Source: Desulfobacula sp.
GTDB taxonomy: Bacteria; Desulfobacterota; Desulfobacteria; Desulfobacterales; Desulfobacteraceae
Assembly (NCBI RefSeq): GCF_030145145.1
Contig: NZ_JAQYWD010000005.1
Span: forward strand, 1 to 64,000
Direction: 5' to 3'
Length of the DNA stretch: 64,000 nt
In this document: positions 1 through 64,000 of the stretch, one piece after another
Numbering within the stretch: position 1 is the stretch's first letter
How the letters are laid out: each line of letters begins with the position of its first letter
The notes under the pieces: model-generated
Told to the model about the DNA's origin: nothing
Seen by the model: only the letters and a program-made list of their open reading frames with translations
Databases searched by the model: none
Translations under genes and position numbers: made by a program

Positions 1-97
1 GAGTCTTTGGGGGAGCTTTGTGACATAGTAAACAAGGAAAATTTTTTATACCCCGGGACAGAGCTGAAACTGATATTTAAGGCTGCATAAGCTGCAT

Positions 98-3000
98 TTA
101 AATTTGGCTAATGTCAGGAGCTCTGAATTTAACAACACGATGGTTGCCCGTATCCGCCACATAGACGTTTCCCAGATCATCCACCGCCACCCCTTGCGGC
201 CGGATCAGTCGGTGGTCTTCCCGCCCATAGCCCCCGATCTCTTTCAAAAAGACTCCTTCCGGGTCAAAAACGCAGATCCGGTGATTGCCTGTGTCGGCCA
301 CGTAAAGGATTTCCTGGTCGTCTATACTAAGACCGCGCGGGGCCAGCAATTGGCCCGTGGAATTCCCGGGCGCTCCTATGACAGACAGGAGACTCCCCAT
401 CGCGTCAAAGACCTGAATTCTGTGATTGCCTGTGTCTGCCACATACACTTTTCCAGATGAGGAAACCGCAATGCCGTGTGGATTTTTGAAGGCCTTTTTT
501 TGGGTGCCGGAGCCGCCGAATCTAAAGTCGATTTGCCGCACAAAAAAATCAGAATCGGTTGAAACCCCAATCGCTTCGTGGTAGGAATCGATCACATAGA
601 TCGCATTGCTGTTGCTGGCAGCAACACCCGCGGTGTGATAAAAATCGTAACCTTTGCTAGTGAGCTGGCGCGCGTTATACACAATCCAATCCGATGAAGG
701 ATCCTCAAGCGCCAAAGGATACTTCAGGGCAACCCACTCAGCAAACACCTCGTCAATGGTTTCTTGCCAGTTCTTGAGCTGATTGATCCCTGTATAGCCC
801 ATGTCCTTGCAGGCGCGTGCGACAAACTCATTGAAAAATTCCGTTCCCTCTGCAAATCCCTCAAGGTATTGCAGCAAGTCAAGCAAACTCTGAAGATCGA
901 CGAAGCTCACACCAAGTTTCAGCAATTGCTCATCGCTCAGAAGGGGACGCAGGGTGTAGAAGACTTCAAAGCCGTAAAAGTGTTGGAGCGTTGCCAGGAA
1001 ACGGCCGAATAACTCGGGGTCATTTACCACGGCCTGGACGAGAGAATCTCTCATGGATTTCAACTGATGTATATCCGGTCTGCCGAATCCGGACACCTCG
1101 TGGACGAGCATTCGCATTTGAATCTCCATCAACTCCCCGATGGCGGTCTGGTCGATCAGGTATAGCAACCGATTCTTATCAGCTTCATCCATATTCAAGG
1201 CTGCTCTGCCAGGTATTTGAATCGAGTCTTGTGCATTTCGAAGGGCATTGGTAGCCGCTTTGACCCATTTAAGCATATCGCGGATATACGATGAAAATGT
1301 AAGGGCCAAATCCGCGGCGATAATAATCCCTCCGAGTAAGGGAGAATTTACAAAAACAAAAGCTCCGATGATAGCAAGGGCGCTGAAGCCCATAGTTGAC
1401 AACAACAGGTTGATTAGCGCACCTCGCTGAGCATCGAATACCGATTTACCTCCCCCGAGCAGATGGGTGATCAAAAAATCGGACTTCCCGGTTTTCGGAT
1501 CGATGATTGCAAATCCCGTTGCCCATTGAAGGTCGCCGATTGTAATGTCGGATTGCGGAATCACGACGATCTTGCCCTGGCTGACGGCCTCGGTGATCTG
1601 GTCTATATCAGAGGGGTGATGATTCAGACGCATTAGCTTATCAGTGAGGTTCGTGACGTCTACCACGTGTATTTTCATACCGGATTGGTTGGCTTGCTGA
1701 AAATAGTGAATGGTGGAAACCGCTGGAAGGCCGAAGAACTGCTCTATAATGTTGCCCTCCATAAAGGAGCTCACCACACCACAAAACATGTTGTAACTCC
1801 ATTCTCCCTGGGGATCTCCGACGGCAGAGACGGCATAACTCTTATGGACTTTTAGATCGATAGACGGGCCGCCGAATCCCTCTACATCCCAAACTTCGCC
1901 AAACAGGTAAAAGGGCTTTATCTGCCAGGAAAACAGACCCTGTTGAAATTCATTGAACCGGATAATGCCCGCGGTTGCTGCCTGGTGTGAAGATAACATG
2001 GATGTTTCCAGGAAATACCCGTCGGCCAACAACGCCATGGCAGTTCCCAGTATCCGTGGCGAATAGATATCCCGGTAATACGGACCTATGCTTACAGCGC
2101 CAATCCCACTTGACTGCTGAAGCTTTTTTTGATTTTCCATCAAGGATCGGGACGGCTCAACCGAATTACTTTTATTCTCGGAAATCTGAATACCATAGAG
2201 CCATTTTTGGAGATCGTTGATGCGATTCTGCATCCGGTTCACAGGAATCTGTCCGAAGCTGAACCCGAAGACGTATATGCTGCCGGCATTTATCTCGTAC
2301 TTGTTGCTTGACTGGGTACCGTCAGCAAAATCATAAGTGACCCCCAGTCTTTCTTTGGACCCCATTTCATTTCCGGCGACACCGGTACCGGGAAAATCAA
2401 AATCCCGGTATCCAAGACGCAGACGCGGGACAGTCTCTATATGGCCATAATTGGTGCCGTCCCAACGGCTCAGCTTTTCTTCGTGGGATTCGTCTAAACC
2501 CAAATAGTAGAGGCACAATATGTCTCCTCCGATCTGGTCGAGGTAAAGGGAATAGCTTGCAGCGGGAGAGTCGTCTGCAGCGCTCTTGTACCAGTCGATA
2601 TTCATCCTGTCCCGGTAGGCGGCCGGAATGCTGTTTTCACGCCAGAGTACCGAGACGACCTCGTAGGGAAGAGCTGCCGGGAGAACCTGGGAATTGTCCT
2701 GGATAATCTCTCGATACCCGAGCAAATCTCTCATGGTGGGGTCAGTCTTGACCTGAGTCTGAAGATAGGACTCCAGCGCTTCGGCGTGTCTCTTGATTTC
2801 CGCGGCAAAGATCGTGGTATTCAGTCTTGATCCATAGTCCTCCAGAAGATTCAAATCCATGGCTTCCGGAATGACGAAAGCATCCATGGGATGTGCCTGA
2901 TTGAAATTCCCCCAATTGATCCCGGAGTGATCTTCATAAAGCTTGAAGCCCGGATCCAGCGGATGCCACTCACATTCGAAGACTTCATTTCTAATGCATA

Positions 3001-4045
3001 CCTCCAGCCACAGGTGCTCCATACGGATGTGGGTGTAGGGTCCGCCTTCGGGAAGCCCCTCTGCAGGTATACCGCTCTTTTCCAGGATGGAAATAGCAAT
3101 TTCAGGGGTATCCGCCCCGCCCACCCAATTCATGACCGCTTCGACCGGGATTAGTACGGTTCCGTATACATACCGGGTGGGAATATTGGGGTCGCTTAGA
3201 GTTTCGCCCTTCAAACGCTGGGCAAGCGCCGAGGCGATGTCGAAGTCATTGCCTCCGCCTTCAGCCAGTGTCTCCTCGCCCCCCTTGCGTGATCCGTAAT
3301 AGGGCTCGTAGCGCAGGCTGTTGCGAACCTCCTGGTATAAAGATAGTACGTACTGGCGGTCATCCCCCATATCGGATGGAACCCTTTGATCCGATGGAAA
3401 ACGACTGCCGGGAGAAGCCCTGTGGGCATCCTCTACTCCCGGAACGGTATCATCCGGAATGATATTCATTCTCGGTTTCCGCGGAGTCGGCAGGGTTTCT
3501 TTGGTTGTGGGAGGCAGGGGGGCTGGGGAATCCACTGTGGATGTCAGCTCATTGCGTAAATCGTTCAGAAGCTGGGAGGCCATTGCAGGATTCTGCTCTT
3601 TGAGAATCTTTGAGATCAAACTTTGCACGGTGGCATACCAACGTAAAGCCTTCTGCTGAATGTCCCTTTTTAAAGCTGTTTTATCGAGGCCACCTGCCTC
3701 TTGCCACGTCCAGTTGTTCAAGAAAGCCTGCATCTGGGCATATAGGGCCGCGATCTCCTGCTGCAGGCCGCTCAATTGAGGCATTACAGGGGCAGGCATG
3801 GAGGATACGCCATTACTGACTCTCGAAAGAGCGTCCCTGTATTCGGTTACCTTCTTGGCTATCCTATACACGGATGATTTAAGACGGCTAAAGGGTAACG
3901 CCGTTGAGGCACTCGGTTTGGCCGTCTCTTGAGCATATGCTATTTTCGGTTTCGGATAACCCAAAAAAGAAGGAAGTCCTGAAAAGCAAAAGGTATAGGA
4001 AAAAAGGGTAATTAGAGCAACCAACCGAAAGCGAAAAGTGATCAT
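98..4045 (-). CDS. Large exported transglutaminase-like protein with C-terminal NHL repeats
   Basis: About 1315 residues. The ATG at 4045 is preferred over one 24 nt upstream because GGGAGG lies 7 nt before it and a clean signal peptide follows (basic MITFRFR, hydrophobic core, AYAQ). A Pro-rich linker leads to a transglutaminase-like fold at about residues 230-380. His (HLWLEV, about 345) and Asp (PLDPGF, about 361) of the triad are visible, but the nucleophile region reads GNDFD rather than containing a Cys, so catalysis is doubtful. Two hydrophobic segments sit near residues 875-910. The C-terminus (about 1190-1315) holds three NHL repeats with the recurring VYVADTGNHR core, expected to form a beta-propeller. 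Probably an envelope or surface protein; its role is unknown. No partner gene adjoins it. Confidence 0.8.
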   Translation of the reverse strand: MITFRFRLVALITLFSYTFCFSGLPSFLGYPKPKIAYAQETAKPSASTALPFSRLKSSVYRIAKKVTEYRDALSRVSNGVSSMPAPVMPQLSGLQQEIAALYAQMQAFLNNWTWQEAGGLDKTALKRDIQQKALRWYATVQSLISKILKEQNPAMASQLLNDLRNELTSTVDSPAPLPPTTKETLPTPRKPRMNIIPDDTVPGVEDAHRASPGSRFPSDQRVPSDMGDDRQYVLSLYQEVRNSLRYEPYYGSRKGGEETLAEGGGNDFDIASALAQRLKGETLSDPNIPTRYVYGTVLIPVEAVMNWVGGADTPEIAISILEKSGIPAEGLPEGGPYTHIRMEHLWLEVCIRNEVFECEWHPLDPGFKLYEDHSGINWGNFNQAHPMDAFVIPEAMDLNLLEDYGSRLNTTIFAAEIKRHAEALESYLQTQVKTDPTMRDLLGYREIIQDNSQVLPAALPYEVVSVLWRENSIPAAYRDRMNIDWYKSAADDSPAASYSLYLDQIGGDILCLYYLGLDESHEEKLSRWDGTNYGHIETVPRLRLGYRDFDFPGTGVAGNEMGSKERLGVTYDFADGTQSSNKYEINAGSIYVFGFSFGQIPVNRMQNRINDLQKWLYGIQISENKSNSVEPSRSLMENQKKLQQSSGIGAVSIGPYYRDIYSPRILGTAMALLADGYFLETSMLSSHQAATAGIIRFNEFQQGLFSWQIKPFYLFGEVWDVEGFGGPSIDLKVHKSYAVSAVGDPQGEWSYNMFCGVVSSFMEGNIIEQFFGLPAVSTIHYFQQANQSGMKIHVVDVTNLTDKLMRLNHHPSDIDQITEAVSQGKIVVIPQSDITIGDLQWATGFAIIDPKTGKSDFLITHLLGGGKSVFDAQRGALINLLLSTMGFSALAIIGAFVFVNSPLLGGIIIAADLALTFSSYIRDMLKWVKAATNALRNAQDSIQIPGRAALNMDEADKNRLLYLIDQTAIGELMEIQMRMLVHEVSGFGRPDIHQLKSMRDSLVQAVVNDPELFGRFLATLQHFYGFEVFYTLRPLLSDEQLLKLGVSFVDLQSLLDLLQYLEGFAEGTEFFNEFVARACKDMGYTGINQLKNWQETIDEVFAEWVALKYPLALEDPSSDWIVYNARQLTSKGYDFYHTAGVAASNSNAIYVIDSYHEAIGVSTDSDFFVRQIDFRFGGSGTQKKAFKNPHGIAVSSSGKVYVADTGNHRIQVFDAMGSLLSVIGAPGNSTGQLLAPRGLSIDDQEILYVADTGNHRICVFDPEGVFLKEIGGYGREDHRLIRPQGVAVDDLGNVYVADTGNHRVVKFRAPDISQI

Positions 4046-4281
4046 GACCTGCCTCCCTCTCGGGTACATAGACTCGATTTACTTGTTCACATTCCGGTTC
4101 TGGAATAAGTACTTATAATTATTCCACGGAAAACTACTATTTAATCTAAACCATACTATTTTTTAAGAAGAAAAGTCAAGAAAAGTCGTGTCAGAATTCA
4201 TGTCAGAGTCATAGATATCAGTTGTGAATTTTAATGGCAATGCTCAGGTATCCTGAAAAACCATGGTGACCAAGAACAGGG

Positions 4282-4491
4282 ATGAGAACAGTCCGTCCAA
4301 GGAGCATACTCAACTTTGATGATCGGAATGATTTGTTTGAAAAAGGAGATAATACTTGGCCCTTGTTTGTTGGGCACATAGTTCTTGAAACGTTGTTAAA
4401 AGCATGGTTCGTCAAAGTCAACTCAAACACCCCGCCTTTTATCCATGATCTTGTTCGTTTGGCCGAAAATGGATCCTCCGATATAGGTTGA
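4282..4491 (+). pseudogene. HEPN-domain protein remnant
   Basis: The reading frame carries a recognisable HEPN core: LFEKGDNTWPLFVGHIVLE, then TLLKAWFVK, then PPFIHDLVRLAE, which matches the family pattern of ...H..LEK.LKAL.V....PP.IHDL..L. The normal upstream helix is eroded and the frame stops just after AENGSSDIG, losing the last helices with the catalytic RxxxxH region. No nucleotidyltransferase (MNT) partner or other antitoxin is visible beside it. HEPN proteins are usually the toxin, or an RNase-like subunit, of MNT/HEPN pairs. The ATG shown is simply the first in frame and has no convincing ribosome-binding site. It lies in the roughly 590-bp space between two genes, where I see nothing else. 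Confidence 0.6.
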
Positions 4492-4633
4492 AATAAGCGG
4501 ATCAATAATTATTTTTTTTGTATGGCCCTGAATCAAATGATATACCAGTTCACCATTTTTTGTAACTTTCCCACATGTCTGCCAGGGCCTTAATGGAAAC
4601 AGCAAGATTGGATTTGTATAAGCGTTCAAATTG

Positions 4634-5404
4634 TTATGCGGTCACCGGCCGCGTAAATAACCAGGGTCCCTTTTCAGGGACGTCCGTCGCTGGAGTCCAC
4701 CCCAGTGCATTAAATTCCAGCAGGTCCCGGGGCGTTCGAGCCTTATGCACCAGGGCGTATCGCACCAGTTCACCCCGGGCCTTCTTTGCATGCACGGCAA
4801 CAGTCTTGAGCGTGCCGTCAGTGGCTCGTTCTTTGAAAACAGGTGAAATGACCGGACCGTTCAGTTTTTTAAGATCCAGTGCCTTCATATATTCCTGGGC
4901 AGCCAGGCTGATAATCGGTTCGCCGACGGTTAACCCCGCATTCAGTGTGGCGGTTAACCGGTCTTTCCAAAATACGGTACAGTTTTTTGCCTTGCCCATC
5001 ACCAATTTATGGCCCATTTCCAGGCGATAGGCTTCAATTTGGTCGAAGGGGCGCAAGAGACCGTAAAGTCCGGATAAAATGCGAATCCTTTTTTGGGCAT
5101 CACCGCACTGGGTTGCATCAAGGTTGGGCGCATCAAGGCTTTTATAGACAAGGCCTGTGAAACCGAACAAGGCGGGGATTTTCGGTCGGCCTTCCCGTCC
5201 CCAGCGCACGGCATTGGCCCTGGTTTCGTCAGCCAGTTTTTCGCTCAAAGACATCAGGTGCATCAGCTGGGCGCGGCTCATTTTGGCCAGTTTGTCGGCC
5301 AGGCGGCAGGCCTGGTCCATCAGAAGCGGTTCTGTCACCTCCAGGCGGTGTGGCACTGGCGCGCTCAAGTTCATGGTCTTGGTTGTATTCAACAGCAGAA
5401 GCAT
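4634..5404 (-). CDS. yaaA: Peroxide stress protein YaaA (UPF0246/DUF328 family)
   Basis: 256 residues, the usual length for the family. Hallmarks: N-terminal MLLLLNTTKTM, the LSGLYGLLRPFD motif near residue 110 followed by YRLEMGHKL, VISPVFKE, and the C-terminal AKKARGELVRYA. In E. coli YaaA lowers intracellular free iron and limits Fenton damage during peroxide stress; a nucleic-acid-binding role has also been described. The start has GAGGGG a few bases upstream. The gene stands alone, divergent from the YjbQ-type gene across about 125 bp. Identity is secure; the physiological role in an anaerobe is inferred. Confidence 0.9.
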   Translation of the reverse strand: MLLLLNTTKTMNLSAPVPHRLEVTEPLLMDQACRLADKLAKMSRAQLMHLMSLSEKLADETRANAVRWGREGRPKIPALFGFTGLVYKSLDAPNLDATQCGDAQKRIRILSGLYGLLRPFDQIEAYRLEMGHKLVMGKAKNCTVFWKDRLTATLNAGLTVGEPIISLAAQEYMKALDLKKLNGPVISPVFKERATDGTLKTVAVHAKKARGELVRYALVHKARTPRDLLEFNALGWTPATDVPEKGPWLFTRPVTA

Positions 5405-5530
5405 GACCCCTCTTTAATTTCTTCCCGTCAGATGATGGGGAAAAACAGACAAGGCAACGGGTTTCCTTGAAAATTATGTTTCGATATGGTTTAGTCTTAT
5501 AATGAATTAACAAAAAATGGAATTTATTTT

Positions 5531-5947
5531 ATGAAAACATATCGAAAAGAACTATGGTTTGAGGTTGCGACCAGACGGGCGTTCATCAATATTACGCCTG
5601 ATGTTCAGGTCTGCATTGATGAAAGTGGCATAAGGGAAGGGCTTGTCCTTATAAACGCCATGCACATCACGGCCTCTGTATTTATCAATGATGACGAATC
5701 AGGGTTGCACCGGGATTATGACGTGTGGCTTGAAAAGTTAGCCCCCCATGAGCCGGTTTCCCAATACCGGCATAATAGGGGTGAAGACAATGCCGATGCC
5801 CATATGAAACGGCAGATCATGGGAAGGGAGAGTGTGATCGCCATTACCGGGGGAAAACTTGATTTCGGCACATGGGAACAGATTTTTTATGGTGAATTTG
5901 ACGGTCGACGGAAAAAACGGGTTCTGGTCAAAATCATTGGAGAATGA
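5531..5947 (+). CDS. YjbQ/UPF0047 family protein (secondary thiamine-phosphate synthase type)
   Basis: 138 residues, typical for the family. It starts with a beta-strand region (ELWFEV), then INITPDVQ, the [25 protein letters not shown] block, a mid-region [18 protein letters not shown], and the C-terminal [15 protein letters not shown]. The two conserved His regions (MHITAS and DAHMKR) are intact. Some UPF0047 proteins complement thiE mutants weakly, hence the annotation, but the true substrate is unclear. It is monocistronic and faces the alanine dehydrogenase gene, with a strong hairpin between their 3' ends. Confidence 0.85.
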
Positions 5948-5996
5948 AATTAATCTCGAACAATTGAGTATGATTTTCTAGCGCGGGCATCAAACG

Positions 5997-6030
5997 ATAC
6001 AACGCCCAGGGGTTAACCTGGGCGTTGTAT
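5997..6030. terminator. Strong hairpin between convergent genes
   Basis: Perfect 14-bp stem (ATACAACGCCCAGG / CCTGGGCGTTGTAT) with a 6-nt GGTTAA loop, between the 3' ends of the YjbQ-type gene and ald. There is no clear U-tract on either side, so it may stop RNA polymerase only partly or protect 3' ends. Confidence 0.55.
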
Positions 6031-6059
6031 GGGAAACGTCAGTATTTAATGATTAATGA

Positions 6060-7169
6060 TCACAACAGGGTGTCAAGAGCGGTATGGTCCATGTTGCACG
6101 CATCTGCGACCGGTTTGCAGACCAGGGTGTTGCCCACATAGTTAACGCCCTTTGCAAAGCCATTGTCCTTACAAACGGCTTTCCAACCATTATTGGCAAT
6201 TTTCAATGCATAGGGCAGGGTGGCATTGGTCAACGCCATGGTAGAAGTTAATGGAACCGCCCCGGGCATATTGGCAACGCTGTAGTGGATAACCCCATCG
6301 ACCTCATAAACGGGATCATCATGGGTGGTGGGTCGGGAAGTCTCAAAACACCCGCCCTGATCAATGGCCACATCCACAATGACCGATCCTTTTTTCATGG
6401 TGGACAGCATGTCTCTTGTGATCAGTTTGGGGGCCTTGGCGCCGGCAACAAGAACCGCACCCACTACCAGGTCAGAGGTTTTTACAAGATCCCGGATCAG
6501 TGCCGGGGAAGACATCAGGGGTTGGCAATTGGCTGGCATGATTTCAGACAGATAGCGCAGCCGATCAATATTCATATCCAGGATGGTCACTTGGGCCCCC
6601 ATACCACAGGCCACCTGGGCTGCATGAACCCCCACCACCCCGCCGCCAATGACCAGTACGTTTGCCGAGGGCGTTCCTGTCACACCCCCCAGGAGCAATC
6701 CGCGTCCGCCAAAGGTTCTTTCAAGATATTTGGCGCCCTGCTGGGTGGCCAGCAGTCCGGCAACCTCACTCATCGGTGCCAGCAAGGGCAGTCCACCGGT
6801 TCGATCCTCAATGGTTTCATAGGCAATGCCAATTGAACCTGTTTTTAACAGCGCCTGGGTCAGATCTTTATCTGCGGCAAGATGTAAATAGGTAAAAACG
6901 ATCTGTCCTTCTCGGATGAACCCGAATTCTGATGGCTGAGGTTCTTTCACATGCATGACCATATCAGCAATGCCATAAACTTCCCCCGGCGTGTCAAGGA
7001 TCGTTGCACCGGCTTTGATATACTGGTTGTCCTCAAAGCCTGACCCTAACCCGGCATTTTTTTCAACATGGACGGTGTGGCCGTGGGCTTTCATCATGTC
7101 AACACCGGCAGGGGTCATGCACACCCGGTTTTCCTGGGGTTTGATTTCCTTTAAAATTCCTATAATCAT
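6060..7169 (-). CDS. ald: Alanine dehydrogenase
   Basis: 369 residues, full length. It begins MIIGILKEIKPQENRVCMTP, as in Ald/PntA-type enzymes, with the substrate Lys (HVKEP, about 74) and catalytic His (YLHLAAD, about 96) regions in place. The Rossmann motif VIGGGVVGVHAA lies at about 173-184, followed by an acidic ILDMN. The start is preceded by GAGGAG. It interconverts L-alanine and pyruvate plus ammonia with NAD. It is the last gene of the aminotransferase-TRAP operon, where it would regenerate pyruvate as amino acceptor from alanine made by the transaminase and release ammonium. That is the same logic as in taurine or beta-alanine degradation. Confidence 0.93.
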   Translation of the reverse strand: MIIGILKEIKPQENRVCMTPAGVDMMKAHGHTVHVEKNAGLGSGFEDNQYIKAGATILDTPGEVYGIADMVMHVKEPQPSEFGFIREGQIVFTYLHLAADKDLTQALLKTGSIGIAYETIEDRTGGLPLLAPMSEVAGLLATQQGAKYLERTFGGRGLLLGGVTGTPSANVLVIGGGVVGVHAAQVACGMGAQVTILDMNIDRLRYLSEIMPANCQPLMSSPALIRDLVKTSDLVVGAVLVAGAKAPKLITRDMLSTMKKGSVIVDVAIDQGGCFETSRPTTHDDPVYEVDGVIHYSVANMPGAVPLTSTMALTNATLPYALKIANNGWKAVCKDNGFAKGVNYVGNTLVCKPVADACNMDHTALDTLL

Positions 7170-7274
7170 AACGCGATCTCCTCGATGTAAATGGGATTAA
7201 ATTTTGTTTTACCTTCAGTATTAGTAACGGGTATTGTGATGCTCATCCGTAAAATTGTATCCTGCAGCAAAAGG

Positions 7275-8576
7275 TCAAAACATCAATTCCGGCAGAAACA
7301 GGGCAATTTTTGGAAAAATCATGGTTAAGAGCAAGACAAACAACTGGATGCAGACAAATGGCGGAACAGATCTCCAGATCTGTTCTGTCCGGATATCTGC
7401 GGGCGCCACACCCTTCATCATAATCAGGGCCCACCCAAAAGGCGGTGTCAGATAGGCCACCTGCATATTTAAAATAAAGATAATGGAAAACCAGATCGGA
7501 TCAAACCCGATACTGTTTGCAATGGGCACGAAAATTGGTGCACAAATGGTCACCACCGCATAGTCATCCATAAACATACCGAAAATCAGCAAAATAATCT
7601 GCATCCCCAGCAGGATAACCCATTTGTTGACATCCAGCCCGCCAATAATTTCCGTCACCATGGACTGGGCACCAGCACTGGTGTAAAACACGCTGAACAA
7701 GGTGGCCCCGACCAGAATCCAAAGCACCATGCCACTGACAGAAAGGGTATACTGACTGGACTCTTTGATGACATTAAGGCTGAGCTTTCGATAAAAGATA
7801 CAGATCACCAATGCGCCAAAGGCACCGATTGCAGCCGCTTCTGCCGGGGTAGCCATTCCTAAAAAGATGGATCCCAGCACCAGAAATATAAGGAAAAAAG
7901 GCGGAAGTATATCCTTTAACCCCAGCAGTCTTTTTTCCCAGGTCACTTTTTCTTTTAAAACCGGTGCGGTTTCTGGGTGAATGCGGCATTTGACAGTGAT
8001 ATACAGGATGTATAAAAATGCCGTCAAAACACCCGGGATAATGCCTGCAAAAAAGAGTTTTCCAATGGACACCCGGGAAATATAGGCAAAAATAATCATG
8101 ATAATGGAGGGGGGGATGATTTCTCCCAGTACACCGCCTGCCATGACGCTTCCCAGGGCCAGGGCACTGTCATATTTTTGTTTTAACATGGCCGGAACCG
8201 CGATGAGCCCCATGGTTAAAATTCCCGGCCCGAACCCGCCGCACATTGCAAGGGCCACGCACACGCCTATGGAAACGATGGCAAGCCCGCCCCTGATTCT
8301 GGAAAGCCAGTATCCCAATGCCTTGAAAATCCTGTCGGAAATACCTGAATGGACCAGAAAATTACCCATCAGTATAAACAAAGGGATCGTAATCAAATTC
8401 GGATCTGTTATCTGCCGATAGGTGGTGGTAACGACGATATATAACCCGTTTGCACCGTCGAGCATAAATGTCAGGACTATGGTGACGGCACTCAGGGCAA
8501 AGGCCACTGGAACCCCAAGCATTAACAGTACCAGAAGCCCGCCGAACAATAATGTAGTGATCAATCCGATTTCCAT
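7275..8576 (-). CDS. dctM: TRAP transporter large permease (DctM family)
   Basis: 433 residues with about a dozen hydrophobic segments. Family motifs include LMLGVPVAFALS near the N-terminus, IPLFILMGNFLVHSG, VMAGGVLGEIIPPSI, and a C-terminal YLTPPFGWALIMMKG. It is the ion-coupled transport subunit of a tripartite ATP-independent periplasmic system, importing a small organic anion or zwitterion with a sodium or proton gradient. The start has GAGGGA upstream. It lies 8 nt after dctQ in the order dctP-dctQ-dctM, and 105 nt before ald. Confidence 0.95.
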   Translation of the reverse strand: MEIGLITTLLFGGLLVLLMLGVPVAFALSAVTIVLTFMLDGANGLYIVVTTTYRQITDPNLITIPLFILMGNFLVHSGISDRIFKALGYWLSRIRGGLAIVSIGVCVALAMCGGFGPGILTMGLIAVPAMLKQKYDSALALGSVMAGGVLGEIIPPSIIMIIFAYISRVSIGKLFFAGIIPGVLTAFLYILYITVKCRIHPETAPVLKEKVTWEKRLLGLKDILPPFFLIFLVLGSIFLGMATPAEAAAIGAFGALVICIFYRKLSLNVIKESSQYTLSVSGMVLWILVGATLFSVFYTSAGAQSMVTEIIGGLDVNKWVILLGMQIILLIFGMFMDDYAVVTICAPIFVPIANSIGFDPIWFSIIFILNMQVAYLTPPFGWALIMMKGVAPADIRTEQIWRSVPPFVCIQLFVLLLTMIFPKIALFLPELMF

Positions 8577-8584
8577 GATTCCCT

Positions 8585-9088
8585 CTAATCCTCTTTGTCT
8601 TTGTCGGTTTTTATCAAAAGGATATATATCCCTTCCAGCATGAAGATCACCGCCGCCACCGGAATAAACATTTTCAGGGGATATAGGGGAAGCCTGAATG
8701 CACCGCTGGCCTTCTCCTTTACCATCCAGGCATTGTATCCCATCCGATAGCCCTGCCAGATCAGGACGCCGGCAAAACAGACAAATGCCATCAACGCAAT
8801 AATCTTTGCGATCTGTTTCATCTTTTTGGGGAAAAGATCAAACAGGACCTCAATCCTGATATGGGCTTCCTGGGACATGGCATAAATACCTGCAAACAGG
8901 ATAAAAACACCAAAAATCTGACGATTTAGCGGCCATACCCAAAGGGTGGGTGCATTAAAGGCATACCTTGCCGTTACTTCATAGGTGGTCATCAACATGA
9001 TGACCAGGATCAGCAAGCCCGCACTCCACCCCAGATTCCGGCTGAACGTGTCTATTGTCTTAAACATTGAATATACTATTTTTTTCAT
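8585..9088 (-). CDS. dctQ: TRAP transporter small permease (DctQ family)
   Basis: About 167 residues with four membrane segments: the first starts near LGWSAGLLILVIMLMTTYE, and the last is near VAAVIFMLEGIYILL. The conserved TTYEVTARYAFNAPTLW region of DctQ subunits is present. I prefer the ATG at 9088; a TTG at 9100 is in frame, but neither has a strong ribosome-binding site. It supports assembly of the large permease and docking of the substrate-binding protein. It sits in one operon with the genes on either side. Confidence 0.9.
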   Translation of the reverse strand: MKKIVYSMFKTIDTFSRNLGWSAGLLILVIMLMTTYEVTARYAFNAPTLWVWPLNRQIFGVFILFAGIYAMSQEAHIRIEVLFDLFPKKMKQIAKIIALMAFVCFAGVLIWQGYRMGYNAWMVKEKASGAFRLPLYPLKMFIPVAAVIFMLEGIYILLIKTDKDKED

Positions 9089-9121
9089 TTTCCCGTCCAA
9101 GTTAAGGCAAACAATGGATGA

Positions 9122-10177
9122 TTAATGATCCCAGGCTCTTAACAGCTCTATGGCCTTTTTACTGGCAGCGTCTCTCTTTGAGACTTCTTCCCAGAGGATG
9201 TCAGCGGCTTTCTTGTGTTGGGCAATGCTCTCCGCATCCAGAACGTTCTTGATTAATGTTCCCTCTTTAACCATTCTTTCGGCGACTTCCAACTCTTTTT
9301 GATACCCGGATACAGTGGTATGCCAATAATTTTTTGCCGCCGTTTTCAACACCTGTTTCAGATTGTCGGGAAGCTTATCATAGGATGTTTGATTTACAAG
9401 CATGTGACCGATGGCATGATCATTCTCTTCGCCCACAATCCAGTGTTTGGCCACTTCCTGGAGCCGGAGCCCGGAAATGGCGCTGACATCCCATTGACAG
9501 GCGTCTATGACACCTGTTTTTAACCCGAGATAGGCTTCACTGCCGGAGACATACACTCCTCTTGCCCCCAGCATATTGTGCCAGGTGGTGTAGATGCCCT
9601 CATCCCTGATTTTAACGCCCTTGAGATCTGCGCTGGTTTCAATGGCTTTGGTTGACAGAATAAAGGGTACCGGGCCATAGGTGTGCATATCAAGCCAGTA
9701 CAGGCCCTGTTTTCCATATTCTTCTCTTAACAGATCGGCAAATCCTTTTTCAAAAAAGAAGGATCTGACCTTCTCTGCTTTTTTAACAAAATCGGTTTCA
9801 CTTTCAATTCGATACGCATAGGGGATGCCGAATTCAACTTCCCCCACCGGTACAATGCCTCCCCAAAAGGCGCCGGCAGCATGCAGCATATCAATCACCC
9901 CCATTTTGGTGGAATCGAATAATTGTTCCAGAGGGACGATTTCCGGATCAGCAAAAACAGAGATCTTAAACTTGCCATTGCTCAATTTTTCCAAATCCTT
10001 GGCAAAATCCTTGAGCAGTTCAAAGGACAGATCACCATGGGGATATCCGGATTGAATTTTCCATCTATACACTTTGCCTTTGGCCGGCGCCTGTGTCACA
10101 AACATAAACGATAAACACACGAGACTTAAGACGATCAAACCTGTCAGTTTTCTGTAATATTTTTTCATGGACATCAT
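9122..10177 (-). CDS. dctP: TRAP transporter substrate-binding protein (DctP family)
   Basis: 351 residues with a signal peptide (MMSMKKYYRK, hydrophobic stretch, cut near QAPAKG). DctP features follow: WKIQSGYPHGDL, GEVEFGIPYAY, VKIRDEGIYTTWHNMLGARGV, and the YLGLKTGVIDACQWD segment of the ligand pocket. The Arg of VKIRDEG is the expected carboxylate-binding residue. It is a periplasmic receptor whose ligand cannot be read from the sequence; the gene neighbours suggest an omega-amino acid, a taurine-like compound or another amino acid. AGGAG lies 5 nt before the ATG. Confidence 0.93.
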   Translation of the reverse strand: MMSMKKYYRKLTGLIVLSLVCLSFMFVTQAPAKGKVYRWKIQSGYPHGDLSFELLKDFAKDLEKLSNGKFKISVFADPEIVPLEQLFDSTKMGVIDMLHAAGAFWGGIVPVGEVEFGIPYAYRIESETDFVKKAEKVRSFFFEKGFADLLREEYGKQGLYWLDMHTYGPVPFILSTKAIETSADLKGVKIRDEGIYTTWHNMLGARGVYVSGSEAYLGLKTGVIDACQWDVSAISGLRLQEVAKHWIVGEENDHAIGHMLVNQTSYDKLPDNLKQVLKTAAKNYWHTTVSGYQKELEVAERMVKEGTLIKNVLDAESIAQHKKAADILWEEVSKRDAASKKAIELLRAWDH

Positions 10178-10222
10178 TTTTCTCCTGTTAAATGGTTAAT
10201 TGGGATCCACCCCTGGAGCCCC

Positions 10223-10245
10223 CCCCCGGCCGGCATAGCCGGGGG
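10223..10245. terminator. GC-rich hairpin between aminotransferase gene and dctP
   Basis: 8-bp stem (CCCCCGGC / GCCGGGGG) with a 7-nt loop, in the 119-bp gap between two co-oriented genes. There is no U-tract, so it is more likely an attenuator or mRNA-processing/stability element setting the transporter-to-enzyme ratio than a full terminator. Confidence 0.4.
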
Positions 10246-10296
10246 TGACGCCAGGATACGTGTTGTAAATCGCATATGGGTTTGATTCTAGCACAT

Positions 10297-11682
10297 CTAT
10301 TTTGATACTTCGTTGACCGTATCCAGAAGGATATCCACCGCTTTTCGGGCATAATTTTCTGTGATCACCAGGGGCGGCATGAACCTGAAAACATTACCGA
10401 ACCGGCCGCAGGGCACCATGATCATTCCCCGGCCCAGCATCCCGCCGATAATATTCCCCACCGCTTCCTGGTTGAGGGGGGCACGGGTCTCTTTGTCTTC
10501 CACCATTTCAATGCCGATCATCAATCCCCGGCCCCGGACATCTCCGATAACCCTTGAATCTTTGCTGCCGTCTCGAATCCAGGTCTTGATCTGTTCGCCC
10601 AGATCCCCGGCCCGTTTGATCAGGGCATTGTCATTTTCAGTGAGAATATCGATATTGGTCATACAGGCCACACTGGATACCCCGTTTCCTGCAAATGTGT
10701 TGGGCTGGGAGTGATCTTCAATTGTTTCGGCAAGATCCTTTCGGATGGACAAGCCGCCCATGGGCACATCACCGCCCATGCCTTTACCCCAGGTAATCAT
10801 GTCGGGTTCAACCTCGGAATGTTCGATGCACCACATCTTGCCGGTACGGCCGGCACCGGCCTGGACTTCATCGGAAATATACAATGCCCCATGTTTCTCA
10901 CAGGCTTTTTTCACGATTTCAAGATAGCCTGGCGGTGGGGCAACATATCCGCCTTCCCCCTGCTGGGCTTCGATGATCAGGGCACCGACATCATCCGCAC
11001 CCGTATACGGTGAGTTCAGAACATGGTCCACATATTTGGCGCACTGCAGGTTACAGGTGGGGTAGGTCAGCCCAAAACAGCACCGGTAACAATAGGGATA
11101 GGGCAAATGAATAACGCCCGGAATAAACGGACCATATCCTTTCCGGTATTGCTCACCGGTGGTAAGGGAATTGCATCCGAGCCATACCCCATGGTATGCC
11201 CCGTGGAAGGCGGCTACCTGGGTGCGACCCGTTATCTTTCTTGTAAATTTCAAGGCGGTTTCAACGGCCCCGCTGCCGGACTGGGTCAGATAGGTGATAC
11301 AATTGTCTTTCAGTCCTTTGGGCATGATGCCCGCGACCTTTTCGGTCAGTTCGGTCCGGCGCACGCTTGAAAAGTCAATGGCATGCGTCATGGTCCCCAT
11401 TTGGTCTTTCATGGCTTTAACGACCCTGGGATGGCATCGCCCCACGGCATTCACAGCCACACCCGCAGTAATATCAATCATTAAATTACCGTCGGCATCT
11501 TTTATGGTGGCCCCTTTTCCTTCCGCCATGACAAGGGGGAACCGGCCGCCGCCTCTGGCCATGGATTCATTGTCAAAGGCCGTGTCAAGATACGCCTGGG
11601 TTTTTTCCCCTGGAAATCCATTGCTCACAATTTTGGGTGCGCCGCTGTAAGATAATTTGGCCAGATCTTTTTCATCAATCAT
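10297..11682 (-). CDS. Class-III PLP-dependent aminotransferase (GABA/omega-amino acid type)
   Basis: 461 residues from the ATG at 11682, chosen because AGGAGG lies 8 nt upstream; an upstream ATG in frame at 11715 lacks this. Class-III signatures: the glycine-rich LTQSGSGAVETALK region, DEVQAGAGRTGKMW with the cofactor Asp, and ITWGKGMGGDVPMGG with the Schiff-base Lys. A Cys-rich insert (CYRCCFG...CNLQCAKY) resembles one in archaeal and deltaproteobacterial GABA-aminotransferase/racemase relatives. It probably transfers an amino group from an imported amino compound to pyruvate, with alanine dehydrogenase closing the cycle. It is the first gene of the operon with dctPQM and ald. Substrate is unknown; taurine, GABA and beta-alanine are candidates. 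Confidence 0.88.
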   Translation of the reverse strand: MIDEKDLAKLSYSGAPKIVSNGFPGEKTQAYLDTAFDNESMARGGGRFPLVMAEGKGATIKDADGNLMIDITAGVAVNAVGRCHPRVVKAMKDQMGTMTHAIDFSSVRRTELTEKVAGIMPKGLKDNCITYLTQSGSGAVETALKFTRKITGRTQVAAFHGAYHGVWLGCNSLTTGEQYRKGYGPFIPGVIHLPYPYCYRCCFGLTYPTCNLQCAKYVDHVLNSPYTGADDVGALIIEAQQGEGGYVAPPPGYLEIVKKACEKHGALYISDEVQAGAGRTGKMWCIEHSEVEPDMITWGKGMGGDVPMGGLSIRKDLAETIEDHSQPNTFAGNGVSSVACMTNIDILTENDNALIKRAGDLGEQIKTWIRDGSKDSRVIGDVRGRGLMIGIEMVEDKETRAPLNQEAVGNIIGGMLGRGMIMVPCGRFGNVFRFMPPLVITENYARKAVDILLDTVNEVSK

Positions 11683-11739
11683 TTGTCCGTCCTCCTGTAT
11701 TGTTATGTCTGTCAAATAAAAACCATTTCCAAGGGGTAT

Positions 11740-11755
11740 TACAACAAGTGTGCCA
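11740..11755 (-). promoter_or_regulatory. Sigma-54-like promoter of the aminotransferase-TRAP-ald operon
   Basis: On the minus strand TGGCACACTTGTTGTA: a perfect -24 box (TGGCAC), correct 10-nt spacing, but GT instead of GC at -12. Transcription would start about 46 nt before the ATG. It sits beside a divergent sigma-54 response-regulator gene, which raises its plausibility. Confidence 0.45.
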
Positions 11756-11917
11756 TGGGAATTTTAATGGGGTTTAAAATATTTTTTCTTTATATTTTAA
11801 TAGGTTACTTTTTTTTAAGTTTTTTGTTTCTGGAAAGAACATCTGATACCTGTCTAACTTGAATGGTCAAAATCCTGTGAAACTGGACACATGGGATACG
11901 ACAGGCAAGCTTGACCG

Positions 11918-11945
11918 GTCAGGTCTGATAGGCAGTTGACCTGAC
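11918..11945. promoter_or_regulatory. Inverted repeat, possible activator-binding site
   Basis: Perfect 8-bp arms GTCAGGTC and GACCTGAC separated by 12 nt. It lies about 190 bp upstream of the sigma-54-like promoter of the aminotransferase operon and just before the divergent regulator gene, a suitable place for an enhancer site. The rest of the roughly 350-bp divergent spacer is AT-rich and holds nothing else I can name. Confidence 0.4.
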
Positions 11946-12035
11946 ACCCTATTGATTTGTTCAGCATAAAGTATTATGGAATAACCATGGGAAACCCATA
12001 GCGATAATTTTTCTTTGCCAGGGACAAAACAAATA

Positions 12036-13457
12036 ATGACCAATATTTTAATCGTTGATGATGACAGCATCTTCAGTCAGCAACTATCCCTTTATATCGA
12101 TCGGATCGGGTATGACTATAAAATTGCCGGTAATATGAAAACCGGTTTTCAAATGGCAGAGCAATTTTGTTTTGATATTATCTTTCTTGATGTCATACTT
12201 CCCGATGCCAACGGTCTTTCCGGCATCAACCGTTTAAAGGCCGTACGGTCCAGTCCTGAAGTGGTTATCATTACCGGTGACGGCGATATTGACGGGGCGG
12301 AAATGGCCCTGAATAACGGGGCATGGGATTATCTTGTCAAGCCGCCGGCATATCATAAAATTAAATTGGTGATCCAGAGAATCATCCAGTTCAGGAATGA
12401 AAAAACAAAAGAGAGACTGCCCTTGGTTTTTAAGAGGGATCAGATCATTGGCAACAGTTCTCCTTTAAATAAAATTTTAAAAACAGTGGCAAAGGCGTCG
12501 TTGAGCAATGGAAACGTATTTATTACCGGCGAAACCGGCACGGGTAAAGAGCTGGTTGCCAAAGTGCTTCATGACAACAGCCATCGACGTGATCAGCCGT
12601 TTATTATCGTAGACTGTACCAATCTGCCTAAAACCCTTGCCGGGAATATTCTTTTCGGACACCGCAAAGGCACTTACACCGGCGCGGAACAGGACAGATC
12701 CGGCCTGATAAGTCAATCTGACGGTGGGACGCTCTTCCTTGATGAAGTGGGAGATCTTGATCCCAGTGTCCAAAAATCCCTGCTCAGGGTGCTCCAGGAA
12801 AAAAAATTCAGACCCATTGGTGCCAAAACGGAAATTTCATGTGATTTCCGGGTCATCTCCGCCAGCAACAAAGACCTGGCAAAACTCGTGGATCAGGGGC
12901 GTTTCCGTAAAGACCTGTATTACAGGCTTGTGGTGTTTCATATTGACCTTCCGCCATTAAGGCAGCGACAGGGGGATATCCGGTTAATCTTGAATCATTA
13001 TATCCCCCACATATGTGAGCAGATGAACATTAATGTGAAAGGCATTTCCCATGATTTTGTTGAAACCCTTGAAATGTATGACTGGCCGGGCAATATCCGG
13101 GAGCTGATCAATCTGCTGCACATTGCCTGTGCCAATGCCTTTGACGAACCCATGCTCTATCCACATTTTTTGCCCAAGGCATTTCGAATTAAAATCCTTA
13201 AAAAAAACATAGGAATACCCCAGGATACCGACGATATCCGGTCAAGGGTATTTCTAAATATCAGCCAGACGAGTTCAAAACAGATCCTCCCGTATAAAGC
13301 GTTTCGCGAATATGTCAATCATTTGATGGAGTCCAGATATATCGATTATCTGGCAGGCCTGCCCATTAAAAATGTCAGTGAAATCTGCCGGATGTCCGGG
13401 CTTTCAAGATCCAGGATGTATCAACTGTTCAAAAAACATAACAAAAAAATTGTATAA
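12036..13457 (+). CDS. Sigma-54-dependent response regulator (REC-AAA+-HTH)
   Basis: 473 residues from ATG 12036; a TTG at 12015 is also in frame and neither has a strong ribosome-binding site. Receiver domain at 1-120 with acidic pair (VDDD), phospho-acceptor Asp in FLDVILPD and Lys in VKPP. AAA+ domain at about 135-370 with Walker A GETGTGKE and Walker B GGTLFLDEVGDL. The sigma-54 contact loop reads GTYTGA (about 212) where GAFTGA is usual. A Fis-like helix-turn-helix (SEICRMSGLSRSRMYQLFKKH) ends the protein. It is followed 22 nt later by the hybrid kinase and is divergent from the aminotransferase-TRAP operon, its likely target. Confidence 0.9.
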   Translation: MTNILIVDDDSIFSQQLSLYIDRIGYDYKIAGNMKTGFQMAEQFCFDIIFLDVILPDANGLSGINRLKAVRSSPEVVIITGDGDIDGAEMALNNGAWDYLVKPPAYHKIKLVIQRIIQFRNEKTKERLPLVFKRDQIIGNSSPLNKILKTVAKASLSNGNVFITGETGTGKELVAKVLHDNSHRRDQPFIIVDCTNLPKTLAGNILFGHRKGTYTGAEQDRSGLISQSDGGTLFLDEVGDLDPSVQKSLLRVLQEKKFRPIGAKTEISCDFRVISASNKDLAKLVDQGRFRKDLYYRLVVFHIDLPPLRQRQGDIRLILNHYIPHICEQMNINVKGISHDFVETLEMYDWPGNIRELINLLHIACANAFDEPMLYPHFLPKAFRIKILKKNIGIPQDTDDIRSRVFLNISQTSSKQILPYKAFREYVNHLMESRYIDYLAGLPIKNVSEICRMSGLSRSRMYQLFKKHNKKIV

Positions 13458-13479
13458 CACCAGGAAGCTTAAATTTGTG

Positions 13480-16400
13480 ATGAAAAGAAACCTAACGATT
13501 CGGATGCGGCTGTTTATTTTGTTTTCAATTATCTTTATTGCCTCGATGATATTCTTGACCTATGCGGCCACCCAAATTGTTACCCAGTTCGGGGCGTATT
13601 CTGCCGTTGAAAATGAAGTCAGCATTAAAAGTCAGGCCAGCTTTTTTCTGTCCCAGGTCACCCGGGAAAAAGCCCTGCGATATGAAAATATTTTTAAAAG
13701 AATTGCTGTCTCTTCCGCCTATCTTGCCCAGCAGTCATCAATGGCCCTTGGCATGGAAGATATCCTGGGAGAGGTTCCCCGCAATACGTCTGACCGGTTG
13801 ATAAAATCACCCCGGAGCCGTCTGTATTCAAATCATCCCACCGACCCTGTGATGGTATTATACTGGGGGGAAAAAAAACCGGATGCCGGTATTGTCAGAC
13901 AGCTGAATACCTTATCCCATATGGATCCGCTGTTAAAAACCATCAGTGGTGAAAATTCCGAGGCAGCAGCCTGTTTTATCACCCTTGAAACAGCCATCAC
14001 CCGGTATTATCCGAATTTTACATCCATCATCCGCAACCTGTCTGAATCGGCCTATGAAATAAGGGACACTGCCTGGTACAGGGCGGTAAAACCGAAGAAC
14101 AACCCGGACCGCAAGACCCGCTGGTCAGAGGTCTACCAGGACCCGGCCGGCCGGGGGTTGATGACAACCGCCGTGACGCCGGTGTACAGCCGTGGGCAGG
14201 ACTTTATCGGTGCCACCGGTGTGGATGTGACCTTGACCGATATTACGGACAAGATACTTGCCGACACCAAAAACAAAGATTTGATGCAGACAAAGGGCCT
14301 GTTTTCCTTTATTGTCGACGATGGTGGCAGAATCATCGCCTTTCCCAGAGCATATCTTGCCATGTTCGGATTTGAACGTGTTACAAAACTGAAGAACATC
14401 CAATACAATGCCCTGTTTAATTTAAGATTATCTGACTCGGAAAGCCCTTCTGTCAGGCAGTTGTGGACGGATTCATCCGCCACTACGGCGCCCCGGCAAC
14501 ACCGTATATTGATCGATGATCAGCAACTATTGATTTCCTCTTTTATCATGCCGTCCACGGGCTGGCGGCTGGGGGTTGCGGTGCCGGAATCCAACCTGCT
14601 TGAATCGGTCCAAGAGACCCGGCATGCGCTGAAATCAATGGTGAACACCATGATGTTTAAATTTGCTTTTTTTGCCTTGATGGTCATGGTGATCTCCATT
14701 GTTGGATTTACACTGCTTTCGTTTAAATATTTTATCCGTCCCCTTGATACGCTGATCAAAGCGGCCGTATCGGTTAAAGAAGGGGATCTTACCCAGCAGG
14801 TGCCTGTTGAGCGGGAAGATGAAATCGGCATTTTGGCCCATACCTTCAATGGGATGGTGGCAGAGCTTAAAAAATTGAACATCAAAGAAAAAGACCATTC
14901 CAGACAATTACAGCGCAAGGTCAGGGAACGAACCGTTGAACTGGAAGAAAAGAGCCGTCAGCAGGACAACACATTAACACAATTGCAGCTGGAAATAAGA
15001 GAACGAAAACAAATCCAGCACCAATTGATCAAATCCGAAGAAAAGTACAGGGATATTTTTAATAATTCCGTACAGGGAATCTTTCAGTCTTCCCGGGACA
15101 ATCGATTGCTGAGCGTCAATCCTTCCCTGGTCAGGATGATGGGATATACGTCCATTGAAGACTTTTTATCCAAGATCCAAAATCTTTCAGAACAGGTGTA
15201 TGTTGACCCGACACAACGGGAACGGTTTTTAGAACTGCTCCGGGAAAATGATTTTGTCTCCGGGTTTGAAACCCAATTGAGGAAAAAAGACGGTTCCCGG
15301 TTATGGGTTTCCATCTGTGGGAGAGGCATCAAGGATACGGATGGCAATCTGGTCCAAATCCAGGGATCGTTTGAGGATATATCAGCAAGAAAACAGGCGG
15401 AAGAAATTTTCAAGCAGGCAAAAAAAATGGCTGAAGATGCCAGTCTGGCCAAGAGTGAATTTTTGACCATCATGAGCCATGAATTACGGACCCCGCTGAA
15501 TGCCATTATCGGTATGACGCGCCTGACCCTTTCCACCCATCTTGATGATGCCCAAAAAGATTACCTTGATGCGGTTTTGATCTCTTCGGACCACCTGTTG
15601 ACCTTGTTGAACAGCATCCTTGATTTTTCTAAAATAGAAGCCGGGAAATTTGTTCTGGATCAGAAACCGTTTGACATGGATGCGCTTTTAAATGATCTGA
15701 TGGTCATGTTTTCTTTTCAAGCAGAAAAAAAGCAGCTGGACCTGACCTATTCAACCGGTGGCATCCCCGGATATGTAAAGGGGGACAGTCACAGGTTGCG
15801 ACAGATCCTTGTCAATATTGTGGGCAATGCCATCAAGTTTACCAATGAAGGGTCCATCAACATCACAGTTGATGTCGAAGACGAGGATTGCAGGAGATCT
15901 TCCCCGGATGAGGTTGTGCTGCTGTTTTCCATAACAGACACCGGTATCGGCATACCGGCTGACAAATTTACAGCTGTTTTTAATGATTTTACACAGTTGA
16001 GCAGTGCCCATGGCACGGCATCCGGTGGTACCGGGCTGGGTCTGGCCATTACAAAGCAGTTGATTCATTTGATGGGGGGGGATATCTGGGTCGAAAGCCA
16101 GGAGGGGAAAGGCAGTACTTTTTATTTTAAAATCCGGCTGATAAAGGCATCGTCAGAAGAGGGTGATACCCTGTCGAAGCGGGCATTGCCCCCCCCGGCA
16201 CTGCCAAAGGGCAACGCGGTATACACCCCGTTAAAAATTCTCCTGGCCGAAGACTTTGAAGTTAACCGGAAATTAATCATTCCCTTTCTTGAACAGCATG
16301 GCCATACCGTTGTCATAGCAGAAAACGGTCAAGCGGTTCTGGATCTTCTGTCCGGGCAGGCCTTTGACCTTATTCTCATGGATATAAAAATGCCGGTCAT

Positions 16401-16962
16401 GGACGGTATTGAAACCACCCGGCATATCAGGGCCCATCAACAGCCTGAGATATCAATGATCCCCATTATAGCCCTTACCGCCCATGCCATCAAAGGCGAC
16501 CGGGAAATATTTTTAGCTGCCGGTATGGATGATTATGTTTCAAAACCCATCAATGGCGATGACCTGTTAATCAAGCTGGAGCAGCTGTCAAACGGTAGAA
16601 GGCCCATAACGAAAATGCCTGAGAAACCCAGGAGCTGCAACCTTGAGTATGCCCTTAAACTGATGGGCAACAACCAAGACATTGTCATGGAGATCTGTAA
16701 AACCATTATTTTGAAATTTCCCGAAGAGATTGAAAAAATAAAGAAAGCCATCCTTAATAAAGATTTTGATACCATTGTCATGACATCCCATTCTCTTAAA
16801 TCCGGGGCCAAAAGCATTGATGCAAACCGGTTTTTACACCAGATTGAATCAATGGAGGCTGCGGGTAAGGCCAAAGATTTACAAAGCGCCCAGGCGCTTT
16901 GTACGGGACTTATAAGTGTAACGGATGAAGTGATCAGGGATCTTAAACAGATGATGGCGTAA
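13480..16962 (+). CDS. Hybrid sensor histidine kinase (Cache-HAMP-PAS-HisKA-HATPase-REC-Hpt)
   Basis: About 1160 residues from ATG 13480 (GTG 13477 is an alternative; CAGGA lies upstream). TM1 at about 8-30, a large periplasmic dCache-like sensor at about 35-385, TM2 at about 390-413, HAMP to about 470, a coiled coil, PAS at about 520-640, HisKA with phospho-His in SHELRTPLN (about 666), HATPase with NAIKF, DTGIGIP and GTGLGL boxes, a receiver with Asp in LILMDIKMP (about 967), and an Hpt domain with His in SHSLKSG (about 1103). Such phosphorelay kinases pass phosphate His-Asp-His to a separate regulator, here presumably the one encoded just upstream. Cache domains often bind amino or organic acids, which fits control of the divergent transporter operon. 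Confidence 0.92.
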   Translation: MKRNLTIRMRLFILFSIIFIASMIFLTYAATQIVTQFGAYSAVENEVSIKSQASFFLSQVTREKALRYENIFKRIAVSSAYLAQQSSMALGMEDILGEVPRNTSDRLIKSPRSRLYSNHPTDPVMVLYWGEKKPDAGIVRQLNTLSHMDPLLKTISGENSEAAACFITLETAITRYYPNFTSIIRNLSESAYEIRDTAWYRAVKPKNNPDRKTRWSEVYQDPAGRGLMTTAVTPVYSRGQDFIGATGVDVTLTDITDKILADTKNKDLMQTKGLFSFIVDDGGRIIAFPRAYLAMFGFERVTKLKNIQYNALFNLRLSDSESPSVRQLWTDSSATTAPRQHRILIDDQQLLISSFIMPSTGWRLGVAVPESNLLESVQETRHALKSMVNTMMFKFAFFALMVMVISIVGFTLLSFKYFIRPLDTLIKAAVSVKEGDLTQQVPVEREDEIGILAHTFNGMVAELKKLNIKEKDHSRQLQRKVRERTVELEEKSRQQDNTLTQLQLEIRERKQIQHQLIKSEEKYRDIFNNSVQGIFQSSRDNRLLSVNPSLVRMMGYTSIEDFLSKIQNLSEQVYVDPTQRERFLELLRENDFVSGFETQLRKKDGSRLWVSICGRGIKDTDGNLVQIQGSFEDISARKQAEEIFKQAKKMAEDASLAKSEFLTIMSHELRTPLNAIIGMTRLTLSTHLDDAQKDYLDAVLISSDHLLTLLNSILDFSKIEAGKFVLDQKPFDMDALLNDLMVMFSFQAEKKQLDLTYSTGGIPGYVKGDSHRLRQILVNIVGNAIKFTNEGSINITVDVEDEDCRRSSPDEVVLLFSITDTGIGIPADKFTAVFNDFTQLSSAHGTASGGTGLGLAITKQLIHLMGGDIWVESQEGKGSTFYFKIRLIKASSEEGDTLSKRALPPPALPKGNAVYTPLKILLAEDFEVNRKLIIPFLEQHGHTVVIAENGQAVLDLLSGQAFDLILMDIKMPVMDGIETTRHIRAHQQPEISMIPIIALTAHAIKGDREIFLAAGMDDYVSKPINGDDLLIKLEQLSNGRRPITKMPEKPRSCNLEYALKLMGNNQDIVMEICKTIILKFPEEIEKIKKAILNKDFDTIVMTSHSLKSGAKSIDANRFLHQIESMEAAGKAKDLQSAQALCTGLISVTDEVIRDLKQMMA

Positions 16963-17028
16963 AATTTCGTAACGACTAATCCATGTAACGATCCCGGCCT
17001 GGCGAACCGAAATTTCAGCGGAGGAACA

Positions 17029-18117
17029 ATGTCAGATAAAAAAGAAAAAGCATTTAACCAAAAAATGATGGATATCCTAAACTATGGCGCCCTGAACCTG
17101 GCCATGGGAATTGGCTATAAAACAGGCCTGTTTGATGTGATGGCACAAATGGCGGGTCCGGCATCTGCAACGGAAATCGCGGTCCGGGCAAATCTGAACC
17201 AGCGATATGTTTCAGAATGGCTGGGCGTGATGGTGACCGGACAGATTATAGAGATTGTTCCAGGAGAATCCAAAGAGAATGCCTATTATTTGCCCCGGGA
17301 ACATGCGGCCTGTTTAACCCGGGGTTCCGGTGATGCAAACTTGGGGGTGTATGCCCAGGAAATTCCCTTGCTGACCCGCTGTGCCCTGGTGGAAGTTGAA
17401 AACGGTTTTTCGTCCGGGCAGGGCGTGCCGTTTTCATGTTATCCGGAATTCCAGGGGTTTATGGCAGAGCTTTCCAATGCAAAACATGAACAGGTGCTGG
17501 TCAACAAATTTTTGCCCGGGGTTGATAAGGGAGGGCTTGTGTGTCGTCTCGAAAATGGGATGGACGTGTGTGATCTGGGGTGTGGTGAAGGGGTTGCCTT
17601 AAACCTGATGGCCCGGCATTTTCCCCGATCAAATTTTGTCGGCATGGACACCCATGTTGCGGCCATCAGAATGGCCCGGGCAGCTGCGGTTGAGCAGGGA
17701 CTGGAAAATGTGGTCTACCAGATACAGGATGCCGCTCAAATTGAGGGCAGCACAGAATTTCAAGGACGATTTGATTATATCATGGCGTTTGATGCCATCC
17801 ATGATCAAACCAGACCATTGGATGCATTGAAGGGGGTCCGGTACATGCTTTCCCCCCACGGCATGTTTTCCATGGTGGATATTGATGCGGGCAGTGACCA
17901 TTCCCAGAATTTAAATCATCCCATGGGACCTTTTTTGTATACGGTCAGCCTGATGCATTGCATGCCGGTGGGTCTTGTTGATGGCGGTATGGGCCTGGGG
18001 ATGATGTGGGGAAGGCAAAAAGCCGTTGAACTGCTGGGCAAGGCCGGGTTTAAATCCATTGATGTCATTGAAATGGAAAATGATCCGTTTAATGTGCATT
18101 ATTTTTGCACCCGATGA
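17029..18117 (+). CDS. SAM-dependent methyltransferase with N-terminal winged-helix domain
   Basis: 362 residues. An N-terminal helical/winged-helix part (NYGALNLAMGIGYKTGLFDVM, then ATEIAVRANLNQRYVSEWL) is typical of dimerising methyltransferases of the Rv2258c-like group. The SAM motif I VCDLGCGEGVAL lies at about 180 with acidic MDTH after strand 2; FDYIMAFDAIHD corresponds to motif IV. GGAGG precedes the ATG with good spacing. The substrate is unknown. It follows the hybrid kinase by 66 nt and may share its transcript, but no functional link is evident. Confidence 0.85.
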   Translation: MSDKKEKAFNQKMMDILNYGALNLAMGIGYKTGLFDVMAQMAGPASATEIAVRANLNQRYVSEWLGVMVTGQIIEIVPGESKENAYYLPREHAACLTRGSGDANLGVYAQEIPLLTRCALVEVENGFSSGQGVPFSCYPEFQGFMAELSNAKHEQVLVNKFLPGVDKGGLVCRLENGMDVCDLGCGEGVALNLMARHFPRSNFVGMDTHVAAIRMARAAAVEQGLENVVYQIQDAAQIEGSTEFQGRFDYIMAFDAIHDQTRPLDALKGVRYMLSPHGMFSMVDIDAGSDHSQNLNHPMGPFLYTVSLMHCMPVGLVDGGMGLGMMWGRQKAVELLGKAGFKSIDVIEMENDPFNVHYFCTR

Positions 18118-18219
18118 GGTTTAGCAGGGGTTATTTTTTTTGAAAAAATAAACGCATAAAAAAATTCACCATAACCACATAAGTATATTATAATTTTTTT
18201 AAAAAAATTAAGTTGACAT

Positions 18220-18260
18220 TAAATCGAATACAAGATAGTTCTTATGTTTAATTCGATTTA
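18220..18260. repeat. 10-bp inverted repeat in the leader of the glutamate-synthase-like gene
   Basis: Arms TAAATCGAAT (18220-18229) and ATTCGATTTA (18251-18260) are perfect complements around a partly self-complementary 21-nt centre. A TTGACA hexamer begins at 18213, immediately upstream, without an obvious -10 box at 17 bp. It may be an operator or an RNA hairpin. Confidence 0.45.
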
Positions 18261-18297
18261 TTTCTACAATGGCGTATAAATAAATTTTCACATGACA

Positions 18298-18339
18298 AAG
18301 GTGTCTGTTCTTGGTCTGACCAGGAAGGCGCCTTTTTTT
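18298..18339 (+). terminator. Intrinsic terminator in a 5' leader
   Basis: Stem AAGGTGTC / GGCGCCTT (8 bp with two G-U pairs), with an internal small TGGT...ACCA hairpin and a run of seven T. It lies 180 nt after the methyltransferase stop and about 84 nt before the next start codon, so it could end a short leader or small RNA or act as an attenuator. The rest of 18118-18422 is AT-rich, with a second ATTTAAAT inverted repeat at about 18380-18410. Confidence 0.6.
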
Positions 18340-18422
18340 ATTTTCAGGAGATCATTTCAACGGGGAAATGAACAACCATAAAATTTAAATATGTATCATA
18401 ATTTAAATAAGGAGATCGAACG

Positions 18423-20081
18423 ATGGAAATGAGATTTTCAAAAGGAAATGATGCCCTGGGAACTAAAAACAGGGGGAATGCCTGCGAATCAAGTCTTTGT
18501 ACGTTATGCCGGGCCGATTGCCAGGGGAAATGTGAAACATGGCTGTCCAGCATGGTTGGCAGAAAATTATTATATCCGAGAAGCTTTGGCCTGGTAACGG
18601 CCGGTGCCAACAATACCACCCATGTGGGCGTGTCCTATAATTCTTTGAGAATTCAAGGGTATGCCTATGGTTCCAGCGGCCTCACCGGAGACATGACCCA
18701 TGATGCGGATGATTGTATTTTTCCCAATGTCAGCCTTGAAACAGAGTTCGGTAAAAAAAAGAAAACAAAGATCCGTATGCCCATGATGACCGGTGCCATG
18801 GGGTCAACTTTTATTGCAGAAAAATACTGGGATTCTTTTGCCATTGGTGGTTCGTTGATCGGTATTCCCGTGGTGATCGGTGAAAACGTGGTGGGGGTGG
18901 ACCAAAATTCTGAAATCGGTCCCCAGAAAGACAAAAAGGGTAAAATCGTTAAAGCGCCTGAGCTTGACCGGAGAATAGAAACCTATTTGCGGTATTTTGA
19001 CGGATATGGGGCCATCATTGTCCAGCTCAATGTAGAGGATACGCGCAATGGTGTGGCAGAGTACGTCGTGGATAAGTATGGGGACAAGTGCATCATTGAA
19101 TTAAAATGGGGCCAGGGAGCAAAGAATATTGGTGGGGAAATACAGGTCAGGAGCATTGAATATGCCATTTTCCTGAAAGAACGGGGCTATGTGGTTGACC
19201 CTGATCCGACGCTACCTGAAGTTCAGCAGGGATTTGAGCTGGGCGCGATCAAGTCTTTTGCCCGACACAGCCGCCTGGGCGGTACCAACCTGGATACGGT
19301 CAGCAAGGTTCAGGAAGATTTCATGAACAGTGTGGCATATCTCCGGGAAATCGGGTTTGAAAGAATTACTTTAAAAACAGGTTCTTATGGGATGGAAGAG
19401 CTGGCAATGGCCATTAAGTTTGCCACCGATGCCGAGTTGGATCTGTTGACCATTGACGGGTCCGGTGGCGGGACAGGGATGAGTCCCTGGAATATGATGC
19501 AAAGCTGGGGCGTTCCTTCCATTAATCTTCATTCAAAAGCCCATGAATATGCCAGTATTCTATCTGCCAAGGGCAGAAGCGTCGTGGACATGTCTTTTGC
19601 CGGTGGGTTCGCCCTTGAAGATCATATTTTCAAGGCATTGGCCTTGGGCGCGCCATATACGAAATTGATCTGTATGGGCAGAGCGGTTATGATTCCGGGA
19701 TTTTTAGGGGCCAATATAGAGGGTGCCATCTATCCTGAACGACGGGCTGCAGTGAACGGTAACTGGAACGAATTGCCGAAAACGGTTCTGGAAGTTGGCA
19801 AGACCGCAGATGAAATTTTTGCCGGTTATCATGATCTTGAGAAAAAAGTGGGGAAAGATGAAATGAAAAATATTCCCTATGGTGCCATCGGGTTCTTTAC
19901 CCAGGCGGATAAACTGGCTTGCGGCCTGCAGCAGCTCATGGCCGGTGCAAGAAAGTTTTCATTGAATACCATTACCCGGCAGGAGATTTTTTCCGGTAAC
20001 CGGGAAACGGCTATTGAAACCGGCATTCCCCACGTATCGGACGTGAATAATGAAAGTGCAAAAAAGATATTGAACTCTTAA
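18423..20081 (+). CDS. FMN-binding glutamate-synthase-family protein with N-terminal Cys motif
   Basis: 552 residues. It matches the central FMN domain of glutamate synthase large subunits (GltB/GltS barrel): GAMGSTFIAEKYWDSFAIGG, then IELKWGQGAKNIGGE, DGSGGGTGMSPW and the phosphate-binding VDMSFAGGFALEDH...LGAPYTKLICMGRA. It lacks the glutaminase and C-terminal GXGXG domains. The N-terminus carries a five-Cys cluster (C21, C26, C29, C33, C37: C-x4-C-x2-C-x3-C-x3-C) that could bind an iron-sulfur cluster. AGGAGA lies 6-7 nt before the ATG. These stand-alone proteins are common in anaerobes; the reaction is not established. Transcription may be controlled by the leader terminator upstream. Confidence 0.85.
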   Translation: MEMRFSKGNDALGTKNRGNACESSLCTLCRADCQGKCETWLSSMVGRKLLYPRSFGLVTAGANNTTHVGVSYNSLRIQGYAYGSSGLTGDMTHDADDCIFPNVSLETEFGKKKKTKIRMPMMTGAMGSTFIAEKYWDSFAIGGSLIGIPVVIGENVVGVDQNSEIGPQKDKKGKIVKAPELDRRIETYLRYFDGYGAIIVQLNVEDTRNGVAEYVVDKYGDKCIIELKWGQGAKNIGGEIQVRSIEYAIFLKERGYVVDPDPTLPEVQQGFELGAIKSFARHSRLGGTNLDTVSKVQEDFMNSVAYLREIGFERITLKTGSYGMEELAMAIKFATDAELDLLTIDGSGGGTGMSPWNMMQSWGVPSINLHSKAHEYASILSAKGRSVVDMSFAGGFALEDHIFKALALGAPYTKLICMGRAVMIPGFLGANIEGAIYPERRAAVNGNWNELPKTVLEVGKTADEIFAGYHDLEKKVGKDEMKNIPYGAIGFFTQADKLACGLQQLMAGARKFSLNTITRQEIFSGNRETAIETGIPHVSDVNNESAKKILNS

Positions 20082-20102
20082 CAAAGCCGTTCATTTGACA
20101 GC

Positions 20103-20130
20103 AAAGGGCCTTTTTTTAGAAAGGCCCTTT
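20103..20130. terminator. Bidirectional intrinsic terminator
   Basis: Perfect 10-bp stem AAAGGGCCTT / AAGGCCCTTT with an 8-nt T-rich loop, flanked by T-rich sequence on the right and A on the left. It sits between the convergent glutamate-synthase-like gene and the XRE-cupin gene, touching the latter's stop codon. Confidence 0.75.
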
Positions 20131-21425
20131 TATTTGACCTTGATCCATAAAATCTTTGTCATCTCTTTATGGCGATTGTGCCATTGGGTGGGGGGGGTGG
20201 TTTTCAGGTAAACGGTATCATTGGGTTTAAGGTGGTGGGTCTGATCCTGGAAAACCATATCGACCTCACCGGACAGGATATGTCCGATTTCCTCTCCTTT
20301 ATGCTGAAAAAAATGGGTGGACAGTTTTCCACCGGGAAAAATGGTTACCAGAAAAAGGTCAGCCTTGCCGCCCAGGTCAAAGGGGTTGAGCTGGGTGATA
20401 TCCATACTTTTTTTATCCCAGTTCGGGTCATGGATTTTGATGGCATCTGAACCGCGAAAAATGGTTTTTTCCAGGGGTGTTTTTTCCTGGAAAAACGATC
20501 CCACAGCAACGGAAAGATGGTTGGAAATTTTATAAAGTGCCGGTATGGAAGGGAACACCTGGTTGCTTTCAATCTGGGAGATATTGCTGGGGGTCACCCC
20601 CACAAGCCGGGACAACTCCTTTTGTGACATCCCCTGGGTTTTCCGGAAAGCTTTAATGGCAGATCCCAGATCATAAAGGGGGGAGGGCTGTTGATTGCCC
20701 TCAAGCATAAAATTGTCCCCTTGAAACGTATAGTATAAGGATTTTCCCAGGGCTTTGGGGGATCGGTTTTCTGCCTTGAGGAGTTTTATTCTGGTTTTTC
20801 CCTCTTGGATGGAAAGATCAATCGCCACCTGGGCCACCTGATTGATATGGGCTTTTAATTTATGGGAATGCGCGCCTTTTTCAATGATCCAGTAAGCAAT
20901 GGTATCCAGTTCATACAATTGGGGGCAGGTATGGGAATAAAATTTTAAAATATGGTCTTCGCCGTCCCATAAATCAGCCATACCTGTGAGACTCTCAACG
21001 ACAAACCGGACATCTCCTGACAGGGTTTTATGCAGTCCGTAGATGGCATCGGATACGGCCTGGGGAAGTTCCGGCCGGGTGACTTTGATGACCTGGTAAG
21101 GCCATTGGGCCCCATCTTTTTCATAAAATTTATTAAAAATCCGGGCCTTATCGCCTTTGCCGTTTGTAAAACAATCCAGGATGGTCAGTTGCTGATTCTC
21201 AGCTAAAGGCCCCAGTTTTTCAATTAAATTTTTCGGGGACCGGTCAAAGGAGACATAGACAATGGGTTTGTTTTGTTGCTGGGATTCCTGGATGAACCTG
21301 GTACAGAATTCCGAGGCAAGGCTGCCGGCATCATCATACCAGACGACATTGTCCCCGATAAACAAGCTGTTGATCATCCGGTTCAGCCCGCTTATTCCTG
21401 ATGATACTTTTTTTTTGGGGGTCAT
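20130..21425 (-). CDS. KaiC-like (degenerate) / XRE / cupin fusion regulator
   Basis: 431 residues in three parts. Residues 1-225 look like a KaiC/RadA-type RecA fold (GISGLNRMINSLFIGDNVVWY, then PIVYVSFDRSP, and VRFVVESLTGMADLW), but the P-loop is replaced by YDDAGSLAS, so ATP binding is probably lost. About 245-305 is an XRE helix-turn-helix (KAFRKTQGMSQKELSRLVGV...NISQIESNQ). About 355-431 is a cupin_2 barrel (FPGGKLSTHFFQHKGEEIGHILSGEVDMV). XRE-cupin proteins are usually ligand-responsive repressors. It is the last gene of a minus-strand group behind an unknown 614-residue protein and a PP2C phosphatase. Confidence 0.8.
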   Translation of the reverse strand: MTPKKKVSSGISGLNRMINSLFIGDNVVWYDDAGSLASEFCTRFIQESQQQNKPIVYVSFDRSPKNLIEKLGPLAENQQLTILDCFTNGKGDKARIFNKFYEKDGAQWPYQVIKVTRPELPQAVSDAIYGLHKTLSGDVRFVVESLTGMADLWDGEDHILKFYSHTCPQLYELDTIAYWIIEKGAHSHKLKAHINQVAQVAIDLSIQEGKTRIKLLKAENRSPKALGKSLYYTFQGDNFMLEGNQQPSPLYDLGSAIKAFRKTQGMSQKELSRLVGVTPSNISQIESNQVFPSIPALYKISNHLSVAVGSFFQEKTPLEKTIFRGSDAIKIHDPNWDKKSMDITQLNPFDLGGKADLFLVTIFPGGKLSTHFFQHKGEEIGHILSGEVDMVFQDQTHHLKPNDTVYLKTTPPTQWHNRHKEMTKILWIKVK

Positions 21426-21522
21426 TTAACCGCCTTATTGCCTTTCATAAATGAAATCGCTCTATCTTTTTTTACCCCTCCTCTTTTGTCTCATACAGCA
21501 GGAACGGCACCGGATATTCCTT

Positions 21523-23367
21523 TCATGATCCGTTAAATTCGAGCCATTCAAACCAGATGGGATAATTATTTTTATACCATGCCAGAATGTCTTTCAGCTT
21601 TTCCTGGTCCCCTTGGGAAATGGTGGCTTCCGGTATTTTTGCAAAGTGGAGAATGACTTTATTTCCAAAATGTTCCAACGCATCGGTACACAGGGTTTGA
21701 AGCTCGTTTCTGATCCTCCCTGAATCTGAGATCTTCACTGCCCGGGTTTTGAAATCCTCTCCTTTTAAAAATCGATTGAGCAGCGGACTGAAAACCAGTT
21801 TGCTTTCCCCAAAGGTTTCCAGCAATCGCAGGGCAAAGGTGATTCTTTTATCGGCGGTTTCCGAGGTCATCCGAACCGTGACCGCGTAAGTGTCATCTGA
21901 TATCTGTTTGACACCGGGGGATCCGGAATAGGGATCCGGGAGCATGTATCCGGATATGGCCAGTGCCTGCCATTTTTTTTCAGCAATCAGGTCATCGGCT
22001 TTAATGATTCTTTTTTTCAATGGAATCCCGGCATTGCGGGCCAGCCGAATGCTTTCCCGATAGGTTTCAATCAAGGCATCATCCACTGTTTCTCTGGCAA
22101 GTTCATTTTTAAAGTGCTGTGCAAAATTATCAGTATCCGGGTTCAGTTTCATGCAGGCGGCATCTCTATCAAATCTCAGTGCAAATTTGGAGGACAATAC
22201 CGCCAGAGAGACATCAATATTAAGTATTGAGGAGAGGCTTGCCGCCTGTATGGCCTCAGCCGATGCCGCATAGCCGTCAACCAGGAACAGATGCGTATCA
22301 TTGTTTTCATCTTCCCATGTCTTCACGGCAAAGGTCGGTGCATAGGTACCGGAATCTGTAAACGGGTGAAACCCTGTGGGCAGGGTCCAGTTTTCATCCA
22401 CCAGATGGGCCCCCTGGTCATGCCATTCTTTCCATATTTTCCCGATACGGGGTTCCCGGCGTTTGCCCTGAAGCGTCCATACATGAATAAAACCGGGTTT
22501 TATACCGGGATAGGTCATTTTTATGGCCTCAACCACTTTTTCCCTGGGGGTGAAATAATTGATCAGCAAAGAGTCGTCAGCCGCGGTTTCAACGACAGCT
22601 TTGGGCAAAACAAGGGTCCCGATATAGCCTTCATATTGATCGGTAATGGCCAGGGGTTGATCAAACAGGTGAAAGACGGTTAACGGGCCGGTTTTTTCTC
22701 CTTTGGCAAACCGGGACGTATTTTCCAGCGTATCAATGGCCGCACCCCACACCGTGATGTCTCGATGGGCCAGGGCGCGCCTGAAGTCTTCCCAGGCATA
22801 CCCTTTGTCATTGATCAGTTTGAGGATACAGACGTCCAGGTACTTGGCCACTTCCGGTCTCGCATAGACCCTGCCGAAACCCAAAAGAGGATTGGCACCC
22901 ATTTCAGGGGTTTCGCCGGCTTTCGGCATGAGTCCCTCCCCTAAACAGACCATGATGGCATGGTTTTCAGGTAATGTCCGGGAGAGATACCAGAGACTTT
23001 CACTCATGGCATAGGCAGAAATGGCATCTGCATCTTTTTTCACAAGGTTTAATTGTGTTTTTTCCAATCCCGCGCCCTGGCCAAATCGGCCAAACAGCTT
23101 TGTCCCAAGCGCAGTGACAGCCGACGTCATTGCCAGCATTTTTTCGGTCCGGTTGTCCACAAAAGAGATTGAATTTGTTAAGTCATCTTCGGTTTGACCC
23201 TTTATCCACTCAATGTTAACATCTTCAAGCCATAAATGCAGTCTGCCGAGAATCGGGCGGGTATCAAAAGCCCATTGTGCAATAAGGTTTTTTTTCTTTA
23301 TGCCTTTGGTGTCCATTGTTTGTATCCATTCAGTTTGAGTTTTTAAAAGACCTTTATCATTTACCAT
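21523..23367 (-). CDS. Conserved-looking protein of unknown function, 614 residues
   Basis: I do not recognise this protein. It appears soluble, with no signal peptide or membrane segment. The composition is ordinary and the frame is long and open, so it is a real gene. Visible features: a helical N-terminus, a mixed alpha/beta central region (THLFLVDGYAASAEAIQAA; ALRFDRDAACMKLNPD), and a C-terminal segment ending IWFEWLEFNGS. There is no P-loop, HTH or Cys motif. The ATG at 23367 and a second at 23316 both lack a good ribosome-binding site. It lies 39 nt after the PAS-PP2C phosphatase gene and 97 nt before the KaiC-like/XRE/cupin gene on the same strand, so a joint signalling role is possible but unproven. 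Confidence 0.7.
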   Translation of the reverse strand: MVNDKGLLKTQTEWIQTMDTKGIKKKNLIAQWAFDTRPILGRLHLWLEDVNIEWIKGQTEDDLTNSISFVDNRTEKMLAMTSAVTALGTKLFGRFGQGAGLEKTQLNLVKKDADAISAYAMSESLWYLSRTLPENHAIMVCLGEGLMPKAGETPEMGANPLLGFGRVYARPEVAKYLDVCILKLINDKGYAWEDFRRALAHRDITVWGAAIDTLENTSRFAKGEKTGPLTVFHLFDQPLAITDQYEGYIGTLVLPKAVVETAADDSLLINYFTPREKVVEAIKMTYPGIKPGFIHVWTLQGKRREPRIGKIWKEWHDQGAHLVDENWTLPTGFHPFTDSGTYAPTFAVKTWEDENNDTHLFLVDGYAASAEAIQAASLSSILNIDVSLAVLSSKFALRFDRDAACMKLNPDTDNFAQHFKNELARETVDDALIETYRESIRLARNAGIPLKKRIIKADDLIAEKKWQALAISGYMLPDPYSGSPGVKQISDDTYAVTVRMTSETADKRITFALRLLETFGESKLVFSPLLNRFLKGEDFKTRAVKISDSGRIRNELQTLCTDALEHFGNKVILHFAKIPEATISQGDQEKLKDILAWYKNNYPIWFEWLEFNGS

Positions 23368-23406
23368 CCAAATTCAAAAGAAAATTTTAAAGAAAAAAAT
23401 TGATGT

Positions 23407-24627
23407 TTAATCATCAAACCCATTATATTCGATGACCAGAAGGGTAATATCATCTTCCGCTTCGGTCCTTTTCCGATGCTTCCATTGTTCTGCCATGACC
23501 TGCTCAACAATCTGGTTCGCTGGTTTGTCCGTCAATTGCCTTAAGGTGGCGTAAAAATTTTCCTTGTTCAAATAGGCCCCTCTTGGGCCAAAATAGTCTA
23601 TCAACCCATCCGTATAAAGGACGATTTTATCTCCCGGATTTAAACGGGTTGTATATTGAGATGGCGGCGGGTCCTGACCAAGGCCGATAATTGTGCTGTG
23701 CTGATGCAGAATTTCGAATTTTTTGGATGTGCCGATCACAAGGGGAGGAACATGGCCTGCACATCCATAAATCAGCTCTCCGGTTTCTACATTGAGCAAT
23801 ATATAGACAATCGTAAAATAACAATCAAATCGTTCAAACGGGAATTCTTTTTCAAGGGAAGTTAAGACCTCCCGGGGGGTAAACGGGGTCTTGTTTGCTA
23901 ATCCCTGGGCGTGCAGCTGGTCCAGAAACTGTTTTACCGTAACGGCGATCAAGGCAGCTGAAACACCGTGACCGCAGACATCAAGCATATAGGCACTGAT
24001 ATGCGTTTGCCCCTCTTTATAGATATGAAAAATATCCCCCCCAATGGTCAGGCAGGGTTCAAAAAACCAGTCTACCCGGATGTGCGGCATATCCGGCAGA
24101 TTTTTCGGCAGTAAATTTTTTTGAATTTCACCGGCTTTTTCAAGGTCTATATCGATCTGTTTCTGCTTTAGTTCCAATTCTATTTTTGACAATTCTATTT
24201 TGGTGACATCATAGACAAACACTAAAATCATTTTTTGGTCTCGAAACGTGATGGGCCGGGATGTAAATTCAAAATATTTTTTTACCGGAAGCCCTTTGAT
24301 ATAAAAAATTCGTTCCAGAAATTTTTTTTCATTCATTTTCTGGTCTATCAGCGTATTGAGCAGTGACCGTTTTAATATACAGGTCTTGCAGGCCGATGTT
24401 TCACCACAGGGTTTATTCTCATTAACAGCGTTGATGCATCCGGTAGCAGAGCCAAACGAAATATCGACAAGGTTTGAACCGGTGGGGTTGAACAGTGTCA
24501 TAAAGCTGTCATTGAATTGGCGGATTTGAAGGTTCTCATCTGCAATAAAAACGGCGGCATCAATATTCTGCAGCAATATATTTAAAAATTCATTGGAATC
24601 TTTAAGTTCTTTTATGTCAATATCCAT
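23407..24627 (-). CDS. PAS-domain PP2C (SpoIIE/RsbU-type) serine phosphatase
   Basis: 406 residues. An N-terminal PAS domain (about 10-145) has a Cys motif (GCINAVNENKPCGETSACKTC) seen in a subgroup of anaerobe PAS domains and possibly redox- or metal-responsive. A short coiled coil (about 150-180) leads to a SpoIIE-type PP2C domain: GGDIFHIY and LDVCGHGVSAAL with the metal-binding Asp residues, GCAGHVPPLV, YTDGLIDYFG, and the final DDITLLVIEY. Such enzymes dephosphorylate anti-sigma-factor antagonists in partner-switching systems. No anti-sigma factor or antagonist is next to it; the downstream neighbours are the unknown 614-residue protein and the XRE-cupin fusion. Confidence 0.88.
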   Translation of the reverse strand: MDIDIKELKDSNEFLNILLQNIDAAVFIADENLQIRQFNDSFMTLFNPTGSNLVDISFGSATGCINAVNENKPCGETSACKTCILKRSLLNTLIDQKMNEKKFLERIFYIKGLPVKKYFEFTSRPITFRDQKMILVFVYDVTKIELSKIELELKQKQIDIDLEKAGEIQKNLLPKNLPDMPHIRVDWFFEPCLTIGGDIFHIYKEGQTHISAYMLDVCGHGVSAALIAVTVKQFLDQLHAQGLANKTPFTPREVLTSLEKEFPFERFDCYFTIVYILLNVETGELIYGCAGHVPPLVIGTSKKFEILHQHSTIIGLGQDPPPSQYTTRLNPGDKIVLYTDGLIDYFGPRGAYLNKENFYATLRQLTDKPANQIVEQVMAEQWKHRKRTEAEDDITLLVIEYNGFDD

Positions 24628-24737
24628 TTGTGTCCCTTTGATATCCTGACATCATAATTTTTTACCCTGTCTGCTTTTATCACAGTCCAGGCAGAATAAC
24701 ATTGATATGGATCAAAAAAAAGTGGGTTGATTTGCCT

Positions 24738-25430
24738 TTATTTTTTCAAATATCCCTCATCCACCAGCAGGGATTTTCCCCCCTGGGAAGCAGCGCTATT
24801 GGCAAGGACATCCGCGCGTTCATTGAGGACATTTCCTGCGTGTCCCTTGACCCATTTAAAGGTCAATTTTGGGAATTGTTCAACCAGATCCAGCATGATT
24901 GCCCACAGGTCAGGATTGAGAGCAGGGTTTCCATCTGATTTTTTCCAGTTCCGCTTCCGCCATCCTTTGGCCCACCCCTTGACAATCCCATTGATTGTGT
25001 ACTGGGAGTCGCTGTGGATTGTTACGGGACTGTCGTGGTCTTCTATGTTTTCCAGGGCAGTGATGACAGCCATCATTTCCATCCGGTTATTGGTGGTATG
25101 CGTGTATCCTTGGGCGATTTCCACGGTTCTGCCGTTGGTCATCTGCATGACGACACCATATCCGCCAGGCCCGGGATTGTTGAGCGCGGATCCATCTGTG
25201 TAGACAATGATCTCATCTGATGTTGCTTTGGGGCTCCTTGCGGAAGGAACAGGTTCAGTGGTCTTCATTCCAATAGCCGGTATTTTTAATGGTATGGCAT
25301 CAAATACCTGATAAACACTTCCAGGATGGTCGGACTGGTATTCCTTTGCTTCTTTGGCATTTGTGAAGATGGCCCCATGTCCGGTTTTTGAAGTAGAGAT
25401 GGTATGGTATTTCATGAAACTCCTTTTCAA
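24738..25430 (-). CDS. rnhA: Ribonuclease HI with N-terminal hybrid-binding-like extension
   Basis: 230 residues. The C-terminal domain (about 75-220) is a complete RNase HI with catalytic residues in YTDGSALNNPG (Asp), NRMEMMAVITAL (Glu), IHSDSQYTI (Asp) and HAGNVLNERAD (Asp), plus the basic WAKGWRKRNWKK handle. The first 45 residues (TGHGAIFTNAKEAKEYQSDH) resemble the viroplasmin/RNA-DNA hybrid-binding domain of RNase H1 proteins. It removes RNA from RNA-DNA hybrids. The ATG at 25430 has AAAAGGAG shortly upstream. Confidence 0.92.
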   Translation of the reverse strand: MKRSFMKYHTISTSKTGHGAIFTNAKEAKEYQSDHPGSVYQVFDAIPLKIPAIGMKTTEPVPSARSPKATSDEIIVYTDGSALNNPGPGGYGVVMQMTNGRTVEIAQGYTHTTNNRMEMMAVITALENIEDHDSPVTIHSDSQYTINGIVKGWAKGWRKRNWKKSDGNPALNPDLWAIMLDLVEQFPKLTFKWVKGHAGNVLNERADVLANSAASQGGKSLLVDEGYLKK

Positions 25431-25744
25431 ATTTAATAGGTGGTCACTATACTACAATAAAATTCGATTAAATGGCAGTACCAAATAGTGTGTTAGATGT
25501 GAACGGATGCAGCAATTGTTCAGCAGCCGTTGGGTGTTATCATAAGAATTGCGGGGATGTATGATTTTTAGCTTGTGTTTGTTGAAATGTGTGATATACT
25601 ATTTTTTTTGGTACCATCCGGTCGGTACCTGAAGTGTTGCGGTCGATTCCTTCCTTAGTTTGACTCAATCCTTACGAATTTATCATCTCCGCCTGGATCG
25701 GCCCCTTTGACAGGGGCGGGCTATAATCAGGAGTACTATAATAT
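25431..25744 (+). promoter_or_regulatory. Promoter and long 5' leader of the DEAD-box helicase gene
   Basis: This 314-bp divergent spacer has no gene that I can see. A plausible sigma-70 promoter is TTGTGT (25573) with a 16-bp spacer and TATACT (25595-25600). The resulting leader of about 135 nt contains an inverted repeat GGTACC-N8-GGTACC (25610-25629) and a GCCCCT/AGGGGC hairpin (25701-25717). Long structured leaders are common on cold-induced helicase mRNAs; cold regulation here is inference. Confidence 0.4.
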
Positions 25745-27004
25745 ATGTCATTTGAAAAATTAGGTCTTCGGACCGATCTGCTCCGTGCTGTGAAGGCACA
25801 GGGGTATACTATTCCCACCCCCATTCAGGCCCGGGCTATTCCCGTGGTTCTGGAAGGCAAGGATGTCCTTGCCGGTGCCCGTACCGGTACCGGGAAAACA
25901 GCCGCTTTTGCCCTGCCGATTCTCCAGCGCTTGAGTGAAACCCAGAATAAAGGGCGCCATCCGCGTGCCCTGGTCCTGACACCCACCCGGGAGTTGGCGG
26001 CTCAGGTGGGCGAAAGCTTTGAAACATACGGAAAGCATCTGTCTCTTCGTACTACGGTGATCTTTGGTGGGGTAAATATCAATCCCCAGATTTCAAAACT
26101 GAGACACGGCGTGGATATTGTGGTGGCCACACCCGGAAGACTTCTGGACCATGCCGCCAGGCGAACCCTTGATCTGTCCCGGATCGAAGTCCTGGTTCTG
26201 GATGAGGGCGATCGAATGCTGGACATGGGGTTTATCCATGATATCCGTAAGGTGATCAAGCTTGTGCCTGTAAAACGCCAGAACATGCTTTTTTCAGCCA
26301 CATATTCTGATGAGATCAAGCGGCTGGCAGACGGACTGTTGATAAAACCGGTCCTGATTGAAGTCTCCCAGAGAAATACAGCCGCCGAAGGCGTGACCCA
26401 GATGGTTTACCAGGTGCCCCAGGCGGGTAAACGGGGCTTGCTTTCCAGCCTCATCCGTGAAGGCAATTGGCATAAGGTTCTGGTGTTTACCCGGACCAAG
26501 CATGGTGCCAATAAGCTGACAAAGCAATTGTTAAGCGACGGTGTCAGTGCTGCCGCCATCCATGGCAACAAAAGCCAATCCACCCGGACAAAGGCACTGG
26601 CTGATTTCAAGAGTGGCGCCGTTCAAACCCTTGTGGCGACGGATATTGCTGCCCGGGGTCTGGATATTCAGCAACTTCCCCATGTGGTCAATTTCGATCT
26701 TCCCCATGTTCCGGAAGATTATATCCATCGGATTGGCCGTACCGGTCGTGCCGGTGCTGATGGTATTGCCCTGTCCCTGGTCAGTCAGGATGAGCAGAAG
26801 CTTCTGATGGGGATTCAGCGCCTGTTGAAGCTGCAGATTCCTGTAAAGGAATCCGGGATACGGATGCCCCCAGCGGTTTCAAAACCAAAATCAAGACCAG
26901 TGGTTGCTCGGAAAAAAACGCAGAATGCCCGGGGAAGAAAGGCGATATCCGGTTGGCTTTCTTCCGGTCACCAGCGGATGAAAGAAGCCGGCGCAAGGGC
27001 ATGA
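25745..27004 (+). CDS. rhlE: DEAD-box ATP-dependent RNA helicase, RhlE type (DEGD variant)
   Basis: 419 residues with a full helicase core: Q motif ([11 protein letters not shown]...[10 protein letters not shown]), motif I ARTGTGKT, Ia PTRELA, motif III SAT, motif [12 protein letters not shown], and motif [12 protein letters not shown]. Motif II reads DEGD ([14 protein letters not shown]) instead of DEAD, read directly from GAG GGC GAT. The basic C-terminal tail (about 370-419, [21 protein letters not shown]) is an RNA-binding extension as in RhlE. It unwinds short RNA duplexes in ribosome maturation or mRNA decay. It is monocistronic with a long leader. Confidence 0.92.
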
Positions 27005-27109
27005 TAAGCGCTATTTTTATTGTCTTGAAAAAAGAATGTTGATGTTCAGGTAAAAAAAAGTATACACTCTTTGGGGTGAAAAATGAACGTTTGGACGAAA
27101 GGAGTCCCA

Positions 27110-27676
27110 ATGAAAATAACAGCATTACAGGGCAGTGCCAGAAAAAAAGGAAATACTGCCAGAATCCTGGGCTGGGTTGAGGAAGAACTGGTATCCCTGG
27201 GACATAGTGTTGAAACCATCTACTTGAATGCTCAAACCCTGAACGGATGCCTGGGATGTGCCAAGTGCAAAGAAACACCCGATTCGGTGGGGTGTGTTCA
27301 AAAGGATGATGTCCCTGAGATTTTGGGCAAAATGGTCAGTTCACAACTGGTTATCTTTGCCACGCCATTGTATTTCTGGGGGTATACCGCCCAGATCAAG
27401 GCGGTGGTGGACAGGACTTACAGCCTGTACACAAATTATCACCAACCAGATCATGTATCCCTTGTGGCAGGACAGCGGCAGGCGCTTCTATCGACGGGGG
27501 CCGGACCCTATGAAAACAATGCAGAAGGCCTGTTCACGGCTTTCAGGCGAATGCAGGAACCGCACAAGACCGTCAATGCCGGTGAATTGTATATTGGTTC
27601 GTGCACAACCCCGGATATGTTAACCGATTTAGCGCGTCGGCAGGCCATTGAATTTGCGCAAAAGATTGTTGCCTGA
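27110..27676 (+). CDS. NAD(P)H-dependent FMN reductase / flavodoxin-fold iron-sulfur flavoprotein family
   Basis: 188 residues from the ATG at 27110, chosen because AAAGGAG stands 6 nt upstream; an in-frame ATG at 27083 lacks this. It starts MKITALQGSARKKGNTARIL, the FMN-phosphate loop of NADPH-dependent FMN reductases. The CLGCAKCKETPDSVGCVQKDD region has the C-x2-C-x2-C pattern seen in iron-sulfur flavoproteins and related quinone reductases. ATPLYFWGYTAQIKAVVDR is the second FMN-binding loop. It probably reduces a flavin, quinone or other small acceptor in the cytoplasm. It stands alone between rhlE and a short unknown gene. Confidence 0.87.
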   Translation: MKITALQGSARKKGNTARILGWVEEELVSLGHSVETIYLNAQTLNGCLGCAKCKETPDSVGCVQKDDVPEILGKMVSSQLVIFATPLYFWGYTAQIKAVVDRTYSLYTNYHQPDHVSLVAGQRQALLSTGAGPYENNAEGLFTAFRRMQEPHKTVNAGELYIGSCTTPDMLTDLARRQAIEFAQKIVA

Positions 27677-27753
27677 TCTACTATGGTCTTTTGTTAAGAT
27701 TATTTCGGTCAGTTTAATTTTATTTGAATCTCATATGGTTGGGGGGAGAAATC

Positions 27754-28020
27754 ATGAAATCCATCCTTGCGGAATTTGACGATACGACAAAAAAAATTTC
27801 CATTAAAAAGGATGCCGTTGTGGAAGACTGGGTTGCGGTGTGTCGAAAATTCAATGATGACGTATCCCGGATTTGTGACGTCACGGACCAGGAGGACTAT
27901 ACCACCCTGTTTGAGTGTTTTGATGATGCAAATCAGCGGTTTTTTTATCTGGTAAAGGAAGACAAAACCGTATATCGGATGAAACACAAACATTTTTTTG
28001 ATAATCTTGGGTTAAAATAA
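27754..28020 (+). CDS. Small protein of unknown function, 88 residues
   Basis: The start at 27754 (MKSILAEFDD) is preferred because GGGGGAGA lies 6 nt upstream. It is acidic and soluble, with no membrane segment, and looks like a small alpha/beta domain (KISIKKDAVVEDWVAVCRKF ... RFFYLVKEDKTVYRMKHKHF). I do not recognise the family. It is spaced 77 nt from the FMN reductase gene and 93 nt from the acyl-CoA ligase gene on the same strand, so it may belong to either transcript. Confidence 0.6.
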   Translation: MKSILAEFDDTTKKISIKKDAVVEDWVAVCRKFNDDVSRICDVTDQEDYTTLFECFDDANQRFFYLVKEDKTVYRMKHKHFFDNLGLK

Positions 28021-28113
28021 ACCATCGGGAGTTAAACCATTCCACACCCAATGATTTGATGGTTTAGGAAAAATAGAAAAGACAGGGAATGCCAATATCC
28101 TTTTGGAGTGCAA

Positions 28114-29643
28114 ATGATTAAATCCATGAATATTGCCTGGTGGGTTCAGCGCTGGTCTGAGTTGACACCGGATAAGACCGCGATCATCTTTGAAGACCAG
28201 ACCATTTCTTATAAGGCGCTTTGCACAAGGGCAGACCGGACAAGCTGCTGGCTTCAATCCATTGGGATTGAAAAAGGTGACCGTGTGGCTGTGATGCTGA
28301 ATAATTGTCCTGAGTTTATTGATCTGTTCCTTGCCTGTTCCAGGCTTGGAGCGATTTTTGTCCCCATAAATTTTCGAATTACATCGGTTGAACTGGATTA
28401 TTTTATTAAGAATTGCCGGCCAAGGCTTTTTGTCCATGGGGAGGATGTGGCTGGGGTCGTGAATGCCCTTGTACTGGAAAGTTACCTGCCTCCCATGATG
28501 GTCTCGGTGGTGGGAACCACCCGGCTTAAGGGCCGGGTATTTGATTTCGTTGAAGAATCAAAAATATTTGACGGAAAACGGCCGTTTTTGACCCGGTCCC
28601 TTGGGCCTGCCAATCCAGAAGAACCCCAGGTGATTATGTATACGTCGGGCACCACCGGAAAACCCAAAGGTGCGGTATTGACCCATCGAAAAACATTTTT
28701 TAATTGTTTGAATGCCGATATTTTTTTCAAGCTTCATTCCAGTGATATCATGCTGATTTTTCTTCCCCTGTTTCATTCTGGGGGGCTTTTTATCCAGGCA
28801 GCCCCGATTTTTTACAAGGGTGCCACCATTGTGCTTCACAGAAAATTTGATTCTCTCAAGGTTTACAGGGATATTGAAACATACCAGGTGACCAAATTTT
28901 TAGGTGTTCCCACGGTATACAAGGAATTGTTAAAGGTTGAGCCGGAAATGAGGGGCGATACGTCTTCTCTCCGGGTCTGTGCCGGGGGCGGGGAAAAGCT
29001 CACCGACGATTTGATTAAAAAATGTGCCCAGGCCGGTCTTGCGTTCCGCCAGATTTTGGGTCAGACAGAAACCTCCATCCTTTTATGGGCATCAGAAGAT
29101 GATCCCTTGAAAAAGCCGGGAACGGTGGGGCGGCCGGTTTTTCATGCAGAGGTTTCTATTATAGATGACCGGGGAAGGGTGGCAAAACCGGGTGAGGTTG
29201 GTGAGATCGTTGTCCGGGGGTCAATTATGATGAAAGAGTATTGGCAGGACCCTGTGAAAACAGAAGAGACCATTAAAAACGGATATCTTCATACAGGGGA
29301 TCTGGCCCGCATGGATGAGGACGGGTTTTTCTACCTGGTGGGAAGGGCAGGGGATATGTATATCTCAGGAGGGGAAAACGTCTATCCCGCAGAAGTGGAA
29401 AAGATTCTCAAGCTTCATTCAGACATTGAGGATGTGGCTGTCAAGGGAATGCCCGATGAGACATGGGGTGAAACCGGGCATGCCTTTGTCATCCTGTCAC
29501 CGGGCGCATCCCTTTCCCAGGAGGATGTCATTGCCCTGTGCCATGGTAAACTTGCAAAATATAAATGGCCTAAAAAGGTGACGTTTAAATCGGAATTCCC
29601 CCGGACCTCTCTTGGCAAAATCAGAAAAGGGGCGCTTTCTTAA
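28114..29643 (+). CDS. AMP-forming acyl-CoA synthetase (long/medium-chain acid-CoA ligase family)
   Basis: 509 residues from ATG 28114, with TGGAG 5 nt upstream; a GTG two codons earlier overlaps that site. ANL-family motifs: P-loop [16 protein letters not shown] (about 173-188), GQTE at about 318, [33 protein letters not shown], and the C-terminal catalytic Lys in TSLGKIRKG. It activates a carboxylic acid as acyl-AMP and then acyl-CoA; chain length or aromatic preference cannot be read. Its stop codon shares bases with the stop of the convergent gene. Confidence 0.9.
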
Positions 29644-30152
29644 TTTTTCAAAGCGAAGCGCCATTTACAGAACAGGTCATCCGGGTGGGGATCCGGCGGC
29701 GCAAACACGCACTCAACCATGATACGCGCATCAACCACCTGGGCAAAGCTTTGAAATTCTTTTTGATGCATGTATTTGCAGACATATTCCCCCTGGCCAC
29801 GTTTGAGACGGGCTTCCTGGGCAGGGCATGATGGTACGGTAAGGATCACCGCATCTTTTTTTTCTTCAAATTTGTAGTCCACCAGGATACACCAGGGAAA
29901 TAATTTTAACGCCTGGACAAACCCTGCAAGCCCTTTTTCAAGAGGATTAAATTTTTCTTTAAGGTCTTTGGCAGCAAAACCAGCCACTCGGTCCCAGACC
30001 TGTTCATTGATCTTTTCTGCAGTGGGTTGATCAAATTTTTCAGCAACTTTGATAAACCAGAACGCATCCATGACCCTGTAGCTCTGTAAAAGAAATTCAA
30101 TATAGGTCTGAAGTTCTTTTTTGCTCATGGTTTCAAAAATGTCTAAATTCAT
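29640..30152 (-). CDS. Conserved cytosolic protein (DUF6125-like), 170 residues
   Basis: The pattern [53 protein letters not shown] and [19 protein letters not shown] matches, from memory, a family labelled DUF6125 found in anaerobic bacteria. Conserved Cys residues (CPAQEA, YVCKY, ECVFAP, FCKW) suggest a metal or cofactor site. Function unknown. It converges on the acyl-CoA ligase gene, and the two stop codons overlap in TTAA with no room for a terminator. It is divergent from the sigma-54 regulator across 259 bp, in which I see no clear promoter. Confidence 0.75.
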
Positions 30153-30411
30153 ACGCCTCCTTGCTTGAATGAAAATGGTTAAAATGCATTAATCCAGATG
30201 GTTTCCGTTTGACCTTATGTGTATGGGCATTGTTTGTTATACAATATTTTTATGGTTTTTCTATACTGGGTTGAAAAAAAAATCAATTTTAGAAAATTTA
30301 TTTGAACCCATGGTAAAAAAATGGAATCTGTAGTATTTCCATGATGAGACGGCAGTCCCCGGGGGTATGGACAGACAGGAAACAGGGTTTGGATTTTTGG
30401 CTGGGAAAAAT

Positions 30412-31806
30412 ATGGTTTCACTACATGCACGGATTTTGGTGGTTGACGATGATGAAGCCATAAGGGATGCCTTAAGGGTGATCCTTGAAGATGATTATGA
30501 TGTTGTCTGTGTCGACAGCGGATTCAAAGCCGTTGAAACGGTAAAAAAACAAGTGTTTGATCTGGTTTTCCTGGATGTTGTGATGCCTGAAATGGATGGT
30601 ATCGAAACGTTGAAGCGGATCAGATCCCTTGACAAAAACCTGGACATCATCATGGTTTCTGCTGTGGATCGTGCCCAGGAAGCCAGCGAGTCCATAAGGC
30701 ATGGCGCTTATGATTATATTACCAAACCCTTTGATCATGAAATTATATTAAACCGGTTGGAAAAAGTTCTTTTGAAGCGGAACCTTGCAAAGGAAGTCAA
30801 GTTTCATAGAACTGAAGCCGCTTCCGGCACTCAGCAGACCCAAATTATCAGTCGATCAAAAAACATGGCTGCTGTGTTTGATATCGTGGCAAAGGTTGCC
30901 CGAACATCCAGTAATGTTTTGATCACAGGAGAAAGTGGAACCGGAAAAGAACTGGTCGCCCGGGCAGTTCACCATGGGAGCCTGCGCAGTGACAAACCCT
31001 TTGTTGCCATCAATTGTGCGGCCATACCGGCAGAACTCATGGAAGCTGAATTTTTCGGCCATGAAAAAGGGGCGTTCACCGGTGCCCATAAACAGACCAT
31101 GGGTAAATTTGAATTTGCTCACCAGGGAACGCTTTTCCTGGATGAGGTTTCCAGCTTGAAACCTGAATTCCAGGCAAAGCTGTTACGATTTATCCAGGAA
31201 CGTGAATTTTCACGGGTGGGCAGTCATCGTACCATTAAAGTGGACGTCCGAATTGTTGTTGCCACCAATACCAGTCTGGATGAGATGGTGAAAGACGGGT
31301 CGTTCAGGGAGGATCTCTATTTCAGGCTTAATGTGGTGCCGGTATTGTTGCCGCCCCTTCGCAATCGAAAAGGGGATGTCCCGTTGCTGGTAGATTTTTT
31401 CCTGGACAGGTTCAACCGCCAGATGAATAAACGCATCAAAGGCTTTACTCCGGATGCCATTGCCCTGATGGATGCCTATCCCTGGCCGGGAAATATCCGG
31501 GAGCTGGAAAATCTTATCGAACGGATGGTGGTATTGGGATCAGACAATAGGTTCCTGGATGAAAAAGATCTTCCCTTTGACCTGTTGTTCAGCACTGAGA
31601 CGACAACAGGGGCGGATAGATGCGCCGGTGAAAATAAGGGGTTGATCCAGGCCCGACAGTCTTTTGAACGGCTCTATATTTTGAGGGCGCTTCAGAATTG
31701 CCGATGGAACCAGACCTCGGCTGCCCATCTGCTTGGGATTCATAGAAATACCCTGATCCAGAAAATGAAAACACTGAACCTTAACCGGGATCAGAATACG
31801 TTTTGA
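30412..31806 (+). CDS. Sigma-54-dependent response regulator (NtrC family)
   Basis: 464 residues from ATG 30412, with GGGA 7-8 nt upstream; an ATG 45 nt earlier is too close to its G-run. Receiver at 1-120 (VVDDDEA, Asp in FLDVVMPE, Lys in ITKPFD). AAA+ at about 145-380 with Walker A GESGTGKE, intact GAFTGA (about 220) and FLDEVS. Fis-type HTH at the end (QTSAAHLLGIHRNTLIQKMK). It activates -24/-12 promoters from distant enhancer sites. It is convergent with, and overlaps by 16 bp, the membrane kinase gene, its likely partner. Its likely targets are the two -24/-12 promoters near 35.7 and 36.15 kb (inference). Confidence 0.92.
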   Translation: MVSLHARILVVDDDEAIRDALRVILEDDYDVVCVDSGFKAVETVKKQVFDLVFLDVVMPEMDGIETLKRIRSLDKNLDIIMVSAVDRAQEASESIRHGAYDYITKPFDHEIILNRLEKVLLKRNLAKEVKFHRTEAASGTQQTQIISRSKNMAAVFDIVAKVARTSSNVLITGESGTGKELVARAVHHGSLRSDKPFVAINCAAIPAELMEAEFFGHEKGAFTGAHKQTMGKFEFAHQGTLFLDEVSSLKPEFQAKLLRFIQEREFSRVGSHRTIKVDVRIVVATNTSLDEMVKDGSFREDLYFRLNVVPVLLPPLRNRKGDVPLLVDFFLDRFNRQMNKRIKGFTPDAIALMDAYPWPGNIRELENLIERMVVLGSDNRFLDEKDLPFDLLFSTETTTGADRCAGENKGLIQARQSFERLYILRALQNCRWNQTSAAHLLGIHRNTLIQKMKTLNLNRDQNTF

Positions 31807-33677
31807 TGCTGCTGCTGTATGGGCAGGGTAACTGAAAAGCAGCTGCCTTTCCCTGTTTGACTTTTTGCTCGTATCTGACCCTTGTGTTCTGAGATCACCT
31901 TATGGGTAATGGCAAGACCCAGACCGGTCCCCTTGGATTTGGTAGTAAAAAATGGATTGAAAATATTTTGAGCCAGTTCCGGGGAAAATCCATGGCCGGA
32001 ATCCTTGAAATCCATTACCAGATGATTGTCTTGCGCTGATACACAAATGGCGATAACGCCCCCGTCCGGCATTGCCTGGGCCCCGTTCTGCAGGAGATTG
32101 ATAAATACTTTTTCAAGCTGGGCCGCATCTGCCATGATCCTGGGCAGATCATCCGGCACATCCCATTGACAGTCTATGCCCCGGGCTTTAAAATCCGCTT
32201 CCAGCCGTTCAATACTCTGCCTCAGCAACGCTTGGATATCTGTCTGTTTGAAATTATATTTTGGCAACCTTGACAACTCCAGGAGTTCTTCTATTAGGGC
32301 GTTGAGGCGGTTGATTTCCCTGGGAACCGTTCGCTGAAACTTCTCCAGGAACCCGGGTTGTTGTATTTTCCCCGGCAGCAGGGCCACATAGGTTTTAATG
32401 GCAGAAAGGGGATTTCGAATTTCATGGGCCATGCCGGCAGCCAGGGTTCCCAGGTCGGCAAGCCGCTGGTTTTGACGGATTTCAGCCTCAAGCTGCTTAA
32501 GGGCGGTAATATCATTGAGGGTGAAGATCATCTGCCGGGGGGTTTTTTTATCCGATTCAAGAACACCTGCACCGACCAGGATCACCCGGGGGGCGCCATC
32601 CCTTTGGAGATGGACCTCCCGCTGGTTCCCGGTAGACGGGTTTTCAAAGGCGTGCTGTATATACGCTGCAAATGGACTGGTTTTGTCAAAAAGTGCTAAC
32701 GCATGTCCGCCTTTGACGGTGTGGTCCCGGGGGATTCCCAGAATATCATGGGCTGCCGGATTGACAGTGGTAACAATCCCGTCCATGTCAACGGCCAATA
32801 GGCCGTCATTCATTGTGGCCAGTATTTTTTCAGCATATTGCTGCAAGTGTTTGATTTGTTTGAGTTGGTTTTCCAATTGCTGTTTTTGGACAAGAATTTC
32901 CCGGATCATGGCGGAAAAATTGGATGCCAGGATCTCCACTTCATCCCGGGTGTGAATGGAAATTTCTTGTTTTAAATTGCCCCGGGCAGCTTCAAGCGTG
33001 GCCTTAACCAGGGTTTCCAGGGGGCTTGTGACCCGTTGGGCCGCCCAGTTCGAGACCAGGATACCCATGGCAAGGGCGACAGATCCCAGGATCAGAATAC
33101 TCCAGAGGGTCTGGCGGATCTGCAGATACATCAGTTCAAGGGATAAGCAGACCCGGATGGTTCCCCACCGATCCCGGGTACCGGGAAGGTATACGGGTAC
33201 GGCCACATCCATGACCGGTATTGTGCTGAATTCAGTTGCATGGACGGTAATTTCGGGGTCTGTTACCTCAACGGCATTCAGGCTGGTAGTGTCTGTCAGT
33301 AGCTGGTTCTGGAGATCAGGTCGTCGGCTGTAACCCGCCACTCTTCCTTCCTTGTCATGGACAATTACATAAAGGATGTCAGGATTATGGACAGCTTGAT
33401 TGGCCAGTTTTTCCAGGGCAACATAGTTATATGTAATCAAGTGATCAACGGATATGATCCCCAGATTTTTTGCAATGGTCAGTCCCTGTTGTTCAATCCT
33501 GCCCCGGATGGTCCGGGTTTGAAGTATTCCCAGAACCAGGGCAAGCGTGGTCAGCAACAGCAGGAGCATGATCGAGGTGATAAAGATAAATCGGTAGCGC
33601 AGGGAAACAAAACCGGGTTGTTTGACTATCTTTTCCCTGCCCTGGAACACACCATCATGTTTTTTCTCCTGGCGCAT
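31791..33677 (-). CDS. Membrane histidine kinase (sensor-HAMP-PAS-HisKA-HATPase)
   Basis: 628 residues from ATG 33677, chosen because AAAGGAAC lies 6 nt upstream; a longer in-frame extension would run into the preceding gene. TM1 at about 27-50 (FIFITSIMLLLLLTTLAL), a periplasmic domain of about 140 residues, TM2 near 195-215, HAMP, a coiled coil, PAS at about 280-390, HisKA with phospho-His in GMAHEIRNPLSAI (about 415), and HATPase boxes NLLQNGAQAMPDGG, DSGHGFS, GTGLGLAI. It begins 19 nt after the stop of the peptide-binding lipoprotein gene, hence one operon. Its 3' end overlaps the 3' end of the convergent regulator gene. Confidence 0.92.
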   Translation of the reverse strand: MRQEKKHDGVFQGREKIVKQPGFVSLRYRFIFITSIMLLLLLTTLALVLGILQTRTIRGRIEQQGLTIAKNLGIISVDHLITYNYVALEKLANQAVHNPDILYVIVHDKEGRVAGYSRRPDLQNQLLTDTTSLNAVEVTDPEITVHATEFSTIPVMDVAVPVYLPGTRDRWGTIRVCLSLELMYLQIRQTLWSILILGSVALAMGILVSNWAAQRVTSPLETLVKATLEAARGNLKQEISIHTRDEVEILASNFSAMIREILVQKQQLENQLKQIKHLQQYAEKILATMNDGLLAVDMDGIVTTVNPAAHDILGIPRDHTVKGGHALALFDKTSPFAAYIQHAFENPSTGNQREVHLQRDGAPRVILVGAGVLESDKKTPRQMIFTLNDITALKQLEAEIRQNQRLADLGTLAAGMAHEIRNPLSAIKTYVALLPGKIQQPGFLEKFQRTVPREINRLNALIEELLELSRLPKYNFKQTDIQALLRQSIERLEADFKARGIDCQWDVPDDLPRIMADAAQLEKVFINLLQNGAQAMPDGGVIAICVSAQDNHLVMDFKDSGHGFSPELAQNIFNPFFTTKSKGTGLGLAITHKVISEHKGQIRAKSQTGKGSCFSVTLPIQQQHQNVF

Positions 33678-33696
33678 ACCGTTCCTTTGTAAATGT

Positions 33697-35346
33697 TTAG
33701 TTGCCTGGGGGGGCATTCTCCAGCCAGATTCGATTGAGCGGCATGGTATGGGCTCCCAGGGCATTCACGGTAATGGATTTAACATAGGGTTGATACACCC
33801 GGTCCACGTTCATATAAAAAAGCGGGATCAGCGGGGTTGTCGTCATGATCTTTTTTTCGATCTCCTGGTACATCTTTGCCCGGCGGACCGGTTCCACAAT
33901 TCCCCTGGCCGTCAACAGCATCTGGTCCACACGTTCATCCTGAAATCCCATGAAATTGGTAGGGGATTCAGATGCAAAAAGAGAGTGTAAAAAACTGTCC
34001 GCATCCGGCATATCAGCAAACCAGGCATACCGGTAAATCTGGACATCCCTTGATCCCAGATAGGCTTCAAATTCTTTCCAGTCAGAGATATATTTGACCC
34101 TGAGCTTTATACCGATTTTGGCCCAGAAGCCCTTGATCATATCCATTTCCTGCTCAACGAGAGGGGTTTGGATGGCGGATACAATCTCAAGTTCCGGTAG
34201 ATTTTTCACGCGCTTTCCAATGGATTGTTCCAACTGCTGAAGGGCAAATTCCGGGGTATCATCCGCCATCCGGTTCAAGGGACTGTATCCCGGCATTCCA
34301 GGGGGTAAAATGGTCCGTGCAATTTCAAACTGCGCTTTATAGATTTTATTAACAAATGCTTCACGGTCAACGGCAATGGAAAGGGCTTTTCGAAGTTCAG
34401 GATTTGCAAGGTTGGGATGCTGCATGTTCATGCCGTAAAAAAAAAGGCTCAGAGAAGGCCTGTGAAACCATTGAAGCCCTTTGATTTCAGAGAGTTTTTC
34501 TCTGCGGTTTCCGTAGACGGCCATTTCTTCAAGTGCACCCGCTTGAAAATCCGATAGCACCAATGGGTCTTGTCCTCCCGGATAGATTTTATAGTGGATT
34601 TCATCAAGAAAGGCCGGCCCGGCATAATAGTCGTCAAACCGTTTAAGTCGGACAGTTTTTCCCTCTTCCCAGGACATAAACCTGAAGGGGCCGGTTCCCA
34701 TGGGATACGATCCAAATTCATTGCCAAGCCGAAGCACTTCTTTTTGGGGAACAATGGCAGCCTGGTACATACCCAGGGCTGTCAGAAAGGGCGCATGGGA
34801 TTCTTCAAGACGCACAGTGAAAATCTTTTCATTTTCAATGGCCAACCCTTGAACCCTTTCTATGGTTCCGGCCCGGTATTCCTTTGCCCCGACAATTTTG
34901 AGCAGATGGGGCAGGACAGCAGGCGCAGGTAAGGCCCGCAAAAGCCTGCTGATGGAAAACACCACATCCTTTGACGTGACGGTTTCCAGATTATGAAAAT
35001 GCGCATTTTCCCTCAGGGTAAACCGGTATACCTTGCCCTCTTCTTTTACCTGCCATGTTTCAGCTAAATCCGGTAAAACAGAAAGATAGGGGTCAAACCG
35101 AACCAGGCCGTTAAAAAGCTGATGAACAAGGGCAATGCCATAAATATCCTGAACATAAGCTGGGTCAAGGGTGGTTGGGTTACTCCTCAACGGTACCCGG
35201 TAAATGCCGCCCCGGAAGGGTACTGGCGCGGATACTGTCTGGTTTATTGTCACTTGCTCTTCCTGGTTTGTGCAGCTGGGCAGGACAACCACATTGAGGA
35301 AAAGAAAGAAAGTGAAAAAGAGGTAGGGTAAAATTGGCAAGTTCAT
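33697..35346 (-). CDS. Oligopeptide-binding lipoprotein (SBP_bac_5/OppA family), without ABC partners
   Basis: 549 residues from ATG 35346 (AAGGAG 5 nt upstream). A hydrophobic leader ends in a lipobox-like LPSC (Cys 25), so it is probably a lipoprotein. Family-5 features: YRVPLRSNPTTLDPAYVQD, then LVRFDPYLSVLPDLAETW, YRFTLRENAHFHN, MGTGPFRFMSWEEGKTVRLKRFDDY, NPELRKALSIAVDREAFVNKIY. OppA-type proteins bind short peptides or nickel chelates. No permease or ATPase gene is nearby; instead a histidine kinase follows 19 nt downstream. That suggests a sensing role, handing ligand occupancy to the kinase. A small secreted-peptide gene lies upstream on the same strand. Confidence 0.88.
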   Translation of the reverse strand: MNLPILPYLFFTFFLFLNVVVLPSCTNQEEQVTINQTVSAPVPFRGGIYRVPLRSNPTTLDPAYVQDIYGIALVHQLFNGLVRFDPYLSVLPDLAETWQVKEEGKVYRFTLRENAHFHNLETVTSKDVVFSISRLLRALPAPAVLPHLLKIVGAKEYRAGTIERVQGLAIENEKIFTVRLEESHAPFLTALGMYQAAIVPQKEVLRLGNEFGSYPMGTGPFRFMSWEEGKTVRLKRFDDYYAGPAFLDEIHYKIYPGGQDPLVLSDFQAGALEEMAVYGNRREKLSEIKGLQWFHRPSLSLFFYGMNMQHPNLANPELRKALSIAVDREAFVNKIYKAQFEIARTILPPGMPGYSPLNRMADDTPEFALQQLEQSIGKRVKNLPELEIVSAIQTPLVEQEMDMIKGFWAKIGIKLRVKYISDWKEFEAYLGSRDVQIYRYAWFADMPDADSFLHSLFASESPTNFMGFQDERVDQMLLTARGIVEPVRRAKMYQEIEKKIMTTTPLIPLFYMNVDRVYQPYVKSITVNALGAHTMPLNRIWLENAPPGN

Positions 35347-35470
35347 TTTTCTCCTTAACCGACAAATGTTCAAAGAAAAAAGAAACTATCATATGAAGGG
35401 GGGGGATTGCAAGTATCCAAATGATAATTCAGTGATACCTGGGCTATTGATGACCTGAAATGGAATAAAA

Positions 35471-35502
35471 AAACACGGTAGAGATGATACCGTGTTTTTT
35501 TT
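35471..35502. terminator. Intrinsic terminator downstream of the small-peptide gene
   Basis: Perfect 10-bp stem AAACACGGTA / TACCGTGTTT, loop GAGATGA, with an A-run on the left (a U-tract for minus-strand RNA) and a T-run on the right. It lies 40 nt after the stop of the small-peptide gene and 125 nt before the binding-protein gene, so read-through would set how much of the downstream operon is made. Confidence 0.75.
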
Positions 35503-35541
35503 ATCTGCTTGAGCGTAAACAAGCACATTCTGTGTGTATCA

Positions 35542-35637
35542 CTAGCCGGGACCGCCTCCGCCACCAGCCAGAACAGGCATTGCATATCCGGCAACCAACA
35601 CACCAATTACAAATAATTTTACCATTAAATCTTTCAT
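35542..35637 (-). CDS. Small exported glycine-rich peptide (31 residues), putative signal peptide precursor
   Basis: Read codon by codon: a 31-residue product starting MKDLMVKLFVIGVLVAGYAM and ending PVLAGGGGGPG, stop TAG. AAGGAG lies 7 nt before the ATG. The N-terminus is a classical Sec signal: Lys, a hydrophobic core, and a V-L-A signal-peptidase-I site. Cleavage there would leave only seven residues, GGGGGPG. A -24/-12 promoter stands about 80 nt upstream and a terminator 40 nt downstream, so it has all parts of a complete gene. Downstream on the same strand are an OppA-like lipoprotein and a kinase. I infer a precursor of an extracellular or periplasmic peptide signal; a regulatory leader peptide is the alternative. 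No homologue is known to me. Confidence 0.7.
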   Translation of the reverse strand: MKDLMVKLFVIGVLVAGYAMPVLAGGGGGPG

Positions 35638-35716
35638 TGTTTTCTCCTTTTTCTGAGTGTCACGTTTCTGCTTGATTCAATATCAATCCAGTCATCATCT
35701 TGTTGACCATTGATAT

Positions 35717-35732
35717 AGCAAAGCAGGGACCA
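35717..35732 (-). promoter_or_regulatory. Sigma-54 promoter of the small-peptide gene
   Basis: Minus-strand TGGTCCCTGCTTTGCT: invariant GG and GC with the exact 10-nt spacing and a TTTGC -12 box; the -24 box is TGGTCC rather than TGGCAC. The expected start is near 35705, about 68 nt before the ATG. A 10-bp direct repeat GACCATTGAT flanks it (35705-35714, 35728-35737). Confidence 0.6.
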
Positions 35733-35829
35733 TTGATTTTTTTTTGACTATTTATTTTTTTAACTAACCGAAATTATATAATAATATTATTTTTTGGGAT
35801 AAATTTTTCAAACAAGTGGCCATGGGAAA

Positions 35830-35847
35830 TGCACATTCCCATGTGCA
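35830..35847. promoter_or_regulatory. Enhancer-like dyad, copy 1
   Basis: TGCACAT-TCCC-ATGTGCA: a perfect 7-bp inverted repeat with a 4-nt centre, embedded in a second overlapping repeat (CATGGGA-N9-TCCCATG, 35821-35843). Its centre is about 120 bp from the -12 box of the minus-strand promoter. TGCAC/GTGCA half-sites also occur in NtrC-type enhancers. Confidence 0.6.
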
Positions 35848-35931
35848 GGTAGAATTTTAATAAGTGGAAATCAGAATCGTTTTTTTTTCTTGGGTTGATG
35901 TTAAGATCGCCAGTCTTTGCTTGGGACAATC

Positions 35932-35949
35932 TGCCCATGTTTATGTGCA
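35932..35949. promoter_or_regulatory. Enhancer-like dyad, copy 2
   Basis: TGCCCATGTTTATGTGCA: 13 of 18 bases match copy 1, same length and orientation. It is flanked by a perfect 10-bp inverted repeat GACAATCTGC-N12-GCAGATTGTC (35925-35956). It lies almost exactly midway between the two -24/-12 promoters (about 222 and 216 bp from their -12 boxes). Confidence 0.6.
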
Positions 35950-36029
35950 GATTGTCTCTATTTGTATGCAGTGGTTTTTCTTCTACATTTCAAGTGGTTG
36001 TATGATCTAAGGCGGTTCGGTATGATATC

Positions 36030-36047
36030 CGCCCATAAATCAGTGCA
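36030..36047. promoter_or_regulatory. Enhancer-like dyad, copy 3 (weaker)
   Basis: CGCCCATAAATCAGTGCA: 12 of 18 bases match copy 2, keeping GCCCAT and GTGCA. It begins 98 bp after copy 2 (copies 1 and 2 begin 102 bp apart) and its centre is about 118 bp from the -12 box of the plus-strand promoter, mirroring copy 1 on the other side. Confidence 0.4.
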
Positions 36048-36056
36048 TTTTTTGTA

Positions 36057-36069
36057 TATCAAGGATTTT
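36057..36069 (+). promoter_or_regulatory. Possible IHF site
   Basis: TATCAAGGATTTT matches WATCAANNNNTTR at all but the last base and lies between an enhancer-like dyad and the plus-strand sigma-54 promoter, where IHF bending is usual. The pattern is short, so confidence is low. Confidence 0.3.
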
Positions 36070-36142
36070 ACATCAAGGTAAAAAATATTATTTTATGTTT
36101 TAAATTCAGTAAGTTATATTTATTGTGACCTTGGTTATGACC

Positions 36143-36158
36143 TGGCACAATCCTTGCT
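36143..36158 (+). promoter_or_regulatory. Sigma-54 promoter of the leader ORF and kinase-receiver gene
   Basis: TGGCACAATCCTTGCT, an essentially perfect -24/-12 promoter (TGGCAC-N5-TTGCT). The expected start is near 36170, giving a leader of about 130 nt before the kinase ATG. Confidence 0.8.
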
Positions 36159-36220
36159 CATTGACTCAATGGAAGATTTGGTTTTAACGATTTAGATATA
36201 CAACAAAATAAAATATTATC

Positions 36221-36267
36221 GGAGGATTCGCTTGATACGGTTTCATACTCAAAGATTTGAATCCTCC
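36221..36267 (+). promoter_or_regulatory. mRNA hairpin sequestering the leader-ORF ribosome-binding site
   Basis: GGAGGATTC (36221-36229) is perfectly complementary to GAATCCTCC (36259-36267). The left arm is the Shine-Dalgarno sequence of the leader ORF and the right arm lies inside its coding region, so translation initiation and hairpin opening would be interdependent. Confidence 0.55.
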
Positions 36268-36300
36268 AAAGCATCAGTTGATTTGCGGATTTCTCTTTAA
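36232..36300 (+). CDS. 22-residue leader ORF coupled to the kinase gene
   Basis: TTG start 6 nt after GGAGG, 22 sense codons (MIRFHTQRF...VDLRISL), stop TAA overlapping the kinase ATG as TAATG. The kinase start itself has no ribosome-binding site upstream, so translational coupling through this ORF is the likely way it is translated. The peptide is basic and not secreted; I see no reason to think it has a function beyond regulation. The short length means a chance ORF cannot be excluded, but Shine-Dalgarno, spacing and overlap all agree. Confidence 0.55.
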   Translation: MIRFHTQRFESSKASVDLRISL

Positions 36301-37553
36301 TGAACACTTTAGTAGCGGATACACATCTATTGAATGATTCCTCATCAGGGCCAGAGATTGATATCAATTATTTGAAGAATCTCGAACAGGAAAATACACG
36401 CCTGAAACATAAGCTTCAGCAGACACAGAAAATGGAAGCCATTGGTGAGCTTTCAAGTGGGATTGCTCATGATTTCAATAATATTCTTCAGCCCATCATT
36501 GGCAACCTGGAGCTACTGATAGAGGATACACATGATGACAGGAAGCTTCAAAATACCCTTAAAAATGTACTTACAGGTGCCAACAGAGCCGGCAGTCTGG
36601 TGAAACAGATTCTCAGCTTCAGTCATCAGTCAGACTTTGAGGTCAGTTCTGTAAAAATTCAGACGATTATCAGGGAAGTATTAAAATTAAGCCGGTCAAC
36701 GCTGCCAGTCACAATTAATATAATGCAGACCATTGACAATGCGTGTGGACCGGTAAAGGCAGATCCCACACACATTTATCAGATTGCCATGAACCTGATT
36801 ACCAATGCATTTCATGCAATGGGTCAGGAAGGCGGAACCCTGGATGTCACACTCGAAGAAATCGACGTCACAGGAAAGGCCCCGGGAGAACTGATCTTGA
36901 ATCCGGGGCCGTATGTCTGTTTAAGCGTTTCTGATACGGGTGAGGGTATAGATGCGGCTATCAGAAACAAGATTTTTGAGCCCTATTTTACAACTAAAAA
37001 AAAGGGGGAGGGGACAGGGCTCGGGCTTTCCGTTATTTCCGGTATCATAAAAGGCTATGGCGGAGAAATTTGCTGCTCCAGTGAGCCGGGAAAGGGAAGT
37101 CTTTTTCAGGTATACTTTCCCAGAGATCATGGCTCGTTTAACATCCGCTCGCTTGAAGAGGATAAAAAAAAAGATCTGTACGGGTGTGAATCCATTCTTT
37201 TTGTTGATGATGATCCGTTTATTGTGGATGTCCAGAAACAGACCCTTGAGCGTTATGGGTATGTTGTCACGCCGTTTGAGAGCAGTCTTGGTGCACTGAA
37301 TGAATTTAAAGCCAGGCCCGGAGTTTTTGACATTGTCATCTGCGACATGACAATGCCCACGCTGACCGGTCTGGGCCTGGCAATTAAAATCAAAGAGATC
37401 CGTCCTGATATCCCGGTTATTATATGCACGGGTTTCAGTGAACAGATCAACAAAAACAATTACCAGGACATGGGGATTGACGGGTTTTTAATGAAACCGG
37501 TTAACAAGGAAGAATCGCTTAAGCTGATCCGGGACCTTTTGAACCCCAGGTGA
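36300..37553 (+). CDS. Cytoplasmic hybrid histidine kinase (coiled coil-HisKA-HATPase-REC)
   Basis: 417 residues without membrane segments or a recognisable sensor domain. A short N-terminal coiled coil (about 22-45) leads to HisKA with the phospho-His in SGIAHDFNNILQPI (His 57), HATPase boxes NAFHAMGQEGG, DTGEGID and GTGLGLSV, and a C-terminal receiver (about 295-417) with FVDDDPF, the Asp in VICDMTMP and Lys in MKPVN. Kinases of this HDFNN type often feed NtrC-family regulators. It is driven by a strong sigma-54 promoter and a coupled leader ORF, so it probably belongs to the same circuit as the regulator, membrane kinase and small peptide to its left. Confidence 0.9.
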   Translation: MNTLVADTHLLNDSSSGPEIDINYLKNLEQENTRLKHKLQQTQKMEAIGELSSGIAHDFNNILQPIIGNLELLIEDTHDDRKLQNTLKNVLTGANRAGSLVKQILSFSHQSDFEVSSVKIQTIIREVLKLSRSTLPVTINIMQTIDNACGPVKADPTHIYQIAMNLITNAFHAMGQEGGTLDVTLEEIDVTGKAPGELILNPGPYVCLSVSDTGEGIDAAIRNKIFEPYFTTKKKGEGTGLGLSVISGIIKGYGGEICCSSEPGKGSLFQVYFPRDHGSFNIRSLEEDKKKDLYGCESILFVDDDPFIVDVQKQTLERYGYVVTPFESSLGALNEFKARPGVFDIVICDMTMPTLTGLGLAIKIKEIRPDIPVIICTGFSEQINKNNYQDMGIDGFLMKPVNKEESLKLIRDLLNPR

Positions 37554-37567
37554 CATTTATCCTAGGA

Positions 37568-38551
37568 TCATGATTTCAGGACCTCGGGATTGACCATATG
37601 CGGCACCCGGCCGTTCCTGTAAAATTCAATAATATTCATGGCTGCCATTACTGACATCTGATCCCGGGCTTCTTTTGTACCGGAGCCCACGTGGGGCAGA
37701 ACACAGACATTTTCCATGAACAGGAGCGGATTATCCGGTTGCATGGGTTCCGGGTTTGTCACATCCAGGCCGGCTCCCCAGATATCACCCGTCTGGATAG
37801 CCAGGGTCAGATCTTTTTCATGATGCACAGGCCCCCTGGCCGTATTGATAAAAATGGCCGAAGGTTTCATCCGTTTAAAGGCGGACCGGTTAAAGCGTTC
37901 TCTTGTTTCGGCAGTTAAGGCGCAATGAACTGACAGCACGTCGCTTTGAGCCAGCAGATCTTCATAATCGACATGGACAGCATCCAGCAGTTTTTCTGCA
38001 GCCCTGTTCCGGTTCCGGTTATGATAAATGATGTTCATGTCATAGGCATGTTTACACCGCAGGGCCATTTTAACGCCAATCCGCCCAAGCCCGAAAATGC
38101 CCAGGGTCTTATTCTTTAATTCACACCCAAGGTTTCCGGTGGGCTTGAAATGTCCCCATTGTCCGTTGATAATGGTTTTATGCAGAAAAAACATTTTCCT
38201 TGCAACGGCTATCATCAACCCAAAGGCAATGTCTGCTGTGGCTTCGCTCATGGCATCCGGGGTAAATCCCACGGGAATGCCCAGGCTCGTGGCTGCGGCA
38301 ACATCAATGTTGTCGTACCCCACAGCAAACTGGGAGATGATTTCCAAGTGACGACACTGGGTTAAAAAATGTTGATCAATCCGGTCGGTCAGGGTGCATA
38401 GCAGGGCATGGTGCTGGATTGCACTTTCAATTAATTCCATGGATGTCATGGGCCTTTCGTTTTTCCACAGGGTCAGATGAAAATTTTCTTTTTCCAGAAG
38501 CCTGATCCCTGCCCTGGGGTATAGCCGTGTCACCAGTATTTTTTTTTCCAT
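37568..38551 (-). CDS. D-isomer 2-hydroxyacid dehydrogenase (glyoxylate/hydroxypyruvate reductase type)
   Basis: 327 residues. NAD-binding GIFGLGRIGVKMA at about 150. Catalytic Arg in NTARGPVHHEKDL, Glu in VTNPEPMQPDNPL and His in VLPHVGSGTKEARDQM are all in order. It would reduce a 2-keto acid (glyoxylate, hydroxypyruvate or similar) with NAD(P)H. It converges on the cytoplasmic kinase gene with 14 nt between stops. Substrate cannot be assigned from the sequence. Proximity to serine-biosynthesis genes further on may be chance. Confidence 0.88.
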   Translation of the reverse strand: MEKKILVTRLYPRAGIRLLEKENFHLTLWKNERPMTSMELIESAIQHHALLCTLTDRIDQHFLTQCRHLEIISQFAVGYDNIDVAAATSLGIPVGFTPDAMSEATADIAFGLMIAVARKMFFLHKTIINGQWGHFKPTGNLGCELKNKTLGIFGLGRIGVKMALRCKHAYDMNIIYHNRNRNRAAEKLLDAVHVDYEDLLAQSDVLSVHCALTAETRERFNRSAFKRMKPSAIFINTARGPVHHEKDLTLAIQTGDIWGAGLDVTNPEPMQPDNPLLFMENVCVLPHVGSGTKEARDQMSVMAAMNIIEFYRNGRVPHMVNPEVLKS

Positions 38552-38745
38552 TCCGATTGGGTCCTTTGTCTGGTTTTCCCGCTGTTATTTTCCATACATG
38601 TAATGAACAGGTACTATTAATGTATAGAAGTAGTTGAATTGACAACGATCGTCAAGTTAAAGACAAAGTCAACTTGTGATTTTTTTTATTTTGTGTACAC
38701 TGGTTTTCGTAAACTATTTTTTACATCAACAAAAGGAGAAAACAG

Positions 38746-39327
38746 GTGCCATTATCGTTCAGATCTGAGAGCCATGGAAATATTGCCTTTGGCTTTTTCA
38801 ATATTGAGTCGGATATGCTGCTGTTGGAAAATTATTTCTTTTTTGCCAGTGACTTTTGTCAGTGGATAGGGGAGATGGCAAAAGAAAAAGATAACGGACA
38901 AAATGGTTTTCAATATTCCGTGCATTATATTGCCGATCCCGATGATATCGGAGATTTGATGGGGGCCATTTCCGGGGTTCGGTTTCAAGGGTTTATCGGC
39001 AGGGTGTATACCCTTTTTCCCTTTCCCGACGATCCCAGCGCCTTCAAGCAGAACCCTGAAGGATATCAAACCCGGAAGCGGGTCATTGCAGAAATTGAAG
39101 ACTTGTCTGAAAAAACCAGGATCGTCATGGAATTTTTAACGGATGAACAGGTTCGTATCGGCCCCTATCTGTTTGATAAAAAGATCTTCCATGAGTTGAT
39201 CCTTTATGTGTGGCGGGGCGGTTATCCCCTTTGGAAAAACGAGATACGGCCCTTGTATGTAACAGAAATGAAGAACAGGGTTCAAAAAAGTGGTAACCCC
39301 TTTTTTAAAGGCGTGTTCCCATTGTAA
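38746..39327 (+). CDS. Protein of unknown function, 193 residues
   Basis: Starts at a GTG with AAAAGGAG 7 nt upstream. Soluble, no signal peptide. It contains aromatic-rich stretches (GFFNIESDMLLLENYFFFASDFCQWI) and a conserved-looking C-terminal half (FDKKIFHELILYVWRGGYPLWKNEIRP). I do not recognise the family. Followed 49 nt later by an aminotransferase gene on the same strand, with which it may be co-transcribed. Confidence 0.7.
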   Translation: MPLSFRSESHGNIAFGFFNIESDMLLLENYFFFASDFCQWIGEMAKEKDNGQNGFQYSVHYIADPDDIGDLMGAISGVRFQGFIGRVYTLFPFPDDPSAFKQNPEGYQTRKRVIAEIEDLSEKTRIVMEFLTDEQVRIGPYLFDKKIFHELILYVWRGGYPLWKNEIRPLYVTEMKNRVQKSGNPFFKGVFPL

Positions 39328-39376
39328 AAAAAATGATATATGGTAAAAATTTAATTTAATTTCGGAGGAAAATCAC

Positions 39377-40549
39377 ATGCCTATAGCAGATAAAATGGTT
39401 AAAATGGTTGAATCAGCGTCCATGATCCGGAAGATGTTTGAAGAAGGGATACGGATGAGAGAAAAGTTTGGTGCCGATAATGTATACGACTTCTCCCTTG
39501 GAAATCCGGACGTCCCCCCCCCGGCGGCTGTCAAGGAGGTCCTGCTGAATCTGATTAACAATGAAACGACATCCCACGGGTATATGCCCAATCCGGGATA
39601 TCCCCATGTCCGCCAGGCTGTGGCAGACCATCTGAACAAAGAATACAATGTGGGGCTCACGTCTGATCTGATTGTGATGACCGTGGGTGCGGCAGGGGCA
39701 TTAAATGATATATTGCGGGCCCTGATGAACCCGGGTGAGGATATCCTTACACCGGCCCCCTATTTTGTCGGGTATAACCAGTATGCGTATGTTGCTGGTG
39801 CAAATTTAAAAACGGTTGCCTCATTCCCTGATTTCCACCTGGACCTGGATGCCATTGAAAAGGCCATTACAGCAGATACACGGGTCCTGTTGATTAACTC
39901 TCCCAATAATCCGACTGGTGTCGTTTATACCAGAGAGGAACTGCTGGCATTGGGAAAAATACTGGATGGGGCAAGTGAAAAATTTGGAAAACGGATTTAT
40001 CTGATTTCCGATGAACCCTACAGAAAAATTGTCTATGGCGTGGAAGTACCCGCCATGTTTGATGTGTATCCCCATACCATTGTATTGTCCTCCTACTCTA
40101 AAGAACTCTCCCTGGCAGGCGAGAGAATCGGGTATCTGGCCGTTCATCCTAAAGCCGAAGATGCGGCCATTATTGCAGCCGCTGCAGGCGTAACCAATAC
40201 CATGATGTACGTCAATGCCCCGGCCCTTTTCCAGCAGGTAGTGGGTCAGCTCCAGGGTGTTACCGTGGATATTGAAATTTACAGAAAACGACGGGATATC
40301 TTCAGTGACGGACTTCATGCCGCAGGGTATGAATTTGATATCCCCGATGGGGCATTTTACCTGTTTCCCAAAAGTCCCATCGCTGACGACATAAAATTTG
40401 TGGGTATTTTAAAAGACAATCATATCCTTGCTGTTCCGGGAATCGCATTTGGCGGTCCCGGTCATTTCAGGCTGTCCTATGCCGTGCCGGACAAAACCAT
40501 TTCCGACTCTCTGGAAGGATTTAAACGCGCCATTGACAGTGTGAAATAA
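39377..40549 (+). CDS. PLP-dependent aminotransferase, class I/II
   Basis: 390 residues. Fold-type I signatures: SLGNPDVPPP near the N-terminus, the MPNPGYPHVRQAVADHL substrate-loop region, NSPNNPTGVVYTREEL with the PLP-ring Asn, SDEPYRKIVY with the Asp, and SYSKELSLAGERIGYL with the Schiff-base Lys; RLSYAVP carries the carboxylate-binding Arg. GGAGG lies 8-9 nt before the ATG. Probably an aspartate- or aromatic-type transaminase; substrate uncertain. Confidence 0.9.
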   Translation: MPIADKMVKMVESASMIRKMFEEGIRMREKFGADNVYDFSLGNPDVPPPAAVKEVLLNLINNETTSHGYMPNPGYPHVRQAVADHLNKEYNVGLTSDLIVMTVGAAGALNDILRALMNPGEDILTPAPYFVGYNQYAYVAGANLKTVASFPDFHLDLDAIEKAITADTRVLLINSPNNPTGVVYTREELLALGKILDGASEKFGKRIYLISDEPYRKIVYGVEVPAMFDVYPHTIVLSSYSKELSLAGERIGYLAVHPKAEDAAIIAAAAGVTNTMMYVNAPALFQQVVGQLQGVTVDIEIYRKRRDIFSDGLHAAGYEFDIPDGAFYLFPKSPIADDIKFVGILKDNHILAVPGIAFGGPGHFRLSYAVPDKTISDSLEGFKRAIDSVK

Positions 40550-40557
40550 TTTTTTTT

Positions 40558-40590
40558 ACCCTGCCGCAGCCGTATTCAGCGCGGCAGGGT
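40558..40590. terminator. Strong hairpin between convergent aminotransferase genes
   Basis: Perfect 10-bp GC-rich stem ACCCTGCCGC / GCGGCAGGGT with a 13-nt loop. The T-run lies before, not after, the stem on the plus strand, so it is not a canonical terminator in either direction, but its place between two convergent 3' ends suggests that role. Confidence 0.5.
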
Positions 40591-40596
40591 CATTCC

Positions 40597-41682
40597 CTAT
40601 CCGGATGTCTGTTCAAATTGTTTCATAAATGAGATCAGGTCATTGACAGCGGCTATGCCTGTGGCATTATAAATGGATGCCCGGCATCCGCCCACACTCC
40701 TGTGACCTTTCAGGCCCCCCAGGTGGTTTTCAATGGCCTTGGCCACAAAGGTTTTTTCAAGACCGTCATCCGGCAGGCGGAAGGTGACATTCATTAAAGA
40801 TCGGGACCCTTTTTCCGCAGTGGCCCTGTAAAAGCTTGAGCCATCCAGGAAATCATATAGCAGACCGGCTTTTTGACGATTTATCGCATCCATTTTTTCC
40901 AGCCCGCCAATGGTTTCTTCCAGCCATTTTAAGACCAGTTGAATCGTATAAATGGAAAAACAGGGCGGGGTGTTATACATGGAATTTTTGTTGGCAAAGG
41001 TGGCATAGCTGAGCAGGGACGGGATGTTTTCCGGTACCCGGTCCAGCAGATCCTGCCGGATGATAACCATGCACACCCCGGCAGGTCCGATATTTTTCTG
41101 GGCACCGGCATAGATCATGCCGATATGGCTCATGTCCATCGGCCGGGACATGATGTCCGAAGACATGTCGATCACCATGGGGATTTTACCGGTGTCAGGA
41201 AGGGACGCAAACTGGGTGCCTTTAATGGTATTGTTGGAGGTCAGATGCACATACGCTGCATCCTGGCTGAAGGCGATATCCCGGGGGATATAGCAGAACT
41301 TTTTATCTTCAGAAGAGGCCACAATTGTTATGGGTTTGTTTTGAATCTGTGCTTCCTTAATGGCCTTTGTTGACCAGGTCCCCGTGTTGATATAGTCTGC
41401 GCTTTCGCCATTGGACAGGAAATTTAACGGCACCATGCAAAATTGCATGCTGGCACCTCCCTGGACAAAGAGCACCTTATACTGGTCATCTAACTTTAAC
41501 AGTCGTTTCGTCCGTTCAACAGCATCGTTAATCACATCATCAAACCATTTGGACCGGTGGCTGATTTCGGTAATGGACATACCACTGCCTGCGAAATTTA
41601 AAAACGAGTCCTTGATTTCTTCAAGAACGGTCAGGGGCAGGGCGGCAGGTCCGGCATTAAAATTATGGATTCTATCTTGCAT
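40597..41682 (-). CDS. serC: Phosphoserine aminotransferase
   Basis: 361 residues, full length. Begins HNFNAGPAALPLTVLEEI, as in SerC; VLFVQGGASMQF holds the PLP-phosphate region, and GAQKNIGPAGVCMVII contains the Schiff-base Lys. The C-terminal KGHRSVGGCRASIYNA is the conserved SerC end. It converts 3-phosphohydroxypyruvate plus glutamate to O-phosphoserine. It is the last gene of the minus-strand block with trpB2 and serA, so phosphoserine is produced next to a TrpB2 enzyme that may use it. Confidence 0.95.
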   Translation of the reverse strand: MQDRIHNFNAGPAALPLTVLEEIKDSFLNFAGSGMSITEISHRSKWFDDVINDAVERTKRLLKLDDQYKVLFVQGGASMQFCMVPLNFLSNGESADYINTGTWSTKAIKEAQIQNKPITIVASSEDKKFCYIPRDIAFSQDAAYVHLTSNNTIKGTQFASLPDTGKIPMVIDMSSDIMSRPMDMSHIGMIYAGAQKNIGPAGVCMVIIRQDLLDRVPENIPSLLSYATFANKNSMYNTPPCFSIYTIQLVLKWLEETIGGLEKMDAINRQKAGLLYDFLDGSSFYRATAEKGSRSLMNVTFRLPDDGLEKTFVAKAIENHLGGLKGHRSVGGCRASIYNATGIAAVNDLISFMKQFEQTSG

Positions 41683-41720
41683 GGCATGGGATCCTTATCG
41701 GTTGTTTTAATGGACAAAAG

Positions 41721-41762
41721 GCAAACCCGGATCCTGAATGATGAAACAGGGTCCGGGTTTGC
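41721..41762. terminator. Long hairpin between trpB2 copy 1 and serC
   Basis: 16-bp stem (GCAAACCCGGATCCTG with CAGGGTCCGGGTTTGC, one G-U pair) and a 10-nt loop. On the minus strand it is followed by CTTTTG, a weak U-tract, so it is a terminator or attenuator ahead of serC. Confidence 0.6.
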
Positions 41763-41777
41763 AAACTAAGGAGTTAA

Positions 41778-43151
41778 TCAGGTGGCTTGTCTGGGTTTGG
41801 GTAAGGGCTCAAGATCTTTTAATGCCGCATCAATCTGTTCCTGGGGAAGATCATGGTCGGCAAGCTTGCCTCTAAAGTAGTTTTCATAGGCTGCAAGATC
41901 CACAAGGCCATGGCCGCTCCAGTTGAACAGGATGGTTTTTTCCTTGCCCTCTTCTTTGGCCTTAAGGGCTTCTCGAATGGTCATTGCAATGGCATGGTTA
42001 CATTCGGGTGCAGAAATATACCCTTCAGACCGGGCAAAGGTCATACCGGCCTTGAAGGTTTCCATCTGGTGAATGGATTCGGCTCTGATGATGCCATCCA
42101 GGACCAGCTGGCTGACAATGGGTGCCATGCCATGATACCGTAAACCACCGGCATGGATGGGTGCCGGTACAAAATTATGACCCAGTGTATGCATGGGCAG
42201 CAAGGGTGTCATCTGGACGGTATCTCCGAAATCATAGGCAAAGGGCCCCCTTGTCAGGGTGGGACAGGAGGTGGGCTCCACGGCAATAATGTCGATATCC
42301 TTGCCATTGATTTTGTCCAGGGCAAACGGGAAGGAAAGGCCTGCAAAATTACTGCCCCCGCCGGCACTGCCGATGATGACATCAGGATAGTCTCCTGCCA
42401 TCTCCATCTGTTTCTGGGCTTCAAGGCCAATGATGCTCTGATGGATCATGACATGGTTGAGCACACTGCCCAGGGCATATTTGGTGTTTTCATCGGAAAC
42501 AGCTTCTTCAACGGCTTCACTGATGGCCATACCCAGACTGCCCGGAGAATCCGGATTTTTTTCCAGGATTGAACGGCCGGCCGCTGTTTCAGTGCTGGGG
42601 CTGGCCGTGCAATTGGCGCCCCAGGTCTCCATCATGAGTCGGCGATAGGGTTTTTGATTGTAGGAAATCTTTACCATGAACACCTTACATTCAATGCCAA
42701 AGAAGGAACAGCACATGGAAAGGGCACTGCCCCATTGTCCGGCACCGGTTTCCGTGGTGATCTTTTTGGTACCGGCCATCTTGTTATAATAGGCCTGGGC
42801 AATGGCTGTGTTGGGTTTGTGACTGCCGGCAGGAGAAACCCCTTCATTTTTAAAATAGATTTTTGCAGGGGTATCCAGGGCTTTCTCAAGGTTGTAGGCC
42901 CGGAACAGAGGAGAGGGCCGCCAAATAGCATATTTGTCCAGGATTTCTTCGGGGATATCAATCCAGCGCTCGGTGCTCATTTCCTGTTCAATAAGGTTCA
43001 TGGGAAAAATCGGGGCAAGATCATCCGGTCCGCAGGGCTGGCCGGTGCCGGGATGAAGAGGGGGTTCCATGGGAGTTGGCATGTCTGCCATGATGTTGTA
43101 CCATTTTCTGGGCATGTCCTGATCAGATAGCATATACTTTTTGGTCCTCAT
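41778..43151 (-). CDS. trpB: TrpB2-type tryptophan synthase beta chain, copy 1
   Basis: 457 residues from ATG 43151 (AGGAGG 5 nt upstream; longer frames read into the serA terminator). TrpB2-specific N-terminal extension (WYNIMADMP...PLHPGTGQP), PLP Lys in [27 protein letters not shown], phosphate loop [11 protein letters not shown], and [16 protein letters not shown]. It joins indole with an amino-acrylate to give tryptophan. Some TrpB2 enzymes have been shown to use O-phosphoserine instead of serine. No trpA is here. It is about 92% identical, by my count, to copy 2 at 46.6-48.0 kb. Confidence 0.92.
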
Positions 43152-43171
43152 AACTCCTCCTTTTATTGGGT

Positions 43172-43202
43172 GAAAAAAAATAGCGGCTCCAAAAGAGCCG
43201 TT
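43172..43202 (-). terminator. Intrinsic terminator after serA
   Basis: On the minus strand an 8-bp stem (AACGGCTC / GAGCCGCT, with one G-U) and 5-nt loop is followed by eight T. It starts at the serA stop codon and ends just upstream of the trpB2 ribosome-binding site, so trpB2 copy 1 either depends on read-through or has its own promoter. Confidence 0.7.
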
Positions 43203-43203
43203 A

Positions 43204-44148
43204 TTACTTTTGATTAACGATATTGGGGGCATTGCCGGTTAGCAGATAATCCACCATCTGGGTGGCCACATCCCGGGCCACATTGTCCTGGGCCTCATGG
43301 GTGGACGCCCCCAGATGAGACGTGCAGATGAAATTGTCCAGATCCATCAGACAAATCTTTCCCGGGGGTTCGGTGACAAATACATCAAGGGCGGCTCCGC
43401 CAAGGTGGTTTGATACCAAAGCCTCATGCAGGTCGTCTTCATTGATAATGCCACCCCTGGCACAATTGATCAGCATGGCACCCTGTTTCATTTTATAAAG
43501 GGTTTCCCTGTTGAACAGATTGGTGGTTTCAGGTGTTTTGGGTGTATGAATGGAGATATAGTCTGATTCTGCCAGTATTTCATCAAAAGAGACATGGCGG
43601 ATGCCGAGGCGTTCGATGCTGTCATGATCCTGATACGGATCACACCCGATGACTTTCATTTTAAGCCCCATGGCCCGCTCGGCCACCAGACTGCCGATGT
43701 TGCCGATACCCACAAGCCCCAGGGTCTTGTTGTATATTTCCCGGCCCCGAAGATTTTTTTTCTCCCATTTACCGTCTTTCAGGGTGGCGGTTGCCCGGGG
43801 GATATTGCGCGAAAGGGCCATGATCATGGCAATGGTGTGTTCTGCCGTTGTAATGGCATTGCCCAGCGGTGTGTTCATCACGGCAATGTCGGCCCGGGTG
43901 GCGGCGGGGATGTCGACATTGTCCAGTCCAATGCCGGCCCTGCCGATGACCTTGAGGTTTTTTGCCTTGGCAAGCATCTCCTCCGTTACTTTTGTTTTGC
44001 TTCGAATGGATAAACCATGGTAGACCCCGATGATGTCTTCAAGCTGGGATGGGCTTAAATCGGTTTTTACATCAACTTCAATGCCCGGGGTGTTTTTGAA
44101 AATTTCAATGCCCACGGTGGAGAGGGGGTCACTGACAAGTACTCGCAT
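43204..44148 (-). CDS. serA: D-3-phosphoglycerate dehydrogenase, short form
   Basis: 314 residues, lacking the C-terminal ACT regulatory domain. NAD site [16 protein letters not shown] at about 145; catalytic Arg in [12 protein letters not shown], Glu in VFVTEPPG, His in [18 protein letters not shown] precedes the ATG. It oxidises 3-phosphoglycerate to phosphohydroxypyruvate, the first step of serine synthesis, with SerC next in the pathway and encoded 1.5 kb downstream. Lack of ACT implies no direct serine feedback. A related hydroxyacid-dehydrogenase function is possible but the context favours SerA. Confidence 0.88.
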
Positions 44149-44264
44149 GATAGTCCTCCTTTATTAATGGAAATTAATAAAAAAATACTGTTCATTTTGT
44201 ATATGAGGATTAAAAAAGGACGTCAAGGCTGTAAAAATGGTGATAAAATAGTGGTAAAAAATAA

Positions 44265-45512
44265 CTATTCTTCCAGGGAAAGCAGGTAGGAGCGCAGGTT
44301 TTTGGGTTTGTTTTTTAACCCCAGTTTTGTCCGTATTTTATACCGATGCGATGTAATGGTATTGAAAGATACATTCAGGCTTTGGGCAATTTCCTTATTG
44401 GTGACCCCCTCTTTTACAAGTGTTGCCACTTTGATCTCCATGGGTGTCAGGTTCAGGTATGTGGATGACAGTTTGCTGATCAAAGGGGAGGTGATGTCAT
44501 GGATGTTTTTTTCAAGCCGGTCCAGAAGAACTTGCTGTTCATGGCTTATGCTTGTTTCTCCAAGTTGTTTAAGATAGGGCAGAATAGAGTGTTTGATGTT
44601 GATTAAAAAACTTTCTTTATCTGCTTTCTCTTTTTGTTCCATCTGTTTTAACATCACTTTTAAGGCGATATTGGCTTCCTCAAGTCCTTGATTGGCCTTT
44701 TTCAGTTTGTCGGTTCGTCGTTGAATAACCTGTTCAAGATGGGCCTTGTGATTCCTTAAGTCGTCTTGAACGCGTTTTCGCTTGAAGAATTCAGGAATAT
44801 CTATTTTTTTATAATGTTCGTATTTGATATAGGCTTTTTTACTGTAGTTGTTGATATACTGCTTTATTTTTGATGGGGGCGCCATAATAAACCGGCAGTG
44901 CCGGTCGCCTTTTGCCCGGCATTCGATTTCTGCCGTGACAAGGGAGACACCAAAGCTTTCTTCACACCAGCCGGATGAATATCCGGCATTCATAACACAA
45001 ACCGGAAACTTTGTTTTCTTGCCCTGGTCCAGCCATGACTGGGCTTCAAAAGAATACGGATGATCATAAATCAGATAAAAATTTTCGTCCGGTGTGGGTT
45101 TGGACAGGGGATGTATTTTTACGGAAGCCCACCCGGTATAGGCAAAATGGACCGGTCCTGCTGACAGCTTTTCAATGGGGTCCGTCACCTTCATTTTGGA
45201 GAAAAAGCTTTTAGCATCGGCCTTTCCAATGGAATGGGCAATATCAAAAAGAAAATTGAACGACAGGTTTCTGGCTTCTTCCTCCCCCCGGTCTTTATAC
45301 AAAAGCGCCATCATGTCAAAGAATTCGTTTGACAAGGATGCCGCCCGGATAAGGATATACCGCTCACCTGAAAATTCGATGAGCCCTTTTTCAGGGTCTG
45401 ACTGGGCCACGGAAAAGTAATGTCTTACATAATTCTGGGCGGTGAGAAATACCTGATGGAAATTATCGGGCACACTCACCGTATTCAAGGCCGTGTCGGA
45501 AGGAATCGTCAT
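44265..45512 (-). CDS. XylR_N/V4R sensor fused to a LuxR-type DNA-binding domain
   Basis: 415 residues. The N-terminal half (about 20-240) resembles the aromatic-effector domain of XylR/DmpR with its V4R part (AGYSSGWCEESFG, then ECRAKGDRHCRF with the conserved Cys/Gly pattern). A linker and long coiled coil (about 250-310) lead to a GerE/LuxR HTH (LTPMEIKVATLVKEGVTNKEIAQSLNVSFNTITSHRYKIRTKLGL). XylR and DmpR carry an AAA+ domain here; this one instead has a sigma-70-type LuxR output. It lies between the two trpB2 copies on the same strand, 116 nt before serA, so an aromatic ligand such as indole is a reasonable guess. Confidence 0.82.
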   Translation of the reverse strand: MTIPSDTALNTVSVPDNFHQVFLTAQNYVRHYFSVAQSDPEKGLIEFSGERYILIRAASLSNEFFDMMALLYKDRGEEEARNLSFNFLFDIAHSIGKADAKSFFSKMKVTDPIEKLSAGPVHFAYTGWASVKIHPLSKPTPDENFYLIYDHPYSFEAQSWLDQGKKTKFPVCVMNAGYSSGWCEESFGVSLVTAEIECRAKGDRHCRFIMAPPSKIKQYINNYSKKAYIKYEHYKKIDIPEFFKRKRVQDDLRNHKAHLEQVIQRRTDKLKKANQGLEEANIALKVMLKQMEQKEKADKESFLINIKHSILPYLKQLGETSISHEQQVLLDRLEKNIHDITSPLISKLSSTYLNLTPMEIKVATLVKEGVTNKEIAQSLNVSFNTITSHRYKIRTKLGLKNKPKNLRSYLLSLEE

Positions 45513-45522
45513 TCTAATTCCA

Positions 45523-46251
45523 TCAGTCAGGGTCGGGTTCTATGAATTTTTCAGGATGATTCATAAAATTTTTATAAAGTTGATAATATTCGGTATCTTT
45601 ATACGTTATGGGTTCAATTCTGGGGGTGTCAAAGCTGTAAATCCGAGAGTGTGGACAGGCCAGCAAAAAAGGGGAGTGGGTGGCAATGATAAATTGCGCA
45701 TGACCCTGTCGCTGAATTTTGATTAAAAGGTTTAACAATTCAATCAAAGAAGAGGGACTCAGAGCCGTTTCCGGTTCATCCAGAAAGTATATTCCCTTGA
45801 TGGTGTATCTGGATTGGAAATAGGACATGAGCGACTGACCATGGGATTGGGTGATCAAAGATTTCCCGCCGAAATAATTGAGCATGGCCGCATCATTAAG
45901 TGCCCATTCTTCAAGGTTTTTTGCGAAATGGGAAAAAATCTGGGACCCGAAGAACGATCCGGGTACCGGCGCCGTTTCCCATTGAACGGAAATGGTTTTG
46001 TACAGGTCCTCTTCATAGGGATTGTTCTCATATCTTAAGTTGAATTCACTTTGCCAGATATGGATACCGCATCGAATGGCCAGGGCTTTAAGCAAGGTTG
46101 ATTTGCCTGTACCATTTTCACCGATAAAAAAGGTAATGGGCGTGTCAAAGGAAAGGGTGTCCGTGTCTTGGAAGATCTTCAGATGAAAGGGATAAAAATC
46201 CAAAACAGGAAATTTATCCGAATGGATATTTACCTGTTTTAAATAGATCAT
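45523..46251 (-). CDS. AAA/ABC-type ATPase, COG3910-like
   Basis: 242 residues. Walker A FIGENGTGKSTLLKAL at about 42, ABC-like Walker B GIYFLDEPETALSPSS, and the switch His in IIATHSPFLLA. A stand-alone soluble ATPase with SMC/RecF-like character; homologues are widespread and uncharacterised. Its start overlaps the stop of the 102-residue gene upstream (ATGA), and its stop is 10 nt before the V4R-LuxR gene, so all three are probably co-translated. Confidence 0.85.
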   Translation of the reverse strand: MIYLKQVNIHSDKFPVLDFYPFHLKIFQDTDTLSFDTPITFFIGENGTGKSTLLKALAIRCGIHIWQSEFNLRYENNPYEEDLYKTISVQWETAPVPGSFFGSQIFSHFAKNLEEWALNDAAMLNYFGGKSLITQSHGQSLMSYFQSRYTIKGIYFLDEPETALSPSSLIELLNLLIKIQRQGHAQFIIATHSPFLLACPHSRIYSFDTPRIEPITYKDTEYYQLYKNFMNHPEKFIEPDPD

Positions 46252-46556
46252 TTTTCTTGTCCTTTTCTTTGTTTGGCTTGTTCAATCAAATCAAACAATG
46301 ACAGTATTTTGGGTTTCCCTTGGTTCAAGAAGGCCTTTTTAAAGTCTTCTTCTGTCAATTTGCGCATGAGATAGTCATGGACATTAAAGCGGGTATGCCA
46401 GCAGTCCAGGGTTTTAAAACAGGGAAGCCCATTGTTTTCAGAGCGGCAATAGGGAAAATTGATTTCATGTCCAAGCCGTGGACATCGGATGGTGACCTCA
46501 TCTTTCGGGGGGTCTGACGGAAGTGCATCGGGATTTTTGTTTGTGTCTGTATCCAT
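46248..46556 (-). CDS. Small Cys-containing protein of unknown function, 102 residues
   Basis: Acidic N-terminus, then CPRLGHEINFPYCRSENNGLPCFKTLDCW with four Cys and a His that could bind zinc, then a helical tail (YLMRKLTEEDFKKAF). I have the impression that similar short proteins occur in deltaproteobacteria but know no function. It overlaps the COG3910-like ATPase start by 4 nt, which implies a functional pairing. Confidence 0.75.
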   Translation of the reverse strand: MDTDTNKNPDALPSDPPKDEVTIRCPRLGHEINFPYCRSENNGLPCFKTLDCWHTRFNVHDYLMRKLTEEDFKKAFLNQGKPKILSLFDLIEQAKQRKGQEK

Positions 46557-46579
46557 TTTATATGTGCCCCTTATAATTG

Positions 46580-46618
46580 GCCGCAGCCGTTAGTGTCAGA
46601 TCCAAAGACGGGTGCGGC
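46580..46618. terminator. Hairpin between trpB2 copy 2 and the small Cys protein gene
   Basis: 11-nt arms GCCGCAGCCGT and ACGGGTGCGGC with one mismatch and a 17-nt loop, without a good U-tract. It may partly separate trpB2 copy 2 from the three-gene unit downstream. Confidence 0.4.
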
Positions 46619-46633
46619 TGGTTAAATTTATTT

Positions 46634-48007
46634 TCAGGTTGCCTGCCTGGGTTTGGGTAAGAATTCAAGGTCTTTTAAGGCTGCATCAATTTGTGCCTGG
46701 GGCAGCTCATGATCAGACAATTTACCCCTGAAATAAGATTCATAAGCAGCCAGATCCACAAGTCCGTGACCGCTCCAGTTGAACAGGATGGTTTTTTCCT
46801 TTCCCTCTTTTTTGGCCTTAAGGGCTTCTTTGATGGTCATGGCAATGGCATGGTTGCATTCAGGTGCAGAGATATAGCCCTCGGACCGGGCAAAGGTGAG
46901 CCCTGCCTTAAAGGTTTCCAGCTGCTGAACAGATTCGGCCCGGACAATACCATCCAGGACCAGTTGGCTCACAATGGGTGCCATGCCGTGATATCTCAAC
47001 CCCCCGGCATGGATGGGTGCCGGGACAAAATTATGCCCCAGTGTGTGCATGGGCAACAAGGGTGTCATCTGGACGGTGTCTCCGAAATCATAGGCAAAGG
47101 GTCCCCGGGTCAAGGTGGGACAGGATGTCGGTTCCACGGCAATAATGTCAATATCCCTGCCGTTTATTTTATCCTGGGCAAAGGGCATGGCAAGACCGGC
47201 AAAATTACTGCCGCCACCGGCGCTGCCAATAATAATATCGGGATAATCGCCGGCCAGTTTCATCTGTTTTATGGCCTCAAGGCCGATAATACTTTGATGG
47301 ATCATGACATGATTTAACACACTGCCCAACGCATATTTGGCGGTATCATCGGCGACGGCTTCTTCCACTGCCTCACTGATGGCCATGCCAAGACTTCCCG
47401 GAGAATCGGGGTCTTTTTCAAGAATGCTTCGGCCGGCCCTTGTTTCCGTGCTGGGGCTGGCCGTACAATTCGCTCCCCAGGTTTCCATCATCAATCGGCG
47501 ATACGGTTTCTGATTGTAAGAAATTTTAACCATGAACACCTTACATTCAATCCCGAAAAATGAACAACACATGGAAAGCGCGCTGCCCCACTGGCCGGCC
47601 CCGGTTTCAGTGGTGATTTTTTTTGTACCGGCGACTTTATTATAATAGGCCTGGGCAATGGCCGTGTTGGGCTTATGACTGCCGGCAGGGCTGACGCCTT
47701 CGTTTTTAAAATAAATTTTAGCCGGTGTATCCAGGGCTCTCTCAAGGTTATAGGCACGATACAGGGGGGATGGCCGCCAGATGGCATATTTGTCTAAAAC
47801 TTCTTCCGGGATGTCAATCCAGCGTTCGGTGCTCATTTCCTGTTCAATCAGGTTCATGGGAAAAATCGGGGCAAGATCATCCGGCCCGCAGGGCTGTCCG
47901 GTTCCGGGGTGAAGCGGCGGTTCCATGGCCGTTGGCATATCCGCCATGATGTTATACCATTGTCGCGGCATGTCTTGATCCGGCAATACATATTTTTTGG
48001 ATTTCAT
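46634..48007 (-). CDS. trpB: TrpB2-type tryptophan synthase beta chain, copy 2
   Basis: 457 residues from ATG 48007 (AAGGAGG 7 nt upstream). Same motifs as copy 1: [14 protein letters not shown] with the PLP Lys, [26 protein letters not shown] and [16 protein letters not shown]. About 36 differences over 457 residues by eye, nearly all conservative and clustered at the ends and in surface helices; the active-site segments are identical. Silent differences are frequent in the DNA, so the duplication is not recent. No trpA, trpC or trpF is near. It begins the minus-strand run that continues through the small Cys protein, ATPase, V4R-LuxR regulator and serA. Confidence 0.92.
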   Translation of the reverse strand: MKSKKYVLPDQDMPRQWYNIMADMPTAMEPPLHPGTGQPCGPDDLAPIFPMNLIEQEMSTERWIDIPEEVLDKYAIWRPSPLYRAYNLERALDTPAKIYFKNEGVSPAGSHKPNTAIAQAYYNKVAGTKKITTETGAGQWGSALSMCCSFFGIECKVFMVKISYNQKPYRRLMMETWGANCTASPSTETRAGRSILEKDPDSPGSLGMAISEAVEEAVADDTAKYALGSVLNHVMIHQSIIGLEAIKQMKLAGDYPDIIIGSAGGGSNFAGLAMPFAQDKINGRDIDIIAVEPTSCPTLTRGPFAYDFGDTVQMTPLLPMHTLGHNFVPAPIHAGGLRYHGMAPIVSQLVLDGIVRAESVQQLETFKAGLTFARSEGYISAPECNHAIAMTIKEALKAKKEGKEKTILFNWSGHGLVDLAAYESYFRGKLSDHELPQAQIDAALKDLEFLPKPRQAT

Positions 48008-48107
48008 AAGCCCTCCTTGCTCGAGGTTAACGTAATGCGTTAAAAACAATAGCGTGTATATCTAAAGTACAGTCATTGAATATGTCATGCCTACAAATGG
48101 AACAGGT

Positions 48108-48122
48108 TTGACTTTATGTCAA
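48108..48122. promoter_or_regulatory. Small palindrome upstream of trpB2 copy 2
   Basis: TTGAC-TTTAT-GTCAA, perfect 5-bp arms about 100 bp upstream of the gene. It is a candidate operator for the nearby LuxR-type regulator, but arms this short can arise by chance. Confidence 0.3.
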
Positions 48123-48249
48123 TTTATTTATGGGAATAAACCGGTCAAGTCAAGCACTAAATAATGGGTTATGGCATCCCTCCGGACCGGAATCAATGCG
48201 GGTTATGTCGACGATTATCGCAAGTGAATGAAACACGGCATACGGGTTT

Positions 48250-49035
48250 TCAGATCATCCCCTTTTTTCGGTAGGCCTGAACCAAAATCGTATCAATGAC
48301 CAGGAACAGCACAATGGGCAGACATAAAAAAATTAATGTCAAGATGGCGGCCAGGGATCGATTGGATGAATTGAGCAGGGGAAACAGGGTGCCGGTGAAG
48401 GAGTCTACACTGCCGCCGCCGATGAGAAAGACCAGGAAATATTCGGAAAATGCCACCAGGAAGACCACGCTGCCTCCGGCAATCACTGCCGGCATGAGCA
48501 GCGGCAGTTCTACCTGCAGCAGTATGGACATCGTTCCGGCACCCAGGTTTTCAGCGCAGAGCCGATAGTCTTTTCCCATGGTTTGAAATCCCGCCACCAG
48601 GGACCTGAACATATAGGGGTAGCTGAACATGGCCAGGATGAGAACAACTCCGGCCAGGGTGTCTGCCAGGGAAAATTTGATAAACAAAAAATGGAGGCCC
48701 ATGGCAAAGGTCATGGGGGGAACCAGGGCTGGTGCCAGGAGCAATCCTTCCAACAGGGCTTTGCCCGAAAAGTTGCTCCTGGCAAAGACTGCGGCCGGAA
48801 GCAGGCACATCAGCAGGGTGGTCAGGACTGTGAGCAGGGAAAAGAGGCAGGAGGATCCCAGGGACATCAGGATTTGGCGTTGATGCTGGGCCAGATAGAT
48901 CAGGCCCTTGATGCTGAAATCGGCCGGCCAGACATCCGGGAACCGCCACCCCGGGGCCAGGCTGACCAGGGCCAGTACAACCACGGGCAGAGCAAACAGC
49001 AGTATCAGGACCAGAAATGTGGCAGCATGTTTCAT
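48250..49035 (-). CDS. ABC transporter permease, YnjC-like, second half
   Basis: 261 residues with about six membrane segments. It carries the binding-protein-dependent EAA-type loop (YRLCAENLGAGTMSILLQVELPLL) that docks on the ATPase. It overlaps the upstream permease gene by 4 nt (ATGA). In E. coli the YnjC permease is one fused protein of two such halves; here they are separate. It is the last gene of the five-gene kinase-ATPase-binding protein-permease-permease operon. Confidence 0.88.
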   Translation of the reverse strand: MKHAATFLVLILLFALPVVVLALVSLAPGWRFPDVWPADFSIKGLIYLAQHQRQILMSLGSSCLFSLLTVLTTLLMCLLPAAVFARSNFSGKALLEGLLLAPALVPPMTFAMGLHFLFIKFSLADTLAGVVLILAMFSYPYMFRSLVAGFQTMGKDYRLCAENLGAGTMSILLQVELPLLMPAVIAGGSVVFLVAFSEYFLVFLIGGGSVDSFTGTLFPLLNSSNRSLAAILTLIFLCLPIVLFLVIDTILVQAYRKKGMI

Positions 49036-49901
49036 AGTTTTCGGACCCCGGATTCCAGGCGGTTGACGATTTTGGAATAGGCGATAATGAAAAGCACGGC
49101 AAAGCAGAACATGATGACCAGAATTGCCATGGCTTCGGGGCGCCGGGCAAGGTCATGTTTGAAATACAGATTGTAGACATGGATGCTCAGCATGCCGGGT
49201 CGGCTTTCGCTTAAAACGTAAGGGATGTCAAAGGCCCCGAAACTGTAAAGGAATAGAATGATAAAGCCGGTGTGCAATGCCGGGGCCAGGCGGGGCAGAA
49301 CAATGGTAAAAAAAATCCGCAGACCCGATGCCCCGAGCATGGTCGCGGTTTGAATCTGGCGAACATCAAATCTGAACAGCAACGCCATGACCAGCAGCAT
49401 GGAAAAGGGCGTGCCTTTGAGGGTGTAGGCCAGGATCATTCCGATTCCCCAGCCGGAATACAGCAGGTTGGGAAAGTCGTGAAGGGTCTGGATAACCCCC
49501 AGCCAATGGGCCACCGAAGCCACGATGCCCGACGGACTCCAGAAAATCAGGATCACAAAGGCCACAGAAATATGGGGCAGGATCAGGGGGATTTTGTAAA
49601 CCAGTGAAGCCGTGGCCAGTTGTCTGGGTAGCTGCCAGACCCGGTAGGCCAGGATTGTCCCGGTTATCACGGCCAGCAGGGCTGATACGGCCGCTACCCC
49701 CAGAGAAAAGAAGAATGAGGCAAAAAAGGCTGGATCGGCCAGCAGCTTGGCATAGGCATCCAGTGCCCCGCCCTCATGGGGCAGCGGGGTCAGGATGCCG
49801 AAAGACTGGCAGACCGTCAGGAATACCCCGCCGCAGAAAAGGACCAGGTAGGGCAGTATCAAAGGGCTGAGCCTGAGGCAGTGCTTAATTGTCCAGGACA
49901 T
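49032..49901 (-). CDS. ABC transporter permease, YnjC-like, first half
   Basis: 289 residues, six or seven membrane segments, with the docking loop VRQIQTATMLGASGLRIFFTIVLPRL. It overlaps the end of the binding-protein gene by 17 nt, so translation is coupled. Together with the second permease it forms the membrane channel of an importer. The substrate of the YnjBCD family is not established. Confidence 0.88.
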   Translation of the reverse strand: MSWTIKHCLRLSPLILPYLVLFCGGVFLTVCQSFGILTPLPHEGGALDAYAKLLADPAFFASFFFSLGVAAVSALLAVITGTILAYRVWQLPRQLATASLVYKIPLILPHISVAFVILIFWSPSGIVASVAHWLGVIQTLHDFPNLLYSGWGIGMILAYTLKGTPFSMLLVMALLFRFDVRQIQTATMLGASGLRIFFTIVLPRLAPALHTGFIILFLYSFGAFDIPYVLSESRPGMLSIHVYNLYFKHDLARRPEAMAILVIMFCFAVLFIIAYSKIVNRLESGVRKL

Positions 49902-51108
49902 GTTCCTTCCAGCCCTGCTCCAAAGCCTCCAGGTAATCGGATGGTATTTCCGGCACGGCCACGGGATTCAGCGTATCTGATCCCAGCGTGGCCGGGCCAA
50001 GGTCCACGGATTGAAATTGTTTGCGTTCTTTCGGGTTCAGCCGCTTGAGATCCAGGGCGGGAAAATCGCCCCATTTGTCCGGATGGTATTTGGACAGCTG
50101 GGCATCCATGGAAATGAGGAAGTCGGCTAACACCATGGCACCTGCTTTATTGGGCGCATTAAACGGAATGGCAGTAAAATGGGTGTTGTAGATGGAACCG
50201 TCTTTCATCACAAAGGTTCGGACGCTTTTGGGATAGCTGCCTTCCAGGATTTTGTTCTGGGCGTGGGACGGATGATAGGACATGCCAAAAGCCACTTCTC
50301 CCCGGGAGAAAAGGGTATCCAGAAAAGCGCTGTCCTTGGGATAAGTCTGCCCTTTTTGCCATAAAAAGGGTTCGATTGCGTTGAGCCAGTTCCAGAGCAG
50401 GGGTGCTTTTCGTGCAAACAGGTCCGGGTCCCAGCCGGACAAATATTGTTCATGGCCGCCGGTGACAGCGTAAAACAGTTGTCTGATAAAGGCGGAACCC
50501 GTGAAATCCGGGGGTTGGGGATAGGTGAAACTGCCGGGGTTGGCCCGGATCCATTCGTTTAATCCGGTGATGGTCTGGGGGGGGGCGCTGACAGCTGCCG
50601 TGTCATATTCAAAGACAAACTGGGCCCTGCCGTAGGGCGCTTCATATCCCTCCACGGGATAGCCGAAATCATGGGCCATGCTTTCGGGATCCACATACTT
50701 TCGGATGTTGGGCAATTGTTGAGCAAAGGGCCCGAACAGCAGTCCGGCTTCCTTGGCATTTTTAAAATTTTCCCCGTTGATCCAGAGCAGGTCGATGTTG
50801 CCGGTTTTTTTCCCGGCAGCCTTTTCATTGAGCAGTTTATTGATAAAGATCCCGGCGTCCATGGGGACCCTTACCAGATCAATATCGTATCGTTTTTTCA
50901 TCTCTCCTGCCACATAGGTATCCACCCAGGCATTGACATGGGCCCATCCCCCGAACATGTACCATCTGACCTGATGGTTCCGGGCCTGTTCGGCAATTTG
51001 TTGGAAAGGGATCTGTAATAATGAATCCTCCGTGTTCTTGGCCGCTGCCGGACCCGGCAGCATGAAAAGAATCCAGAAGGCGATGAGGGCAATGTGTTTT
51101 TTTAGCAT
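49885..51108 (-). CDS. ABC transporter substrate-binding protein, YnjB-like
   Basis: 407 residues with a clear signal peptide (MLKKHIALIAFW..., cut near AAAKN). Features of the YnjB group: VRWYMFGGWAHVNAWVDTYVAGE, then DLLWINGENFKNAKEAGLLFGPFAQQLPN, DFGYPVEGYEAPYGRAQFVFEYD, and VAFGMSYHP. A periplasmic receptor related to thiamine/polyamine-type binding proteins; ligand unknown. It follows the ATPase gene by 10 nt. Confidence 0.85.
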   Translation of the reverse strand: MLKKHIALIAFWILFMLPGPAAAKNTEDSLLQIPFQQIAEQARNHQVRWYMFGGWAHVNAWVDTYVAGEMKKRYDIDLVRVPMDAGIFINKLLNEKAAGKKTGNIDLLWINGENFKNAKEAGLLFGPFAQQLPNIRKYVDPESMAHDFGYPVEGYEAPYGRAQFVFEYDTAAVSAPPQTITGLNEWIRANPGSFTYPQPPDFTGSAFIRQLFYAVTGGHEQYLSGWDPDLFARKAPLLWNWLNAIEPFLWQKGQTYPKDSAFLDTLFSRGEVAFGMSYHPSHAQNKILEGSYPKSVRTFVMKDGSIYNTHFTAIPFNAPNKAGAMVLADFLISMDAQLSKYHPDKWGDFPALDLKRLNPKERKQFQSVDLGPATLGSDTLNPVAVPEIPSDYLEALEQGWKEHVLDN

Positions 51109-51118
51109 GTTGGCTCCT

Positions 51119-52063
51119 TTAAAGGGAAGTAAGTTTCAGCGTTACCTGCTGGCCGGTCTGGTACCGGTCATCATGGCTGTACGCTGTGTAGGTGTGGTTT
51201 CCAATACTTATGGTATAGGCGGTGTAGTGACCGGCAAAGGCTTTTTCCCGGATGCGGCCGGGGCCGTCCCGGCCAGGGTGTATGGCAAGATTCTCGGGCC
51301 GGGCCAGAATCTGTTCGGAGCCCTTGCCGGCGATCTGGAACAGGGCGAACTGGTGTTCCGGAATGATGTTCACCGGGCCTAAAAATTTTGCCACATCCAG
51401 GGATGCGGAATTGAAATAGACCTTTCTGGGGGTATCAAACTGCTGGAGGCGTTTGTCCAGTAGAATACCAATGCGGTCGGACATGGCAAAGGCTTCTTCC
51501 AGGTCGTGGGTGACACTGATGGTGGGAATACCGAATTCCTGCTGGGTTTTCCGGATAAACCGGGCCGTTTCCATTTTCAGATTCCGGTCCAGGTTGGCAA
51601 ACGGCTCGTCCAGGAGAAGCACTGCCGGGCTGACGATCATGGCCCGGGCAATGGCCACCCGCTGGCTTTGCCCGGCAGACAGCTGGGCTGGATATTGATC
51701 CCCCTGTTCGGTCAGCTGAAAATAGACGAGCATTTGCTCCACTTGTTTTCGGATCTCGTTTTTTCCCAGGTGTCGGGCGTTTAAGCCAAACCCGATATTG
51801 TCTCTCACCGTCATGGACGGGAACAGCACATAGTCCTGGAAGACAATAATGACCGGGTGCGCCCGGGTGGGCGGACGGGAAAAAACCACCTCTCCATGGT
51901 CGGGTTTGTCCAGTTGGGCAATGATCTTGAGCAGGGTGGTTTTCCCCACCCCGGAAGGTCCGACAATGGACACCAGCTCCCGGGGGCCGACATCAAAGTT
52001 GATATCCTTAAGAACGGTCCTTTTCCGGAACCGTTTGGTTATATGACAGAGTTTAAGATCCAT
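51119..52063 (-). CDS. ABC transporter ATP-binding protein, YnjD/PotA-like
   Basis: 314 residues. Walker A GPSGVGKTTLLKI at about 34, Q-loop VFQDYVLFPS, signature LSAGQSQRVAIARAM (LSAGQ instead of LSGGQ, a common variant), Walker B VLLLDEPFANLD, switch ISVTHDLEEA. A C-terminal TOBE-like region (about 235-314) is present, as in polyamine/iron/thiamine-type importers. Its start lies inside the end of the kinase-fold gene (25-nt overlap). Confidence 0.92.
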   Translation of the reverse strand: MDLKLCHITKRFRKRTVLKDINFDVGPRELVSIVGPSGVGKTTLLKIIAQLDKPDHGEVVFSRPPTRAHPVIIVFQDYVLFPSMTVRDNIGFGLNARHLGKNEIRKQVEQMLVYFQLTEQGDQYPAQLSAGQSQRVAIARAMIVSPAVLLLDEPFANLDRNLKMETARFIRKTQQEFGIPTISVTHDLEEAFAMSDRIGILLDKRLQQFDTPRKVYFNSASLDVAKFLGPVNIIPEHQFALFQIAGKGSEQILARPENLAIHPGRDGPGRIREKAFAGHYTAYTISIGNHTYTAYSHDDRYQTGQQVTLKLTSL

Positions 52064-53013
52064 GGGATATCGGAAAGATATTGATTTATTTTGGCAAAGG
52101 TATCCGTGTTCTGCAGGGGGCGGTCAGTATGGGTATATTCATACCAGGCCATGAAACACCAGGACAGGGCTCTCAGCAGGATGGTTTTCTCCATTACCCG
52201 GGTCTTTTGAATCATGACATCCGGGTCCATGTCCGGGCAGGCCTCCCGGTGGTAGGCCGTAAGAAAATATTTTTTTTCATCCAGGGTCAGGCGAAAATCA
52301 CTTTTCCAGAGGGTGGTGGTGGGGACCATGAAATGGCCCAGATCCTGGTAACGATAAGATTCCACTGCTTTTTCCCAGTCCACGAGATATGCCCCGGCAT
52401 CGCTGACAAGAAAATTACCGGAATTGACCTCGGTATTGACCAGACAGCGGGGTTCGTCGGCAAACAGGGTCCGGGTCTCGTCGGCCAGGGACAGGATGGT
52501 ATCATAATAGGTCCGGATGAGATCCCGTTCTTTTACCAGGGGATGATCGGGAAAACGGTTGAGCAGGTCTTTGCTCTCCCGGGCAATATCCATCACCGGA
52601 TCAGCCTGGACCACCAGGCCCCGGGGTAGGGGGGTCGTATGAACCCGGGCGAAGATATAGGCGGCTTTGTCCAGATCCCGACCATAGTCCAGGGCCTTGC
52701 CGGGCAGGTAGGTCATGAGCAGGGCGCCCCCGCCCAGGGGCTCCGGGTGGGGATGGCAGGCAATGGGCTGTGGGGTAACCCCGGAACTGGACAGGGCCTT
52801 GAGTACCCTGTATTCGTAAGTAATCTGGTCCGTTCCCAGGCCGAGTTGACTGCCGTGGTTGATACGCAGGACAGTGGAACCGGTACCGCTTTTGACGAGA
52901 TAGTTGGCATTGTACTCCCCGGCTGCCAGGAAGGACACGGAAAAAGGCCCTTTGACCCAGCCTGAGGTTATAAGGAAATCGGTTATTTTTTCCAGTTTGT
53001 CTGGGCCTGTCAT
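52039..53013 (-). CDS. Phosphotransferase-fold protein (APH/choline kinase family), atypical catalytic loop
   Basis: 324 residues. N-lobe with glycine-containing LAAGEYNANYLV and nucleotide Lys replaced by Arg context (STVLRINHG), typical of APH/ThiK/choline-kinase folds. The catalytic loop, normally H-x-D-x4-N, reads NTEVNSGN: Asp replaced by Glu and His by Asn, while the metal-binding Asp (YLVDWEKA) remains. It heads the ABC operon and overlaps the ATPase gene by 25 nt. By analogy with thiamine or choline salvage it may phosphorylate and trap the imported compound, but the loop change makes kinase activity uncertain. Confidence 0.75.
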   Translation of the reverse strand: MTGPDKLEKITDFLITSGWVKGPFSVSFLAAGEYNANYLVKSGTGSTVLRINHGSQLGLGTDQITYEYRVLKALSSSGVTPQPIACHPHPEPLGGGALLMTYLPGKALDYGRDLDKAAYIFARVHTTPLPRGLVVQADPVMDIARESKDLLNRFPDHPLVKERDLIRTYYDTILSLADETRTLFADEPRCLVNTEVNSGNFLVSDAGAYLVDWEKAVESYRYQDLGHFMVPTTTLWKSDFRLTLDEKKYFLTAYHREACPDMDPDVMIQKTRVMEKTILLRALSWCFMAWYEYTHTDRPLQNTDTFAKINQYLSDIPWILNSVI

Positions 53014-53121
53014 GATGTCGCCGGGCTCCGGGTCAGTTTACCTGTTTCATGTGTTGAACCATGCCAGTTGCCGATTCTATACCATTTTGTCCGGTATTTG
53101 TATTTTTTTTGGGGTGCCGGG

Positions 53122-53661
53122 TTAAATGCTGCAAGCAAGTATATGGTCCCTGACCACTTTGTAAAGGTCTTCAAATCGAAGCATGCCGGTCACCTGGTCT
53201 TCTTTTTTGACAATCAATGGCTGGTGAACGCCCATAACATATTCATGGAGTGCCTTTTCCAGAGAATCGGTTTCCTGGACATATTCATAGCTTTCCGGTA
53301 TATGCATTAATTCGGAAATTTTTATGCCGCTGCCCCTTTCACACAAAGTCTTCACCGGCTCCAACCAGAGGTCAAAATCTTTAATGGCTTTTAGCACATA
53401 GTCTTTTGTCAAGGTCCCGTTGGTATAGTTAATATTGAGTTTTTTATAATTGGGTTCCAGGGATCTGAAAATATCAATCATCGTGACCTTTCCCTTGAAC
53501 TCACCCGTATCATTCACTACAATCAGATCCTGATGAACCGGTTTTGATGAGGTCTTACCCGTTTCGAGTATTTGGAAAACATCATATAACGTCTGATCCT
53601 CTTTTATCGTTGCATAGTCAGAGATGGACGTCATAATGTCCTTTATAAGAATATTTCGCAT
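53122..53661 (-). CDS. Tandem CBS-domain protein
   Basis: 179 residues from ATG 53661, with TGGAGG 5 nt upstream; an in-frame ATG 66 nt earlier has no such site. Two CBS repeats: MRNILIKDIMTSISDYATIKEDQTLYDVFQIL...DLIVVNDTGEFKGKVTMIDIFRSL, and ISELMHIPESYEYVQETDSLEKALHEYVMGVHQPLIVKKEDQVTGMLRFEDLYKV. CBS pairs bind adenine nucleotides and act as energy-state switches. Stand-alone; the partner is unknown. Confidence 0.85.
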   Translation of the reverse strand: MRNILIKDIMTSISDYATIKEDQTLYDVFQILETGKTSSKPVHQDLIVVNDTGEFKGKVTMIDIFRSLEPNYKKLNINYTNGTLTKDYVLKAIKDFDLWLEPVKTLCERGSGIKISELMHIPESYEYVQETDSLEKALHEYVMGVHQPLIVKKEDQVTGMLRFEDLYKVVRDHILACSI

Positions 53662-54031
53662 AGATCCTCCATAATATTTTAGGGTTACGCCATTGTGGTC
53701 ATGCGGTAGAAATAAGACGATAATCATATTCTGTTTATGCCTTAACGATACGTCAGCTTAGTCTTCTTGTCAAAGCAAAAATAATGAAGGATGAATGGAT
53801 GAGTCATTTGTCAGAACCCCTTCGAGCAACTTTGATTCTTTCATCTTCAGCAGTTTTTACTTGAATATCACTCTGAGAATAGATAAAAGATATAAAGTCA
53901 AAACGATACCGGTTTGGACCAAGGACAACAGAAAACAGATGCCGACCCCGTCCTTTAAAGCTGAAGACCGAAAGCGTTAAATGATAATGTTGCTTTTGAA
54001 ATATGAACAACCGAATTAGGAGATGGTATCA
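53662..54031. other. Intergenic region without a supported gene
   Basis: About 370 bp between the divergent CBS gene and the MscS-like gene. Short frames occur on both strands (a 61-codon one from 53795 on plus has AAGGA before its ATG), but they overlap each other and show no recognisable motif or signal peptide. I see no clear promoter or terminator. Confidence 0.4.
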
Positions 54032-55717
54032 ATGATTCCCCGCATTATTTTTATGGTTCTTTTTTTTTATTTTTCCAGTTCTGTCCTTGCCGATGATACC
54101 AAAATGGATGCCCCTGCTTTAAGCCTGGAACAAGAAGCTGCTGAACCAAAAAAAGAGATGAACAAAAATGAAACGTCTCTGAAAATGCTTCATTCTATTG
54201 CCGAACTGAAAAAAACGCTGAATAAAAGAATCAGCGAGAAACATCAGACGTTGAAGAAAAGTAGTTCCAGTGCGGAAAAGGAAGCGTTAAATATTGAATT
54301 GAAAAAACTGGACAAGCAGCTCAATGATTATCGTATGGATTTTGAGCGCATTGCCACGGGCATCGATGTGGGGCTGTTTGCTGAAAAAAAAGCTGAAAAA
54401 TTTGATTGGAAAAATGAACTGGTTCGTTTGATTGAGCCCGGCATCAAAGAAATAAAGCGGATGACGGTCAGGGCAAGATACAAAACAAAATTAAAAGATG
54501 AGCAGTCTTATTACCAGGATCTGGTGCCGGTTGCCAAACAGGCAGTGGACAATATTACCCTGCTCATGTCACAGTCAACAGACAGGGAATTGAAAACAAA
54601 ATTAAAAGCACTTTTGCCGGAATGGCAAAATGTTGAAAAACAGATTCAAAGCAAATTGGAAATCGTGAGCATGCAGCTGGTGGAAATGGAAAACGAAGAA
54701 AAATCCATCATTGAAACTTCCCAGACCTCCATAAAGAATTTTTTTCGTACCCGGGGATTGTTTCTCTTTATTGCCATGATGTCGTGTCTGGGCGTTTTCC
54801 TTTTTTTACGGGTTTTCTCCAGGGCCCTTGTTCGGTTTATCCCTGGCTACACGTCAAAATACAGGCCGTTTCATGTCAGGGTGATCAACCTCCTTTTCAG
54901 AATTCTTGCGGTATTGTTAACCCTGTTTGTCCTTGTTTTTGTGTTTTATGTGGTGGAAGACTGGGTATTGCTCAGCTTGACCATTATTTTTATTATGGGG
55001 ATGGGGTGGGCTGCCAAGCATACCCTTCCCCAATACTGGCACCAGAGCCGGCTGATGCTGAATATTGGCGCTGTCAGGGAAGGGGAACGCATACTTCTTC
55101 ATGGCGTACCCTGGCTTGTGAAGAATATCAATTTTTTCAGCGAACTTGAAAATCCTTATCTGGGTGTCAAGTTACGGCTGCCCATTGAGGAATTGCTGAA
55201 TAAGACATCCCGGCCGTTCCACAAACAAGAACCCTGGTTCCCCTGTAAGCGAAACGATTGGGTCATCCTTGCCGACGGTACCCGGGGGGTTGTCACAAAC
55301 CTCTCCCACGAGATGGTGGAGCTGGTTCAGCGTGGTGGTTCTCATAAAACCTATCAGACAAGTGATTTTCTGGCCTTGTCCCCCTTGAATATTTCCGTCA
55401 GTTTTCGTCTGAAAATTCCTTTTGGCATCAGCTATGATCTTCAGAAAGACTCCACCGGCAGCATCCTTGAGATATTGCACACCTACATTGACGACCAGAT
55501 TGAAAAAGAGGGCTATAAAAAGAGCCTGTCAAATCTCAGGGTGGAGTTTAGTCAGGCAGGCGGATCATCCCTTGATATGGTGGTGATTGCCGATTTTAAA
55601 GGGGATATGGCACCCCTGCACCAGCGGTTGTCCCGGGCCATTCAACGGTGGTGCGTGGATGCCTGTACCCTCAACAACTGGGAAATTCCCTTTCCCCAGC
55701 TGACCATTCACAAATAA
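54032..55717 (+). CDS. MscS-family mechanosensitive channel-like protein with periplasmic coiled coil
   Basis: 561 residues from the ATG at 54032, with AGGAG 10 nt upstream (another ATG at 54023 touches that site). Signal peptide cut near VLADD, then about 200 residues of charged coiled coil in the periplasm, two or three membrane segments at about 235-330 (GLFLFIAMMSCLGVFLF and following), and an MscS-like beta-domain (RNDWVILADGTRGVVTNLSHEMVELV, then KTYQTSDFLALSPLNISVSF) plus an alpha/beta C-terminus. The pore helix is not typical, so channel activity is uncertain. It is followed 14 nt later by the SNF2 helicase gene. Confidence 0.75.
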   Translation: MIPRIIFMVLFFYFSSSVLADDTKMDAPALSLEQEAAEPKKEMNKNETSLKMLHSIAELKKTLNKRISEKHQTLKKSSSSAEKEALNIELKKLDKQLNDYRMDFERIATGIDVGLFAEKKAEKFDWKNELVRLIEPGIKEIKRMTVRARYKTKLKDEQSYYQDLVPVAKQAVDNITLLMSQSTDRELKTKLKALLPEWQNVEKQIQSKLEIVSMQLVEMENEEKSIIETSQTSIKNFFRTRGLFLFIAMMSCLGVFLFLRVFSRALVRFIPGYTSKYRPFHVRVINLLFRILAVLLTLFVLVFVFYVVEDWVLLSLTIIFIMGMGWAAKHTLPQYWHQSRLMLNIGAVREGERILLHGVPWLVKNINFFSELENPYLGVKLRLPIEELLNKTSRPFHKQEPWFPCKRNDWVILADGTRGVVTNLSHEMVELVQRGGSHKTYQTSDFLALSPLNISVSFRLKIPFGISYDLQKDSTGSILEILHTYIDDQIEKEGYKKSLSNLRVEFSQAGGSSLDMVVIADFKGDMAPLHQRLSRAIQRWCVDACTLNNWEIPFPQLTIHK

Positions 55718-55731
55718 AAGCAGGACAGGGT

Positions 55732-58089
55732 TTGGCAAAATCTACAGTTGATAAAAAAAAGCAAAAGCGCAAAGCAAAGCAGAAACAGGTTAAAACCCTC
55801 AACGTCCAAAAGACCACCAGGGAAAAGGGGTGGCTTTTTCTCGAAGATGCCCGTTATTTTTGTGATACCGGTGATATGGACAGGGCTGTCAAATTCATTA
55901 AGCGAGCAAGCAGTGCCCTGCCCAGGGAAGAGCAGGTGTTTCATCTCATGGGATATATCGGGTCCTGCACAGGGAACACCGCCCTGGAACTTGACGCCTT
56001 CTCCGGCTTGGACCGGATTGGAAAAATAACCGATGAGATGCAAATTGATCGGCTTTTCAAGCTTTTTCCCCTGGAAAGATACAAGGAATGCTGTGAACAG
56101 GCAGAACAGGTGCTTGAAACGTTTCCCCAGCTCAGGATAAGAAACAAAAAGAAAATCAAGGCAAAAATACAGGCGCTAAGAGAATCCTGCCGGGTGTTGA
56201 TTGCCCATGAAGAAATGATCAAAAACAAAAAAACAAAGGCCGTTGTTTCCAAGCCACCGCATCAGCGAACACAGAAATTAGAAAAAACCCGTCCTTTAAA
56301 AAAAAGGGACAGGAAAGATAAACCCGAAATTCCTGCTGAATCTCACCAATCTGTTGTTCCCGATGTTCCCATCACCTGGAAAATAGAGGATCATTGTTTC
56401 TTTCAGGCATTGTCAGACCCTTTACCGGCAGGCCCTGAAACGTATGAAATGGCCCTGCAAAGCCATGGCATCCGATTTGTCGAGTCGTTTGAAACCCTCA
56501 TCTGTCTTTCTTCTCTAACTGCGGTAAAATCCTATTGGTACCAGGAGGAGACGGCTAAAAAAGTATTGAAGCAGTTCCGGGGAAGGGCCCTGCTATCGGA
56601 CGAAGTGGGTCTTGGTAAAACCATTGAAGCATTGATGATACTTGCGGAATATATTAAGCGGGGCATGGTGAAGACCTGTCTTATTCTTACGCCCAATCCA
56701 CTTGTGAGCCAATGGCAGCAGGAGATGAAATCAAAGTTCCATATGGATGTTTCCTCAACAGATGATCCGGAATTTAAATCAGGTTCCCAAAATTTCTGGA
56801 AAGCCCCCTTTATCATTGCCTCCATTAATCAGGCCAAATCAAAAAAGAATGTGGATCTGATTACTGCCCGGGAGTATGATCTGATCATTGTGGACGAGGC
56901 CCATCATTTAAAGAATCGGTCAACCCTGAACTGGAAACTGGTTAATTCCCTGAAAAAAAGGTTTATTCTCCTGTTAACGGCCACGCCGGTGGAAAACAAC
57001 CTCATGGAGCTTTATAATCTCATTACCCTGCTTAAACCCGGTCAGCTTGAAACGGCAACCGCGTTCAGGGAAAAATTCATGAAGCGGGGAGACCCTACAG
57101 ATCCCAGGAACCGGGTACTTCTCAAGGAATTGCTCGGCCAGGTCATGATCCGTAACACCCGGGCAGTGGCGGGGATTAACATCCCGCCAAGATTTGCCCA
57201 GACCATCCGTATTGCGCCCACAAAAACGGAAAAAGAATTTTATGCAAGACTGGAAGATCTGATCATGTCTTTGAACGAAAAAAAGGCGGGGAGGGCAAAA
57301 TTGATTGTTAAAAACCTGCTGGCCCAGGCAGGGTCGTCACCAAAGGCTGTGGAACTTACCCTGGTCCGGATGCTGGAAAAAGAAGATTATCTGCTGGCGC
57401 ATGAACAAGAGCTTCGGGCTGTGAAGAATCTGTGCCGAACCCTTTTGGACACCCCCAAGAACAAAGCCCTGTTGAAGATTATCACGGTAGACCGTGAAAA
57501 AATAATTGTGTTTGCGAAATATAAGGGAACCATTGAACATCTTGTGGATTTTCTGGACTGGAACGGGATATCCTTTTCTGTTTTCCACGGATCATTGAAC
57601 AACCAGCAGAAAGATGATGCCATTCAGGCGTTTAAAGACAAGGCCCAGGTTCTTGTGACAACGGAAATCGGAGGGGAGGGACGAAACCTCCAGTTTTGTT
57701 CGAGGATGGTCAACTACGACCTGCCCTGGAACCCCATGAAGATAGAACAGCGGATTGGCCGAATTCACAGGATAGGTCAGGAAAAAGAAGTGCAGATTTT
57801 CAATTTTTGTGCCACAGGTTCCATAGAGGATTATATCCTTGATATCCTTGACCGTAAGATCAATATGTTTGAGATGGTGATTGGGGAAATAGACATGATC
57901 ATCGGCCGAATCAGGGGTGAAGCGGAATTCAGCGACCGGGTCCTGGATATCTGGATGAATTCAACGACAGAACAGGATCGCAAAAAATCTTTTGCCAACC
58001 TTGGGGCAAGTTTGAAGCGGGCCAAAACAGGGTATGACAAAACCCGGGAACTGGATGAGAAACTTTTTGGAGACGGTTATGAACTCTGA
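55732..58089 (+). CDS. SNF2-family helicase/ATPase with N-terminal helical repeats
   Basis: 785 residues from the TTG at 55732, after GGACAGGG and just past the previous stop; a longer frame would overlap the MscS-like gene. A Lys-rich start and TPR-like helices (about 25-170), then a complete SNF2 core: motif I SDEVGLGKTIEAL (about 290), II VDEAHHLKNR, III LTATPVENNLMEL, V TTEIGGEGRNLQF, VI RIGRIHRIGQ. SNF2 proteins translocate on duplex DNA and remodel protein-DNA complexes; bacterial ones include RapA and the DrmD defence subunit. The downstream partner gene overlaps by 11 nt. Confidence 0.85.
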   Translation: MAKSTVDKKKQKRKAKQKQVKTLNVQKTTREKGWLFLEDARYFCDTGDMDRAVKFIKRASSALPREEQVFHLMGYIGSCTGNTALELDAFSGLDRIGKITDEMQIDRLFKLFPLERYKECCEQAEQVLETFPQLRIRNKKKIKAKIQALRESCRVLIAHEEMIKNKKTKAVVSKPPHQRTQKLEKTRPLKKRDRKDKPEIPAESHQSVVPDVPITWKIEDHCFFQALSDPLPAGPETYEMALQSHGIRFVESFETLICLSSLTAVKSYWYQEETAKKVLKQFRGRALLSDEVGLGKTIEALMILAEYIKRGMVKTCLILTPNPLVSQWQQEMKSKFHMDVSSTDDPEFKSGSQNFWKAPFIIASINQAKSKKNVDLITAREYDLIIVDEAHHLKNRSTLNWKLVNSLKKRFILLLTATPVENNLMELYNLITLLKPGQLETATAFREKFMKRGDPTDPRNRVLLKELLGQVMIRNTRAVAGINIPPRFAQTIRIAPTKTEKEFYARLEDLIMSLNEKKAGRAKLIVKNLLAQAGSSPKAVELTLVRMLEKEDYLLAHEQELRAVKNLCRTLLDTPKNKALLKIITVDREKIIVFAKYKGTIEHLVDFLDWNGISFSVFHGSLNNQQKDDAIQAFKDKAQVLVTTEIGGEGRNLQFCSRMVNYDLPWNPMKIEQRIGRIHRIGQEKEVQIFNFCATGSIEDYILDILDRKINMFEMVIGEIDMIIGRIRGEAEFSDRVLDIWMNSTTEQDRKKSFANLGASLKRAKTGYDKTRELDEKLFGDGYEL

Positions 58090-59167
58090 ACCGTTAGTTA
58101 CCGGAAAAAATATAGATCTTACACAATTTGTATGTCGTTTTCTAAGGGACAGGGGGGCTGTCCTGGAAACTGCGGGGGAGATGATCAATATCCTTTTGCC
58201 AAAAGACCTTTCCCAGGCCCTGGATGTGGAAGAATTAATTTCAGTGGCAAAGGATACGGACGCAGTAAGCACTTTTGGAGGGCACAAACTGTATTCCATA
58301 GCGCTTCAAAGCATTCTCCTTGAAAGGATTACATCCCTGGCGGCGTCAACCTTCCCTGTTCTTCAGACGGAGTTGAAATTTCATTACATCAAATCCCAGG
58401 GATTTGATACTCTGATTAAAGAACAATTTGGATTTCATGGCATTAAAATAAAGATCAAGGGCACAGCTGAAACCATGACCCGGTATGTTCTTTTGACCTG
58501 TCGATTCCTTGCCCAGAGTGACGAACAGAAACAAGGACTGCTGGATTTTTCCTTTAATCTTGACACCGGGGCCAGTGTTCCGGAAATGTCCCGGATGATG
58601 CCCTATGCAGAAAAGCAGTACCAGACAAAAAATGCCCAGGCCTTTACAAAAAAAGACATCAGACATATCCATGAATGGGTCAGTTTCCATGGCCCTGGTG
58701 CCGTGGAACCCGATCTTCTGGACTTTGTCCGGAGCATGAATCGTCGATTAAAAAGAGACGCTTTAAGCCTTGAAGCATATTACCGGGCCCTGGAAGAAGA
58801 GATGAGAGAAAGTCTTTCAAGAACCGGGATTTCGGATAAACTGATCCGGGAACGGCAGGAAAAGATTGATCTGATTCCGGAAGAGCTTGCCGTGAAAAAA
58901 AAAGATTTATTGAAAAAATACAGCATTAGAATCGGCTTTTTTCCTGTTGCCGCCATGCGTGTAACAACCCCCTGCATCACTGTCTTTGTCACGCTGATGT
59001 CGGGTCGTCAAAAAACAGATATCAGCCTGCACTATAATCCTGTGACAAAGAAGATGGACCCCATGGTCTGCCCATCCTGTGGTAAAAGTATGTACTCGCT
59101 GGGCCTGTGCAGGCACCTGCACCCGAACTGTAACACCTGCCTTGAGGTGGGGTGTAACTGTTGCTGA
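58079..59167 (+). CDS. Unknown Cys-rich partner of the SNF2 helicase
   Basis: 362 residues from the ATG at 58079, preceded by GGAGACGG and overlapping the helicase stop by 11 nt. No known domain is evident to me. A helical middle region (RDALSLEAYYRALEEEMRESL) is followed by a beta-rich segment and a C-terminal zinc-finger-like tail with about nine Cys (CPSCGKSMYSLGLCRHLHP, then CNTCLEVGCNCC). Tight coupling suggests it binds the helicase or recruits it to DNA or RNA. It could be a substrate-recognition subunit; this is inference. Confidence 0.7.
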   Translation: MNSEPLVTGKNIDLTQFVCRFLRDRGAVLETAGEMINILLPKDLSQALDVEELISVAKDTDAVSTFGGHKLYSIALQSILLERITSLAASTFPVLQTELKFHYIKSQGFDTLIKEQFGFHGIKIKIKGTAETMTRYVLLTCRFLAQSDEQKQGLLDFSFNLDTGASVPEMSRMMPYAEKQYQTKNAQAFTKKDIRHIHEWVSFHGPGAVEPDLLDFVRSMNRRLKRDALSLEAYYRALEEEMRESLSRTGISDKLIRERQEKIDLIPEELAVKKKDLLKKYSIRIGFFPVAAMRVTTPCITVFVTLMSGRQKTDISLHYNPVTKKMDPMVCPSCGKSMYSLGLCRHLHPNCNTCLEVGCNCC

Positions 59168-59205
59168 CGTCGTGGGTATGATTCATGCCTTCCGCCAGGG
59201 GGATT

Positions 59206-59808
59206 TTATCTGTTGGAGATCAGGCGTTCATAATCCGCCATGGTGTCCACATCAACCAGGATGGCATCATCTTGAAACAGCACCTTTCGTATGGATGTTT
59301 TGAACGCTTCAAAAAGGACCCTGGCGCCGGTATCAGCGGATAAGGATGCCAGGTGAGAAAACAAAGGTCTGGCAATAATGACCGGATTGCCCCGAATGCC
59401 ATTGCAGTAGGGGATGACAATCGGGGCCACAGATGTTTCAAAGGCATCCACCAGCCGGTTGATGATGGTGGCGGTGACAAGAGGCTGATCCCCCAGAAGG
59501 AACATGGCGGCATCACAAACAGGGGAGACGATTTCAAGTCCTTTGATAAGGGAGGTGCTCTGTCCTTTTGCGTAGGCTGTGTTCCGGATGACCCTTGTGC
59601 CGGACAGATCAAGGGTTTGGCATATCTTATCTGCATCATGTCCCAAAACAACAATGATGTCATGTAACCGGGACGCTTTTGCATGTTGAATCACCTGGCC
59701 CAGAAGGGTTGTCTTTCCAAACGGCAGCAGCTGTTTGGTTCTTCCCATTCGGGATCCTGATCCGGCAGCAAGGATGATGCCGGCAATTTTTTTTGGGGCC
59801 GCAGTCAT
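59206..59808 (-). CDS. mocA: MocA/MobA-like nucleotidyltransferase for molybdenum cofactor
   Basis: 200 residues. Nucleotidyltransferase signature GIILAAGSGSRMGRTKQLLPFG at the start, VVLGHDADKI, FLLGDQPLVTATIINRLV, and GNPVIIARPLFSHL. MocA transfers CMP to molybdopterin cofactor for molybdenum hydroxylases. Its ATG overlaps the XdhC stop by 4 nt, consistent with co-translation in a maturation operon. A MobA (GMP) assignment is less likely because of XdhC and YqeC. Confidence 0.85.
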   Translation of the reverse strand: MTAAPKKIAGIILAAGSGSRMGRTKQLLPFGKTTLLGQVIQHAKASRLHDIIVVLGHDADKICQTLDLSGTRVIRNTAYAKGQSTSLIKGLEIVSPVCDAAMFLLGDQPLVTATIINRLVDAFETSVAPIVIPYCNGIRGNPVIIARPLFSHLASLSADTGARVLFEAFKTSIRKVLFQDDAILVDVDTMADYERLISNR

Positions 59809-60869
59809 GAAATCAGGTTTTTGGTCTTTTTGACCGGTGCCCGTTTTTTAATGAGTTCTCCCACAATACTGACGGCTATCTCTTCAGGGGTTTCAGCATT
59901 GATTTCAAGGCCGACGGGCGAATATACCTTTTCAAGGTCGTCTTTGGAAAAGCCTTCATCCATAAGGGCCCGGTAGATGAGGTTTCTTTTTCTTGTACTG
60001 CCGATCATGCCGATATAGGCAGCCGGGGTAGAAAGCGCCTGCTGCAGGACAATCTTATCATGAATATGGCCCCGGGTGATGATCAGGATATATGAATTCG
60101 GGAAAATTTTCAATTGTTCAAAGGCGTGTTCAAGATCCGTGACAAGGATTTCATCCGCATCCGGGAACCTTTCCCGGTTGGCAAACTCGGACCTGTCGTC
60201 AATGATGGTGATACTGAACCCCACCATTTTTGCCAGTTGTGCCACAAACAATGAGACATGACCTGCTCCGAACAGGAAGACCCGGGGCTGGAGGCTGATT
60301 TTTTCCACAAACAGAGCCGCGCTTTTGTCACCAAAATCGATCAGATCATAGGGACTGTTCTTGTTAAGATCCACTTCCTTTGGATTAAAACCGGGAATGG
60401 TGCCAAGGGCGCGCCCATTCTCTTTTAAAAACACCCTTGCTTCAGTATCCATGGCAGGTATACCGTCTTCAATCCGGGTCACCAGTATTCCCGGGCGTTT
60501 GTCCAAAATGTGTTGTTTTATGGTCTTATACATGGATACCATGGCGGTATTTTCCGGAAAAAGAGGTTCCAGAAAAAGGTCCACATCTCCACCGCAGATC
60601 ATGCCGGCACCGGCCAGGTCCTCACTGGTCAGACGGAACCGATAAATGAAGGATTCTTGTTGTTTTAAAAGTGCCATGGCCTGCTGTTGAACCTTGTATT
60701 CCAGAAGACCGCCCCCCACCGTTCCGATGAGGTTACCCTCTTGTGTGATGATGCACATGGATCCCACATCCCTGGGAGTTGATCCTGACCGTCGAATGGT
60801 TCTTGCAAGGACAATTTTTTTTCCTGATAAAAGCAGATCATACGCCTCAATATATAGGTTTTTCCCCAT
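59805..60869 (-). CDS. xdhC: XdhC/CoxI-family molybdenum hydroxylase maturation factor
   Basis: 354 residues. N-terminal XdhC_CoxI part (RTIRRSGSTPRDVGSMCII...GTVGGGLLEYKVQQQA) and C-terminal Rossmann part (FLFGAGHVSLFVAQLAKMVGF, then IDDRSEFANRERFP, TRGHIHDKIVLQQAL, GMIGSTRKRNLIY). XdhC proteins bind sulfurated cofactor and load it into xanthine-dehydrogenase-type enzymes. It shares one base with the YqeC stop (TAATG-type overlap). No hydroxylase gene is in the window. Confidence 0.9.
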   Translation of the reverse strand: MGKNLYIEAYDLLLSGKKIVLARTIRRSGSTPRDVGSMCIITQEGNLIGTVGGGLLEYKVQQQAMALLKQQESFIYRFRLTSEDLAGAGMICGGDVDLFLEPLFPENTAMVSMYKTIKQHILDKRPGILVTRIEDGIPAMDTEARVFLKENGRALGTIPGFNPKEVDLNKNSPYDLIDFGDKSAALFVEKISLQPRVFLFGAGHVSLFVAQLAKMVGFSITIIDDRSEFANRERFPDADEILVTDLEHAFEQLKIFPNSYILIITRGHIHDKIVLQQALSTPAAYIGMIGSTRKRNLIYRALMDEGFSKDDLEKVYSPVGLEINAETPEEIAVSIVGELIKKRAPVKKTKNLIS

Positions 60870-61735
60870 TAATCCGTGTTCCTTTTTTGTTTGTTTTGAT
60901 GAAGGGTTAAACAGTTTTTTACCGGTATTTTATCCTTTAGGGCACCTGTAATGACTTTATTAAGATTTGATTTTTGCTGCAAAAGTGTTCCGATTTTCAG
61001 ACCGGACCGTATTCTTTCCCGGGTGTCTGCTTTGTTTAAAAAGACAAGGGTCTTCAACGGATGACCCAAAGCGCCGGCTTTTTTTATCTCAATGGCAATG
61101 GCAGTTGCGATGGCATGTTCATCAATGATGTCTCCCAGGCCAACCCCGGTGTTTTGTGAGAACAGGTCTGCCCTGTGAACATGGGTGTCATCAAGGGGAA
61201 GACCGACGGCATCAAGCCCGGTGACAAGAACCAGATGGCTTGTGACCTCGGGAACCACGGGCTCATGTGAATTCGTCGCTTTAAGGGGTTTTCGTTTGGC
61301 ACCGTCCGCCTCCACAATGATCCAGTCAAAAAGGGCGGTCCGCCATAATTGATCAATTGTATCCCGATTAAATCCGTTCAATTTTTTCAAGACCGGGTCA
61401 TAGCCATGCCCTGCTGAAAAATGGGGATAACGGGTAAGACAGGCGGTTGATTTTGTCACCAGTTCTTCAATAGAGCCGGCAAGAATCGTCTCGGGTGACT
61501 GGTCCGGGGCCGGCATGAGGATTTTGGTGGTGGTGGTGGTCAAAACGGTGTTGCCTGAATTCGCGAGTTCCTTTGCCAGCCGGAACATTAAACTGGTCTT
61601 TCCGCCGGCACCAATAATGCTGATAACACCCTTACCGGTTAACCCTAAATTGTCAATTAATGAAGGTTTCATTTGAATGAAATAGCCGTACTCCTTAAAT
61701 GAATTATTCAGTGTATCTGAAGGTATTATAGTCAT
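60869..61735 (-). CDS. yqeC: Selenium-dependent molybdenum hydroxylase accessory protein YqeC
   Basis: 288 residues; ATG 61735 with AGG 5 nt upstream (an internal ATG at 61672 is an alternative). P-loop-like SIIGAGGKTSLMFRLAKEL at about 36, TTTTKI, VEADGAKRKPLKATNSHEPVVP, and NKADTRERI. YqeC is found with XdhC, MocA and YqeB in genomes with selenium-dependent molybdenum hydroxylases. YqeB and selD are not in the window. It is the first gene of the YqeC-XdhC-MocA operon. Confidence 0.87.
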   Translation of the reverse strand: MTIIPSDTLNNSFKEYGYFIQMKPSLIDNLGLTGKGVISIIGAGGKTSLMFRLAKELANSGNTVLTTTTTKILMPAPDQSPETILAGSIEELVTKSTACLTRYPHFSAGHGYDPVLKKLNGFNRDTIDQLWRTALFDWIIVEADGAKRKPLKATNSHEPVVPEVTSHLVLVTGLDAVGLPLDDTHVHRADLFSQNTGVGLGDIIDEHAIATAIAIEIKKAGALGHPLKTLVFLNKADTRERIRSGLKIGTLLQQKSNLNKVITGALKDKIPVKNCLTLHQNKQKRNTD

Positions 61736-61851
61736 GTTAACCTGTGTTGGATTATTTCACAATTTTTTAATAATTCAAGCATTAAAATCTTTAAAGGACG
61801 ATCACCAATGGCGTATCGTGCGGCATTTTTTGTTTAAAAAGGTTAATTTTC

Positions 61852-61880
61852 TTGACTTGTTTCACCCTTAACCGTATTTA
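61852..61880 (+). promoter_or_regulatory. Sigma-70-like promoter of the DUF2231 gene
   Basis: TTGACT, 17-bp spacer, TATTTA, about 50 nt upstream of the start codon and in the 193-bp divergent spacer from yqeC. Four of six bases match at -10. Confidence 0.45.
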
Positions 61881-61928
61881 TTGGGGAAAAAATCATCAAG
61901 ACATTAAAATCAAATCAAAGGTGATCAC

Positions 61929-62378
61929 ATGACAGAAATTATTTTTGAGTTTCTAAACAAAATTGGCTTCACGCATCCCTTGCATCCTGCGTTTACTCAT
62001 ATCCCCATGGGAATGGTCATTGGGGCGGTTACGTTCCGCCTGGTATCTTTTTTGCCCAAATTAAAAGGACTCGCCAGAACAGGATATCATTGTATTATTT
62101 TAGGGCTTTTGGGCATGTTCCCTACGGCCTATGCCGGTTACCTGGACTGGCAGCATACGTATGAGGGTGTCTGGGGTGGATTGATTATCATAAAAATAGC
62201 TCTGGCGGTTGCTCTGACGGTTATTCTGGCAGCAATAGCCATCATGGATGATCCTGAAAATCGAAGATTTGATAAAAAGACATTTTTTTATGTTTTGACC
62301 TTCCTTTTGGTGATCGGATTGGGATTTTCAGGTGGTGAACTTACCCAAAAGCTTTTGCATGCTGCTGTGAACGGATAA
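61929..62378 (+). CDS. DUF2231-like membrane protein
   Basis: 149 residues with four membrane segments. The first contains HPLHPAFTHIPMGMVIGAVTF, the signature of DUF2231 proteins (conserved His residues that may bind haem or metal); others run near GYHCIILGLLGMFPTAYAG, GLIIIKIALAVALTVIL and FFYVLTFLLVIGLGFSGGEL. The function of the family is not established; some members look like cytochrome b-type redox subunits. It is 33-36 nt before the TIM-barrel isomerase gene. Confidence 0.82.
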   Translation: MTEIIFEFLNKIGFTHPLHPAFTHIPMGMVIGAVTFRLVSFLPKLKGLARTGYHCIILGLLGMFPTAYAGYLDWQHTYEGVWGGLIIIKIALAVALTVILAAIAIMDDPENRRFDKKTFFYVLTFLLVIGLGFSGGELTQKLLHAAVNG

Positions 62379-62414
62379 AACAGCATCGTAAAATAAAAAA
62401 AGGATGTCTGATTG

Positions 62415-63257
62415 ATGGTGTTTTCTTACAGTACCAATGCGTTTGTTAAATACACCCTTTCCCAGGCGGTGGAACTGGTGGCCCAGACAGGGTTCAGGGG
62501 AGTGGAAATTATGTGTGACAGACCGCATCTGTATCCCCCTGATGCGGATTCTCAAGTGCTTGAAACGTTCAGACAACGGCTTGAAACGCTGAAGTTGACC
62601 ATTACGAATCTCAATTGTTTCACGCTTTTTGCCGTGGGCAATACCTGGCTTCCGTCCTGGATAGAGCCGGATGAATCAAGGCGGCAGGAAAGGATTGACC
62701 ATACATTGAACTGTCTGGAGATAGCTCACGTTTTAGGCAGCCCGTGTATTTCAGTCCCGCCGGGCGGGCCGCCGGTTGCAATGGATCGAAAGGCATCATT
62801 GACGCTATTCCGACAGGGACTTGAACACGTCCTCCCCAAAGCCGAGGCCCTGGGGGTCTCTATCTTGATTGAGCCGGAACCCGATCTTTTAATAGAAAAC
62901 AGCCGACAGATGAATTCGTTTATCCGGGAAATGGCATCCCCTCACCTGGGGGTTAATTTTGATGTAGGGCATTTCTTCTGTGTGGGCGAGGCTCCGGAAG
63001 AGGCCCTTGACTGCCTGTTTGAAAAAATTGGTCATATCCACATTGAAGATATTGCATCAACAAGAGTGCATCACCATCTCATACCGGGCCTCGGTGCCAT
63101 AGACTATGATGCGTTTTTTAAACGGCTTGGGCAACTTGAATATCAAAAAGATATTTGTCTTGAACTTTACACCTATACGGAAAGTCCTTGTGAAGCAGGC
63201 CTGAAAAGTATTGAAACCCTGAAACCTGTGATGGAAAAATATGGTTTTTCTGTTTAA
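62415..63257 (+). CDS. Xylose-isomerase-like TIM-barrel sugar phosphate isomerase/epimerase
   Basis: 280 residues; ATG 62415 (a TTG at 62412 is directly adjacent). AP-endonuclease-2/xylose-isomerase-like barrel: FRGVEIMCDRPH, ILIEPEPDLLI with the metal-binding Glu, GVNFDVGHFFCVGE with Asp/His, GHIHIEDIAS with His, and CLELYTYTESP with the final Glu. The set of metal ligands is complete, so it is probably an active isomerase/epimerase. It is 3 nt before the EboD-like gene and probably works with it on a cyclic polyol or sugar-derived metabolite. Confidence 0.85.
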   Translation: MVFSYSTNAFVKYTLSQAVELVAQTGFRGVEIMCDRPHLYPPDADSQVLETFRQRLETLKLTITNLNCFTLFAVGNTWLPSWIEPDESRRQERIDHTLNCLEIAHVLGSPCISVPPGGPPVAMDRKASLTLFRQGLEHVLPKAEALGVSILIEPEPDLLIENSRQMNSFIREMASPHLGVNFDVGHFFCVGEAPEEALDCLFEKIGHIHIEDIASTRVHHHLIPGLGAIDYDAFFKRLGQLEYQKDICLELYTYTESPCEAGLKSIETLKPVMEKYGFSV

Positions 63258-63260
63258 ACG

Positions 63261-64000
63261 ATGAATAACATGATGCGTTCTCTGACAGATAATTACACCC
63301 AGAAAATAATTCCACTGGAATTTGATCAGTCGTATGGCTACCCGGTCTGTTTTACCCATGATGTGTTCAGCATCGACAACCCTATCCTGTTAAACGTGAT
63401 GGGTAAAACAAACCGTGGCGAGGCAAAAAAAACAGTGGTGTTCGTGGATCAAGGGGTTGTCAGTGAAACTCCCCGGCTCCTAAAGGAAATTGTCCTGTGG
63501 TTTGAACACCACCAGGATTATTTTTGTCTGGCGTGCGATCCAGTGGTGTTTCCCGGCGGTGAAAGCGTAAAAAATTCCTGGGACCATGTGCACCGGGCAA
63601 CACGGGTTATGGACGATTCAGAACTGGACAGACATGGCATGGTTGTTGCCGTGGGCGGCGGGGCATTGCTTGATATGGTCGGGTTTGCCGCTGCCATATT
63701 CCACAGGGGCATACAGCTGATCCGGATCCCCACGACAACCCTGGCGCAGAATGATGCCGGCATTGGCGTTAAGAACGGGATAAATCAGTATGGCCGAAAA
63801 AATTGTCTTGGCACATTTTATCTGCCGACAGCTGTGATCAATGACGCTGGTTTTTTAAAAACCCTGCCCTTTGACCACTTCATCGGGGGGGTGGCAGAAG
63901 CGTTTAAAATTGCTTTGATACGGGATGGTTCCTTTTTTTCCTTTCTTGAAAACAACAGCGCTTTATTGAAACAAAGAGATCAAACGGCCATCGAAGAGTC
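63261..64000 (+). CDS. EboD-like 3-dehydroquinate-synthase homologue (cut by window end)
   Basis: The first 246 residues are in the window and the frame stays open at base 64000. Dehydroquinate-synthase family motifs: VVAVGGGALLDMVGFAAA (NAD glycine loop), IRIPTTTLAQNDAGIGVKNGIN, GRKNCLGTFYLP, and GGVAEAFKIALI. The QNDAGIGVKNGIN wording differs from AroB (which has DSSVGGKTGIN) and matches the EboD/sugar-cyclase branch, so a secondary-metabolite cyclase is more likely than shikimate AroB. It begins 3 nt after the isomerase stop. Other ebo genes would have to lie beyond the window. Confidence 0.85.
   Translation, partial: MNNMMRSLTDNYTQKIIPLEFDQSYGYPVCFTHDVFSIDNPILLNVMGKTNRGEAKKTVVFVDQGVVSETPRLLKEIVLWFEHHQDYFCLACDPVVFPGGESVKNSWDHVHRATRVMDDSELDRHGMVVAVGGGALLDMVGFAAAIFHRGIQLIRIPTTTLAQNDAGIGVKNGINQYGRKNCLGTFYLPTAVINDAGFLKTLPFDHFIGGVAEAFKIALIRDGSFFSFLENNSALLKQRDQTAIEE

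Follow-up and report, generated by a model that had tools for sequence, protein, structure and literature searches.

The window, i.e., the whole stretch of 64,000 nucleotides of Desulfobacula DNA analyzed here, contains a 31-codon gene for a predicted exported peptide, followed by genes for an OppA-like solute-binding protein (SBP), a membrane histidine kinase and a convergently oriented NtrC-type activator (Table 1). The sequence-only reading from which this analysis started had placed the peptide gene correctly but left its strand unstated. The gene lies on the minus strand, where the frame 35637..35542 translates as MKDLMVKLFVIGVLVAGYAMPVLAGGGGGPG*, and the plus strand of 35542..35637 contains stop codons. 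Everything that had been listed for the locus, that is an ATG, a ribosome-binding site, a Sec signal peptide with V-L-A, the remainder GGGGGPG, a terminator and a -24/-12 element, is present, and the gene announced as peptide-binding on the same strand is the OppA-like gene downstream of the peptide. The predicted signal peptidase cut between MKDLMVKLFVIGVLVAGYAMPVLA and GGGGGPG, after VLA, was placed by eye.

Table 1. Features of the peptide locus (positions in the window)
Feature	Position	Strand	Remarks
NtrC-type response regulator/sigma-54 activator	30367..31806	+	REC, AAA+ with GAFTGA, Fis-type HTH
Membrane histidine kinase	31791..33764	-	Weak Cache-like sensor match, HAMP, PAS, HisKA, HATPase; start uncertain
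OppA-like solute-binding protein, putative peptide receptor	33697..35346	-	Lipobox, SBP_bac_5; start codon by eye
Terminator-like hairpin between peptide and SBP genes	35501..35467	-	14 pairs and T run
31-codon peptide gene	35637..35542	-	MKDLMVKLFVIGVLVAGYAMPVLA followed by GGGGGPG; basis: translation, homologues, selection
AGGAG ribosome-binding site	35644..35648	-	6 nt before ATG
Sigma-54 (-24/-12) promoter-like site TGGTCCCTGCTTTGCT of peptide gene	35732..35717	-	Starts 95 nt upstream of ATG
Palindrome TGCACATTCCCATGTGCA, putative activator site 1	35830..35847		Exact; no second exact copy in the genome (5.66 Mb)
Palindrome TGCCCATGTTTATGTGCA, putative activator site 2	35932..35949		One mismatch; 102 bp from site 1
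Sigma-54 promoter-like site TGGCACAATCCTTGCT	36143..36158	+	Towards divergent kinase-receiver gene at 36300
Divergent cytoplasmic HisKA-HATPase-REC protein, possible second target	36300..37553	+	Not in all loci

Relatives carry a purine-rich ribosome-binding site at the equivalent position. The terminator-like hairpin starts 40 nt past the stop codon of the peptide gene; as a scan of the region gave four such sites vs. 2.7 expected, it is given weight mainly because relatives keep one, comparable hairpins being visible by eye in most of them. Between hairpin and SBP start, at about 35387-35421, lies an element kept in relatives, ATACTTGCAT ... TATGGTAAAT (by eye), that may serve the receptor operon as a promoter of its own.

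Distribution of the peptide and its genetic neighborhood

Matches to the peptide at E 1.4e-4 or better were found in 14 of 58 genomes from the genus, family and order (source genome included), and precursor length, ribosome-binding site and type of ending were alike in all of them. The sequence-only reading had named beforehand what would speak against it, a frame not conserved where relatives retain the genes on either side; the frame is conserved there, and SBP and kinase are linked to it. Since 14 of the 58 related genomes match and synonymous changes far exceed replacements in the glycine core of the tail, comparative evidence identifies the peptide frame as a real gene and not as a chance open reading frame.

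When 389 genomes of the order were searched with a peptide profile of 14 members (A1), 27 of them, including the source genome, matched strongly (E <= 1.7e-11), and about seven further matches were weak, with E above 0.003. In a sample of 395 genomes from the phylum, 13 passed E <= 0.001; one is the source genome, 11 of the other 12 matches adjoin an SBP, and one (G600) is false. Homologues also occur in other orders and in Rokubacteria, and carriers that are named strains rather than metagenome-assembled genomes comprise Desulfocicer vacuolatum DSM 3385, Desulfogranum marinum DSM 2058 and Desulforhabdus sp. TSK. Not retained as members were L044 and L045 (weak peptide matches, E 0.6 and 0.5), L082 from G366 (match within a 193-residue frame) and L223, the false match from G600 (a stop, no SBP). 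Searches of Pfam and NCBIfam with the window peptide returned no family at E <= 10, and the 14 A1 members gave weak matches only (lowest E 0.071 for NCBIfam, 0.077 for Pfam). The literature searched held no description of the peptide or the module, which is weak evidence of absence as subscription papers were mostly not covered.

In the first 14 loci compared, the SBP was present in all and the kinase in 13, the remaining contig stopping inside the SBP; an activator lies within 9 kb in 13 and, in the fourteenth, behind four SBP genes. Several other families have the activator in divergent orientation upstream of the peptide. The only gene families common to more than five of the 14 loci were those of SBP, kinase and receiver-domain proteins, no transporter is conserved beside the SBP in these loci, and eight further neighbors in the window have no permease domain. 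The same 389 order genomes were searched separately with the peptide profile and a kinase-sensor profile. The latter matched in 29 genomes (E <= 7e-66), including all 27 with the peptide (hypergeometric P 1.3e-39, treating genomes as independent and ignoring relatedness). The two kinase genomes outside the overlap are cut by contig ends, G011 inside the SBP and G390 inside the peptide, whose visible 3' part reads ...VIAGGGGGPF.

A wide scan with the kinase-sensor profile across a collection of genome contigs (84,980 species by its description) yielded 73 loci. Of these, 23 were not assessable, 12 having less than 300 nt upstream of the first SBP (two of them, L153 and L173, are known from other contig data to have the peptide) and 11 having no SBP upstream of the kinase. 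Among the 50 assessable loci, 46 (L146 included) carry a peptide gene just before the OppA-like SBP and histidine kinase. Four (L189, L192, L193, L199) have an SBP and enough upstream DNA and no peptide; their SBPs are 29-31% identical, and their activator matches are receiver-like only or absent. The activator exceeds 300 bits in 38 of 45 peptide loci (L146 being outside this count); in the other seven it is partial (L167, L191), the contigs are short or end (L155, L172, L179, L184), or no match occurs in 12.6 kb (L169). Kinase and SBP distances correlate (r 0.92, 25 loci). SBP, kinase and activator are each members of very large families. Linkage of the peptide to an OppA-like SBP and a kinase, mostly with a sigma-54 activator, extends across Desulfobacterota and Rokubacteria, and the peptide gene is genetically tied to a receptor pathway in the way that characterizes autoinducing peptide signaling.

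Six genomes contain kinase-SBP pairs in which the kinase is a distant match (E 3e-24 to 1e-31); these pairs were set apart from the family. Among eight such distant loci fetched, the SBP adjoins the kinase in six and an NtrC-type activator above 250 bits occurs in one (L132), and no comparable Gly-tailed candidate was present within 3.5 kb upstream of the six distant SBPs. In L131, L136 and L138 the pair is followed by an open reading frame with a common start containing KEVIYSLRMS; these pairs perhaps represent a sister sensor family with another ligand.

Selection on the tail and elements upstream of the gene

Codon comparison points to the glycine core of the tail as the site of strongest selection. 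Among 14 close loci pN/pS was 0.034 at the four core Gly codons vs. 0.333 in the signal part, 0 at the codon after the core (Pro) and 0.638 at the first residue past the cleavage site; across 37 loci the values were 0.082 for the core, 0.366 for the next codon, 0.380 for the signal part and 0.656 for the first tail residue. Within the core GGT, GGC and GGA are interchangeable, and selection therefore acts on the amino acids and not on a DNA repeat. Tails include GGGGGPG, SGGGGP, CGGAGP, VGGGGPW, CGGGGN, CGGGGD, RGGAGF, RGGGGP, QGGGGA, EGGGGF, EGGGY and AAGGGW. Differences among relatives lie mainly at the ends, the last residues being P, PG, PY, PF, PW, PC, N, D, A, T, W, F or Y. The leader is conserved within Desulfobacterota (A1 alignment). 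The eight rokubacterial loci share the Gly-rich tail and have an unrelated leader; their precursors of 43-45 residues end in TADGGGW, NAEGGGY, TADGGAGGE, etc., just before the SBP.

Peptide genes may be tandemly repeated, with three copies in Desulfocicer vacuolatum and Desulforhabdus sp. TSK and two each in L161, L168 and L179. One Desulfobacula genome, G002 (contig of L173), encodes a variant peptide with the ending ASASGSSYP, and four tandem OppA-like SBP genes separate it from the kinase (L043, 1013-9916). Two extra peptide genes with the endings GGGGGPW and SGGGGPW are located at 5242-5547 of L084 (G073), directly downstream of a gene for a protein with a sorting-signal-like C terminus; no SBP match occurs near this pair in the 7 kb fetched.

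Promoter-like sites were defined by GG-N10-GC plus at least six of seven further consensus positions within 300 nt upstream of the peptide. Such a site is present in 44 of 52 loci, whereas the opposite strand of this 300-nt stretch has one in none of the 52. Its distance from the ATG is 76-117 nt except in L042 and L076 (209 and 236 nt). The 52 include the false peptide match L082 and L075 with its 17 nt of upstream sequence, both of which are among the eight loci lacking the site. In 17 of the 52 loci there is also a divergent -24/-12 site, 454-601 nt away from the peptide. Further upstream, at about 200 and 300 nt from the peptide, stands the palindrome TGCACA-N6-TGTGCA, often twice, and in ten relatives exact pairs are 101-116 bp apart. 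Exact copies are nearly confined to the peptide locus: of 19 module-bearing genomes, 17 carry them there (27 sites) and five sites lie elsewhere, while the other two genomes have a copy elsewhere only (G018) or a contig that ends before the site (G390). In 11 relatives without the module there are two exact palindromes in all. When up to two mismatches are allowed, the source genome has 180 sites vs. 59 for the reversed pattern, a threefold excess over a control that is imperfect as its dinucleotide content differs, and a wider regulon of weaker sites may exist. The combination that marks a sigma-54 unit, GG-N10-GC, an upstream palindrome and an activator with GAFTGA and Fis-type HTH, was found in the window and in most loci, and in weaker form in Rokubacteria, where the promoter-like site occurs in three of eight loci (none on the opposite strand) and the palindrome in two of eight. 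As an exact string, GAFTGA is absent from seven of 23 activators compared.

The candidate receptor belongs to SBP_bac_5 (E 1.3e-68, 232.2 bits vs. a gathering score of 32.4). Its structure model (mean pLDDT 85.9) matches OppA/DppA-type proteins in the PDB, the first rank being a peptide-binding protein bound to aminoserine, the second Bacillus subtilis OppA with the PhrE pentapeptide and the thirty-fifth the pheromone receptor PrgZ. Binders of glutathione, nickel-histidine and opines are also on the list and the best PDB sequence matches are annotated as heme-binding protein A; because of these, the ligand cannot be deduced from the fold alone. The SBP has an Asp aligned to the DppA Asp, which we take to be the residue that holds the N-terminus of the ligand. 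All 28 family rows retain it, as do 27 of 28 rows that include SBPs of non-member loci. Gene linkage does not prove that the tail is the ligand. In L039 (6447-8084) and L072 (3478-5112) the signal region of the SBP ends LPGYA, and because this replaces the lipobox Cys these two proteins are probably soluble rather than lipid-anchored.

A candidate peptide circuit and competing explanations

On this basis we consider it likely that the locus encodes a peptide signal made on ribosomes, together with a dedicated pathway for sensing it, leading from SBP to kinase to activator and back to the peptide promoter. Sec would export the 31-residue precursor, and cleavage after VLA would release GGGGGPG, for which a mass of about 0.46 kDa is calculated. 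This is below the usual porin limit; no exporter gene would be needed. The free tail, five to eight residues in the family, would bind to the neighboring OppA-like lipoprotein, and the loaded SBP would act on the linked histidine kinase at its periplasmic domain. The kinase would phosphorylate the NtrC-type regulator, which would bind the TGCACA-N6-TGTGCA pair and drive sigma-54-dependent transcription of the peptide gene and, in the genus, perhaps also that of the divergent kinase-receiver gene. In its simplest form this would be a positive-feedback autoinduction loop. According to the sequence-only reading, the peptide would be a signal or the ligand of an OppA-type protein; linkage, palindromes, selection and tail variants all support that proposal, and the signaling role itself we infer. 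The variable end residues favor discrimination between strains. The exact palindromes reveal no broad regulon, which would be odd for a population switch.

The last point bears on a different use of the same circuit, in which the cell would gauge export rate, peptidase activity or diffusion in its periplasm or surroundings instead of population size. The few exact activator sites beyond the locus would fit such a private probe, as would a probable lipoprotein receptor seated on the producing cell and the ease with which a tiny peptide is lost through diffusion or proteolysis; tails that vary at their ends, however, suit strain discrimination and would be needless for it, and we regard this use as rather unlikely. 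That the pathway responds to another ligand of the SBP and yields the peptide as its output, e.g., as an antimicrobial or binding agent, is improbable. The peptide promoter is indeed the main place with exact activator-like sites and SBP family 5 has many ligands, but this would explain neither why peptide and peptide-type SBP go together almost one to one across phyla nor why the oligo-Gly tail is almost featureless.

Enterococcal lipoprotein-derived pheromones are signal-peptide fragments, and by analogy the hydrophobic signal-peptide fragment rather than the Gly tail could be the signal here, in keeping with the well conserved leader in Desulfobacterota. We give this very little credence, since pN/pS of the leader is about ten times that of GGGG and Rokubacteria keep the Gly tail behind an unrelated leader. 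A SecM- or TnaC-like leader or arrest peptide controlling the downstream SBP-kinase operon in cis would account for the place of the peptide just upstream of that operon, with a hairpin between, and for the many members ending in GP or P. Against it stand the variable last residues, the tandem copies, the two copies in G073, around which the 7 kb fetched gave no match to the SBP, and the conserved promoter-like element preceding the SBP (by eye). Moreover, a 30-residue chain would still sit inside the ribosome, and the family has neither invariant C-terminal arrest residues nor a fixed place before a regulated gene as in SecM and TnaC, so that we think cis control scarcely credible. A hydrophobic membrane peptide resembling type I toxins would likewise be tiny and sometimes tandem, yet the peptide here is linked to a sensor pathway, its promoter-like site is conserved and selection is strongest on its tail, all of which make the chance of this negligibly small.

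Relation to known signaling systems

If the tail acts as a signal, the nearest parallels are exported pheromones of Gram-positive bacteria that are read via OppA-type proteins, i.e., the Phr, PrgZ/cCF10 and SHP types. Common to them and the present module are a short linear ribosomal peptide, a small exported precursor and an OppA-type binding protein, and for Phr and PrgZ the resemblance extends to the structural matches of the SBP model with PhrE-bound OppA and PrgZ. In contrast to these systems, no transporter gene is conserved beside the SBP, sensing would probably take place outside via a kinase and a sigma-54 activator, and the hosts are diderm. Opp permeases and RRNPP receptors are not among the gene families common to more than five of the 14 loci, and on this count the module does not fit the Gram-positive RRNPP/Opp systems. 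With the enterococcal lipoprotein signal-peptide pheromones it shares a tiny peptide, a link to Sec export and an OppA-type receptor, whereas strongest selection here is on the C-terminal tail and not on the signal peptide. As in Agr and ComD-ComE, the peptide gene adjoins kinase and regulator and positive feedback is probable; unlike there, no processing or export gene is conserved, an SBP is interposed and control is of the sigma-54 type.

In LuxP-LuxQ-LuxU-LuxO, sensing by a binding protein and a kinase feeds a sigma-54 regulator. The proposed circuit is similar in that an extracytoplasmic binding protein and a membrane kinase would feed a sigma-54 activator; it differs in that the ligand would be a gene-encoded peptide and not AI-2, that the SBP belongs to family 5 and that no phosphorelay protein is among the genes common to the loci. 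LuxQ-LuxU-LuxO is named in PMC8895600, where peptide autoinducers are described for Gram-positive bacteria, and AHLs, AI-2 and other small molecules for Gram-negative ones. The circuit looks like a new kind of peptide signaling in Gram-negative bacteria. It would operate in the manner of Gram-positive pheromone circuits, with different connecting parts, and there is a fair chance that it deserves a class of its own. We lean towards such a new class, made up of linear, gene-encoded autoinducers that would be released by Sec as X-GGGG-Z, in which X and Z vary between species, and be read by a dedicated OppA-like protein and kinase in a sigma-54 loop, in diderms from sulfate reducers to Rokubacteria. 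If this is true, peptide signaling would extend to diderm lineages, including anaerobic sulfate reducers as well as Rokubacteria, the signal would be a peptide of five to eight residues that is simple to synthesize and test, and an ultra-short gene would be the key part of a conserved pathway.
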